DNA of 64,000 nucleotides from Erodium maritimum. Lineage: Eukaryota > Streptophyta > Magnoliopsida > Geraniales > Geraniaceae. The notes beneath the pieces were generated by a model. It ran no database searches, was not told where the DNA came from, and saw nothing but the letters and a program-made list of their open reading frames with translations. The stretch lies in the NCBI GenBank assembly GCA_963921825.1, contig OY997593.1:53242039-53306038 (forward strand). Direction: 5' to 3'. The position numbers and the translations under genes are program-made. Below, piece by piece: positions 1 through 64,000 of this stretch. How positions within the stretch are numbered: the stretch's first letter is position 1; each line of letters starts with the position of its first letter.

Positions 1-318
1 GGTTGGAGATGGTGATAGTAGAGAAGCTTGAAACCTTAAAGGCTGAGAGAGCATATAAGCTCTGGTGAGATTTTGATTATGTAAGAAAATGAAAGCTCAC
101 ATTAGCTTACACATACATTAAGATTAACTTGTTCATACAAATGCAGTTGCAAACACATACATTAATGCACGATTAACAATTTTTGTTTTTGCTTTTACAT
201 GTTTTTTTGCTTCAAAACATATTCAATATGCTACTTGATAGATAGATCTTGAAAAAAGAAAGTTTTTGGCGCAAGAAAAAATTAAATCGGAGTTGAAACG
301 AAGCAGGAAAGATCATAT
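1..318. repeat. AT-rich DNA with a truncated copy of a foldback arm
   Basis: No gene is visible. From about 110 to 318 the sequence repeats, in the same orientation, the segment at about 905-1105 and, inverted, the segment at about 440-660. It is rich in the short motif ACATACATTA. The similarity to the arms of the next element stops abruptly at its left terminus (319), so this is a broken copy of the same family against which the next element lies. Confidence 0.6.
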
Positions 319-1206
319 AGGGGATCTTTCAGGTACGAGCCAATCTTTAGATACGAAATACGAATTAATCCCAACTTTGGAATCGCATATTGCCCAAGGG
401 CTGCGATTTTCGCATGGTTGAATTTTTTTCCACCAAGTTTCTTATTTTGATCTTTCCCGCTTCGTTTCAACTCCGATTTAATTTTTTCTTGCGCCTAAAA
501 CTTTCTTTTTTCAAGATCTATCTATCAAGTAGCATATTGAATATGTTTTGAAGCAAAATAAAAACAAGTACAAGCAAAAACACAAATCGTTAATCGTGCA
601 CTAATGTATGTTTTTGCAACTGCATTTGTATGAATAAGCTCATCTTAATGTATGTTTAAGCTAATCTTAATTTATTAGCTTACATGTACAAAACATACAT
701 ACACATACAAATGAAAATAGTAAGAACATACATTAACTTTAGCGTACACATACAATTGAAAAAACATGCATTAAGGTTGGCTTACACATACAAATGAAAA
801 TGCCAAAAACATACATTTAAAATTGCATAAACATACATTAAGTTCAGCGTACATATATAACTGAAAATTACAAAACATGCAGTTGTAAAAACATATGTAC
901 AAAACATACATTACGGTTAGCTTTATTCATACAAATGCAGTTGCAAATACATACATTAATGCACGGTTAACAATTAGTGTTTTTTTCTTGCTTCAAAACA
1001 TATTCAATATGCTACTTGATAGATAGATCTTGAAAAAAGAAGAATTTTGGCGCAAGAAAAAATTAAATCGGAGTTGAAACGAAACGGGAAAGATCAAAAT
1101 AAGAAACTTGGTGAAAAAAAAATCAGTCATGCGATTTGCAATTCCAAGGCTGGAATTGGTTCGTATTTCGTACAAAATTGGGCAGTTCGTACCTGAATGT
1201 AATCCT
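319..1206. mobile_element. Foldback-type non-autonomous DNA transposon
   Basis: The left end reads AGGGGATCTTTCAGGTACGA, and the reverse complement of the right end reads AGGATTACATTCAGGTACGA. Both resemble the termini of the 252-bp MITEs at 1221 and 6016. Inside, about 345-660 and about 905-1175 are long inverted copies of each other, and the middle is made of degenerate ACATACATTA repeats. TATA-type sequence lies at both ends. No transposase is visible, so the element would need an enzyme supplied in trans. The superfamily is not certain; a TA-type target suggests Tc1/mariner-like or a microsatellite-targeting MITE family. Confidence 0.6.
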
Positions 1207-1220
1207 GTATATATATATAT

Positions 1221-1472
1221 AGGAGGACTATCAAGTACAAACCTATTTTCGGGTCAGAACGTAGAACCAATCTGGGCCATTGATTATCCAAATCGAATGG
1301 CCACCGAAATTCAGGGGGATGGGGGGTGATTGATTACGAAATCAATTACAAGATATGCATTAATTAAAAATATATGCATTAAATCTGGGCCTTTAATTCT
1401 ACGGTCCAAGGACCCAGATTGAAAGTTCTATGTTCTGACGAACTTATAAAGTTTGTACCTGATAGCTATCCT
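1221..1472. mobile_element. MITE inserted in a TA microsatellite (copy 1)
   Basis: A 252-bp element with about 22-bp imperfect terminal inverted repeats (left ends in CTATCAAGTACAAAC; right, reverse-complemented, CTATCAGGTACAAAC; about 18 of 22 positions match). It is bounded on both sides by TATATATA runs, so the target duplication cannot be sized. It has no coding capacity. A second copy at 6016-6268 has nearly the same length and sequence. Confidence 0.85.
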
Positions 1473-4178
1473 ATATATATATATAAGTTTAAGTAGGGGT
1501 ACAATAGCCATTTCACTTACTCAGTTTTAGAAAAACTATATAAAATATAATATAAAGGGAAATTATATTGGGTTTTAGTAAGGGTATACAAGTCATTTCG
1601 CTAGTTTAGTGGATTAAATGAAAAGGAAAAAAGAAAATACGTCAAAGGCGAGGCCAGGGGCCAAAACCACATGGAGGAAAGGGCCAAATCGTAAATTTTC
1701 TCATCTAGTTTGATGTAGCACATAAAAATTCAAATCTATATTGCCTTAGGTGTATTTACCCAGAATATGTTGTTGCTAAACATATGCTAATATTCATTAC
1801 TTTCACAATCAGACCATTTTGAAGAGCTAAATAGTTATATCTTATTAGGTCATCTAAACTTCCTAAGCTCTGGAATATACATAATTTCATAACAACATGC
1901 GTTACTTATTTAAGACTGAAAATATAAATAGTTGTACATTATTAGGTCTAGTATCAACCATTTAATTTACATAAGCTAATTACAAAAAAACGACGTTTAC
2001 TTACAATTCCATTTTTTCATGACATACCACTCAAACTATTCAACCCCAAACCTATAATTGAACGCTCGAGTACATAAACTGCCTACCATAGCTTCCCAAA
2101 TGGGCACTACTCTTTACAGATTACTATAAAAACTAATTCATTTAACTTTAGAAGCTAATTACAATACAATGAATTTCTCTAACATTTTCATGTTGCATGA
2201 TATACTACTCAAATAGACATGCATGAAAAATGAAAATATCAAAAAACCACCAATAAAATATCATATGTAATCTTTTTTTTACTCGAACCAAGCTAAAACA
2301 GTGTTCTAAATAGTTAGAGCCATCTCATTGATCTTGTTTATGAATCTACTTTACCAATCCGGGTTCTCTATCTAAGCATTATTTTCCTGTATTTTAGCTA
2401 TTAGAAGATATAGCACATAAAATTATCATTTTAGTTTGATTTTAGATATACTGATAGACTTCCTCCTTAGTTTGTTTCATAAAATAACATATGCCAAAGA
2501 GTGTGCATTCTCTCCTGAGGGTAAGGGTTCTATGCATTTCCCAACTTCTTCTTCACTATTTCCAGGATGTTGTACAACAGTTGAAGTTAAAAATCAGAGT
2601 CAATTGGTTCATCTAAGGTAAGTGGATAAAACAAACCATCTATCATGCACTTCATATTATTAAATTGGTTCATACATACCTCATATGAAACTTGGCCTTC
2701 CAAAGATTCATCTTTTCTCCCCCCATAACCCACAGTTCCATCTTCAACCAAATTCCTAATGTTTCCGTTATATTATCAAGTTTATCAAAGCTTGTAAAAC
2801 CGGTATTACCATTTTAAACAACAGAAACATTTTTGGACACTCTAGTGACACAATCATAATTCTCTAAAGTTACAAGAACATTATATATAATAACATACAC
2901 TCAATAATTCCAACACAATTTCATTACAAAATCAAAGATCATGGATTCATCAAACAAATTATCTAACCTTTATAAATGTAGAAATGGTAACACTAATTTA
3001 AAGTAAGATCACCAATCCGGCAACTAGTTGGAACACAAAGCACGATCTACCGTTGTCGAGGTTTAGTGAACCTTCAGCGTAGAAAATGTTAGAATTACAT
3101 TAAAAAAAAATAAGCAGAAATCTTGATGAGATGACATCTTGATAACCATCAACAAATAGACTAAAGAGAAGATCAAACATGACATAAGATAGCACATTCG
3201 CAGATTAATTACTGAAAACAATCAACCCCAATGAAAAATACAATATATCAGTATATTACATATGAAAATTCATATATCCTATGAGGTGCATAAACCATGT
3301 TTTATTTTTGGGGGGATATTAGGATCATCGAATAACATTAGGTTTTCTAAGAAAGCAAAGCCATCTTAGAACAAAAACATTTGCATTCTATAATTTTGAC
3401 TGGAAGACACCAATTTTGGCAATGCCTTCTTAATTTCCCAACATTGTCACCTCATAAAAACATAACAGGAGCCGTCGCAAAAATGGAACCTTCTCTTAAA
3501 ATTGGGATTGCACTAGTTCATAGTCAAAATCGAATAAAGTGTAACGGAAAAGTTGTGCAAGTGAAAGTGATGAAGAAAATAAAGTCTTGTAATCACTGAT
3601 ACATACGCATACATGAATTTAAATTTGACTTGCACAACACACGCCTACAATTCACATTGGTTGTTACATATTGCATACCATATCCAATCTCTTTAATCCA
3701 ACCTCAACTCAAGAGCATAAAAAATGAATCCACCATTGATGGGCACAATTTCGAGGCCTCAAAAGAAAAACAAATTCACACGTCAAAAATCATGCTTCCT
3801 CATCTCCTCAAAGTCACAAACGTAAATTAAAAACCAGCATAAGCAGACAACGATTCTCCATTCGAGGTAGTAAAGACGGAATTTAGGGGTTTCTGGATTA
3901 ATTGTTTCGGGACATTGAGGTCTGCTTGAATAAAAAGTAAAATCAAAGGGTTGGAATTTTAAAGAATGAAGAAGAGAAGGAGAATCGACTGGTTCATTGA
4001 TGTTAGCAACATAAACGATTTATCTTAGTATTTTCAAAGACGATAATTGCCACAGATGAACATTGAAACCGAAAGCTAAAGAAGTTGAAATTTTTAGGAG
4101 CTCAAAACCTTAGAATGAGATATAGTGAGAGAAAAAAGTGTTACGCCGATGTTTGTTTTCCTATTATAGTCTTACAGA
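1473..4178. other. AT-rich intergenic DNA without recognisable genes
   Basis: Short open frames here (for example 2436-2621 and 3381-3599) have no recognisable motif and the composition of random AT-rich DNA. A TATATATA run closes the preceding MITE. No RNA gene or repeat array was seen. The last 300 bases are interrupted by the Copia insertion at 4179. Confidence 0.5.
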
Positions 4179-4403
4179 TGTTGTTAAAACACGTGTAGTG
4201 TTTGTGGCCATCACCATCATATAGTCAACACATGGCAACCATGTGTATCTTGGATCAGACTAAGGCCATGTACAAAGGCCTATATATATGTACATACACG
4301 GTTTATGAATGAGCTATGAGATACAATTATAAGTAAAAGTAAACCAATTGATCACTCAAGCATTAGAAGCAAGTCGTTTGATTCTTGCAAGTTTATCACA
4401 ACA
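4179..4403 (+). repeat. 5' LTR of the old Copia element
   Basis: It begins TGTTGTTAAAAC and ends TATCACAACA. It pairs with 10050-10275. The sequence right after it (CGTTATCAACACGAG) is where the primer-binding site should be; it is not the usual TGGTATCAGAGC and the primer tRNA was not identified. Confidence 0.9.
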
Positions 4404-4935
4404 CGTTATCAACACGAGTTCGCTCCATTTTAATCGTTAAGCTTTATCAACTCATTATTCAGTACGAATACTCTGTTCTACTGTTCAGGTATCAGATTTT
4501 CATATCATCGTTAATTTATTTATATCTGATTCATGCTCATTTATATAAGTTTATTTACGATTTCCAATAAGTATGCTCTGTGACTGCCAATATACATTGG
4601 ATATTTCACATCAGAAATTTGATATTTATCGTACACTTGTATTTTATCACTAATACTCGAATTTGAGATTCGTTACAACCGAAACATTTGGACCTGAAGT
4701 TCCAAAAATGCAAAACTACTTGTTTATAACACGCAACACGATCATTTCATTATTAAATTTATGAGGACACATATTTGTAACCTGAAATTTATAAATATGA
4801 TGGTATGTTGGACCGAAAGTTCCAAATACATAATACCAGCGACCCGATATGTATTGGACCAGAAGTTCCAAAATAAAATACCAACGACCTGAAGTCGAGT
4901 ATGATCCTGACATGCAATTATTTTGATCAATGTTC

Positions 4936-5965
4936 ATGATGGATAACTTGACAAAGCTTAATTATGCACCCCTTAAACTAGACGGGAAGAACTATTATGA
5001 ATGGGCGCTAGAAACGACTCTCCACTTGAGATCTCAGAATCTTGGAGACGTCATACAAGAAGGGAATAACGGTTAAAAACAAAACCACAGCCACAATATT
5101 AATTCGTCATCATATGCATACAGACCTACGACTTGAATATGTAATTGACGAGGACCCCCTTATTTTATGGGTTCAGCTCAAGGAGAGATTTGAGCATATG
5201 AAAGCAATAGCTCTCCCTCGTGCCCTATATGATTAGTCTAACCTCAGGTTACAGGTTTTTAAGTCTGTAAATGAGTACAATTCGGCCATGTTTAAAATTG
5301 TTTCCAAGCTTCGCAGTTGTGGTGAGAAGATAACTAATGAATTTATGCTTGAGAAAACATTCTACACGTTCCATCGCTCAAATATACTCCTACAACAGCA
5401 ATATCGAGAAAGAAAGTTTCAGAAATTTACAGATCTGGTTGCTTGTTTGCTCGTTGCAGAGTAAAACAATGAATTATTAATGAAGAACCATCAAACTCAC
5501 CCTGTAGGCAGTGCTCCATTCCCGAAAGTGAGTATGACAGAATATGATGGTAACTCTGGACCTAGACGAGGCCGAAGACCCTTTAGAGGTCAAGGTCGAG
5601 GTCGTGGACGTGGTCGGAGTCATGGCTATGGTCATAACAATGTCCTAACTTATAGAAGAGATGATAAGGTGTACCACCAGAAGTGGAACCGATATGAGAA
5701 AGGAAAATGCCCACAGAACCAGACTCCCAGAAATGCTGAAACCATATGTTACCGATGTGGAGGGGCTGATCATTGGTCACGTGTATGTCGTGTACCAAAC
5801 CACTTGGTGAAGTTATACCAAGATTCGATCAAGGGAAAAGAGAAGGTCGTTGAGACAAATTTCTTTGATCATGTGAGCCCTGAAGATGCTCCGATCAAGC
5901 TTACAGTCTTCGACTTCTTTAAAGATGATGAGGGAAATGTGGACCGTGATGAAAATGTGGATTGA
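4936..5965 (+). pseudogene. Copia gag remnant with CCHC zinc knuckle
   Basis: Gag forms the particle that packages the element RNA. The reading starts at 4936 (MMDNLTKLNYAPLKLDGKNY), typical of plant Copia gag, but hits TAA after about 47 codons. The frame is recovered at 5042-5236 and again at 5480-5965. The last part has an Arg/Gly-rich stretch and, near 5746, the knuckle CYRCGGADHWSRVC (C-x2-C-x4-H-x4-C), followed by an acidic tail that ends at a stop. At least two frame breaks make it non-functional. It is followed by the MITE at 6016 and then by the pol remnant. Confidence 0.85.
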
Positions 5966-6015
5966 ACTTGTGTTCTTATGTATTCCCCTTCTTTTAGTCA
6001 ATGTGATATATATAT

Positions 6016-6268
6016 AGGGGGACTATCAAGTACAAACCTATTTTCGGGTCAGAACGTAGAACCAATCTAGGCCATTGATTATCCAAATCAGATGGCCACC
6101 GAAATTCAGGGGGGGTGGGAGGTGATTGATTACGAAATCAATTACAAGATATGCATTAATTAAAAAGATATGTATTAAATCTGAGCCTTTAATTCTACGA
6201 TCCAAGGGCCCAGATTGAAAGTTCTACGTTCTAACGAACTTATAAAGTTTGTACCTGATAGTTATCCT
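6016..6268. mobile_element. MITE inside the Copia element (copy 2)
   Basis: 253 bp, nearly the same sequence as 1221-1472, with the same terminal inverted repeats and again in a TA run (TATATATA on both sides). It lies in the non-coding gap between gag and pol of the Copia element, so it moved after that element had inserted. No coding capacity. Confidence 0.88.
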
Positions 6269-6348
6269 ATATATATATATATATATGATGTTTTTGTAAT
6301 CCTTTCCTAAGTTTATAAACTAATGTAATACTTTTTTTATGGAAGGAT

Positions 6349-7011
6349 ATGGATCCCAACTATGGGTCACGTATTTGTAGAAATGATGGAGACTTATGTA
6401 TTGTTGATTGCGCGTCGACGCACACAATCTTAAGAGACAAGAAATATTTTTCTTATCTAACCTTGGTTGAAGAAAATGTTAGCACAATTATGGGTACTGA
6501 AAATTTGATAGAAGGCTCCGGAAGAGCTACCTTGATATTAGAAAATGAAACAAGGTTAAATACCCATAATACTTTATATGCAAGTGGCTATAGAAGAAAT
6601 CTACTTTGCTTCAAGGATATTCGTAGCAACGGATATCATGTCGAGACCAGAAGTGAAAATGAGATTGAGTTTCTCTGTATCACTTTTAATAAGTGTGGTG
6701 AAAAGCGTGTACTTGAAAAATTACAGGTTCTGTCATCAGGTTTGTATTATACAACCATGAGAATCGTTGAAACTTACGCAACAATGAACCAGAAGTTCAT
6801 TATTCCAAATGCTTTTATGCTTTGGAACAATTGTCTTGGTCATCCGGAATCGACTATGATGCGTAAGATTGTTGAAAACTCATGTGGGCACTCATTAATG
6901 AGCCAAAAGATCCTAATGTCCAATGAGATATCATGTATAATTTGTTCACAAGGAAAATTAGTGGTCCGACCATCGCAAACCAAGATTAACATTGAAATGT
7001 CATCTTTCTAG
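6349..7011 (+). pseudogene. Copia protease and GAG-pre-integrase remnant
   Basis: The start region has CIVDCASTHTILRDKKYF, matching the aspartic protease active-site segment of plant Copia elements (D-[CS]-A-[ST]-T-H). The C-terminal third has the zinc-binding GAG-pre-integrase pattern (LGHPES then CIICSQGKL), with the H and C ligands visible. An in-frame TAG at 7009 separates it from the integrase core, which continues in the same frame. In an active element protease and integrase belong to one polyprotein. Confidence 0.85.
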
Positions 7012-7833
7012 CAGAGGATTCAGGGAGATATATGTGGCCCTATACATCCAGCTAGTGGTCCATTCAGTTATTTCATGGTCCTGATAGACGCATCCAGCAG
7101 ATGGTCTCATATTTGCTTGTTGTCAATGCGAAATGTTGCATTCGCTAAATTGTTGGCACAAATCATTAAGTTGAGGGCACATTTCCCTGATCATCTCATC
7201 AAGTCGGTTCGTCTTGATAATGCTGGTGAGTTCACATCAAGAGCATTTGATGATTATTGCATGTATTTAGGGATTGATATTAAACATCCCGTTGCACATG
7301 TCCATACCCAAAATGGTTTACCAGAATCATTTATTAAACGTATACAGGTAATTGCACATACATTAATAATGCAATCACAATTACCTATTTCTGCTTGGGG
7401 ACATGTTGTATTACATGCTGCATCTTTAATTCGTATAAGACCAAGTGCATACCATCAATATTCTCTTGTACAACTTGTGTGTGGGAACCTACCTAATATA
7501 TATCATTTGCGAACCTTTGGTTGCGCAGTACAAATACCGACCGCACCTACTCAACGCACAAAAATGGGACCCCAACGTCGGTTGGGGATGCATGTTGGTT
7601 TTGATTCACCGTCCATTATAAGGTATCTTGAACCTCGGACGGGTGATTTGTTTACTGCAAGATTTGCAGATTGTCATTTTGATGAGACAACATTTCCACC
7701 TATAGGTGAGAAAGATAAGCCTCCTAAAGCAAGACATGAACTTTCTTATAAGCCCCCTGAAGTTGGGCATGAACTTTCTTGGAAAGTGAGTTTGTTGTCT
7801 CATTTAGACCAACGCATGCACATCACAGTGTGA
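7012..7833 (+). pseudogene. Copia integrase core remnant
   Basis: The segment continues the frame of the protease region. Catalytic-type positions of the D,D(35)E triad can be followed: the first Asp in VLIDASSRWSH, the second in RLDNAGEFTS, and the Glu in QNGLPESFIKR, where the family usually has QNGLAE. Further on, GPQRRLGMHVGFDSPS and LFTARFADCHFDE are typical of this Copia group. It ends at a TGA and the next frame is shifted. The enzyme would insert the element cDNA into the genome. Confidence 0.87.
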
Positions 7834-7858
7834 AATAGAAGTACAAAGAATAATTCAT

Positions 7859-9810
7859 TTGCAAAATGTTGCATATCAAATGCCTGATGCATTTTCAGAC
7901 ACGTCAAAGATGACAAGATTTTATATAGATACAATCAATGTACCATCTAGAATTAAGGCCACTGGTGATACTGCAAAAGCAGCTATCGATTCATGTAGTG
8001 CACGCCTGAAGCGTGGGAGACTAGTTGGATCAAAAGACATTGTTCCTCGAAAGCGGAAATGTCAAACGAATATAAGGGATAAGAAAACGGTGGTTCCGGA
8101 AGAACCAGTTGATTAAAAAGCCTCATTACCAGAAGTAGTTCCAGAAGAACTACCAGAGCTGGTTCTAGAAGAACCAATCGGTCCAAAAGTACCAGAGGAC
8201 TCTAATACTCTTGAAGAGTTAAGAAATGAGAAAATTATTGTCGATGAAGTCTTTGCGTTCACGGTGGCCAACGAGATCATAAATGAGTTTGATTTTGAGC
8301 CCCGAAGCATCGACGAATGTCATCACAGGGATGACTGGCCTATGTGGGAAGAAGCAATTAAGGCAGAATTGGGCCTCATTGGCGAAACACCAAGTTTTTG
8401 GGTCCGTTTCCAAGACACCAGAAGATGTCAACCCTGTTGGTTAAGGAAACGAAATGAGAAAAATGAAGTCGCCCGATATAAGGCTAGACTTGTGGCCCAA
8501 GGATTCTCTCAACGACCATGAGTCGATTTTGATGAGACATATTCCTAGTAATGGATATGACCACTTTCAGATATTTGATCAACATATCAGTCTCTATATG
8601 TGCATGATGGACGTTATGACTGCTTACCTGTATGGTAATTTGGACACTGATATCTATATGAAATTCCCTGATGGGTTGAGATTGCCTGAAGCAATGATCG
8701 ATATCCCTAGAGATCTGTGTTCACTAAAGTTACAGAAATCTATGTATGGACTAAAGCAATTTGGTAGGATGTGGTACCATCGCCTTAGCGAATACCTTAT
8801 CAGAGAAGGCTATAAGAATAATGTTATATGTCCATGTGTGTTCATTAAGAAAACAACCTCCGGGTTTGTTATTATAACAGTATACGATGATGACATAAAT
8901 CTGATTGGGACTACAGAAGAGATCCTCAAAGCTTCTGATTATCTGAAACGAGAATTCGAAATGAAAGATTTAGGAAGGACTAGACATTGTCTCGGCCTGC
9001 AGCTCGAGCATCTATCTGATGACATTTTAATCCATCAATCTGCATATGTTGAAAAGCTCTTGAAGCGTTTTAGTATGGATAATGCTCACCCTCTCAATAC
9101 TCCAATGATCGTTCGTTCTTTAGATCCAAGAAGAGATCCATTCCGTCCCAATGAGGCAGATGAAGAGATACTTGGTCCTGAAGTACCATATCTAAATGCT
9201 ATTTGGGGTTTGTTATATTTTGCACAATGTAAGCGACCTGACATAGCGTTCTCAATAAGTGTACTTGCCAGGTTCAGTTCAGAACTTACTCGACGACATT
9301 GGAACGGTATCAAGCATGTACTTTGTTATCTGAGCGGGACCCGAGATGTGGGACTGCGTTGACATGGTTCCATATGCGGATGCATGTTATTTATCAGATC
9401 CTCACAAAGCTCGCTCCCAGACAGGATATGTTTTCACATGTAGTGAAACAGCCATTTCCTGGCGCTCTACGAAGCAGAATTTGGTTGCGACATCCTCGAA
9501 CTACTCGGAGATTGTGGCGCTATGCTCAATCGGAATTCCTCCGTCAAGCTCTCCTTCCATCATATATGAAGACAATGCAGCTTGTATAACTCAAGTCAGA
9601 GGATGCTATATCAAAGGACACAGAATCAAGCACATGTCTCGGAAGTTCTTTTATACTCAAGAGCTCTAGAAGAGTAATGAGATAGATGTCAAACAAATTC
9701 GGTCATGCGAGAATTTTGCTAATTTATTTACTAAAGCTTTGGCAATTTCTACCTTTGAGAAGCTAGTTCACAGAATCGGTATGTGTCGCCTTAGCAATCA
9801 ACCAAAGTAA
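7859..9810 (+). pseudogene. Copia reverse transcriptase and RNase H remnant
   Basis: The frame changes several times (pieces at 7859-8116, 8264-8521, 8454-9362, 9346-9669 and up to 9810). Recognisable parts in order: connection region WEEAIKAEL, RT core DVMTAYLYGNLDTDIYMKFP and SMYGLKQFGRMWY, the active-site segment VYDDDINLIG (family YVDD, with V changed to D), then RNase H with SDPHKARSQTGYVFT, SWRSTKQNLVATSS and YEDNAACITQV. The end NLFTKAL followed by a stop at 9810 is the usual C terminus. Frameshifts make it inactive. Confidence 0.88.
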
Positions 9811-10049
9811 CCTGCCTGAAGTTATGGGGAGACAAATTTTGTGCGCTGCACTCTTTTTCCCTTAACCAAGTTTTGTCCCACATGATTTTCTTGGAAATGT
9901 TTTTAACGATGCAACATCAAGCACAACATCAAATACGTTTTACGCGTTGCACTCTTTTCCTTACAAGTTTTTGTTCCATTGAGTTTTCCTGAGGAGGTTT
10001 TTAACGGGACAACTTGAAGCAATTTTTAATGGTGATGTCCAAGGGGGAG

Positions 10050-10275
10050 TGTTGTGAAAACACATGTAGTGTTTGTGGCCATCACCATCATATAGTCAAC
10101 ACATGGCAGCCATGTGTATCTTGGTTGATGACTAAGGCCATGTACAAAGGCCTATATATATGTACATACACGATATATAAATGAGATATGAGATACAACT
10201 ATAATTAAAAGCAAACCAATTAATTACTCAAACATTAAAAACAAGTCGTTTGATTCTTGCAAGTTTATCACAACA
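10050..10275 (+). repeat. 3' LTR of the old Copia element
   Basis: It begins TGTTGTGAAAAC directly after the purine tract AAGGGGGAG and ends TATCACAACA. It aligns along its whole length with 4179-4403, with about 18-20 differences. Confidence 0.9.
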
Positions 10276-11039
10276 AGAGATTCTTATTTCTTGGGTTGTT
10301 ATATATACAACAAACACAGTAGAGCTCTTGTGTTGTGTCATCAAACCAAAGCAACGTAGGTACATACATATACATAGTATATAGTATGTATTTATGTAGG
10401 CAAGTTGGTGTCACCACTTATCCATTAGCATCAAGTCATCAACATATGTTGAGAATTATGCTTTTGCCAAGTCTTCGGCTAACTCTTCTCATCTCCACCA
10501 GCCCTCTTTTCTTTGTTGTTCGAAGAAAACACAAAAAGCAAGAAAAATGTATTCGGCTCTCGGTGGGGGAATCCACATTGCAAACTAATACGAGTTATAT
10601 CAGATAAGATTAACAAGTAATAATATAATTAGTCTAGTTTGAGTGGAGGTACCACGTATACAAGTGTAAGAGAAAGATTAATAAACACAATTTGTTTAAA
10701 AATTCAAATTGATTGATTTATGAATTGTTGGGTATAAAATTTCAACCCTCTTAATTTTCATGACAAATAAAAGGAAGCGTCGGGCTTTGAACACGTATGT
10801 AAATGCGGTAATAAAGGAAAGTTGGTATTGAACCAACCAATTCCCATAGATACTTGAAACTTGACTTAAAGCCTCTTTTTTTGAATTGGTTTCACATTAA
10901 TGACTCTCTCTCGCTCTGTTATGTATGTATGTGATTGATTTATTATTAATAATTTAAACAGTTTGTTTATAATAATGAGAAAAAAGGTAGGGGTAGGGGT
11001 AGGGGGTGAGGTGAGGGGACATGTGAGGAAAAGGAGGGA
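10276..11039. other. Upstream region of the RING gene
   Basis: No gene. Short frames here show no motif. The part from about 10880 to 11040 should include the core promoter of the gene that follows, but no clear TATA box could be assigned. A purine-rich stretch (GGTAGGGGTAGGGG) lies near 10985. Confidence 0.35.
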
Positions 11040-11630
11040 GGAGCACAACACAAGAGCCAGACAGACTCAGTCTCCGTCTCTATTCAAAGGTGTCTTTGGC
11101 TGCGCCTTCGCCGAATTGCCGCTCATTCTCACGTGCTCCACCCACTCCTCCTTATTCAAATAATTTATTAGCTTAAAAATTAATTAATCGATATGAAAAA
11201 TGAAACAGATAAGTTATATTTTGGATTTGGGTCTTGTGCTTCGAAAACGTTTTTGGTTGTTTTTGGGTTTGGGAAAGAGGAAGAAACTGCTCTCGATTAC
11301 GACTCCTCTCTGTCTCTCTCGGTGCACTGCTGGGTAGAGAGACGAGAGACGAGAGGTGTGAGGTTGGGTTATTTGGTAAATTGCAGATTACTCTCCTCTT
11401 TTAATCTCTTCTCTATCTCCCTTTCGTCCTCTCTTCTCCATATTTTCCTTTTCTTCTGTATTCATTTTGATTCCTTTTCCTCTTCTCCCAAGGTCATCCT
11501 CTCTCTCTCCTCCCTATTTTCTCCAATGGGTTTTCTTTCTTCTTCTCTAATATGGGTTTAAATTTATCTCTCTTTGCCCTGTCTTCTCTATCTCAGGTTT
11601 TCAGATCGATCGGCCTCTTCTCTCGGATAC
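11040..11630 (+). other. Probable 5' UTR exon of the RING-H2 gene
   Basis: The segment is CT-rich (many CTCTCT runs from 11300 to 11520), as plant leaders often are, and ends at a consensus donor, TAC followed by GTAAGTTT at 11631. No long frame continues across it. The start point is an estimate. The leader intron would run to the acceptor TTTCAG at 17113. Confidence 0.5.
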
Positions 11631-11995
11631 GTAAGTTTCTCTCTTTTTTCATTATATTAGTTTCTTCCGGTTGCATTTGGTGTTTATTTTAGCGGGTCAA
11701 GGTTGTATCGGAGGTTGATGTAGGTGTTCAATGTGAAGCTTCTTTGTTAGTATTGTGTTCACATTTCTTGTTTGGGGTAAGAAAAGTTGAGCTGGATGTT
11801 GTTGTCATCTTTCATGGGTTTGATTAGTTTCTTTTCTCTATTTTTCCTATTTAGAGTTTGGATTGTCTTCTTGTTTGTGTTGTGGATGCTTGGTGCAAAG
11901 GTTCCTCCTTTCTGGTCTCTACTTTCAATATGGTTTAGAATTATGGATCTTTTGAGGGTTTCCAGTTCTTGTTATTTTGCTTTATTCATTGCCAC

Positions 11996-12135
11996 TGTTA
12001 GAATATGTTGTATAGGCCCAACCCATATGGCTCGTTAGGGTTAGCATCGGGTTTAGGAAACCCTACCACTATATATACACATGTACCTTGTATGTGTCAT
12101 TCATCAATTTCAATACAATTCTACAATTATTATCA
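11996..12135 (+). repeat. 5' LTR of the young Copia element
   Basis: 140 bp, TGTTAGAATATG to ATTATTATCA. It differs from 16293-16432 in AACCC/AGCCC near the start and GTGTC/GTATC near the end. Confidence 0.96.
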
Positions 12136-12147
12136 TGGTATCAGAGC
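12136..12147 (+). other. Primer-binding site (tRNA-iMet type)
   Basis: TGGTATCAGAGC directly after the 5' LTR is the standard complement of the initiator methionine tRNA 3' end in plant LTR retrotransposons. Confidence 0.92.
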
Positions 12148-12731
12148 CTCTATCGCTCTAAATATCGCTTCCGCTTCCACCGTTGCGCCGCCGACGTCGC
12201 CACCGTTCACCTTCGTTGAACGCTGCTCTTCACGAGCTCACAACCGCCGTCACAGCTGACCGCCGCCCCGAGCCACAGCCTCGGACCGCCGCTGTCCCGA
12301 CTGTGTTCCCCTCCGGCAACGACTCCGTCGAGATCGTCAAGCAAGACCACACCTTGCTTCGTCTCCGCCTCGCTGCTGCCCTCGCTGCAGCCTCCACTCT
12401 GCTGCTCCCCGTGTCACGACTCACGTCGCCGGAGCAACACAGACAACACCGCCGGCAGCAACTCGCGAAACCACAGCCGCCGGCGAGCAATTCTCCGTCG
12501 ATCACTCTCGACGACGCCGCTGCCATTCCTCGCTCTTCTTCTCCCTGTGTTGCAACCCACGCAGCCGGAGACACAAGACGCCGCCGAAAGAACTCGCGAA
12601 ACACGCAGCAAAAACGCTGCAAATTTTTCGACCGAAGGAAGAAGACGCGTGGGGAACACGCTCCCACGCGCCCGTCAACCTCGCTGACCGCGTGACCCAC
12701 ACGCGCGCGTGACCCACACGCGCGTTGACCG
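12148..12731 (+). other. GC-rich leader in place of the gag capsid region
   Basis: Plant Copia gag should start here with a capsid domain, but none is visible. Instead there is GC-rich sequence with a 170-codon frame (12183-12695) rich in Arg, Pro and Ala and without a known motif; the minus strand is also open. Just after it come a run of 14 A (about 12749-12762), then TTTTATTTCAG and TTCTCTTCAG, which look like 3' splice sites. It may be captured foreign sequence or a gag deletion; neither is proven. Confidence 0.5.
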
Positions 12732-15700
12732 TTGACCGTCGACTTTCAAAAAAAAAAAAAAACTACTCATTTTATTTCAGTGTTTTCTCTTCAGGTATTT
12801 CTAATGAGGAAATTTGATATCCAGCCCTACTGTACATTCTGCAACAGATCTGGACATGTCTTAACAGAATGCAGAACTCATGCTCGTCACCTACTTGCTT
12901 CAGACAACCCTCGATGGGGTAACTCCAGGCCCTCTCATCACTTTAAGGGGGGGCGTGGCTCCCGTGGGGATCATCGGCCTTCCAACAGGCCCAATAGCAC
13001 TGTTGCTGCTCTCTTGGGTGACATACGAGCGCTTCTATCAGCTCACACTGCCTCGTCAGGTAGCTCGTCCACTGTTGCTGCTACACCTGTTGTGTCATCC
13101 AACTTTCCTGACATGACGGCTCTCTTGCGGGACATCCGAGCATTCCTCTCAGCTCACACTGCCTCGTCAGGTAGCTCATCCACAACTACACCAGGTAGCA
13201 CATCCACGTGGTATCTCGATTCTGCTTGTTTCAATCATATGAGCCCGCAGTCAGATTTGCTCACATGTGTAACTCCGGTCACCAAGTCTCCGTCTATTCG
13301 TACGGCTGATAATTCCATTTTGCTTGCCACACACTGTGGTATCGCAACCACAGACCAGCTATCACTGCCGAACACCTTGCTTGTCCCAGATTTGTCACTG
13401 AACCTTGTATCGGTTGGTCAATTGTGTGATTTGGGTCTTGACGTTAACTTTTCTGGTCATACTTCTTCTGTTCTTGTGCAGGATCCACTGACGGGACAAA
13501 TCCATGGGACAGGACGTAAAGTTGGTCGCCTGTTCGAACTCACCTCACTGGTAGTTCCCTCACCATCATCATCCTCGCCCACTTGTGGCGCTGTCGTCTC
13601 CGCCGATCTCTGGCACTCTCGCCTAGGTCATCCCTCTTCCTCTCGTTTGCGTAGTCTTATTTCTAGTGGGTTGTTGGGGTCAGTTTCGCATAACTTTGGT
13701 GATTGTGTGTCTTGTCAGCTTGCTAAACATCATAAACTGCCGTTTTCCCTTAATAATACTATTTCCTCTGCACCTTTTGATCTTGTTCATACTGACTTGT
13801 GGGGAGCAGCACCTGTTCCGACCATGGGGGGGTCTCGGTGGTTTGTCATATTTGTTGATGATCATACTCGTTTTACTTGGATTTATCTCATGCATAATAA
13901 ATCTGACTTCAACAAAATTTATTCTGAGTTTTCTGCCATGGTTTGCACACAATTTTCTTAAGTTATCAAAACACTTCGTATGGATAACGGCATGGAACTT
14001 AAAGAGTCATCCTTCCTTGCACAACTTGCTTCCACCGGTACTGTCGTTCAGTGCTCATGTCCTGGTACATCGCAACAAAATGGTCGAGCAGAACGAAAAC
14101 ATCGTCATATTCTTAATACGGTCCGTGCTCTCACCATTGCAGCTGCCTGTCCTGAACGTTTTTGGGGGGAGGCTGCCCTCACAGCCGTCTACACCATCAA
14201 CAGGGTTCCATCCCCAGTCATAGGTAACAAAACTCCTTACGAGTGTTTGTATGGTCGTCCTCCAGTTTATGATCTTCTTCGTGTCTTTGGGTGTGTCTGT
14301 TTTGTTCATCTACAACCTCATGAACGTACTAAACTTGAACCTCGTTCTCGTCTTTGTTGCTTTATTGGGTATGGGATCGAACACAAAGGGTACAGATGTT
14401 GGGACCCGGTTTTCAAACGTCTCCGCATTTCTCGCCATGTCACATTCTGGGAACATAAGATGTTTTCTTCCATGTCTTCTTTTCACATTCCCGAGTCCAC
14501 TCCTTTCTTTTCTAATCCTGATATTGATCTGTTTTCTGATGATGATGAGGGTTCTCCCATTGAGCTAACTCCTGCAGGTGCTCCGACATCTCTGCCTCCT
14601 ACCGTGGACCATGTTCCGCTAGAGGATCCTGTGCTAGAGGATCCTGTGCTACCGACTCGACCACAACGTCATCGGCAACTCCCATCTCACCTCCAGGACT
14701 TTGAGGTAACCCTACCTTCTCGTGTCGCTTCCATAGTGTCCTCTATATATGAGCCTGACACCTATAGGGAGGCTTGCATTAACCCCCTGTGGCAGCAAGC
14801 AATGACTGAGGAACTCCATGCCATGGTGAAGACTCATACATGGGATCTGGTCCCTTTACCTCAGGACAAACATGTGGTCGGTTCTAGATGGGTATACAAG
14901 GTGAAGACCAAGGCAGATGGTTCTATCGAGCGTTACAAGGCACGTATTGTGGCTCGTGGATTTACCCAGGAACATGGGGTTGATTATGAGGAAACATTTG
15001 CTCCTGTTGCGAGACTCACTTCTGTTCGCACCATTCTTGCTGTTGCTGCTGGTCGACAGTGGGACGTTTTTCAAATGGACGTGAAGAATGCTTTTCTCAA
15101 TGGCGATCTTGCAGAGGAGGTTTATATGAAGCCCCCGCCCGGCTATGAGCATCCCCCACACATGGTTTGCCGTTTGCGCAAATCCATTTATGGACTCAAG
15201 CAGGCTCCACGGGCGTGGTACTCCAAGTTCAGTAGTGCGATGGCAGTCTTTGGTTTCGTCTCCAGTCCGCACGACAGCTCCCTGTTTGTTCGTCGGACCT
15301 CTCGGGGCCATACTCTCTTACTTCAGTATGTGGATGATATGATCATTACTGGTGATGATGCTATCGGCATTGTGGATCTTAAGCGTCATCTAAGCGACCA
15401 GTTCGAGATGAAGGATTTGGGTCATCTCTCTTACTTTCTTGGTTTGGAGATTTCCTCTCTGTCCTCTGGTTATCTTTTGTCCCAAGCCAAGTATGCAGCC
15501 GAGCTCATCTCCAAGGGGGGACTAACCGATAGCAAGATCGCTTCCACTCCCATCGAAGCGAATGTCAAGTATCTTCCATCAGATGGTCAAGCTCTCGAGG
15601 ATCCCACTTTATATCGCCGGTTAGTTGGAGGGCTGGTATACCTCACTGTTACTAGGCCTGACATTGCATATGCTGTCCACATCGTCAGTCAGTTCATGTG

Positions 15701-16280
15701 CGCACCTCGCACTACTCACTATGAGGCCGTTCTTCGGATCTTGCGCTATGTTCGAGGCACCTTAACACAAGGACTACATTTCTCTTATGGCTCACCTTTA
15801 GTCCTACAGGCCTATTCAGATGCAGATTGGGCAGGCGATCCCACAGACCGACGATCTACCACAGGTTACTGTTTCTTTCTTGGTAACTCTCTGATTTCCT
15901 GGAGAAGTAAGAAACAAACAACCATTGCCCGCTCCATCACGGAAGCTGAGTATCGAGCCCTTGCTGATACTACTTCCGAACTCATATGGCTTCGTTGGTT
16001 ACTACATGACATGGGTGTTGTTCACAAGTCAGCCACTACCATTCATTGTGACAGTCAGAGTGCTATTCAGATTGCTCATAATGATGTCTTCCATGAACGC
16101 ACCAAGCATATTGAGATCGATTGTCACTTTGTCAGACAACATCTCAGTCAGGGCACCCTCGCTCTCCGATCTGTCTCCTCTAGCGATCAGATTGCAGATA
16201 TCTTCACCAAGGCTTTAATCCCAGGAAAGTTCAAACCTTTAGTTGACAAACTCAACTTGGGTTCATTACCACCATCTTGA
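12732..16280 (+). pseudogene. Copia gag-pol polyprotein with one in-frame stop
   Basis: The frame begins with the zinc knuckle CTFCNRSGHVLTEC, then protease (WYLDSACFNHMSPQSD), GAG-pre-integrase (LWHSRLGHPSSSR, CVSCQLAKHHK), integrase (FVDDHTRFTW, RMDNGMELKE, QQNGRAERKHR), reverse transcriptase (FQMDVKNAFLNGDL, YGLKQAPRAWY, QYVDDMIITG) and RNase H (AYSDADWAGDPTDRRST, TEAEYRALADT, IHCDSQSAIQI), ending IADIFTKALIPGK. A TAA at 13959-13961 splits integrase between its first and second catalytic Asp; the frame is the same on both sides, so one base change explains it. All RT and RNase H catalytic motifs look intact over the 766 codons after the stop. Confidence 0.95.
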
Positions 16281-16284
16281 GTTT

Positions 16285-16292
16285 GAGGGGGG
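16285..16292 (+). other. Polypurine tract of the young Copia element
   Basis: GAGGGGGG lies directly before the 3' LTR; it primes plus-strand DNA synthesis. Confidence 0.85.
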
Positions 16293-16432
16293 TGTTAGAA
16301 TATGTTGTATAGGCCCAGCCCATATGGCTCGTTAGGGTTAGCATCGGGTTTAGGAAACCCTACCACTATATATACACATGTACCTTGTATGTATCATTCA
16401 TCAATTTCAATACAATTCTACAATTATTATCA
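16293..16432 (+). repeat. 3' LTR of the young Copia element
   Basis: 140 bp, same ends as the 5' LTR, followed by the target duplication GCCAC. Confidence 0.96.
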
Positions 16433-17113
16433 GCCACTTCATAATCTAATTCCTAACGTAGCATCTCCACGCACCTGCTCTAAGCAGATGGCTCTCAAGT
16501 ATTCCAACACTAGACCTCTTATTAGGTAGAGTTAAGCAACCCTAGTGGCTTAGTTTTTGTGATTTTTATCAGCTGAGGATGAGTTATCCTTATCTTCTTC
16601 TCAAAGGTGGGAATCTCAATGACCTAACTTCTGAGGAGCAGAATAAGGTTAATACTCTCTCCTAGCTGCAAAAGGAGGTCATGGGTGGCTTATTACCTTG
16701 GTGGATTGTCATGCATATCTAGATGGCATTGTTCTCTGATTTGTTGTTGCTTTATGCGTTGCAATATTACTAAGTAATTCCTATTTGCTGACTGGCCTTG
16801 ATGCTCTCGGGACCTTTCTGCTCAAGGGTTGAGTCATTGAGTTCTCTAAGCATCTATTTTGGGTCACTTTGTTCTATTGTATGAAAAGTGTAATTGTAAT
16901 CTTGTGCTGTTGCCCTTGAATATCATCATCTTTAGGTTTGCAAATGATGTTTTAATGAAAGAAATCCTAATGTAGTGTGCAGTTAGACAAGGTCACTTTT
17001 AGTTTTAATTAATTATGTTATATTTTTACTTGAAACATCAGGCATTTGACGAGTACTATGGTAGAGTTCCTCAACTGCTGTATCTTATTTTCTTGTTTTT
17101 TTTATTGTTTCAG

Positions 17114-20100
17114 ATTTGCCTAAAGGGGTGGCCTTTGTGCTCTTGTGTTTGGGCATTTTTGAATCCTTGAGACAAAATTTATAAATAGATTTATACTAAC
17201 CCTAATGCAAAGGCATATAGGTACCGTTGGTTCCTTGCCTGAGTCCTTCACTTTTGACCACGGATCTTCATCAAGTACCACCATGATAGATCCCCAGATT
17301 TTCTGGAATAATATGGGGAATCAGGTAGGAACTGGGTTGCCAGATTATGTGCTTCCTGGTGACACAAATGTTACATATATGAATCCTGCTGAGCATGAAC
17401 GACATAACTTGAATGGTTGGGCCATTGGAGGGTTCAATTCCAACAGCATTCTACAGGAGGCTAGTCAATGTGAGAGGAAGGTACAAAGTGGATGCCCATC
17501 TCCAGTTGATGCCTGTGATAGTGCTGGTCAGGGTCCAAGGCTGGAAGAGCGGTTTGACCCGCCTAGCGTTCTACATCTGGACAATGTTATAGAGAGCCAA
17601 GTCTTCATGCAAAGTGCAAATTCTGATATTATTCCACAGGGTCTGAACTTAAATGAAACTATTGTTGGTCATGGTGATGATGATTGTGTGGTTATGGGAT
17701 GCCGTAATTTGTACAAGCCCAGCAGACCAGAAATTGGGCGTCTTCCACCTGCTGGTGGCTCTGACCCTTTTTTCCTTAATCCTGCAAGTGGTGGATTTTT
17801 GGTGGAAGGCAATGGCAGCAGAGCAGGTTCTTCCTTGGAAGGTCGGAGGGTGTCATGCAAAAGAAAGGCTGTTGAAGCAAATGTTGGACAGTCTTCGGCA
17901 AGTGGTAGTGGTAGCTATTTCCAGCATGCAGAAAGTAGTGTGTGGCCTCCTGTTCCTCCCCACTGCAATGCGGGCAGGAGAATAAGTATCTCTGCTTCAT
18001 CTGAATAGTTGAACCCTAGGCTTGGGCTTGGTGTGAGAGGGATATCTTCTGACAGTCAACCTGACTGGGGTATACTGGGTAACTCTGAAAGCTCAGAAAG
18101 AAACTTCCTTGCCAGGATAAATCCTTCTAACCAGCAAGATCCAATATCATCTACTTCCTTTTCAACATCAAATGATGTTAGACGCCCAAGTAGGTCATCT
18201 TCCCACCAACCAAGGTTTCTTCCCATGAACCATTCTCTGCAGTTCCGGTCAATTACAGTGATAGATGATGCAAATCCTCAAAACCGATAGTCTCCGATCC
18301 CAGTTCCAGTTTTGCCACAAATGGAGCAACCATTTAGTTGGAATGGAATTTCTAGCTCAAGAACTGCCAGCTCTTCGAATTCTTCCATTCCTGGAGACAC
18401 GGCTACTGTATCTTGGGAGGAAGCTTGGCCAAGAAACATCCCGGAACACAGTCTAGAATGCCTCATGTTCATACCAGCACCTGCACTGAGAAGTTTGGTT
18501 CGCGATCCAACAAATAGTAATTTAAATGGTCGAAATACTAGTGATACGGGACGTGTAGCATCTGCATCTAGGAATGACTCAAGTTCTGTTGTGCATCCAT
18601 CACCGGTTCCCTCCTGGGTTCCTGACCACAATCCTCCCTCACGTCATCCACGAAGATTATCAGAACATGCTCGGCAATCATTCTTATCTTTTGCCGGTCA
18701 TGAACCTGGGGGTCAGAGCAGTGATCAATTTTCACTTCATTCAGGTCTCCCACCTTCCTTGCAAGATATGGCACACCCATCTGCGGCTGGTAACTCAGGG
18801 CATCATCAACCGTACCCCAGGCTGTCATCATGGACTGAGAGACAAGGGGACAGTGTTCTAGGATTCCCCCATCCACTCCGCGCTCTGGTTGCTGGTAGTG
18901 AGGGAAGACGCAGGCTTGCATCTGAGGTATGTTCTAGTATTCCCACTTGCTATCATATTTCTTCTTCTAAAACTAAGTTGATAGTATTGGTTGATGTATC
19001 AAAAAGATAGTGAAAACCCACTATTTTCCTGTTTGATTCAGATAATTTCTTCGGAGCTGATATAAATTAGCTGCCTGCTTATTAATTATTAGTAATGGCA
19101 GTGGAAGTCCCCGTTTTATTCATTTTGCTACAGTCTTTCACTTTTGTCTCCTTATGATAAACTACAACATATTCACATGTTTAAGTTGAAATAAAAAACA
19201 CAACATATCTTCTCTGTAACCTCTGGTAATTTATTTTTATATCTTCATTCTTACGGTGTTACTCTGGAGCTGAAAATTCCATTCTCTGTTTATTTCCATC
19301 AGTTTTTGAGATTCAGATGCATCTGTTTCTTTTGTTGTTGATGTGTGTCAATCAATTACATTGTTCTCAAAAATTAAAACCTTGTATTATTTTTGAAAAT
19401 ATTTGTATTGATTCATTAAAAGTAAAAGTATCTTGTAAAACGTTAGGGTATTGTTGTATCATTCTCAGAAGAGTGCTATAATCAACCTATTGTGGTCTAT
19501 TCAAATTTCTATTTTCTTTATGTTGAGAAGTTTCATTTGATTTTGTGATTAACGTAGTCTGGTTTTACGGATTAATCCAACATTCATGTTTGAGAATAAA
19601 GTTCACCATCCATATGTTTAATGGCAGAGGTGTGGGTGTAGTTCGCTTTGACGATAAATAATTTTTTTGCAAACATTGTTGGCGAATAAGATTGATACAC
19701 GGTAAGATGAGGTTGCTAATCTTTCTAGCAGTATATTATTGAATAATATCTGTTTGATTGAAGCGCTTCACTTTGTAGTTGTAGCAACACTTCTCTCTTT
19801 TTGGGGCCATAATCTGGTATAGTTGAAGAGTAAATTTAAATAGGTTCCCTCAGATCTTGACCTGTTAATAGTATATATGTCAAGGCATACACGGACAAAG
19901 TTCCATATCATTTCCCTCGTAGGTGGTGGTGTGAATTTAAGCGCTTTGTTAGTGTATGGGCCCACTCTTATATGCATAATGTATTTTGAACTTTCATATA
20001 AATGTTTTTTTTTCTGGTTGGTCTATGTTTTAAATATATGTAACTGGTTTTGGAAAACAACCACTCAATTGAAGCTCTACAATGTTTCTTTGTGTGGAGC

Positions 20101-20826
20101 AGATACGAAATGTCTTAGATCAGATGCGCAGGGGTGAGGGTTTGCGACTGGAGGTAAGGTTTGAGTGCACATTGTATATTTTAGCTGAACACAGCAGTAG
20201 AAAGAATGACATGGTGGATCTGACCATTTGCCATAATTTATCCAAAATTAGTTGTCTGACAAGTTATTTACTTATTGCCAGGATGTTATGATTCTCAACC
20301 GGTCAGTACTTCTGGGTGTCGCTGATATCCATGATCGACATAGGGACATGCGACTCGATGTTGATAACATGTCGTACGAGGTAATAAGATACAATAATAT
20401 GTATTGCAATATCTTATGCCATATGGTTAATACCATTCTTATATTACTATTTAATGGTTTTTAGGAGTTGTTAGCTTTGGAAGAGCGCATTGGAAATGTG
20501 TGCACTGGATTGAATGAAGAAACTATACAATCTCGTCTGAAACAGAGAAAATATTCCCATGGTGGTGTTGAGACAGAAGCTGCTGATGAACCATGATGTG
20601 TCTGTCAGGTAATACATACATGCTCTGATTCTTTTGAGGATGCATATCTGACTCCTAGTGGGATATTTGTTTAATAATGTGCACTGGACTGCAGGAGGAA
20701 TATAAGGACGGAGAAGATGTTGGGACATTAGAATGTCGACATGATTTCCATAAGGATTGTATTAAGCAATGGCTGATGCAGAAGAATATATGCCCCATTT
20801 GCAAGACAACAGGTTTGTCTACCTGA
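17114..20826 (+). pseudogene. RHG1A: RING-H2 E3 ubiquitin ligase (RHG1A/MBR family) with three in-frame stops
   Basis: The family attaches ubiquitin to proteins; MBR1 and MBR2 bind the Mediator subunit MED25. Coding exons by GT-AG sites: 17205-18926, 20103-20153, 20282-20380, 20465-20608, 20695-20826; all junctions keep one frame (about 715 codons). The start MQRHIGTVGSLPESFTFDHG and the long Ser-rich region are typical. The C-terminal RING keeps CVCQEEY, LECRHDFH and CIKQWLMQKNICPICKTTG. Three codons are stops: TAG 18006, TAG 18288 and TGA 20594. The last replaces the first zinc-ligand Cys. There are no frameshifts. The 5' UTR intron (11631-17113) holds a Copia element. Read strictly, only a 267-residue N-terminal piece without the RING is made. 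A recent pseudogene is likeliest; sequence error is the alternative. Confidence 0.85.
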
Positions 20827-21799
20827 GGCTGAGGGATGTTGACGGAATCCAGTTTCTTGGCTCATAAGGCCAAGTATAGCTGTTTATTCTCATTCTTCCA
20901 ATATAAGTCTAAGCATCACCCTTAAATGAAAAGGGTTTATTTGTTAGTTTTTATTTGAGCTACAATCTCAGGATGGGGATGGGGGCAGGAACTGCCCTAG
21001 TCTGGGTAGGTGGGCAAGAAAAACACTACATTTTGCAACTCTATTAATTTATTCTGTACTTGCAGACACAATTAGTTTGGTTAAGTTATGAAATGGAAGG
21101 TGTATGATCTTGAGCATATATCTATATTTAATCTGCAATTTTGGCAATAGTTACATATTTAGAGCCTCAACAGTGAGTGAGGGGACGCAGTTTCTAGGTG
21201 AGTCCTCCCTGGCTAAGGAGAGAAGGCGGTGTTGGAGTTATCGGTGGGTGGTGGAACTATTCTTGCAGACTGAAAGAAGCTTTTCTTCTCCTCAAGCTTT
21301 TCTCTGATTGAGCAGGGTCTTCAAACTCTGCTGGAGGACGATACCAGAAAGTTGTGGTCGTAGTGGTCTCCTCTCCTCTCAACAAGTCAAGACAACCAGT
21401 TAGAAGAAGAAAAGGTGCTGCCACATTTCAGAGAAGCACTCCATCAACGGAAAGAAGGGGTCTCAAGAAAAAAAGTTGGAATGGACAGTAAAGAAAGTCA
21501 CTCGTAGAAATTAACATGGCCTTTGTCTGCAACTTGTCAAAGTTGACTGAGGCTCTTTGCTCCAACAACTTTTAAGCAAGAAAAGTGAATAAGTTGCAGG
21601 CCTTATGAAACCAAGCTCAAAAGGATGGTTGTTTGGTTTATCTATTTTAAAAGTGCCAGTGGGATTCTTGAGTGAAGAAGAAAATTATTTATAAAAAAAT
21701 AATAATTAAAACAAACTGATTCTAAAGGAATAAAGACATAAGGTATAAAGAAATAAACACATTATATTGACAGCTGCGGTACGACAATTCAAAGAAAAA
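20827..21799 (+). other. 3' flank of the RING gene
   Basis: The first few hundred bases should be the 3' UTR; no clear polyadenylation signal was chosen. From 21170 to 21500 the DNA is less AT-rich and locally open on the plus strand (RYQKVVVVVVSSPLNKSRQ around 21340), without a recognised domain. No gene call is made. Confidence 0.3.
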
Positions 21800-22130
21800 T
21801 GGTGATACAATGGAAAATAATCAATCGTCATCTCCAAAACATAGCCCAATGTGTTCGATGAGGTCTTCTTTCAATGCTCTGTGAGCATGGTGATTCTTCA
21901 TCCTATTTTTGTCTGCTAGTATGACGTGGGAAGGGATGACAATTTCCTGATTGAATTTTGGTTCAGATGACCCATCTTTATCTATTTGCTCAATATAACC
22001 TTATATGTTGATGTTCTGCCTCCATAATCATCTTGTGTAAGATAATACATGCATTCATGATTAGGCCAATGGTTTTGTTAACAACATTTATATTCATGAT
22101 ACTATTTTCGACTGCATGTTCGATTTATCG
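21800..22130 (-). pseudogene. PIF/Harbinger transposase C-terminal remnant
   Basis: Read on the minus strand, about 22067-22005 gives GLIMNACIILHKMIMEAEHQ, the counterpart of the plant PIF/Harbinger segment seen on the plus strand downstream (CIIIHNMIVEDEHD). Further on, about 21915-21825 gives MKNHHAHRALKEDLIEHI followed by a stop, similar to the usual C-terminal end. Frames differ between the two, so at least one frameshift lies between them. No termini were found. Confidence 0.6.
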
Positions 22131-22470
22131 CTCGGAATAGTTCGTTACTGAGTCTACCATGGAGAATTTAGGACAACAATTTGAAGATGAAAGAGTAGAA
22201 TGGACAGTTATGCTTTTTGAGCTCAAACATACCTCTATTTATACTAATTTATACCCAATTACCTTTAAAAGTTGTCATAAATATTGATCTTTCCAACCTA
22301 AATTTTGATGTTTTCGGAAGTCAATTGTTGGTCAAGCAGATATATAGTTGTTGTTGCTGGCGCTTCCCAACAAAACTATTCATCACGCCACACAAAAACG
22401 CCAAAAAAGTCACTGTATCCGTGCCAATTTTGCTGGTGTTTAGAAATACAGCCGACTGTGGATGTTGTAA

Positions 22471-23678
22471 GAGCATGAACAGTGGATCGGCCCTTCGGCC
22501 CGGCTCGCGTTTTTGCGGGCGTTTAGGCGTCGGTTCTGTATGTTCAAACCACTTTTTCAACGGACTATGGACAAGATCAAGGAACACGACAATTACTTCG
22601 TTCAGAAGTATGACGCGACCGGACGCTTGGGCTTTTATACGGAACAGAAATGCACCGCCGCGATACGGATGCTTGCCCAACCGCAGCGCAGGGAGCCAAT
22701 GGACGAGGAGATCACCACAGGGTAAATATCGTTATGCTTGAAGTTGTAGCGTCCGTGATTTATGGATTTGGCATGCTTTTTTCGGGATGGCTGGCTCGAA
22801 CAACGACCTCAACAACAACCACTTATTCCAAGACGCTTATTACGGTCGTGAGCTTTCTGTGTAGTACCATATCAACGGGCATCAGTACGACCGACCTTAT
22901 TACTTGGTGGACGACATTTACCCATCATGGGGACGGTTCGTGAAGAGTATTCGACATCCCTACACGTCCAAAGAGAAGTTGTTTGCTAAATGCCAAGAAG
23001 ATGGTCGGAAAGATATTGAAAGGGCTTTTGGAGTACTTCATGCAAGGTGACACATCATTTCCCGTCCCGCTCGTGTTTGGAGCAAACACACTTTGGCTGA
23101 TATCATGCACACTTGCATCATTATACACAACATGATTGTAGAGGATGAACACGACCGGTACAAATATGGAGATGAGGAGTTGTTGCACGAGCAACCTCCA
23201 GAAATGTCGAATTGGGCACCACCGGAACGATGACACCGAGGAGGGCCATTGCAATACCGACAACAAGTGGATGCTCAACACAGTGTCACAAGTCATCAAA
23301 CCCACAAACAACTACAAAATGATCTTATTGAGCACTTATGGGGTCTATATGGTGCTGGTTTCAATGCCAACGATTAGTCTTTTGTACTTGATGCTCCTAT
23401 TCGGGAATAAATAAAATTATCAGTTTTTATTTACTTGATTATGATTTTTTATTGTCATTGTTTATTTTTTTTAAATTTTATATAACTTAAACTGTTTTGA
23501 TAAAGTATAAAATAAAATAACAAAATATCAATTAATTAACCACTCAGCATCCAGTCAGCATCCACTAACAATCCAAGCCTCATATTGTAAAACACAACTT
23601 ATTTTGAGTCATGAATCCCACTATTTTGTACATTCAGCATCCAAGTCTCACATCCAAGTCTTTCTATTGTACACACTC
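22471..23678 (+). mobile_element. PIF/Harbinger transposon, deletion derivative
   Basis: TAA target duplications (22468-22470 and 23679-23681) enclose a 1208-bp element. The ends are GAGCATGAACAGT and, reverse-complemented, GAGTGTGTACAAT (9 of 13 match). The TAA target and the transposase type both point to PIF/Harbinger. Full-size elements are several kb and carry a second Myb-like gene, absent here. The right 250 bp are AT-rich and non-coding. Confidence 0.8.
22510..23240 (+). pseudogene. Plant PIF/Harbinger transposase, internally deleted
   Basis: The transposase cuts and pastes the element with a DDE nuclease. First part (22513-22725): FKPLFQRTMDKIKEHDNYFV, then RLGFYTEQKCTAAIRMLA, typical of the N-terminal half of the plant-transposon-protein family. 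After a frame change (from about 22795): NNDLNNNHLFQDAYYGRE, YYLVDDIYPSWGRFVKSI, KDIERAFGVLHARWHIISR and DIMHTCIIIHNMIVEDEHD. The middle, with the first DDE aspartate segment, is missing or scrambled, and the frame breaks again near 23230. Non-functional. Confidence 0.82.
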
Positions 23679-23681
23679 TAA

Positions 23682-24876
23682 GGGCGAGAACCAAGAACCA
23701 TGAACAAATCTAGACGTGACATATAATTTCTTACATATTTTCAACAAAAAGACTTGCTTTTTATATTTAATTATTTAATAAATTTAACCGATCCAACAAA
23801 TTAAACAGAATTAACAAATTCTTGAACAACCTTTATCATCGTGGAACCGGTTGCTTCTCATTTCTCTCTGCCATATGTTATGAAATTAACAGACTAGGCT
23901 AAGCTAACCTCTCGGTGTAGATGCTTTTAATAGTTTAAATATCGATAAACAAAAAAAATTGGATTGTTTATTAGTTCGTTTACAAATCTAACGGTCAAAT
24001 ACATCTTGTCCATTTAAATATCGCTTGCTTGTCCAATCCGTCATGCTTGAATTTACTGGTTCAGAGCCGGTCACAATATTCAATCGAATAGTAATCAAAT
24101 AACGAGTTAAAACCCCTAGGAATTATGATGGGCATTGGATATAATACAAAGTAAACATTGCACATAAACACTTATGCACTAATCTAGTCGGTAACAACAG
24201 ATTTCATACTATATTTGAATTATAAGCTTCCAGTCAATGCTATAATAGTTTCCCTTAGTTTTGATATTTTTTGCAATATCTATTATTAGTAGATGCAGTT
24301 CATCTGGCTAAACTGTTTTTTTTCTTCTTCTTGTGCTGAAACCGAAGCTTTTGTAGCGCAACTCATGTGACGTAAAATAGAAACTGATATTATGATACAA
24401 ATGTATTTTTGTGGAGTAGTATCTCTTACAATTGGTAACATTCAAATGATGACAAACAAAAGGAGATTCCATGTGAACCGCAGCAAAGTTGCATTGTATC
24501 AATGTTCTTTCCTTTTTCGTATATTGGTTGTACGGAATTTAAAAAAAAAATTGTACAAAATCGAATAGAAATAAGAAGAAACACGAAGGGGTGGTGGCAT
24601 TCGAAAATATTAATGTATAGAAATGTGGGAAACTGAGAATTTGATAATTGGAGGAATGGAAAAAGTGTAATTGAATTTGAAATATGTTTACGTTTGATAG
24701 CATCATCTCATGATTGTAATTTGTTGGTTTTTCCATTTGTATTGTAACCCAAAACACAAGCTGTGTTTGTGTACTCTGTCACCTTTTGTCCTCTTTCCAT
24801 TTTTTCCCTCTCCAAACAATGAAACGCTTCTCCATCTTCTCTCCCCTTTCATAACCATCTCTTTCTCATTCTCGTC

Positions 24877-24880
<4 letters not shown>
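23682..24880. other. Upstream region of the bHLH gene
   Basis: AT-rich DNA without a gene on either strand. From 24760 to 24875 it is strongly CT-rich, as plant core promoters and leaders often are. The promoter of the next gene should lie in the right-hand part. Confidence 0.4.

Positions 24881-24916
<36 letters not shown>
24881..24916. repeat. TA microsatellite at the bHLH promoter/leader
   Basis: 18 TA units in a row, about 70 bp before the ATG. Its length could vary between individuals and it overlaps the place where a TATA box or leader would be. Confidence 0.9.
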
Positions 24917-24924
<8 letters not shown>

Positions 24925-24983
24925 GAACCTAATAAGAAGAAGAAGCAACAACAACATCAGGTTTTGGGCATCGAAAGAAAGAG

Positions 24984-27720
24984 ATGAAAAACCCAATTGA
25001 GGACAAGTCGATTATAGGCTCCAACAGCCCAACCATGGTGACTGGCGGCGACGAGAAGAGATCGGGTGTGGTGATGGGGCAGAAGCGAAACAGGAGTAAG
25101 GCCAAACCTGCCGGCGAGTCATCGGAGCATGACATCCATATCTGGACGGAAAGAGAAAGGAGGAAGAAGATGCGGAACATGTTTGCTGGTCTCCATAGTC
25201 TGCTTCCTCAACTTCCCGCTAAGGTCATCTTTATTTACACACTCAACCTTGATCAATGTTTTTTTTATTATTTAAAACATATATATGTGTTTATATATAT
25301 CGAGATGGTTGATGTGGTTGGATCCCAAGAGACATGGTCACGTTTCTAGTTTTTTCTATATTCTTTTTGTTAGGTTTTGTGTGTCCTTTTTGGGCCAAAT
25401 AATTGTACTTTGTTATAGATTGGTGTGCGTCGGTTGTACGCTTGTGTGGACCAGTGTTACTTTTGTGTGCTCGTTACGTGGCACTCGGGGCCGGCCCCAC
25501 GTGTTCGGAGGCCTTAGGCGACTTCTTTGAAAAAGGCCTAAAACGACATAATTAAAGATATAATTTTTTTTACACCCATCGAGGATATTTAGTTTCTGAA
25601 AATACTTTTTTATCGGTTAGGGATTATCATGGATTCTGTTAATTTTTTCCAAAATATCGATGATAAGTTATTGGATTTATAGAACAATTTAATAGAACAT
25701 GTGGGTTTTTGATGAATAATGAAAAGTGATAGTGTTCTTATAATCCCCCACCTTATACATGTTTTTGAAAACCAAAACTCATTTAGATGCTTTAATAAAA
25801 TTGCGCTTTGAAAATTATTGTTTATTTTTCGTCATAAAGTTATAAGAATTCTTTTATGATAAATAAAAATATTTATTTCAAAATATTATAGAAAAAATAA
25901 TACGTACCAAAATATTTTTAATATCGCATTCGGAGCTTATAGACATATATATATATATATTTTATATTTTTAATATATTTATAAGATCAAAATATATTAA
26001 AGAGTTGGCAGATGATTTAGGAAACTTATTAGAGTTCAAGAGATAATTTCTTACCTAAGATAAAATTTTAAATTATAAAAACATTAAAATATAACTAGTA
26101 ATTCAGCACACATAATTTTTTTAATAAAATAAATATAAACAGAAACTTTAATAAAATAATTTGGCCTTTCCAAAATAAGTGGCCTTAGGCGGTTGCCTTT
26201 CTTGCCAAGTGAGGGCCGACTTTGGTGGCACTTATGGTGTGCATTTTTTTTCACTTTTAGCCTACATAGGGATGGCGAAAAAACCCGAACCCGATGGGTA
26301 CCCGACGTACCCTACCCGATCGGGTAGGGTATTGACCAGGTAATTTTTTAACCGGGTAGGGTATTACCCGTTGATCGGGTACATTGACCGGGTACGGGTA
26401 GGGTACGGGTTTGGCCTGACCCGCCCCGAACCCTACCCGATCTTATATGTATATATAAATAAATAAATTCACAATTATAAACCTAATAATAAGTCAATTA
26501 CAATTAAAAAGTTGTACGGTCATAACTCATACATCCATAATACCATACAATTCATTTAGATTTATTGATCAGCGAAAAGAAAAAATTTGAAAAGGATTAC
26601 TTTTACTTAATTGCTACTTGATTTTAGGATTGTTGTATGTTAAGACTTGTGATGTGGAAATATTTCTTAAGTTTCATATTTTTGGCTACTTAAATTTAAA
26701 TGGAATGGTTACTTGGTTTCCAATTTTTTTGTCTTACAATCCACGTATCATATGAACAAGTCGGGTAGGGTAATACCTGACCCAAATGGGTAGAGATCGG
26801 GTAGGGTATTGACTGGGTATTGACCGGGTATGGGTAGGGTACGGGTATCGCAAAAACCGACCCATACCCTACCCATTGCCATACCTACCTACACTGTATA
26901 ATTGCACGTTCTGGACGCTTTTTGTTGCGTTGTAGATTTTGATTAGGGGTAGGTAATAATATGGTCTAGCTTGTTTGGAGTCTGTAATATACACCGCTGT
27001 GTTTGTACGATCAACGATTGTAAGTTGTGAAAGATCGTTTGTATGTATTCACCAAGTGATATATAAAATCCAACAATACTCATTTCATATAAAACCAAAT
27101 ATGCAGGTAGACAAGTCCACCATTGTTGATGAAGCAGTAAGCTACATAAAAACCCTTGAGCAGACGCTCCAAGCCCTCCAGAAACAGAAGATGGAAAGGG
27201 TTGGTATAATTGATCAAGAAGAGTTGCTGATCAGCCCACAAGCACAATCGTCAACGGTGACAAGGGAGTCGTATATGGCTGATCATCAGGTGTACTCAAA
27301 CACCAGCTCCCCCACAAGTATGATCCCTCCGGCCACCTTCCAGACCTGGTTTTCCCCAAACCTGGTGCTGAGCATGGCCGGCGACGATGCCCACATCTGT
27401 GTTTGCACGCCTAAGAAGCCTGCTCTCTTCACCACCATCCTCTACATCCTCCACAAGCACAAGTTGGAACTTGTCACTGCTCACATTTCATCCGATCACT
27501 CTCGCTCCATGTACATGATCCATGCCCATGTAACTCCAAACTCATCTCTCATGCTGCTCTTCTAAAATAATAATAATAATACAGATTGACCGATCTAATT
27601 GAGTTCAATTTTTTGCAGGCAAGTGAAGCTTCGCATGACCAATTTCCGGGGGCATTCTCAGTGGAGGAAGTATTCAAGCTAGCAGTTGGAGAGATGAACC
27701 TCTGGCTCTTATCTTGTTAA
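24984..27720 (+). CDS. BHLH95: bHLH transcription factor, bHLH95/ZHOUPI (RGE1) type
   Basis: Exons 24984-25223, 27107-27529 and 27619-27720 (GT-AG, all phase 0) give 254 aa. The basic region and helix 1 span residues 52-78 ([16 protein letters not shown], with the H52-E56-R60 pattern of E/G-box binders); helix 2 is about 84-108 ([19 protein letters not shown]). An ACT-like domain fills the C-terminal half (about 145-254). [16 protein letters not shown] is close to Arabidopsis bHLH95, which acts in the endosperm, drives its breakdown with ICE1 and helps form the embryo cuticle. That role here is inferred. If the second intron is not spliced, the frame ends at 27565 and loses the C terminus. 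Intron 1 is 1.9 kb and holds two transposons. A paralogue of other function is possible. Confidence 0.85.
25486..26224. mobile_element. hAT-like non-autonomous transposon in bHLH intron 1
   Basis: Perfect 8-bp duplications GTGGCACT (25478-25485 and 26225-26232) enclose 739 bp. The ends are CGGGGCCGGCCCC and, reverse-complemented, CAAAGTCGGCCCT. An inner motif GGCCTTAGGCG appears near both ends. The interior is very AT-rich and non-coding. The 8-bp duplication is what hAT enzymes produce. Confidence 0.8.
26267..26887. mobile_element. GGGTA-rich DNA transposon in bHLH intron 1
   Basis: 621 bp beginning TAGGGATGGCG and ending TTGCCATACCTA. Both ends are packed with ACCCGACCC/GGGTAGGGT motifs that can fold on each other. 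CCTACA flanks both sides, so the duplication is at least 6 bp. The same family, in the opposite orientation, forms the outer parts of 33217-37692. No coding capacity. The ends resemble hAT termini, but the other copy has a 9-bp duplication, so the superfamily is open. Confidence 0.75.
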
Positions 27721-28016
27721 TTCATAGACTAATATACAGTAAGCTCCAAGATAGTGCATAAATTACATGGGAAGGAATAGAAATGTTGCAGTCATACATA
27801 TAAGCACCCATGATTATGAATGCAACTCTCACAGATGGAAGCTCCGTTTGAATTGAATTCTCTTGCATGTGCGATTCCAGTTCAATTACATTCGATTTCA
27901 TTAATTAAAGACTTTTACTCATCGATGGAGACTACCATATATTCTATGTATATGTGTGTGTTTCAAGGTGTTGTCTTGATGGACATTAAAATAGTTCAAC
28001 CAAAAACTTTATAGTT

Positions 28017-28709
28017 TGCACCTCAATTTGCAGAGATTACAGGCTTCATTTCTGGACAAAGTTTGGGCCAGCAGGGCTCAAGCCCATTGTTAAGTGGAAA
28101 TGGGCCTGTAAATGTTGGCCATTCTTTTGGGCCTTTGTTTGTCCAAACAGAAATGAAATCTGGGCCTGAGGACGGTGGGCTTGCGTCAAGCCATGCAGTT
28201 TTTGTCCGCCCTCTTGCATCGTGTTCTGATTTGGTGAAGAATGTTCTCCCCAAGTCAGACTCTCGGGTTTCACCGACTCTCTCCCTTTTGTCACGTTTCG
28301 ATCAAGACTTTCCGGTGTGGTCTCCTGAAACAATACAAAAGGTTAAAGGGAAAAGAAAGAAGAAACCTCACCAGCCTTTTCGAGTGACGACTCGCTCACT
28401 TTGTATGAGTGAATTCGAGAAGCTCGAGGCTCAACGTAAAAACGAGGCTTGGAGACACTTTGTCACTACATGGACTTTGCTGCAGATAGAGTTCAAGGAC
28501 GATGTTCCTCCCTCTATCGATTAGTAAATCTTTGTTTTTGGCTGTTGATCCCCGCTCTTCGTTGTTTTTTTCGTTTTTTTAGGAAGATTCTCTTACCGTT
28601 TGTGGTAGAGTCTCTTTTGCAGGTATTTGGGATAGCTTTTTAGCGGTCCCTATGCATTGTAATTCTCTTTATTTCAAAGTCTATCAATAAATCATCATTT
28701 ATCAACAAA
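28017..28709 (+). mobile_element. 5'-truncated LINE-like retroposon
   Basis: A 15-bp duplication AAAAACTTTATAGTT (28002-28016 and 28710-28724) encloses 693 bp that end in a short A run after AATAAATCATC, the signature of target-primed reverse transcription. A frame open from 28063 to 28524 (basic, KGKRKKKP, no RT motif) ends at a stop and is followed by a T-rich 3' UTR. It could be the end of a LINE ORF1 or a retrocopied transcript. It lies about 300 bp past the bHLH stop codon. Confidence 0.75.
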
Positions 28710-28724
28710 AAAAACTTTATAGTT

Positions 28725-30299
28725 GCTCTTGTTGCTTACTGGCAATAGTTTCTTTTTAACAAATTAACCAATTCCAATAAAGAGTGGAAACAAGAATAGT
28801 TGGACTGCATCATGCAGCACACACTCTGACCAATTGGTGAAGAACGAGGTTTTGAAAAAGTTAATAGAAAGTCTTGTTCGTTGAACACCTAACAAACTTG
28901 AAGCGAACGCTTTCTAGTTTAACTAAAAGAAACCTATAGCTCGAACAATCAAGCCTAACGGGGACAAAAAAGATACATCCAAATTAATAAAATGGACAGT
29001 TAACTAGTAATCACTCCCAATTATAATATTACTATGTTCCTTCTCTTGAATCCAAAACAACGTATCCATGATACTAATAGTTTTCACTAGAAGAAAAATT
29101 ATAAAACGACGAGAACTTATTCTTTCTTTACTATGAATCATTTTCATTAGTCGGCAGTATTACTTTTGTGCTGTCGACCACTACAAAAGCCCATGTCTTG
29201 CTCAAAACTTCAATACCGATTAGACGGATGCTTGAAGAATGAGGATGACTATGAGTCAAATTCCTCTTTTACGTATATCAGGACACGGTCATCAAAAAAT
29301 ATAGTAAACGGTTAAGTGTCGATCGAACCCACAGAGAATATAGGTATCATTAGTATTTCACTAAAACCAGGGGACATGGGTTGTCACTTTCGCATCCTCG
29401 AAAGAGAAACTAAAGTTCACAAACGTAAACCTTTGATTTAAGTTTAGATAAAAAGAAAATATGTACACGCGATCACCTAAGACATTAGCTATTGGTTCAC
29501 ACAAAGAGTCGGTCACGGGTACAAGTAAACACGAATTCCAATTAACGTATGATATGGTTAATGGTGGGTAAAAACAATAGATGTTTTTTTTATGGTCTTA
29601 GAACACTTAAGTTCCTATGCATGCGGTATCATGAAATCAACCACATGCTAGTCACGGGGAGAGGGAACAAGACCATTGTTCGGACCGATATGCGTACCAA
29701 CAATCATCGGAAAAAGAATAATGATAGGGTGTAGGTCTATCATCTTGAGCAAAGCTCGACCAATCCTCGAACAAGAGATAACAACAACGATTTCATGTCA
29801 CTCTCGCTACCAACCTCCACAAGTAGAGATAGCTACACCACTCTTCGAATATACTTAACTACACCTAGTTCAACATCCTAACGACCGAAATGCATTGATC
29901 GTCAAGGAGAACTAAATAAAGCAATGAATATCGAAGCTCTGGTAATACACAAGCATAAGTAAGACTCTAAATCAAAGGAGATGCTAAAGTTCTCATTCTA
30001 CTCATCGTAACCAATCAAGCATTGGAGCTATATACATGGTGATCGAAATATCACAACATATTTTGACGACTAAGAGCAATCCGAGACTATAAGAGCTCGA
30101 AGAGTGGAACTGAGATGGGATCTCAGGTTTAGGGGGAGTCTCTGAATTAGATATGTCATTGTGTAATAGTAGCATATGGTTGATCTAGATGATCTGAGAA
30201 CTTGTATGTTGATTGATTACCTTATAATGAAAACCTTTCCATTGGCAAAATGCCCTTAGACGTAGGTGATGTTGCACCGAACTGAGTAACCAATCTTGT
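28725..30299. other. Intergenic DNA without recognisable genes
   Basis: Only short frames without motifs. Around 29300 there is a stretch (GTGTCGATCGAACCCACAG) of a kind common in decayed plant retroelements, but no termini or domains were found. Confidence 0.3.
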
Positions 30300-31045
30300 G
30301 TCTTTATGTGTGCTTGATTCTTCAATGTTTATTATTGCTTTCATGTTTCTGTTACAGCAAGTTGTCAGCTAAACAGTCACAACATCTAGATGGACATCTT
30401 TCCCTTGCACCTAAGCAAAATTTCAAGAGGCTTAGTCGAGCTCAAGAATACCCACCACAACACGGAATCAAGACCCGAGACATAATATTTCCACTACTTA
30501 ATCGAGACTCACAAACCTCACACTACTCAATTAACTCGATTAACGAGTTAACCCGCCGACGATCTAACAAGAGAGTTAGGCGAATCCGACCCCAAATCTC
30601 CACCGATTGAGAAGAGGAGCCGGAGAACACCTAAATAAGACAAGTAAATCAACGGGAAAGCATGGAAATGGTGAAGACGAACCATTAACCAGATCAACGA
30701 AAAAGCTTCTTACTCAGGCTCTTACCCAAATCGAGAACCAAGACCCGATAGCAGTAAAATACTCCACAGGACGAAGATGGGTGGTCCATGAGCACTAGGG
30801 ACGACTGGAACTACACAGGGATCTGACATCAGAACAAGATTGGAGAGGCGAAGCAGAACCTCTCACATCAGGGACGGAGTACCAAGTCCCCGGACACGAG
30901 GACAAGCTCCACGAAACGAAAAAGCTTCAACAAAGGTAGGAGCTTCGAAGAACCCAAGCTCTTCCCAAAACCACTGATCGGGTAGAGAGGACGGCGATCA
31001 AAAGAAGAGGCACCAAAGCTACCAGAACCTCAATAGACGGTGAAC

Positions 31046-31091
<46 letters not shown>

Positions 31092-31260
31092 AAGAAGGAG
31101 GAAGCATGGCCTCTTCCGACAACTATCGAAGCGGAGCTCTGACCGACACCAACAGAGAAAGCAGGGGGTGACTGTGTCTGAAACTAGGGTTAAGAGAAAA
31201 CGGATGAGCTTTTTTCTAGAGAGAAAAGGGATTATTTATTACTTTTGGATTGCGTTTGCT
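30300..31260 (-). other. GC-richer segment resembling a leader or retroposon 5' region
   Basis: On the minus strand it starts with a telo-box-like TAACCCTAGTTTC (near 31185), passes a CT microsatellite and continues as G/T-rich sequence like the leader of the retroposon at 35392. No long frame with a known motif. It may be the 5' part of a LINE-like element or the leader of an unrecognised gene. Confidence 0.3.
31049..31089. repeat. AG/CT microsatellite
   Basis: About 20 AG units without interruption. Confidence 0.95.
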
Positions 31261-32630
31261 GCTTATAGTTAAATGCTCCACTATATGGTTATATTCCAAC
31301 AAATTCTACGGTAAATGAACACAAAAACCCTTGGTTTAAACTTTGAACCGTTTGACTGTGTGAGTCGTTCCGAGCTCATATTTTGTGACTAGATGCCCCA
31401 ATTCTCCCCATTGCCATCCCTCTAGACTCTAGTTAGTTATGTACCGTTTGTATCCTGTGGAAAATATGCTACACGGTGACTGAGATAATGAGTGTTGTAG
31501 GCCTTATAGAGCTGAGGGTTGAAGGGCCTATTGGCGAGGCAAAAGGCCAAGGCTGAATGGGCCTTGCTTTAACTAGTTTGTAAGAGTTGTTGGCTGGGGA
31601 CAATATGGACCTGAGTGAGTAACAGCTTGGTTGCTCCTCTTTATTGCTTCCTCATAACATGTCTGAGAAGAGGACATGATTTGGCCTCTTCTGTCTTCGT
31701 TGTTTTGAATGGACAAAATCTATGGTGTTGTTGATGAAACCATGTGATGCTGTTGGCCATCAATCACATATCAGTCAAAATGTATCATTTTTTACTTTAT
31801 TGCATTGTGCTTCATGGATGATTTCCTTCGCGATTTGGACAGGCAAAACATGAAACACTATACATGTACAGTCACCACAATTATTTTATCTCTACGACTT
31901 GGAACTCATCATATAATTTGAAACTTGGGTGGGAATTGTATAGCTGTCCTATATTTTTTAGAGCTCCGCTTCAAGATCTTGTTGAAATGGTTAACAATGC
32001 TGATTTTATTAATTATTTATAATTTAATCAGAATGAAATATGTTTCTTTAGAAATCAAAGAGATTCAGTTTTATCAATTATTTTCATGACCATAATAAAT
32101 TATTATATTTTACCTCTAATTTCTGTTGATAAAATGAATAAATTATTATTTTAATATAAATGAATATTCCTTTTCTTACACCAAAAGGAAGAGCAGACAA
32201 GGCAAGTGTAGATTCAGAGCAAAAATCTTGGGATTACTCAGGTGGGCTATGGCGCGAGATGCGTAGCCGTGCATCTATTAATGAGCTATACTGGTGGCCC
32301 AAACAGTCTCTTTCATGATAAAGAGGAAATGAATTTTTAATTTACGTATTGCGCAGCAAAGTGCTATTATATTTATAACTTGTAATCATGAGTAGGCCAA
32401 TAATTCTATTGAGGTCACTTATATTCTCTAGAATATGATTACGAGTTTGGTTCTTTGCCATCACTTTCTAAACAAATACAAAGCCGCCCAATTATACTAT
32501 GCTACTCAATAACAGACCCAAAGCACTATGAACTATGTTTTTCTTTTTGCGATTCTTTATCTTTCGAAAATTCTTGAATTATGGTGGTGCAAAAATGTTG
32601 TTTTTTCAGAATAAGGTACAACTTTTATAA
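31261..32630. other. AT-rich intergenic DNA
   Basis: No frames, motifs or repeats that could be assigned. Confidence 0.35.
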
Positions 32631-33602
32631 AACCAAATTGTTTTACTTTATGAGGTTCTCTCTCTAAGACGAACTCTAACGACATCATCGTCTCGTAGGA
32701 GCCGCCGCCACATGTGGCCTCTTACGATGCCGGTGGGAGCTTATCCTCTACAATCATCGGGAACTTATCTCCATCTATCACAGTATACCGCCATCAAACA
32801 CCATCTCGAGGCTCACACCTTTCCTCTTCCCTCTACACCCTCCTCTCCACCTCGTCGGCCTGAAGCTTCTACAAATCAACACCGATCGTTTGCTAGCCCT
32901 TTCCCTTGTAGCTCCGCGTGTCATCGGTCTCGTCCCCTCATCCTCGGGACAACTGTGACTCTGCCTGAAGAAACCAGATCTGCTCCGATAGATCTGGTCT
33001 TGGCTCCCTCTGGCCGGACTCCACCGAGAAGGAAAGGCCCCCATCCTTTAGAGTGCTCGCCGACCCCGTTCACGGCGGTTGGTTTTGTAGAGATTCTCAC
33101 CGATAGGGTCTCGCCGGAAAATGCCCCGTTCCGACCTCCTCAAGGAGCGTCGGGCTGGACATCGTCGGTTGGTATCTCGTCAACTCCATCTCTGCTCTTG
33201 TTTCTCCTGACAGTGCTAGGGATGACAATGGGTAGGGTATGAGTCGGGTTTTGTGATACCCGTACCCTACCCGCTTTTAATACCCAATACCCATACCCCA
33301 CCCATACTCGATTAATACCCGGTCAATACCCTACCCGATCTCTACCCTTTTGGATCGGGTATTACCCTACCCGACTTGTTCATATGACATGTGGATTATA
33401 AGACAAAAAAATTAAGATCTAAGTAACCATTTTATATAAAGTTAAGTAGTATAAAATATGAAACTATAGAAAAAATTCACGTCTCAATTATCAACATACA
33501 ACAATCCTAAAATCAAGTAACAACCAAGTAAAAGTAATCCCTTCAAGTTTGTTTTTTTGATGATCAATTAACCCGAATGAATTGTGTGGTATTATGGGCT
33601 TA

Positions 33603-35251
33603 TTTTTTTTATAAGCTCAAAAATTTATTAATAAGACTGATTTCCAAAAAAGAAATCAGAATGCCCTGGTTCAAGGAGAAGCGGGATGAAAAGCAACAAT
33701 AACAGAGGAACTCCACCACGGGGAGCCAAAAGGCCTAGCCTTTTCGAAAAAGAAAACAAAAAACAAAACCAAAAAAGAAAAACCCCGCAAAGCCTCGCCT
33801 CCCGAAATCAACGACTAGTCGTCGCGTTTTTCTTCTTGGCAGCCAACTCACGAATTATAGTCCATGCGTCGGTTCCCTGTGGCAAAGCTGCAACTTGAGA
33901 ATTTCCATTACGGCCTTGCTCAATCTGTTTTTCAATGTCGACGGGACGAACATACCTTTCTCTATCCGAAATCTTCATAGTAAAAAACTTCGATAAATGC
34001 TTAGGGGGCGGCTCACCCGCTTCGAAGTGACGAGGGCATCCTTCCACGGAGATGCCACCTGCTGTAATGATTGACCCGCTCCAACAACAACAGGTTCAAT
34101 CGAAACTGGAGAAACAAACGGGGTCACCACCTGCTGAGGAGGTGGGCCTCCAGCCGCACCATCCTAGACTAATATCTGATGCGAAATGGGGTGGGCTTGA
34201 ATGACAAGCCCACTTGACCCCAAAACAGTAAGCCCAGAAGTTTGTTCAGGTCCAACGAGTTGACCATCACCAACCGTACAATCTGCAGCGCGATCCCTTG
34301 TCACGCCGCCAACATAGGAGTCAACCATCGTGATTTCAGGAGACGATATAGCAACAGCAAGATCGCAACTGGCAGGATTGATCGCCAAAGGATTTGCATC
34401 CGTTTGAATCTCCGTTTGAATCATGGAAAAAGCACCGACGTCAACAACCATGGGAGCACCGACGTCGGCAACCAGTTCCGACGATTCGCCGGACCAATCT
34501 CCCCCTTTCGCGGTAACCACAGGAGAACTGAGAACATCAACAGTGTCTACCTCCTCTGAAACGCTTTCAACCAACCCACATATACTCTGTTTCTGCAACC
34601 CAGAAACAGAGGTACAAAAACGGTTTGATTGCAGCTTCAATTCCGCCCGGCGAGTACCACAATCATTCCGGCGATGCCAAGCTGTGGCTACAAATAAAAT
34701 GTAGCCGTCGATCTTAAACCCGTTCAAAACCTCGATCGCCTTCATCGCTGCATCCTTTGAATCGAAACGAACAAAACCGAAATAACGGTTGCTTCGGCTT
34801 GGGCGTTTGGGAACGCTAACGGATACAATCTTACCAAAAGGACTGAACGCATTTCGAGTCCAGTCTTCCGATGATTCGAACGGCAAGCCATTCACAAAAA
34901 CCTCGTTTTCTTGTTCAACGAACTTGCCGGTCTTCACTGTCCGATGCCGCCGGCCAAACTTTGATGCTGTCGGATGCACAACCGAGCCCCTCAGCGATTC
35001 CGCATCAACCCGGAGAACTTCAGCTGTAGGTGCTGCAACATTAGAAGTAGAAGGTGCTGGAACCGAAACGAGAACTGTCTCGGCTTCACGCTTCGTATCC
35101 TCTTTCAACCCCTTTCGGATCTTACCCCCAGAGTCCCTTGCTAGCACGACGGGATTGGCTACGACCGGATCAGCTCGAGCTCGAGAAGTCAACCCAGATC
35201 CAATAACCCCCTGTTTACGTTTCCTCTTGCGAAACTGAAGCTTGCCTCTAC
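33603..35251 (-). mobile_element. LINE-like retroposon with RRM-type ORF1 and no RT (copy A)
   Basis: A 16-bp duplication TGGTATTATGRGCTTA (33587-33602 and 35252-35267, one mismatch) encloses 1649 bp. A run of 8 T at the left end is the poly(A) of a minus-strand insertion, preceded by GAGCTTAT. The left-hand 560 bp are 3' UTR or decayed coding sequence. Only an ORF1-like gene is present; no endonuclease or reverse transcriptase segment is visible. The 5' end is cut inside ORF1. Confidence 0.82.
34164..35251 (-). CDS. ORF1-like protein with RRM domain (retroposon A, 5'-truncated)
   Basis: On the minus strand the frame is open from the retroposon's 5' boundary (35251) to a stop at 34164; the first ATG is at 35192 (342 codons). 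The N terminus is very basic (LQFRKRKRKQ). An RNA-recognition motif follows, with RNP2-like VFVNGL, then PFESSEDWTRNAFSPFGK, RNP1-like RYFGFVRF and LNGFKIDGYILFVATAW. RRM-type ORF1 proteins that bind LINE RNA are known in some plant LINEs (for example the BNR family of beet). After the stop a shifted frame has ASPWKDAL, like SPWKDVL in copy B, so the original protein was longer. Probably not expressed. Confidence 0.7.
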
Positions 35252-35391
35252 TGGTATTATGAGCTTATGAGTTATGACCGTACACTTTTTTAATTGTAAT
35301 TGACTTATTATTAGGTTTATTATTATGAACTTATTTATGTATATAATATAAATAAATAAATATATGTGTGTGTTATAAGATTAGGTCGGGT

Positions 35392-37515
35392 ATCCAATGT
35401 GAAGCCGACCCTCGCTTTGGAACGCGCCTCACGCGCTGGCCCCAATCTCTGCCGGTGAGTCCTCGCGGTTCGCTGTGACCATCGGAATTGTGCTGGTGTT
35501 TTGACTGTGTTGACGGTGTTTGTCACTTCAGGTGAAGAGGTGACCTACGTTGGGCGGTTTCAGATGTTGGCCGTCCCTAGGAGATCGCTCGAACCGCCGA
35601 CATCACTCTGTTTCTGGGTTCGAGGCTCCTTTGTGGCCGCCTGATCGATCGATTTTCACGAGCTTCTTTGGGAGCAGCATTTTTTCTTAGCGGCGTTCTT
35701 CCGAGCGTTACTCCGGTAAGTGCTGCCTGGTTCCGATTGTGTTTGTAGTTGCAGAGGAGTGTGCTCTGTAATTGTGGTCAAGCAGCAGAGAGGAGTCAGG
35801 CCATTACTCCGAACGGTAGTGAACGAGCACGAACAATTAGTGGCGTGGTGTGTGGTTTCGTCATACACAGTCCGAGCACCTCGTTTTAGGTATGAATGCT
35901 CCGACGATTCTCTCGTTCAAATCATTTTGCTTTGTTGTATTGGATTCATACCGAGAGTATTGTTCCATCTCCGGTGTTGCAAACAATGAGTTGGGCGGGG
36001 TTAAGCGTGAGTCCAAGGTTCGTGTCTGACGACCAACATGCACGAGGAAATCAATTGTCACTGGTGTGGGGAAGATGAATCCTACTGTTAACTCTGGTCA
36101 AGAGGTTTTAGCTGCTGCAAAAAAAGAACTAAATCTCATAGTTCGGGGGAGCGTTCGAACAGGGTCAAGCGTCCTCAGACCAGGACAGAGCCTCCTAGAG
36201 TTGCTGTAGATGGGAATCAGATCAAAGAAGCTCAACAAGAAACCGTGGTGAACGTTAAGGAGTGTGCTTCGGAGAACGTCGAAATAGGGAGCTCCACCGA
36301 TGTTTTTGTATGCAATCTTCCTTATGGATCCACAGAAGATTGGGTAAGCAACGTCTTCAGTGCTTTTGGGTCCGTCCGAAGGTGCTCTATTTTGAAGCGC
36401 TCGAACAAGGGAGGGAGGTTCTTCGGGTTCATCTCTTTCTCAACGGTGGGTGAGGCTTCTTAGGCTGTTTCTAATTTAAACGGATTGACATTGAAATGTC
36501 ATATTCTTTTTGTCGCTTTAGCTCATCCTGGAACTCATAACCGTGAAATCAGAGCTTTCGAAGCTCGGTTCCCCCGTGCTGACCCTCGTGGTGTGGTGCA
36601 AGTGGATGGGATTCAAGGTGCTGGCTCTGGTACGAGTGGGACTGCTCCTTTCTGTAACGGTCCGCCTCGTCTTTTGATTCTGAAAAACCGCGATCTAATA
36701 CGGGTTCAGTTGATGGTGAAGAAGATCACGGGGTGAGTGAGTCTGGAGAGATTCACAGGGTTTCTGATTTGTTTGAAGATGTTTTGGTTGTAAGTCGGCC
36801 TGAGTCACAGGTTTCTGAAGGCGCTGTTCGGATTGTGGATGAGGCCCAAGTGTGTGGGTTGACTCTACAGGCCACAAAGCCTTCGAAACAGGTCCACGAC
36901 CTTCCTGTGGTGGCGGAGTTCGGTGATGGCCCTCGGATTGATGTTGCCATCTCGGTTGTCGACCAAGGAAGCCCTTGGAAGGACGTTTTGACTAATTCTC
37001 TGAATCCTGAGGTTTTACCTCAAAAGAAGGGACGTGGACGTCCAAAAAAGGTACAACCAAAGAGAAATGTTCCTCCAGTTGTTTTTTATCAGTCAACAAC
37101 CAAGTCCTCTGTTGATAAAGGAGACATTTCGGGGAGCTTCACTGCCGATATTGCTAAAAAGGATAGCTTGGGGGCTTGGAGTTTTAGCAAGAAAGTTAGG
37201 AAAAAAACGGTCGACCTTGCTTCTTTGGCCCTCGAACGTAGAGTCCCGCAGGATGAAAACATCGAGGCTAGTGAGGATGTTGTTTACCCTGTTTCGACTA
37301 CAGAAGAAGCTCTTATTCCGGTTCCGGTGTCTAACTGGTTTATCTGTTTGAATTCGAGTAGGAAGTAGATGTTTGTTTTCCTGCTCAGGTTTTTTTGTTG
37401 CTCTTTTTAGCTTTTTTGGTACGGAGAAACGATTCTTTTTATGGATCGTTTTCCAGCTTTTTTTTACTTTCTTGTAGAACATTTGCTTAATAATTTTTTA
37501 GCTTATCAAAAAAAA
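35392..37515 (+). mobile_element. LINE-like retroposon with RRM-type ORF1 and no RT (copy B)
   Basis: A 14-bp duplication AGATYAGGTCGGGT (35378-35391 and 37516-37529, one mismatch) encloses 2124 bp that end TTAGCTTATC plus a run of A. It has a leader of about 0.7 kb, an RRM-type ORF1 and a 150-bp T-rich 3' UTR, so both ends look present, yet there is no ORF2. It sits 125 bp from copy A in opposite orientation, inside the same DNA transposon. Confidence 0.85.
36076..37368 (+). pseudogene. ORF1-like RRM protein remnant (retroposon B)
   Basis: A start ATG may lie at 36076, with a frame change near 36130. From 36245 the frame gives an RRM: RNP2-like VFVCNL, PYGSTEDWVSNVFSAFGS, RNP1-like GRFFGFISF. 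A TAG interrupts it at 36461 within FSTVGEAS, and LNGLTLKCHILFVALAHPG continues beyond. A further frame change leads to 36733-37368, an acidic then basic region (KKGRGRPKKVQPKRN, SPWKDVL) that ends NSSRK and a stop. The order matches copy A. Broken by stops and frameshifts. Confidence 0.72.
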
Positions 37516-38329
37516 AGATCAGGTCGGGTTCTGGGTGGGTAAGGCCAAACCCGTACCCTACCCTTACTCGGTCAATGTACTCGGTCAACGGGTAATACCC
37601 TACCTGATTAAAACAATACCCGGTCAGTACCCTACCCGATCGGGTAGGGTACATCGGGTACTCGTCGGGTTCGGGTTGTTTTGCCATCCCTATGACAGTG
37701 CTCACCTCTGCTCATCATCTCTTAATCCCCACCATCGGCATTCAATCTCCTTGCTCATGGTTGAGTTGATGCTCTCAACCCAAGTTGCCCTCATGATTCT
37801 CCCGAACGGTATTTTCGCTACCTTCACAATGCCCTGATCTTCTGGCGGGTCTCCCCTTAGCTACCCATACTGTCAGGCCCACGAGATCCTCGCCCTAGAT
37901 CCCAACTCGGACCCTGGCCCTCGGAGGCAGGGGCAATAAGGAAAGGAATCCCATTGGGTCTAGAAACAGACGAGTTGTACTCCAGGCATCCCTCTCTGAG
38001 CGTAACTTTTTACCGAGGGGTCATGCCACTTGGTAGGACTCTGGTCATCACCTCGCGAGTCACGACAACCACCCGATTGGGTATTTAGAACATTTGTCTC
38101 GCGTTATTGTGTTTATCCACAGTTGTCGTAGTTCTTCTTCTATTATAGTTTATAGAAGATTTAGTTATTTTCAGTCGAGTGTGTCAGATCAACTATTCCT
38201 ACAAACAGGGGATACCGACCATTATCTTGACTTGTTTCGGGTTTTATCCCTTGATGTTATGTGTGTAATTCTTCAGAATTAAGTGAATGAAATCTACCCT
38301 ATCCTTAAAAAAGGTGAAATTTTTATTAA

Positions 38330-39000
38330 TGATCTAAGTGAAGAATACATCGAAGTGCATCAGGAAGGATACCCCTGACCACTGAAGAACAGAAATAGAA
38401 CGAAATACGAAGCTTTGTTCGCAGTTCTCTTAACAAGTTTGAGAGTTAGTCTCTCGTTTTGAAGAAGGTTAAAAAAATTTAAACTGAAGAGAACTACTCA
38501 AAGTAGTGTCTAAACGCTGCTTGATCTCTGGTTTCCAAGAATTCTTTTCGTCGTGAGGAGTGTGACCGAACTTGAAATCATTAGTAGTAACAGGAGGATA
38601 TAGGTGAATCAGGGTTCCCTCCCGGTAAAAATCCTTAAATCTCTGCTCACTAGTCATTGACTCTACAAAAAAGAAAACAGATAAAGTAAAACAGACCCAA
38701 TCGATTAGCTTGATCCAGAATCGAGAGAGAGGTGGAGGCCAAGGAGCTGGACGCGACGGTGGAGGCTTCAAAGACGATGGACGTTGATCAGGAGAGATGA
38801 TCTGATATGGAGAGGTCGAGGGGCTCCAAGGCGACGAGGTCGATTAGTAACGAGGTGGTCCAAGAGATAACCATCGAAGTTGTAGAAGGGGAACTAAACT
38901 GGATTGAGAGACGCGTCATTGGTGGTGGGAAGGAGGCAACGATACGGTGGCTAACGGCGCCCCAAAGGAAACCCTAATAGAAAAAACCCTAACATAGCTC
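38330..39000 (-). other. Leader-like DNA with a 62-codon frame, unrecognised
   Basis: On the minus strand, telo-box-like repeats (TTAGGGTTTTTTC and TTAGGGTTTCC near 38980) are followed by GC-rich leader-like sequence, then TTTCTTTTTTGTAG, which looks like a 3' splice site, and directly a frame starting MTSEQRFKDFYREGTLIHL and ending at 38469. The frame is also open upstream (100 codons). No family was recognised. It could be a small host gene, a retrocopy or chance. Confidence 0.3.
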
Positions 39001-39259
39001 ATAAGGAGATTGGAATCTGATCATGTGCTTCCGTGGCAACCAACCCATATGCAACAATGTTTTATAGGTGTTATTGGATACTTATGCTTACTATTTAGAT
39101 CTATCTTAGTCTTGGAAAGACATAAATAGAGACATTTATTTTCCTTTTTATTTTTGATCCGCTGGAGATTTGATTGTGTTTTGTGGCGAGTTATTGATCC
39201 TGATCATAAATATGGAGCTCGAACATAGCGGATAAAGAGCAAGATCTTCAGGAGAAAGT
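39001..39259. other. AT-rich spacer
   Basis: No gene, repeat or motif was seen here. Confidence 0.35.
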
Positions 39260-40039
39260 TGTGGTGCAACAAAAATTGACTTTTTGATTGGCTGATTGGA
39301 CCTACAACACCACGACGTGGAGTAAGAGAGCAACACAGCGTGGACATCTAGCGACGTCGTTTCAACTGTCACCACCTCACGTCACCACGACATGGAGGAG
39401 TGTGATCACTTAGTCGTGGAAATCACATCAGCCCACGACGTGGAAATAACACGAGACCACGAGGTGGTTCGTTCGTGAAGATATTTTTCTCGGTTTTCTC
39501 ACGTAGTGGAAATCACACAACTCTATGACGTGAGAGAGAGCTCCATGACATAGGAATCAGGAGTCCACGATGTGGAGCATGTCAGTTTCAAAAAGCTATA
39601 AACACCACTCCCAAATCCAAATATAGAGAGTTCCACATCATAATTTTTCAGAAAGGAAGCTTTGAGGGTCTTGTGAAGTAGAGAGGATGATCTTTGTTTT
39701 TATGGCCAACTTTATCTAGCCATCAAGAACATGAAGAGTATGATGAAGAAGAAGAATCTTGGTGTTCTAAGAGGGATTCCTCAACCCTTTCACAGAGTAC
39801 TCATTCGTATCTTTTATTTTTCATATCACTTGTTATACCTACACGCTGATGACTTCATGGATGTATAGATTTTTTATGTGTATATTGGATTTGAGTTTGT
39901 TCATTTGCGATGATAGTGGGTTGTTGTTTGTTTTTCAAACTCTTCTAGCCTAGATTTTGATTCTGTGAGCTAATGGTCTTATCTTCATGTTCTACAACCA
40001 TAGAGCTCAAGGATAAGACTTAAGCAAAATTAGGAGGTT
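39260..40039 (+). repeat. LTR-like remnant with CCACGACGTGG repeats
   Basis: From 39300 to 39570 the imperfect palindrome CCACGACGTGG recurs about eight times in varied form (for example 39310, 39434, 39574). It is followed by a TATA-like GCTATAAACACC near 39593 and a transcribed-leader-like tail. This order (G/C palindromes, TATA, leader) is that of many plant Gypsy LTRs. No terminal TG...CA pair or target duplication was found, and the CACTA terminus at 40040 cuts it. Confidence 0.4.
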
Positions 40040-41470
40040 CACTACAAGGAAAAGCATCTTCTACGACTCCATTATGGAGACGCATAGGCTTCTTATGTAG
40101 TCGCAAAGGTTTTTGAGTAACCATTGCGACGCCATAACACTATGTCGCATCGTTTGGTTGTCTTCATTCATCTCTACGACATCATATAATACCGTAGTAC
40201 TAAAGGCCTCTAGGATGACATTTAAGTCGCCGTAAAGGGAAATGACTCCTACGATAACATAAATAGGGTTAGAGAAGTGTTATGACATACCCTCTATGAC
40301 GCTATCTATGTTGTCGTAGAGGCCTCAACTACAAGCCTCTACGACTCCATAGATGGTGTCGTAGAGGTTATGTCATATAATCTTTTACGACTCCATAGTT
40401 GACGTCTTAGAGGAGTGTATGACAGAACCTCTGCAATGTCTTTTATGGAGTCGTAGAGGCTTGTATGACATATCCCCTATGACGCCATCTACGGAGTCAT
40501 CTATAATATAAAAGAGGATTGTATAACATATCCTCTACGATGTCATATATGGCGTCGTAGTGGTTATTTATGCAGTCGTAGAATACTAATACAAGATTTA
40601 AAAAAATTGTAAAACGTGCACCAAAACGTACAAAGCCTGTATAAAATGACAGTTAGGATAATAATAAGACAACAGTAATAATATACTAGACAGTAGTAGT
40701 CTCAAGCAAGAAAATATTAATATCCAAAACACGAAACATAATTCAAATAAGCAAAACAAAAATAATTGTCACTACATAAGATCGTCATGCGCTACTCGGC
40801 CTTGTTCCATCATTGTTAGGTTGTGGAGGCACATTGTTGGGGTGTACAAAGACAACATCTCCCTCATCTTTCTCAACGAATCATCCAAATCCGCCTGTTT
40901 AGTCATCATTGTCGCCTGAGTGGTCGTTATCTCTGCTGAGTGGCGTCCATCCATTCCTCCTGTTCCTTAAAACGACGGTCCATATCCGCCCTCGGTCGAT
41001 CCTTGATGTACGCAACTGATTCCCGTGTCCCTTGAGAGACTTATATAGAAGCGGTGGTCGATGAAGACCCCTTCTCCTTGGGAGTTGGGACAATGAATCT
41101 CTTGCCACATCCTGTATGTGCACCACTTTCTTTGTACACCTAACTTGGCAGCTAGGGCTTCAGCCTGAACCAAGTAGGGGAAGGAGCAGTAGTCCGCGAA
41201 CCGAGCTCAGTCGGGGAAGGATTGGTAGACAATGAGATACGCGACAAAGGGGTTGGAATTGTGGTTATGGGTGAATTTTGGGGATTTGGGGAAGATGGCG
41301 ATTTGGGGTCGACGGTTACCGCAAGCGGCGTACTGGAGGAGGAGGGAGGGGATGGACTCCATGTAGGCGGAGCTTGTTGACCGAATTGAGGCCAGGAGGA
41401 ATGAGCTCTTCTCCGAGGGAAAGCCTTCGTTTGGACTAGAGGCGTTGAAACCCTAGCACAGCGCATAACT
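40040..41470 (-). mobile_element. CACTA (En/Spm-like) transposon fragment
   Basis: The terminus CACTACAAGGAAAAGC at 40040 is a CACTA-type end. To about 40590 it is followed by more than ten subterminal motifs built on CTACGAC/GTCGTAG in both orientations (for example CCTCTACGAC and GTCGTAGAGG). Minus-strand frames at 40772-41466 are consistent with a decayed TNPA-type gene running toward this end. A second terminus was not found, so the element is truncated or its other end has decayed. Confidence 0.65.
40772..41466 (-). pseudogene. Decayed CACTA accessory gene (TNPA-like)
   Basis: Read from 41466 downward: a Pro/Ser-rich start (MRCARVSTPLVQTKAFPRRR), then frame-shifted pieces with LAAKLGVQRKWCTY, and a C-terminal part rich in Gln, Met and Leu (ITTTQATMMTKQADLDDSLR) that could form a coiled coil. 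TNPA-type proteins bind the subterminal repeats. The family match is by context and general character, not by a firm motif. Confidence 0.4.
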
Positions 41471-43275
41471 CCTGCGCGTTTTTACTACTTCCACAAGTTG
41501 ATATCGTGTATAAAATTTAATTGTTAGTGAGAGGTATTTTGGACATTTTACGTTTTTTTGAATGAAAAGTTAATACCGTCGAGTAAAATAAAGTTCTTGA
41601 AAAGATAAGATATCTCTATAATGAATCTTATAGTGTAATTGTGTAAATATCATATATAAATAAAATTAATTTTTTAAATATTTTTTCTTTTAAGATATAT
41701 AATTATCATGTGATTCTTTTTTTAGCTTTAAACGAGTAATATTAGTAAAAGGAAAGTCTTGGAGGTATCGACCTGAAACGGGTCACATAGGAGATACGAA
41801 CTTCAACTTAAATAATTGTAAGGAAACAAATAAAAGTTCCACACAACGTGTGACATATACGAAATTGGAAAATTACTCTTTCACTAAAATTCTTCAAGGA
41901 TGTCGATAGGAAAGTGTTGCGATAACGGCCTAGACAACTGGTACAGCGGCTGCAAACTGTGGAATTGGGCCGAGTGAACCCTATGGTCAGAGAGAGAACC
42001 AATCTACTACGTATTGTGCTCCTGGAGATTACTACGTAAGCGGTTGAAACCACCGAAACAGTTGTTGGAGCCCGAGAGTGACGGCTTGGGCAGTTCTGTG
42101 ACCAGGGACTGAGAAGGCTCAGTTAGACTAAGCATCCTCCCGAATAACCAGTTGACGTCGTCCCCACCCCCTCCGATGATAATGGGGGCCTTTAGAAATG
42201 TATGAGTGTTGGTTCTCGATCTGATTGAAGAATGTCGCGCCGATATTTGGTGGACCAGATGCCACACTAGGTAGATGAGGAGGGAGTACCCACAGACCCC
42301 TCATCGACCCCGAAGAACTCATTGAGGGAGGCGAGGGTGCTTGCCGCCCCTCACCAATTCTCTTGATGCCCCATCGGACTCCATAAAGCCATTTGAGACC
42401 GTAAGCGCACGCGCACGATGCACTCCTCCTTCCGCGATGTCCTTGACGTTAGTCGTTCGCGCTCTACACGCGATACCACTATCACCGTGTAAAACTTCTT
42501 TTACCACCTCCTGGACATCGGTCGACCGCATTCCCAAGCGATGGCCTCATCGCCATGCACAACCACAATCCCCGAAAAAGAGATGAGGTACAACTCTTGC
42601 CATAGGCGGCAGAGATTCTGGCCCCTACGGCGATACAATCCCATCGAGACCATCCTAATACCGTCGAGACCAAACACAACAAGACGGTCTGAAACACCCA
42701 CAAGATGTGATGACCAACCACCCAAAAACCTTGACCCACCACTTGGTGCGATCGGCCATCCCCTCGCCATTACCGATGACGAGGTCTTATTTCTCCGACA
42801 AACCACACAGGACCTGGCCAATGCAGATCTCGGTCTCCGCCTCACTCTTGTCTCTTGATCCCATCCAGCGATTAGGAGTCACTCTGAGCATCGTTCCCCT
42901 CCACCTGGAACAGTTCAAACCCGTCGTAGAAAGCCAAAGAGAACGCCAACGGAAATCCTGACCCCAAGCTTGTTGAGAAGTCCCGACAAAATGGGGCACC
43001 TCACCGAACGACGAGAAGGGCACCATCTGGGTAACAAAGAAGGAACTCTGAAACACCACCAGAGCCATTCCGTACACGACGAGCCGTTCTCCTTGCTTCG
43101 AAACGCCAACCCCTTGTTCTCCTCGTCTTTATCGTTATTTTTTGAAACTGTGACTCCACCTGATGTGACCGTCGGTGAGAAAGGACAACATCAACTTCCT
43201 CACCCTAAAGGATGACTGCTCCAGAATTTCCTTCTCTTATAACTCAACAACATGTGATTTTATTACAAAGAATGT
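41471..43275. other. GC-richer region, decayed, no gene recognised
   Basis: Both strands have medium frames between 42300 and 43215 (longest 114 codons at 42501-42845, minus), overlapping each other and without motifs. The part ACTGTGACTCCACCTGA near 43148 resembles ACTGTGACTCTGCCTGA at 32951, so the two regions may be distant copies of the same retroposon. 41471-41800 is AT-rich and empty. Confidence 0.3.
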
Positions 43276-43825
43276 GTTTTTTTAGCGAAAGGTGCAATAT
43301 TATAACTTTATAATCGATTACATTGTTGTGCCTCGAGGAACATGCTCCTCGACCACGGAAGATCAGTTTGAATGAACAATGGTTCACTGAGCCTTTTAGT
43401 ACCAGAACCGTCACGAACAATGTTTTGATGCCCCACGGGCAACGACAGAATACGAGTGGGGGAACGGGGTACCGGAACCAGAGAGCTCAACAGTGGTGAT
43501 GGTGGGAGGCAAAGCATCGTCTGGGTACCCCTCCCAGGGCCAGTCCCCGATGCTTAGGCGGTAGATCATCCCTCCCGGCAGGGCTTCTTCCCCGCTTGTA
43601 ACTTTTCGCCCCACATAGGAGCTAGCGCAATCCTCTTCAGTGCTCCGTCAACTGCGCTCCCAAGGGTAACGGGCGATGGAACTTCAACATCTCGCGGCCC
43701 CGGATGTTCTCTTCCTCCACCTCCAAACTCACACGCTCCCGAAGCAGGGGATCAGCAATCGAATCAGCAGAGAGCTGATCATCACCCGACCCCTACCGAA
43801 TCTTCACGTGTAGAAAAACAGTAGG
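43276..43825 (-). mobile_element. Probable LINE-like 3' end, minus strand
   Basis: A T run at about 43277-43283 is the poly(A) of a minus-strand insertion whose end reads GCACCTTTCGCT. A 67-codon frame (43411-43614) has no known motif. At its left (5') side it is interrupted by the solo LTR; pre-insertion sequence may continue at 46926. No target duplication was identified. Confidence 0.4.
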
Positions 43826-44754
43826 TGTCACGCCCCAAATCTGGTATTGATCTGTCCCGAGACGTGACTTAGTGAAATTAAATGAAAACAGTTCAAAGTA
43901 CTAGAAATCTGATAAAGATGGATACTAAAAACAACAGGAAGTTCAATACTTTGAGTCCAACGCTCAGTCAGTTACAACAGTTGAAAAAGAACAACACGTC
44001 TCTAAAGTTTATAAGAAAAGTAAACCAAGGCATCCACTAGCTCCCAAGCTCGGCATAGCCTTTTACTCCACATCAAAGATAATACCTGTAGAAAACACAG
44101 TAAGGGGTGAGCTTGACGCTCAGTAGGGAAAACCCACAAAAACTACCTCAAACAGATTTACAAGAAAGTCCTTCCACAGTTTAAAGTTCATTAAAAAGTT
44201 TGATATAACGGTGCGACACTTAAACCATTTAAAGACGATTCCCCCTTTTCATGTCCTTCACAAGTCCCATCACACCAACTCTAACTCAACACCACATCAG
44301 ACCAATGCACATACCGTAGGGAACAATCCAAGTAAGACACTCAAGTACAATTCCAAACTAACTTTTAACAATTAAAAGGAGAAGGCAACAACGAGAACAT
44401 GTAACCCAAATTTAACAACCTTCACTTTACTCGACCACAAACTATCCCAAAAATCCTCGTCCAGAACCCCTTCACGACCGACTCACGGATAACCACAAAG
44501 ACAAAGCTTTAACTTACACGGAAGCCACACACAAGAACTCATCATCAAACAATCAAAATCAAGTCATTCGCGGTCAAACACAACTCATAACAGGGAAAAC
44601 ACCCATAGCCACAAACACAGCAACACACGTCCAATCCAAACCATTTTCAAAACACACAACTCGTAACCATCGCACGGTCTCGGGAGCAACCCGCTAGGCC
44701 CGGCGCAACCGCACGCAACTTCCCTAACACAAAGTCGGGATAGGCGGTCGACCT

Positions 44755-45055
44755 CATCGCGGAACACAGCGTTTTACCGATCGACGGAAGGTAGGGAAAT
44801 CGCCTCTTCGCGTCCTGGTCTCTCGCGATGCTCGACACAGCGTTTTACCGAGTGCTAGTTGGAAGGTAGGGAAACCACCTCATCGCGGGACACAACGTTT
44901 TACCGACTCAAGGTCGGAAGGTAGGGAAACCACCTTTCTCATGTAACCAAAGTACACACAAATCTCACACTTTACTGATTGCGCGCCGGAAGGTACGATA
45001 CACCTGACGGAAGTACATCTCTCACACTTTACCGGCCGCGCACCGGAAGGTTCGA
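44755..45055 (-). repeat. Short tandem sub-repeats in the solo LTR
   Basis: Five degenerate units of about 50-70 bp contain CGTTTTACCGA and GGAAGGTAGGGAAACCACC. The forward LTR has an analogous but different block at 58736-59046. Confidence 0.75.
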
Positions 45056-45802
45056 CACCCTCTCAGACACAACTCAAACAGGAATCGCCAGTACAATCAC
45101 AATCACACTCGCAATCATAATCACATTCTCAACGGCTTACACAACCAACACGCACTTACCATCACTTACCGTCACCCCACTCAACGTGGTAACCCCACCG
45201 GCTTAACTGGCATTCAATCCCCAACATCCCCAGTTCAACATATCAGATAAACAGGAAATAGCCACTCAATAACTAGTATGCATCACCAAGTTCAACTCTA
45301 CTCGTTTTCATGTTCGTTATTTATTAACCGTCCAAGCAGCACATAGCACATGATCAGATAAACTCAGCAAACAATCCTACAGGCGCGACATGGCCCGATT
45401 CTACCAGCACGACAATTTCCCAAGACAGTAATCGTAAATGTTCCCAGTTTATACGTCTACGCTAGTTATTCACATCCTACATGCATACTAGTTCTTTAAC
45501 CGGTTGTTAAGTTTCCCTATATGCATTCTAGAACATCCGTAATAAAGTAGGGTCTCGAGGTAATTCCCTACCTCTCAGTCTCTATCCGGATCGCCTACCT
45601 GCTGACGTCCAGGCCTACTCCGGTCTTCTTCGCGCTCGAGGTAAAAACCTGGTTTTAACACAAAAGGGACGGTCATCAGTCCCGGTCCAGTCTGTAACAA
45701 TCCTCTAATTTTAGTATCAGGTAAGTCCTTTAAATTGTCCGATAAGTTCTTGAATTTATCTGATTTTAGTCCAATTATTTAATTAATTAATTAAATTAAT
45801 TG

Positions 45803-46020
45803 TCCTGACCCATATCCGACCCGAGTCCGAAACCCGGACCCGAATCCGACCCGGTCCAAAGCTCAGACCCGGACTTGACCCGAGCCCGACCCAGACCCTG
45901 ACCCGAACCCGAGTCCGGACCCGAACCCAGATCCAGTCCAAGGTCGAGGCCCAAACCAGGTCCAGGCCCGAGGACCAAACTAAGTCCAGGCCCGTCTGAA
46001 CTCGTGTCAGGCCCAGGCCC
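45803..46020. repeat. Degenerate CCCGACC minisatellite in the solo LTR
   Basis: Repeated CCCGAC/CCCGGA/CCCGAA blocks, giving a Gly/Leu/Ser-rich frame on the minus strand that is a by-product of the repeat. Confidence 0.7.
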
Positions 46021-46925
46021 GTCTAGGTCTAGTTCTGGCCAGAGACGTGAACGACGGCAAGCTGGTTTAGTGTTCCGTCGGGGTTGAGGGCGGCGATAGA
46101 GGCGGAGCTAGGGGTTCACGATGGTGGTAGAGGCGTCAGGAGGCTCGGGAGAGGCGAGGGAAGGTTGCTGTTGCGGTTCTCCGCCAAAATCTGACAGCGA
46201 GGGGCTTTGCCGGTCATGGGAGCCGTAGAACTGGAGCTCGGGAAGCTCGGCGTGCTTCTCCGGCCGAGCTCAGCTCAAAACAAGCCCGTACGCTCGCAAT
46301 TCTCGAAGAGGGATCGACGGAGGTGGTGAAATAAGCCAAGAAGGTGGCTCACCGTCGCAGATTTTGCCTGTTGCAGGCGCGGCGAAGCTCGGGGTTGCGG
46401 CGGCGCTGGTTCGATGCGAGTTGAGGAGGAAGAAGGGAGAGAATGAGAGGGGTTTTGATGGTTTCTGGCACGGGGGTGTGGAGCTGGTGTTCTGGCGAGG
46501 TTCTGATGTCGCGGGGGTTCGGTTTGAGGCCGGAGAAACGTCGCCGGTGTTCTAGTTCGAGAGAGAGTGGCGAGAGGAAGAAGAGATGCCTCGGTTTCTG
46601 TGCGCGAAATGAGAAGATGAAGCATTGCGAGGTAGGGTTAGCGGCGCGTGGGTCTTGGGCTGGCACAGGTTGGGCCTAGTCCTCGCATGGTTGGGCCGGC
46701 TCATTGTCTGGCCCGAGCTGATTCGACCCAAAGCCTGGGTCTGGGCTGGCCTAGCCCTAACCCAGTAGGGTTTGAAATCGATCCAAAATAAACTCGTTCC
46801 CAACTGATTCGACCCTAAGCCTGGGTCTCATTTTTTTTTGAAATCGATCCAAAATAAACTCGTTCCCAACTCTCGATGTTTCAACAATAATTTACATTAA
46901 TAAATTCCACGGTCTTTACAGTAGG

Positions 46926-47585
46926 GTTTGGGGCGGACCTCCTAGGGAAGCCTATCGCGGTTGGTTGGTTGGTGTCTCAGGTAGGGAATCGGGGACGCGT
47001 GTTAGGTATCGGGTGCATTGTGATGCCGGTTCCCCTTCCTTGAGACAACCTCGCCTTAGGTATCGGGTCCAATGTCAACGTGCTTGGGACAGCTCCCTCA
47101 AATTCCCGTTTAGTACAACGCCGTCTTCGCAATCCCCGGGTGAGAACTGCCTCATCCAATCCTGAGAGGACGGATGGAACTCCCACTGGCTCACACGGGG
47201 ATGAGGCCCTCTTGTCGAAGTATGCGCAACAGACCCCTCCGATATGGCAGAAAGTGGCTTTGAGGATACCAGAGCGGGGGCGACGACCTAACCGGCCTTC
47301 GTGCAAATTCATCCTCCTTGGCATCCAACGCGTCCCCCCTCGAGACCAGAGACGGAGGGCCACCGATCCCACAATCAGTCCCGAGAACACCCCAACCATA
47401 GGGTATCCAGACCTTAACCTGCCTCCGAGCCCAGCCTCGCCGAGCAAACATGGACGAAGCCATAAGCGTCACTGAACAAGCACTGGGACCGGACCCGTAG
47501 CGTCGTGGTCGTGGAGTACGCCGAGCAAACCGTCACATCCTGAGCAATCCCCCCACCCAGGTTTCGAGGGGGAACAAACCTCGGA
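46926..47585 (+). other. Sequence upstream of the first tandem LTR copy
   Basis: 46926-47217 is unique within the window. From about 47218 to 47585 it is homologous to the 378-bp inter-LTR spacer of the array but differs at a number of positions. It ends GGTTTCGAGGGGGAAC and then CCTCGGA before TGTAAG, the purine-rich layout expected at the 3' internal end of a Gypsy element. It may be the end of an older, truncated copy or simple flank. No convincing protein is encoded. Confidence 0.5.
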
Positions 47586-50500
47586 TGTAAGAACCCCTGG
47601 TCGATCCCGGTCGAACCGGTGATTTCGGGCGAAATTTGACTTTGGCCAGAAAAGTCATCTGATAACTGCGGGGGTAATTCGGGTCCTTTCGGGACCCAAA
47701 AAGCTTATCCATCGTTACGGTTAGCTTAGTTGGATCGTTTCCTTTCAAATGACTGTCCTTGTGAAAAAGTCAACTTTCGGTCAAACGGAGACTAATTATC
47801 GACTAAACTTAATTAAATTGGAGATGCTGGAAATAATTAAGGACAAGATGGTCCCCACATGGACACTTATCCATGTTATCTTGGAAGAGAAGAAAATGGA
47901 CTAAAAAGACCCTTTTGACCCTCCTTAGTTAGTCTTGAGTGGATAAGAGCTAAGGGGCACTTTAGACTTTACAAATATTAGGTTTTAAAGCATTTTGAGA
48001 GCAAAATTCAGTCATTTCCTTGAGCTAGCCAAAATTTAGAGAGAGAAAGAAGGAGAGGAGAAACCATGGTAGCTTGAAGAAGAAGAAATGGAGAAAGAAG
48101 GAAGCTTTGGTCAAGTTCTTCATCAAATCTTCTCAAAAACCTCTAAATCCTCTTCATCTATCAATTTCCAAGGTAAGTAAACTCTAAATTTCCACTTTCA
48201 ATCATTTTGGAGTTATGGTTTTCCTTAGAAAATGCATGAACTAGTTAGGTTTTTGTGTATTTGTTGTTAGATGATCGTTTAAGAGAAGAAGGAGATTGAT
48301 TTATGTAGAAATCAATTGTTTTTGTTTTTTTTGGGTTGGAAATCTCTTGGGTAATTGTTGTTTTGATGAATTCCACTTTGGGTAGTGAGGTATTGAAGTT
48401 ATGGGACTGTTTCGGAGGTTTTGGGTGGTTAAAAATGGAGTTTTTGGTGTTGATTTCGTGGAAAGGAGGCTGGAGGAAGAGGAAGGACGAAACAGGTCTG
48501 GGCCGTCACGGATCCGTGACGGGAGACGTCACGGCTCCGTGAGAGAGACAGTGACGGCACACGTCACAGATCTGTGACGTCATCCGTGACGAGGAGCTTC
48601 ACGGCTCCGTGACTGGAACTGTGGCAGACCAGTTTTGGCCCTTTTGAGTCCTTTTTGGGTGTTTTTCGTTTAATTCGAAAGGTTATCTTGAACCGATTGT
48701 TTGGGGGATTTTAACTTGGGTGTTTTCCTCTTAAACCACCCTTTATTATTCTTTAATTCTAGTGTTAATTTGTGTTCTTAGATCTTATTCTCGAGCTCGG
48801 GGGAGGAGACTACTCGCCGGTTGTGTGATTAAGCTTTGGAAAGCACTTGAGGTAGGGAAGAGTAGTAAATTTCCGCTTTTAATTAAGAAATGCTAATAGT
48901 ATGCATATAGGACGATAATAACCGGAAGAGTCTTAGTATGCATATAGGATGTGATTCACTAGAATAAACGCTTTCAATTATGGGAATTGTCGTGCTGTAG
49001 AATGGCCATGTCGAGCCTTAGGATTGCGTGTTGGTTGTGTTTGATTATGGTTATCCGTCCTTAATTGTCGGTGTATAGTATGTCCTTTGGTTAGTCTAAG
49101 AATCTTATTAAACTATATGAATTATGATGATTGTGATACGAATGGTTGCTCAGTGACATGATTGGTTGAGTGAATGTGTTGAATGTGATATGATTGTACC
49201 TTGTGATACGATCGGGTGAATGATAGACCGATGTGACGTAAAGTGGCGGAGTATGCCGCAGCAGACCCCTTCGATATGGCGGAAAGTGGCTCTGAGGATA
49301 CCGGAGCAGGGGCGACGTCCTAACCGGCCTTCGTGCAGATTCATCCTCCTTGGCATCCAGCGCGTCCCCCCTCGAGACCAGAGACGGAGGGCCGCCGATC
49401 CCACAATCAGGCCCGAGAACACCCTAACCATAGGGTATCCAGACCTTAACCTGCCTCTGAGCCCAGCCTCGCCAAGCAAACATAGACGAAGCCATAAGCG
49501 TCACGGAACAAGCACTGGGACCGGACCCGTAGCGTCGTGGTCGTGGAGTATGTCGAGCACACCGTCACATCCCGAGAAATCCCCCCACCCAGGTTTCGAG
49601 GGGGAACAAACCTCGGATGTAAGAACCCCTGGTCGATCCCGGTCGAACCGGTGATTTCGGGCGAAAATTGACTTTGGCCAGAAAAGTCAACCGATGACTC
49701 CGAGAGTCATTCGGGACCTTTCGGGACCCAAAAAGCTTAGTCGTTATTACGGTTAGCTTAGTTGGGTCGTTTCCTTTCAAATGACTGTCCTTGTGAAAAA
49801 GTCAACTTTCGGTCAAACGGAGACTAATTATCGACTAAACTTAATTAAATTGGAGATGCTGGAAATAATTAAGGACAAGATGGTCCCCACATGGACACTT
49901 ATCCATGTTATCTTGGAAGAGAAGAAAATGGACTAAAAAGACCCTTTTGACCCTCCTTAGTTAGTCTTGAGTGGATAAGAGCTAAGGGGCACTTTAGACT
50001 TTACAAATATTAGGTTTTAAAGCATTTTGAGAGCAAAATTCAGTCATTTCCTTGAGCTAGCCAAAATTTAGAGAGAGAAAGAAGGAGAGGAGAAACCATG
50101 GTAGCTTGAAGAAGAAGAAATGGAGAAAGAAGGAAGCTTTGGTCAAGTTCTTCATCAAATCTTCTCAAAAACCTCTAAATCCTCTTCATCTATCAATTTC
50201 CAAGGTAAGTAAACTCTAAATTTCCACTTTCAATCATTTTGGAGTTATGGTTTTCCTTAGAAAATGCATGAACTAGTTAGGTTTTTGTGTATTTGTTGTT
50301 AGATGATCGTTTAAGAGAAGAAGGAGATTGATTTATGTAGAAATCAATTGTTTTTGTTTTTTTTGGGTTGGAAATCTCTTGGGTAATTGTTGTTTTGATG
50401 AATTCCACTTTGGGTAGTGAGGTATTGAAGTTATGGGACTGTTTCGGAGGTTTTGGGTGGTTAAAAATGGAGTTTTTGGTGTTGATTTCGTGGAAAGGAG

Positions 50501-53500
50501 GCTGGAGGAAGAGGAAGGACGAAACAGGTCTGGGCCGTCACGGATCCGTGACGGGAGACGTCACGGCTCCGTGAGAGAGACAGTGACGGCACACGTCACA
50601 GATCTGTGACGTCATCCGTGACGAGGAGCTTCACGGCTCCGTGACTGGAACTGTGGCAGACCAGTTTTGGCCCTTTTGAGTCCTTTTTGGGTGTTTTTCG
50701 TTTAATTCGAAAGGTTATCTTGAACCGATTGTTTGGGGGATTTTAACTTGGGTGTTTTCCTCTTAAACCACCCTTTATTATTCTTTAATTCTAGTGTTAA
50801 TTTGTGTTCTTAGATCTTATTCTCGAGCTCGGGGGAGGAGACTACTCGCCGGTTGTGTGATTAAGCTTTGGAAAGCACTTGAGGTAGGGAAGAGTAGTAA
50901 ATTTCCGCTTTTAATTAAGAAATGCTAATAGTATGCATATAGGACGATAATAACCGGAAGAGTCTTAGTATGCATATAGGATGTGATTCACTAGAATAAA
51001 CGCTTTCAATTATGGGAATTGTCGTGCTGTAGAATGGCCATGTCGAGCCTTAGGATTGCGTGTTGGTTGTGTTTGATTATGGTTATCCGTCCTTAATTGT
51101 CGGTGTATAGTATGTCCTTTGGTTAGTCTAAGAATCTTATTAAACTATATGAATTATGATGATTGTGATACGAATGGTTGCTCAGTGACATGATTGGTTG
51201 AGTGAATGTGTTGAATGTGATATGATTGTACCTTGTGATACGATCGGGTGAATGATAGACCGATGTGACGTAAAGTGGCGGAGTATGCCGCAGCAGACCC
51301 CTTCGATATGGCGGAAAGTGGCTCTGAGGATACCGGAGCAGGGGCGACGTCCTAACCGGCCTTCGTGCAGATTCATCCTCCTTGGCATCCAGCGCGTCCC
51401 CCCTCGAGACCAGAGACGGAGGGCCGCCGATCCCACAATCAGGCCCGAGAACACCCTAACCATAGGGTATCCAGACCTTAACCTGCCTCTGAGCCCAGCC
51501 TCGCCAAGCAAACATAGACGAAGCCATAAGCGTCACGGAACAAGCACTGGGACCGGACCCGTAGCGTCGTGGTCGTGGAGTATGTCGAGCACACCGTCAC
51601 ATCCCGAGAAATCCCCCCACCCAGGTTTCGAGGGGGAACAAACCTCGGATGTAAGAACCCCTGGTCGATCCCGGTCGAACCGGTGATTTCGGGCGAAAAT
51701 TGACTTTGGCCAGAAAAGTCAACCGATGACTCCGAGAGTCATTCGGGACCTTTCGGGACCCAAAAAGCTTAGTCGTTATTACGGTTAGCTTAGTTGGGTC
51801 GTTTCCTTTCAAATGACTGTCCTTGTGAAAAAGTCAACTTTCGGTCAAACGGAGACTAATTATCGACTAAACTTAATTAAATTGGAGATGCTGGAAATAA
51901 TTAAGGACAAGATGGTCCCCACATGGACACTTATCCATGTTATCTTGGAAGAGAAGAAAATGGACTAAAAAGACCCTTTTGACCCTCCTTAGTTAGTCTT
52001 GAGTGGATAAGAGCTAAGGGGCACTTTAGACTTTACAAATATTAGGTTTTAAAGCATTTTGAGAGCAAAATTCAGTCATTTCCTTGAGCTAGCCAAAATT
52101 TAGAGAGAGAAAGAAGGAGAGGAGAAACCATGGTAGCTTGAAGAAGAAGAAATGGAGAAAGAAGGAAGCTTTGGTCAAGTTCTTCATCAAATCTTCTCAA
52201 AAACCTCTAAATCCTCTTCATCTATCAATTTCCAAGGTAAGTAAACTCTAAATTTCCACTTTCAATCATTTTGGAGTTATGGTTTTCCTTAGAAAATGCA
52301 TGAACTAGTTAGGTTTTTGTGTATTTGTTGTTAGATGATCGTTTAAGAGAAGAAGGAGATTGATTTATGTAGAAATCAATTGTTTTTGTTTTTTTTGGGT
52401 TGGAAATCTCTTGGGTAATTGTTGTTTTGATGAATTCCACTTTGGGTAGTGAGGTATTGAAGTTATGGGACTGTTTCGGAGGTTTTGGGTGGTTAAAAAT
52501 GGAGTTTTTGGTGTTGATTTCGTGGAAAGGAGGCTGGAGGAAGAGGAAGGACGAAACAGGTCTGGGCCGTCACGGATCCGTGACGGGAGACGTCACGGCT
52601 CCGTGAGAGAGACAGTGACGGCACACGTCACAGATCTGTGACGTCATCCGTGACGAGGAGCTTCACGGCTCCGTGACTGGAACTGTGGCAGACCAGTTTT
52701 GGCCCTTTTGAGTCCTTTTTGGGTGTTTTTCGTTTAATTCGAAAGGTTATCTTGAACCGATTGTTTGGGGGATTTTAACTTGGGTGTTTTCCTCTTAAAC
52801 CACCCTTTATTATTCTTTAATTCTAGTGTTAATTTGTGTTCTTAGATCTTATTCTCGAGCTCGGGGGAGGAGACTACTCGCCGGTTGTGTGATTAAGCTT
52901 TGGAAAGCACTTGAGGTAGGGAAGAGTAGTAAATTTCCGCTTTTAATTAAGAAATGCTAATAGTATGCATATAGGACGATAATAACCGGAAGAGTCTTAG
53001 TATGCATATAGGATGTGATTCACTAGAATAAACGCTTTCAATTATGGGAATTGTCGTGCTGTAGAATGGCCATGTCGAGCCTTAGGATTGCGTGTTGGTT
53101 GTGTTTGATTATGGTTATCCGTCCTTAATTGTCGGTGTATAGTATGTCCTTTGGTTAGTCTAAGAATCTTATTAAACTATATGAATTATGATGATTGTGA
53201 TACGAATGGTTGCTCAGTGACATGATTGGTTGAGTGAATGTGTTGAATGTGATATGATTGTACCTTGTGATACGATCGGGTGAATGATAGACCGATGTGA
53301 CGTAAAGTGGCGGAGTATGCCGCAGCAGACCCCTTCGATATGGCGGAAAGTGGCTCTGAGGATACCGGAGCAGGGGCGACGTCCTAACCGGCCTTCGTGC
53401 AGATTCATCCTCCTTGGCATCCAGCGCGTCCCCCCTCGAGACCAGAGACGGAGGGCCGCCGATCCCACAATCAGGCCCGAGAACACCCTAACCATAGGGT

Positions 53501-56500
53501 ATCCAGACCTTAACCTGCCTCTGAGCCCAGCCTCGCCAAGCAAACATAGACGAAGCCATAAGCGTCACGGAACAAGCACTGGGACCGGACCCGTAGCGTC
53601 GTGGTCGTGGAGTATGTCGAGCACACCGTCACATCCCGAGAAATCCCCCCACCCAGGTTTCGAGGGGGAACAAACCTCGGATGTAAGAACCCCTGGTCGA
53701 TCCCGGTCGAACCGGTGATTTCGGGCGAAAATTGACTTTGGCCAGAAAAGTCAACCGATGACTCCGAGAGTCATTCGGGACCTTTCGGGACCCAAAAAGC
53801 TTAGTCGTTATTACGGTTAGCTTAGTTGGGTCGTTTCCTTTCAAATGACTGTCCTTGTGAAAAAGTCAACTTTCGGTCAAACGGAGACTAATTATCGACT
53901 AAACTTAATTAAATTGGAGATGCTGGAAATAATTAAGGACAAGATGGTCCCCACATGGACACTTATCCATGTTATCTTGGAAGAGAAGAAAATGGACTAA
54001 AAAGACCCTTTTGACCCTCCTTAGTTAGTCTTGAGTGGATAAGAGCTAAGGGGCACTTTAGACTTTACAAATATTAGGTTTTAAAGCATTTTGAGAGCAA
54101 AATTCAGTCATTTCCTTGAGCTAGCCAAAATTTAGAGAGAGAAAGAAGGAGAGGAGAAACCATGGTAGCTTGAAGAAGAAGAAATGGAGAAAGAAGGAAG
54201 CTTTGGTCAAGTTCTTCATCAAATCTTCTCAAAAACCTCTAAATCCTCTTCATCTATCAATTTCCAAGGTAAGTAAACTCTAAATTTCCACTTTCAATCA
54301 TTTTGGAGTTATGGTTTTCCTTAGAAAATGCATGAACTAGTTAGGTTTTTGTGTATTTGTTGTTAGATGATCGTTTAAGAGAAGAAGGAGATTGATTTAT
54401 GTAGAAATCAATTGTTTTTGTTTTTTTTGGGTTGGAAATCTCTTGGGTAATTGTTGTTTTGATGAATTCCACTTTGGGTAGTGAGGTATTGAAGTTATGG
54501 GACTGTTTCGGAGGTTTTGGGTGGTTAAAAATGGAGTTTTTGGTGTTGATTTCGTGGAAAGGAGGCTGGAGGAAGAGGAAGGACGAAACAGGTCTGGGCC
54601 GTCACGGATCCGTGACGGGAGACGTCACGGCTCCGTGAGAGAGACAGTGACGGCACACGTCACAGATCTGTGACGTCATCCGTGACGAGGAGCTTCACGG
54701 CTCCGTGACTGGAACTGTGGCAGACCAGTTTTGGCCCTTTTGAGTCCTTTTTGGGTGTTTTTCGTTTAATTCGAAAGGTTATCTTGAACCGATTGTTTGG
54801 GGGATTTTAACTTGGGTGTTTTCCTCTTAAACCACCCTTTATTATTCTTTAATTCTAGTGTTAATTTGTGTTCTTAGATCTTATTCTCGAGCTCGGGGGA
54901 GGAGACTACTCGCCGGTTGTGTGATTAAGCTTTGGAAAGCACTTGAGGTAGGGAAGAGTAGTAAATTTCCGCTTTTAATTAAGAAATGCTAATAGTATGC
55001 ATATAGGACGATAATAACCGGAAGAGTCTTAGTATGCATATAGGATGTGATTCACTAGAATAAACGCTTTCAATTATGGGAATTGTCGTGCTGTAGAATG
55101 ACCATGTCGAGCCTTAGGATTGCGTGTTGGTTGTGTTTGATTATGGTTATCCGTCCTTAATTGTCGGTGTATAGTATGTCCTTTGGTTAGTCTAAGAATC
55201 TTATTAAACTATATGAATTATGATGATTGTGATACGAATGGTTGCTCAGTGACATGATTGGTTGAGTGAATGTGTTGAATGTGATATGATTGTACCTTGT
55301 GATACGATCGGGTGAATGATAGACCGATGTGACGTAAAGTGGCGGAGTATGCCGCAGCAGACCCCTTCGATATGGCGGAAAGTGGCTCTGAGGATACCGG
55401 AGCAGGGGCGACGTCCTAACCGGCCTTCGTGCAGATTCATCCTCCTTGGCATCCAGCGCGTCCCCCCTCGAGACCAGAGACGGAGGGCCGCCGATCCCAC
55501 AATCAGGCCCGAGAACACCCTAACCATAGGGTATCCAGACCTTAACCTGCCTCTGAGCCCAGCCTCGCCAAGCAAACATAGACGAAGCCATAAGCGTCAC
55601 GGAACAAGCACTGGGACCGGACCCGTAGCGTCGTGGTCGTGGAGTATGTCGAGCACACCGTCACATCCCGAGAAATCCCCCCACCCAGGTTTCGAGGGGG
55701 AACAAACCTCGGATGTAAGAACCCCTGGTCGATCCCGGTCGAACCGGTGATTTCGGGCGAAAATTGACTTTGGCCAGAAAAGTCAACCGATGACTCCGAG
55801 AGTCATTCGGGACCTTTCGGGACCCAAAAAGCTTAGTCGTTATTACGGTTAGCTTAGTTGGGTCGTTTCCTTTCAAATGACTGTCCTTGTGAAAAAGTCA
55901 ACTTTCGGTCAAACGGAGACTAATTATCGACTAAACTTAATTAAATTGGAGATGCTGGAAATAATTAAGGACAAGATGGTCCCCACATGGACACTTATCC
56001 ATGTTATCTTGGAAGAGAAGAAAATGGACTAAAAAGACCCTTTTGACCCTCCTTAGTTAGTCTTGAGTGGATAAGAGCTAAGGGGCACTTTAGACTTTAC
56101 AAATATTAGGTTTTAAAGCATTTTGAGAGCAAAATTCAGTCATTTCCTTGAGCTAGCCAAAATTTAGAGAGAGAAAGAAGGAGAGGAGAAACCATGGTAG
56201 CTTGAAGAAGAAGAAATGGAGAAAGAAGGAAGCTTTGGTCAAGTTCTTCATCAAATCTTCTCAAAAACCTCTAAATCCTCTTCATCTATCAATTTCCAAG
56301 GTAAGTAAACTCTAAATTTCCACTTTCAATCATTTTGGAGTTATGGTTTTCCTTAGAAAATGCATGAACTAGTTAGGTTTTTGTGTATTTGTTGTTAGAT
56401 GATCGTTTAAGAGAAGAAGGAGATTGATTTATGTAGAAATCAATTGTTTTTGTTTTTTTTGGGTTGGAAATCTCTTGGGTAATTGTTGTTTTGATGAATT

Positions 56501-57745
56501 CCACTTTGGGTAGTGAGGTATTGAAGTTATGGGACTGTTTCGGAGGTTTTGGGTGGTTAAAAATGGAGTTTTTGGTGTTGATTTCGTGGAAAGGAGGCTG
56601 GAGGAAGAGGAAGGACGAAACAGGTCTGGGCCGTCACGGATCCGTGACGGGAGACGTCACGGCTCCGTGAGAGAGACAGTGACGGCACACGTCACAGATC
56701 TGTGACGTCATCCGTGACGAGGAGCTTCACGGCTCCGTGACTGGAACTGTGGCAGACCAGTTTTGGCCCTTTTGAGTCCTTTTTGGGTGTTTTTCGTTTA
56801 ATTCGAAAGGTTATCTTGAACCGATTGTTTGGGGGATTTTAACTTGGGTGTTTTCCTCTTAAACCACCCTTTATTATTCTTTAATTCTAGTGTTAATTTG
56901 TGTTCTTAGATCTTATTCTCGAGCTCGGGGGAGGAGACTACTCGCCGGTTGTGTGATTAAGCTTTGGAAAGCACTTGAGGTAGGGAAGAGTAGTAAATTT
57001 CCGCTTTTAATTAAGAAATGCTAATAGTATGCATATAGGACGATAATAACCGGAAGAGTCTTAGTATGCATATAGGATGTGATTCACTAGAATAAACGCT
57101 TTCAATTATGGGAATTGTCGTGCTGTAGAATGACCATGTCGAGCCTTAGGATTGCGTGTTGGTTGTGTTTGATTATGGTTATCCGTCCTTAATTGTCGGT
57201 GTATAGTATGTCCTTTGGTTAGTCTAAGAATCTTATTAAACTATATGAATTATGATGATTGTGATACGAATGGTTGCTCAGTGACATGATTGGTTGAGTG
57301 AATGTGTTGAATGTGATATGATTGTACCTTGTGATACGATCGGGTGAATGATAGACCGATGTGACGTAAAGTGGCGGAGTATGCCGCAGCAGACCCCTTC
57401 GATATGGCGGAAAGTGGCTCTGAGGATACCGGAGCAGGGGCGACGTCCTAACCGGCCTTCGTGCAGATTCATCCTCCTTGGCATCCAGCGCGTCCCCCCT
57501 CGAGACCAGAGACGGAGGGCCGCCGATCCCACAATCAGGCCCGAGAACACCCTAACCATAGGGTATCCAGACCTTAACCTGCCTCTGAGCCCAGCCTCGC
57601 CAAGCAAACATAGACGAAGCCATAAGCGTCACGGAACAAGCACTGGGACCGGACCCGTAGCGTCGTGGTCGTGGAGTATGTCGAGCACACCGTCACATCC
57701 CGAGAAATCCCCCCACCCAGGTTTCGAGGGGGAACAAACCTCGGA
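47586..57745 (+). repeat. Tandem array of a 2032-bp LTR-derived unit, 5 copies
   Basis: Each unit has the first 1654 bp of a Gypsy LTR (TGTAAGAACCCC to ACCGATGTGACGT) followed by a 378-bp spacer (AAAGTGGCGGAG to CCTCGGA). LTR parts: 47586-49239, 49618-51271, 51650-53303, 53682-55335, 55714-57367; the sixth LTR (57746) leads into the Gypsy element. From 47734 onward the copies look identical except for a G-to-A change at 55101 and 57133. The first copy differs before 47734. Short frames that recur every 2032 bp (68, 71, 109 and 144 codons) are identical only because the DNA is, and show no motif. Confidence 0.95.
48505..48613. repeat. Cluster of CACGG/CCGTG palindromes in each LTR unit
   Basis: The perfect 16-bp palindrome GTCACGGATCCGTGAC is followed by GTCACGGCTCCGTGA, GTCACAGATCTGTGAC and CACGGCTCCGTGAC. 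The cluster recurs at 50537, 52569, 54601 and 56633 and is absent from the sixth LTR because of a deletion. It can form hairpins on either strand. Confidence 0.9.
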
Positions 57746-59563
57746 TGTAAGAACCCCTGGTCGATCCCGGTCGAACCGGTGATTTCGGGCGAAAATTGAC
57801 TTTGGCCAGAAAAGTCAACCGATGACTCCGAGAGTCATTCGGGACCTTTCGGGACCCAAAAAGCTTAGTCGTTATTACGGTTAGCTTAGTTGGGTCGTTT
57901 CCTTTCAAATGACTGTCCTTGTGAAAAAGTCAACTTTCGGTCAAACGGAGACTAATTATCGACTAAACTTAATTAAATTGGAGATGCTGGAAATAATTAA
58001 GGACAAGATGGTCCCCACATGGACACTTATCCATGTTATCTTGGAAGAGAAGAAAATGGACTAAAAAGACCCTTTTGACCCTCCTTAGTTAGTCTTGAGT
58101 GGATAAGAGCTAAGGGGCACTTTAGACTTTACAAATATTAGGTTTTAAAGCATTTTGAGAGCAAAATTCAGTCATTTCCTTGAGCTAGCCAAAATTTAGA
58201 GAGAGAAAGAAGGAGAGGAGAAACCATGGTAGCTTGAAGAAGAAGAAGAAATGGAGAAAGAAGGAAGCTTTGGTCAAGTTCTTCATCAAATCTTCTCAAA
58301 AACCTCTAAATCCTCTTCATCTATCAATTTCCAAGGTAAGTAAACTCTAAATTTCCACTTTCAATCATTTTGGAGTTATGGTTTTCCTTAGAAAATGCAT
58401 GAACTAGTTAGGTTTTTGTGTATTTGTTGTTAGATGATCGTTTAAGAGAAGAAGGAGATTGATTTATGTAGAAATCAATTATGATATGAATGGTTGCTCA
58501 GTGACATGATTGGTTGAGTGAATGTGTTAAATGTGATATGATTGTACCATGTGATATGATCGGGTGAATGATAGACCGATGTGACGTGTTCGGTAAGTTG
58601 TGTCAGTAAGCTTGGTTGGTAAGATGAGTTCGTTGTAATGTGTTTTGTTTGGTATTGTGTGTTATTATTGTTGCCCCGAGGTTGTTTCCGGGAAGATGTC
58701 CGACCGAGGGGTGTGCCGATCCGATATGTTTATTATGTTGTTTCACCCCGATGCTACATGTTCCGGGAAGACACCTAGGCCGATGGGTATTCTGGTATGG
58801 TGTATTGTTGTCTCATCCCGATGCTACGTGTTCCGGGAAGACACCTAGGTCGATGGGTATTCCGGTATGGTGTATTGTTGTCTCATCCTGATGCTACGTG
58901 TTCCGGGAAGACTTGTTTCACCCCGATGCTGTGTGTTCCGGGAAGACATCTAGACCAAGGAGTATTCCGGTATGATGTATTTGTTTCACCCCAATGATGT
59001 GAGTTTCGGAAAGATATCTAGGCCGATGTGTGTTCCGGTACGATATGTTGAGTTTGTGTGTGGATCGGAGTTTTGTTGTTTAATTATCTATATTTCGATA
59101 CTCGTGTGTTCTTTACTTTTTTTTCTATTGGTGAATAAGTTATTTTCCTGTTGATCTCTAATTGTGTTGTCTTTTGGTAATTGTACTAATCGAGAACTTT
59201 GGTGACGGAGCGAGAGCTCTTTTTCCCTTTACTACCTTTTCCTACTGAGCGTAAGCTCACCCCCTCGGTTTTTACTGTTTTACAGGTTTCGTTGGTGAGT
59301 AGGCTTAGAGGTCGTCTTAGGGCTCGGGAGCTCGTTGAGGGTCCGGGTGGTTACATGTAGTAGAGACGTACTTTCGATTTTCTTACTAAAATATGCTTCC
59401 TTACTTGTTTGGAACTGAGCGTTTGACTCATGTTTATCGAAGTTGTTTATTTTGGAACTAAATTCGGAGTTTGATTTCGTTTAAATTTACTTTAATTATT
59501 GTTTTATTATTATTCCTAGTTCACGTCTCGAGTCCGGTCAAAACCGGATTTGGGGCGTGACAA
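57746..59563 (+). repeat. 5' LTR of the Gypsy element, with an internal deletion
   Basis: It runs from TGTAAGAACCCC to GGGGCGTGACA. Up to 58480 it equals the array units apart from three extra bases (one more GAA) near 58242. Then about 816 bp present in the units (56446-57261) are missing, and the remainder carries a few differences from the units and continues past their breakpoint (GACGTGTTCGG at 58583). The undeleted LTR would be about 2.6 kb. Confidence 0.88.
58736..59046 (+). repeat. Tandem sub-repeats of about 70 bp in the 5' LTR
   Basis: Five units, one shortened, built on TCACCCCGATGCTACGTG, TTCCGGGAAGACACCTAGG and GTATTCCGGTATGGTGTAT. They start near 58736, 58806, 58874, 58914 and 58981. 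Confidence 0.9.
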
Positions 59564-59566
59564 TTT

Positions 59567-59578
59567 GGTATCAGAGCC
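59567..59578 (+). other. Primer-binding site of the Gypsy element
   Basis: TGGTATCAGAGC three bases after the LTR end; tRNA-iMet type. Confidence 0.92.
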
Positions 59579-60526
59579 TGGTTTTTCAAAACTTCGGATC
59601 GTACGTCAATTAGGTGGGTAGAGTCAGGATGTTAAGGTTCTAGTGTTCGGTTACGCAAGTCGGAAACGTCATACGCGTAGACCCGAGATGACGAGAGTCT
59701 CGGATGGCGAAGTGCCTTGTTTGAGTCCTGCCTTAAATTGTGTTATGTCGTGTGTCTTGGTTGAACTGTTATGCGGATCGGGTGAGATCGAGGTCGGTTT
59801 AGCGAGCGATGCTCGGTGCTGTTGATGATGTGTTTGTTAAGTGATCATTTATTAAGTTGCCGCCCTGGTCGGCCGTTGAGTGATTGGTTAAATCGAAATG
59901 TTGACTTGATCGGGTAGTAATCGAGGGATTACCGAGACCTGAGGTGTATGTCTGCGATGATTTGCTGTGTGTTGTGAAATGTGAATCGAATGTCCAGCGT
60001 AAGCGGATGGTTAGTGAAATTTTCAAACGGGTCATGCCCAAATTTCTGCAAAACTGAAGTGTTTGTACTATCACGGGTTGACTCAGGTGTGCCACTGTAG
60101 TCGAACGTGATAAGGGGATGTCAAGTGGTTACAACAAGATTTGGGGATGCCTGAATCGGGTTGTAACGATACGATATCGACATGAATGTTGGATTAGAAA
60201 GAACAAGTGTTGAGAACCTTGAAACTAAGTTGATGTTGATACTAGTGGAGTTGATGAGTAATATGAACTGTGTGACCCTGAGTGGGATGTTGAACTATAT
60301 GATCGACTTGTGTGACGTACAAGTGTACGGGTTTCCCTTTGGTTTGATTGATTTCGTGAGACGCACAAGTGTGCGGACTTCTGTGATTATATGAGATTAA
60401 CTATAACTATACTAAAACTAAGTATCTTGTTGGTCCGAGTATGACCTTTGAGAAACATGTGTGAACGTTAGTGTTTTAAGCGAGCCGCTTTATTCGAAAT
60501 TAAGAAACTGAACATGTGCGTTATCC
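59579..60526 (+). other. Untranslated leader of the Gypsy element
   Basis: About 0.95 kb between primer site and gag, without a long frame; G/T-rich, as usual for this group. Confidence 0.6.
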
Positions 60527-62260
60527 GTGCAATGGGTATACGACATGACACCTGCCTACGTACCGCGAGGCACTAAGAGTCGCCCAGCTAGGGGCCAGGG
60601 TGCTTCCTCTGAGGGGCACGAGAGAGATGAGGCTGGACCGTCAGGGCTACCGCCTAGAGGCCCTTCGGTCGTAGAGTCGACCCCGGCGACCGCTCTGGAG
60701 GAGCTGGTTCGCACGGTTCTCGCGGTGATCAGCGCCCAGAGGGAGATTGCAACACCGGCACCAGAGACCGTCCTAGCTGCCACTGCAGCTGGTGCTGTTG
60801 TGAGGCCGAGTCAGCCCAATAGTTACACTGCCCAGGCGCTGAGGGACTTCCTTAAGCTGGGAACTCATATCTTTTCCGGGGAGCCAGATCCCGAGGCAGC
60901 CAAGAGATGGCTAGGACAGATCACCCGTAACTTGGATATGTCGGGGATCGTAGACGATCACATGCGGGTATCCTTTACAGCATTCCAGCTGAGGGATGAG
61001 GCATATTTTTGGTGGCAGCGCAAGCAGCGCAGGGTTGGAGACGACTTTCAGTTATTCAGAAGGCTGTTCCTCGAGCAGTATTTCCCGAGATCAGCCCGTG
61101 AGGACAAACATCAGCAGTTCCTGGAGCTGTGCCAGAGAGGGATGTCCGTATCAGAGTATGAGGCGAGGTTTACCTCCCTAGCTCGCTTTGCAACGGAGAT
61201 GGTGTCGACTGAGGCACTCCGATGTAGACGATTCGAGAGGGGACTCCTTCCGTCGATCGTAGACCGAGTCATTGCCTTTAGGCCTGAGGTGTATATTGAG
61301 CTAGTGGACTAGGCACTAGTAGTGGAGTGACACTTCCGAGAGACCGCCAGGGCTCAGGAGAGCAGGCCAAGACCGAGTAATTTTCTGAGGCCGTCCGAGG
61401 GCCGCGATCCGAGGAGGCAGAGGACCTCGGGATCCTTCCAGCCACATGCCCAATCTGGTGGGATGCGACGGGTCGGAGCAGTAGCATCCATTGTACCTGC
61501 CCCGTTAGCGTAGTTTTGTCCTGTGTGTAGGCAGTTGGGACATCTTGGCCGATATTTCCCGATGAATGGTGGACCTACAGACCGCGCGACGGATCGTCCG
61601 ACTAGGGTCGAGGAGAGGCCGCGTGCCGTTGAGAGGACATGCTACCACTGCGGCCAACTGCGACACATCTCTTTTGAGTGTCCTGACCGGGTTAGAGGAG
61701 CGCCATCGCCGAGACCTCAGCAGGCGCAGCCCCGCCAAGCACCCTCTATCCGATCGCGTCAGACACAGACTCCGAGAGCCCCACGCCAGGCGGCGGGAGC
61801 ACAAGTACAGAGACACCAGCCGAGGGTTCAACAACAGATGACCCTTCCACCACCCCCGAGAGGGGGACCCAAGGCACAGCAAAGCCGGGTGTATGCTGTC
61901 ACTGACTCCCGAGCGGAGGGACGCCACTCTAATCATGAGACCAATAAGGGTACGTGCTTGCTTTACAATTCATGGGCGTCTTTCTTACTTGATACTGGGG
62001 CTTCACATTCTTTCATCTCTTCTACTTTTGCTTATTCTTTGGGGTTAATGGTAGAGACGTTGAGTCGACCCTTATGTTTTGATACCTGGGTTACGGGACA
62101 TGTGCTCTTAAGTACCATATGTCGTGCATGTGAGATTAGAGTGGCTGATTGCCCTTTTGTTGGTGATTTACTTGTTTTGGATATGACGGCATTTGACGTG
62201 ATCTTGGGGATGGACTGGCTCGCGAGGTATCGGGCGTCGATCGATTGCTATCGACGATAG
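60527..62260 (+). pseudogene. Gypsy gag and protease, interrupted by stops
   Basis: Gag (60527-61312) has the retrotransposon gag domain: LRDFLKLGTHIFSGEPDPEA, YFWWQRKQRR, LFLEQYFPRSAREDKHQQF and GMSVSEYEARFTSLARFATE. In-frame stops follow at 61310 (TAG), 61328 (TGA) and 61511 (TAG). The same frame then gives the zinc knuckle CYHCGQLRHISFEC, a Pro/Gln/Arg-rich linker, and the aspartic protease with FLLDTGASHSFISSTFA and DVILGMDWLARY. A further TAG at 62258 separates it from RT. No frameshift occurs in this stretch, so only point changes broke it. Confidence 0.9.
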
Positions 62261-63740
62261 GTGACAATGGTCTCGGGTGACACGATCGTCACTGTCAGTA
62301 GGAGCAGAGTTCTCCAGTCAGCATTGACCTCGGGAGATGAGGTGGCGACCGAGCGGAGCAGAGAGCTGCCGCGTGTAGTGTGTGAGTTCCCGGAGGTCTT
62401 TCTGGGGGAGCTGTCGGGATTACCGCCTATGCGCGAGCTGGAGTTCAGGATTGACTTGATACCGGGGACGGCGCATATATCCATGGCCCCGTACCTGTTT
62501 GCACCAGCCGAGTTGGTCGAGCTGAACCGACAACTCGAGGGGCTTCGGGAGAAGGGATTTATCCGTCCGAGTGCTTCACCGTGGGGAGCACCCACCCTCT
62601 TCGTGAAGAATAAGAAGGGTGGAGCATTGAGGATGTGCATCGACTACCGGAAGTTGAATCGGGTCACGGTGAAGAACCGTTACCCGATGCCGAGGATCGA
62701 TGACTTGTTCGATCATCTGAGAGGAGCGAAGTGCTTCTCGAAGATTGATCTACGATAAGGGTACTATCAGTTGAGAGTTCGGGAGGAGGATGTGGCGAAG
62801 ACCGCATTTCGGACTCGGTACGGACACTACGAGTTCCCGGTGATGCCGTTTGGGCTGACGAATGCGCCTGCAGCGTTCATGGACCTGATGAACAGTATCT
62901 TCCGACCGTATCTTGACCAGTTCGTCGGGGTGTTCGTAGAAGACATTCTGATTTTATTCCCTGAGTGAGGAGGCGCATGAGGATCACCTGAGGACAGTTT
63001 TGACATTGTTGCGCACTCACCAGTTGTACGGAAACCTGGAGAAGTGCGAGTTTTGGCTCACCAAGGTGAAGTTCCTCGGGCATGTTGTGTCCCGAGAGGG
63101 TATACTGGTTGATCCGGCGAAGATCGACGCGGTCTCGAAGTGGGCACGGCCCAAGAGTGTCTTTGAGATCCGCAGCTTCCTAGGCTTGGCAGGATACTAT
63201 CGACGGTTCGTCCTGGACTTCTCACGTCTGGTCGTGCCGATGACTGCCCTGACACGCAAGGGAGCCGAGTTTCTTTGGAACGATGAGTTGGAGCACTCCT
63301 TTACCGAGCTGAAGGCTCGTTTGAGTACCGCTCCCGTGTTGATCGTGCCGGAGCGAGGGATCGGTTATGATCTGTATTGTGATGCGTCCGGTGAGGGACT
63401 GGGATGTGTATTGATGCAGTCCGGGAAGGTAGTTGCCTATGGCTCCAGACAGTTGAAGACACATGAGTTCAACTACCCTACCCATGACTTAGAGTTGGCA
63501 GTAGTCGTCTTCGCGCTGAAGAGCTGGCGACACTACTTGTATGGAGAGCGGTTCCGGGTGTTCTCGGATCACAAGAGTCTTAAGTACATCTTCTCCCAGC
63601 GCGACCTGAACATGCGCTAGAGGCGGTGGATGGAGTTACTTGAGGAGTACGACTTCGAGCTACTCTACCATCCAGGCAAGGCGAACGTTGTCGCCGATGC
63701 TCTGAGTAGGAAGTCGACTCACTGCTTTGCCGATATATCA
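62261..63740 (+). pseudogene. Gypsy reverse transcriptase and RNase H, interrupted
   Basis: The frame continues with RT motifs [40 protein letters not shown] and FSKIDLR, a TAA at 62756, then [20 protein letters not shown]. The active-site segment reads VFVEDILI where the family has FIDDIL, so the first Asp is Glu. One extra base near 62953 shifts the frame. 63000-63620 then has the RT thumb and tether ([24 protein letters not shown]) and RNase H ([49 protein letters not shown]). After a TAG at 63618 it ends [17 protein letters not shown]. Inactive. Confidence 0.92.
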
Positions 63741-64000
63741 GTACGAGAGTAGGACATGATGGAGGAGTTGACCTCGTTCAGACTTGAGCTAGATGAGGTC
63801 ACCAATGGCGTGGTTATGTGTTCGTTGGTAGCTCAGCCCACACTAGTTTCTCGTGTGATGGAGGCACATGCCGAGGATGCCGAGACGGCAGAGATCCGGG
63901 AGAGGATTACAAACGGTGTTGACGCTGAGGGCTGGGAGTAAGGTACTGATCAGGGTCTACGTTACCGAGGAGGACTGTTTGTGCCGCGTAGATGTCGAGA
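63741..64000 (+). pseudogene. Start of the Gypsy integrase region, partial
   Basis: The same frame continues past a TAG (63750) with MMEELTSFRLELDEVTNG and, after TAA at 63939, a segment like the region before the integrase zinc finger (LRYRGGLFVPRR). The zinc finger and catalytic core lie outside the window. Confidence 0.75.

Follow-up and report, generated by a model that had tools for sequence, protein, structure and literature searches.

A near-identical 2032-bp tandem array of host flank and partial Ty3/Gypsy LTR in Erodium maritimum

The window analyzed here, a 64,000-nucleotide stretch of Erodium maritimum contig OY997593.1, contains a head-to-tail array in which part of an LTR is joined repeatedly to the sequence upstream of it, raising the question of how such a unit could arise and multiply. 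The 2032-bp unit comprises 378 bp of host flank and the first 1654 bp of a Ty3/Gypsy LTR, and the array spans 47208-58480, with five junctions and six LTR starts (copy number as assembled). Comparison at lag 2032 gave an identity of 0.62 over 44-62 kb versus 0.25-0.28 at 14 other lags (2025-2039), a periodicity far beyond chance. LTR starts were located at 47586, 49618, 51650, 53682, 55714, and 57746 and junctions after 49239, 51271, 53303, 55335, and 57367. Five units (U1-U5) carry LTR positions 1-1654, and a sixth, partial one (U6) passes into the genuine LTR remainder. Similarity to the unit starts at about 47213 (94% within the flank), and the homogeneous block of 10,746 bp (5.29 units) contains only one substitution and one 3-bp indel. 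The substitution is the sole lag-2032 mismatch after 47734, up to 56215 (53069/55101); toward its end, the last partial copy is in phase at lag 2035, which places the indel in a GAA run near 58249. The near-identical array described in the initial annotation was thus recovered, and its lengths of 378 and 1654 and the GTTCGG continuation (at 58588) proved exact. Its single base difference after 47734 held for substitutions but left out the indel. The features are collected in Table 1.

Table 1. Features of the array and its surroundings (positions in the window)
Feature	Position	Strand	Description
Dispersed repeat, left part	46923..47207	+	Older dispersed repeat (host DNA), single copy, adjoining the left side of the array
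U1 flank	47208..47585	+	Host flank in original context, 6% diverged from unit flank
U1 LTR positions 1-149	47586..47734	+	~10% diverged from units; proposed exchange point just right of 47734
Homogeneous array block	47735..58480	+	One substitution (G in U1-U3, A in U4-U5), one 3-bp indel (U6)
Junction filler	49240..49246 (also 51272, 53304, 55336, 57368)	+	7 nt, AAAGTGG
U2	49240..51271	+	Reference 2032-bp unit
U2 host flank	49240-49617	+	378 bp, terminating in TSD TCGGA
U2 LTR	49618-51271	+	LTR 1-1654
U3	51272..53303	+	
U4	53304..55335	+	Leftmost unit with derived A (55101)
U5	55336..57367	+	Derived A at 57133
U6	57368..58480	+	Partial: flank and LTR up to ~position 732
Right edge	58477..58480	+	AATT microhomology; ~0.8 kb of LTR (about 733-1544) missing; extra 9-bp loss just rightward
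Genuine 5' LTR remainder	58481..59562	+	First 107 bp 95.3% identical to unit, then GTTCGG to ...GTGACA
Primer-binding site	59566..59578	+	TGGTATCAGAGCC, read by eye
Coding remnants	60527..63620	+	Separate open frames for gag, protease, RT, and RNase H from the broken Ty3/Gypsy element

The assignment of the LTR to Gypsy was borne out by the sequence downstream of it. Pfam searches there identified Retrotrans_gag, RVP_2, RT_RNaseH, and RT_RNaseH_2 (gag, protease, and RNase H families) above the cut-off and the RT family RVT_1 below it (E 6e-5), and the LTR is followed by a primer-binding site that we take to be tRNA-like. The LTR starts with TGTAAG and ends with GTGACA, and TCGGA both precedes the 5' LTR and follows the 3' LTR (L016:6503-6507), giving the TG...CA termini and 5-bp TSD of a Ty3/Gypsy LTR retrotransposon. 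The end of the 3' LTR lies some 33 kb downstream, and beyond it come the TSD and the rest of a dispersed repeat. It is present only from position 1224, where a nested element abuts, and its positions 1-1223 were not found. Among the matches listed, the best nonarray match to the last LTR piece of the unit was this 3' LTR of the same insertion (98%).

The 378-bp spacer belongs to the host and not to the element: the insertion landed in an older dispersed repeat, and the spacer is one section of it. Of 20 fetched repeat copies, chosen by their match to the flank, 19 also matched 46923-47207 (L033 being the exception), with the match starting at 46920-46926 in 16 of the 20. The stretch following the 3' LTR was matched by 17 of the same 20 copies (not by L034, L035, and L036), in 16 cases from its first or second base. 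The initial annotation had spoken of upstream sequence; it does adjoin the LTR and can now be specified as host flank. An Rfam search of the dispersed repeat (L025:2000-4300) gave no match up to E 0.1, and 10 of 19 listed frames (L025, L040) compared to Pfam gave one hit only, below the cut-off (E 0.43). Since the flank is host repeat, the unit extends across the 5' integration boundary, and reverse transcription does not generate a unit of this kind.

The junction had been described as no regular LTR boundary, formed once and amplified afterwards, and both statements stood up. At the same point, the genuine LTR goes on with GTTCGG, and the identical 7-nt filler is present five times in the array. 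The genome search proposed in the initial annotation returned five occurrences of the junction (≤2 mismatches) in the 763-Mb genome, all within the array, and none of a reversed control pattern. Together with the next C, the filler forms the 8-mer AAAGTGGC, which reappears in the same orientation 43 bp downstream (at 49283). At that site the 8-mer is confined to this locus (U1 and the unit) and was seen in none of 18 aligned relatives. For an 8-mer drawn from elsewhere in the unit, a match on one or other strand no more than 100 bp away was found in 0.3% of 20,000 draws, and for a random 8-mer in 0.6%. We infer from this match of the filler to its own locus nearby that the junction was probably formed by end joining.

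The edges of the array differ from its nearly identical core, with K2P values of 0.065 in the flank, 0.110 in LTR 1-149, and 0.049 at the right edge. Of 23 differences between the U1 flank and the unit flank, 11 are derived in U1 and 10 in the unit (2 unclear), as expected for two copies ageing equally; in LTR 1-149, changes lean to the left copy (10 versus 4 in the unit, 1 unclear). At the right edge, the microhomology measures 4 bp, and random pairs of LTR breakpoints would share at least 4 bp in about 2% of cases. Edges diverged by 5-10% beside a near-identical core thus point to an old founding event and recent homology-driven copying.

We therefore consider it likely that the array arose through an insertion, an end-joined founding junction, much later homologous copying of about 5.3 units, and closure by microhomology. 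In the order and by the pathways that we infer, an LTR retrotransposon would have inserted into the older host dispersed repeat, generating the TSD TCGGA. At some later time, faulty end joining would have connected LTR position 1654 back to the point in the host flank that lies 378 bp before the insertion, with a short filler taken from neighboring sequence, so that the 2032-bp flank-LTR unit came into being a single time. Long after this, about 5.3 units would have been copied by homologous recombination acting on the repeat; the left end of this copying lies in register within the LTR, immediately beyond position 149, and the right end would have been closed out of register by microhomology joining at a cost of about 0.8 kb. 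The template may have been the sister chromatid (unequal exchange) or a 2032-bp extrachromosomal circle.

The divergence between the 5' and 3' LTRs (K2P 0.042-0.043) is below that of the flank and of LTR 1-149. The excess over it is significant in LTR 1-149 (Fisher p = 0.003), and the values for the flank (p = 0.09) and the right edge (p = 0.80) fall short of significance. This excess counts against the favored origin, in which the insertion necessarily predates the duplication. The flank and LTR 1-149 contain 79-81 CpG per kb versus 29-50 in the remaining LTR, and faster decay of these CpG-rich parts may explain the excess.

A one-step origin by rolling circle appears somewhat unlikely. Flank and LTR 1-1654 of a diverged allele would have been circularized by end joining, the junction marking circle closure, and a broken LTR end would have copied the circle several times before being rejoined by microhomology. 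Such a single event would account at once for nearly identical units, a left end in register, and a right end out of register. However, the derived A common to the neighbors U4 and U5 requires a later duplication or conversion, and the allele or template would have to be about 6% diverged, whereas the assembly holds no second version of the junction.

We regard it as unlikely that the host dispersed repeat, and not the retrotransposon, is the amplification-prone partner and repeatedly seeds near-identical tandem arrays. A scan at lags 60-4000 in 33 fetched stretches (L014-L046) and at lags 60-2600 in the window identified near-identical tandem segments only in the window, L029, L034, and, as one short segment, L018. 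In L029, five units of 351 bp differ at 5 of 1406 positions compared, and L034 has duplications of 775 and 960 bp with 2 mismatches each; the extra repeat copies L042-L046 (4 kb each, the others 6.3-8.1 kb) showed none. Besides the array in the window, 2 of 25 fetched dispersed-repeat copies (L029 and L034) hence have arrays of their own, a proportion that stands without a base rate from arbitrary stretches.

Expansion of fewer real units by the assembler is very unlikely. The units are nearly identical and their number is taken from the assembly, but the substitution is phased along the units (GGGAA), the 3-bp indel affects one copy, and two different diverged edges are consistently placed. 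Reads of long-read length span about 11 kb, the size of the array, which speaks against such expansion if long reads were used.

Two further readings have next to no probability. The spacer, with its purine-rich stretch just before the LTR, could be taken for the terminal 3' portion of the element's interior, and the array for LTR-sharing elements with collapsed internal regions, but 0 of the 20 fetched spacer copies continue into this LTR at that end, 17 have the continuation of the host repeat, and an LTR copy 94% alike (L018) lacks an adjoining spacer. Retrotransposition products, either LTR multimers made by template switching or inserted one-LTR circles, would account for the LTR sequence in the units but are refuted by the 378 bp of host DNA in each, which ends in the TSD and is absent from element RNA.

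A gene in the spacer or unit was rejected, the 144-aa frame across the junction having no Pfam match, and Rfam at gathering score gave no match in 46000-60000. The initial annotation had the unit repeating any promoter of the LTR. This found no support: a strict TATA scan of LTR 1-1654 and the LTR tail, which neither shows nor excludes a promoter, was negative, and a profile of conservation between the unit LTR and seven other LTRs revealed no clear core promoter. One AATAAA is present at LTR position 1378. The array would be a side product of repair and recombination, and no function is assigned to it here.

The description of the array as a satellite in the making was not substantiated, one array being known. 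Satellite DNA forms long arrays or many copies, usually in several places, and the junction occurs five times in one place, a count based on an assembly in which longer arrays may be collapsed. Searches with two other unit pieces showed no other array by hit spacing among the matches listed (40 of 2533 and 40 of 4089 candidates scored). How satellite DNA originates is usually worked out long afterwards, whereas here the initial steps can still be read at one locus: a parent insertion with its TSD, a single end-joined junction with filler, diverged edges, and a near-identical core. Since the unit spans host DNA and LTR, seeding may need only repair and recombination and not the retrotransposon cycle, a small example of ordinary mobile-element debris able to start a tandem repeat.

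Composed of head-to-tail copies of a unit taken partly from a retroelement, the array belongs to a known kind, the retroelement-derived tandem repeats. A literature search for LTR-plus-flank arrays returned no paper with five of the six terms sought, which says little. The Sobo satellite of potato likewise has a large LTR-related unit, in arrays far larger than this one. Among the arrays most similar to the present one are CRM1TR and CRM4TR, two tandem repeats of maize derived from centromeric retrotransposons, which as described also join part of an LTR to neighboring sequence through an abnormal junction and are locally homogenized; their authors favor gene conversion without excluding unequal exchange and rolling circles (PMC3648361). 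In that account, the second half is the element's own UTR, whereas here it is host flank outside the element; full-length CRM1TR monomers number 187 and occupy two loci, compared to five complete units in one place; and the maize loci are (peri)centromeric, whereas our array is placed by contig position and not relative to the centromere (PMC3648361). The Ogre-derived satellites of Lathyrus share the retroelement source and the seeding of satellites by short arrays, but are reported to come from subrepeats inside the element and to travel with it, whereas the present unit is not copyable by retrotransposition (PMC7004042). Unequal exchange between repeated segments also figures in the models of McGurk and Barbash for TE-derived satellites, as reviewed (PMC12628747), where exchange starts from a double insertion or from tandem elements that share LTRs and not, as here, from one insertion plus flank. 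Finally, in rye, tandem repeats and adjacent TEs are described as coamplified, TE and neighboring DNA both taking part, with illegitimate recombination proposed, but in large subtelomeric blocks rather than in one small array (PMC4857426).

The array was apparent as a periodicity of 2032 bp, with an identity of 0.62 at this lag compared to 0.25-0.28 at the other lags of the scan (2025-2039). It comprises five units (U1 to U5, from left to right), each made of a 378-bp spacer and the first 1654 bp of a Ty3/Gypsy LTR, and a partial sixth copy (U6); five abnormal junctions are present. Between 47735 and 58480, the copies are separated by just one substitution and one 3-bp indel. At the substitution site, U1 to U3 carry G and U4 and U5 carry A. 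Since the 3' LTR of this insertion (stretch L016 of the same genome) and L018 to L021 likewise have G, A was taken as the derived state. Its occurrence in the neighbors U4 and U5 thus indicates that one or more duplications or conversions followed the mutation, unless A arose twice, and speaks for at least two amplification steps. A palindrome-rich 23-bp motif in about 4.7 copies lies inside the LTR (at 48504-48613 of the window, recurring at the equivalent site of the following four units), and the LTR tail (window 58736-59044) contains tandem repeats of about 70 bp.

Coordinates of the array and of tandem duplications in host-repeat copies
Feature	Position	Description	Mismatches
Window	C6:53242039-53306038	Genome of 763 Mb, 40 contigs; probably a plant, judging from genome size and types of element	
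LTR starts (six)	47586, 49618, 51650, 53682, 55714, 57746		
L029 array	L029:996-2752 (C5:72253000+)	Five 351-bp head-to-tail units	5 in 1406 compared positions
L034 duplications	L034:3073-5701 (C1:59436600+)	775 bp and 960 bp	2 each, in 771 and 881

The origin of the spacer was investigated by a genome search with the 378-bp query, in which 40 of 291 candidates were scored. Outside the six array copies, the best match reached 85% identity, and the remaining 34 matches among these 40 all began at query base 5-10. Twenty of the nonarray sites were fetched and compared. The match began at unit base 5-10 in all 20 and in 18 extended precisely to position 378, the last base before the LTR (it stopped earlier in L035 and L036); none of the 20 continued into this LTR past position 378. 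Leftward, positions 46923-47207 of the window belong to the same host repeat in 19 of 20 copies (the exception being L033). Right of position 378, the host-repeat copies carry sequence found here about 33 kb downstream, directly after the LTR end in L016, where the order is GTGACA (LTR end), TCGGA, and host repeat. This continuation was matched by 17 of the 20 copies, with the match starting at base 1 or 2 in 16 of them and at base 29 in L026; L034, L035, and L036 showed no match to it. Judging from these alignments, the Gypsy element is inserted in the host repeat between CCTCGGA and ACCCTAGACC, with a 5-bp target-site duplication, and the unit straddles its 5' insertion boundary.

The host Gypsy element is broken and interrupted; open pieces downstream of the array gave Pfam matches to gag, aspartic protease, and RNase H, with reverse transcriptase below the cutoff. 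A reverse-oriented Gypsy relative is nested in it (L014:3817, L016:5062) and borders the 3' LTR at LTR position 1224. The 5-mers on its two sides are unequal (ACACT and CTACT), and no 5' portion of the host element's 3' LTR was found next to it, a configuration like that left when two insertions recombine. A related family is represented by an LTR-like stretch (L014:740-3502; start about 81% alike) that has element sequence on both sides and is probably a solo LTR.

At the junction, the unit agrees mostly with the aligned host-repeat copies (18 of the 20 fetched) from CGGAGTATG onward, and the seven bases before it, AAAGTGG, fit neither host repeat nor LTR, both as judged by eye. Extended by one base to the right, they read AAAGTGGC, an 8-mer with a second occurrence at 49283 on the same strand. 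At that site, AAAGTGGC is present in U1 and the unit and absent from 18 of 18 aligned relatives; thus, the sequence that the filler matches is a variant specific to this locus. Recurrence within 100 bp on either strand was seen in 0.3% of 20,000 draws for an 8-mer from elsewhere in the unit and in 0.6% for a random 8-mer. Templated fillers are a feature of polymerase-theta-type error-prone end joining, and the putative templated filler seen here would fit such an event. The initial annotation had proposed that the rearranged junction was formed once and then amplified, and this is supported by a genome-wide search (up to 2 mismatches), which returned five occurrences, all in this array; a reversed control pattern gave 0 matches at the same threshold.

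The edges of the array are diverged. On the left, U1 differs from the unit at 23 of 372 flank positions and at 15 of 148 compared positions of LTR 1-149, and right of 47734 U1 and U2 show no differences. Polarized with other copies as the outgroup, the flank changes fall to the left copy (11), the unit (10), or neither clearly (2), and those of LTR 1-149 are divided 10, 4, and 1. On the right, U6 tracks the unit to LTR position ~732 and then skips to ~1544, with a 4-bp AATT microhomology (LTR 729-732 and 1535-1538) and an extra 9-bp loss at the join; the 107 bp beyond are 95.3% identical to the unit. A near-identical core within diverged edges is what recombination inside a repeated stretch leaves.

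With the substitution rate of rice, 1.3e-8 per site and year, which may not be that of this species, the LTR pair of the host element (K2P, 0.042-0.043 over 974 and 431 bp) dates to ~1.6 million years, the flank divergence corresponds to 2.5 million years, and the single substitution across the 10,746-bp core translates into ~7,000 years (upper 95%, ~40,000). The flank and LTR 1-149 thus seem older than the insertion, an impossibility; the excess is significant for LTR 1-149 (p = 0.003) but not for the flank (p = 0.09). CpG density is 79-81 per kb in both, versus 29-50 elsewhere in the LTR, and quicker decay at methylated CpG sites would explain the excess divergence.

In our best reading, a single old end-joining event would have created the unit junction, recent homology-driven copying would then have produced ~5.3 units, and microhomology would have closed the copied block on the right. 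The copying step is compatible both with unequal exchange in an old array of two copies and with a 2032-bp circle serving as the template, and ongoing conversion could be another way of keeping the array core young. An assembly error is an unlikely source of the array, and retrotransposition is in practice excluded, being contradicted by the host flank inside the unit.

The mid-LTR piece is present in five identical copies here and at no more than 92% identity elsewhere among the 44 matches listed (of 4089 candidates, 40 were scored). No second array of the unit shows among these matches, since no two of the other full-length ones lie less than 6 kb apart. Two of 25 fetched host-repeat copies, L029 and L034, carry tandem arrays of their own (see the table); that the host repeat itself bears further arrays is a lead only.

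Retroelement-derived tandem repeats are already well known: CRM1TR and CRM4TR derive from LTR-UTR segments (PMC3648361), Ogre subrepeats are a source of satellites (PMC7004042), and models of such repeats have been reviewed (PMC12628747). A limited search of open-licence literature yielded no description of exactly such an array of LTR and host DNA. In contrast to CRM1TR and CRM4TR, the Ogre satellites, and the reviewed models, the second half of the unit described here is host DNA from outside the element.
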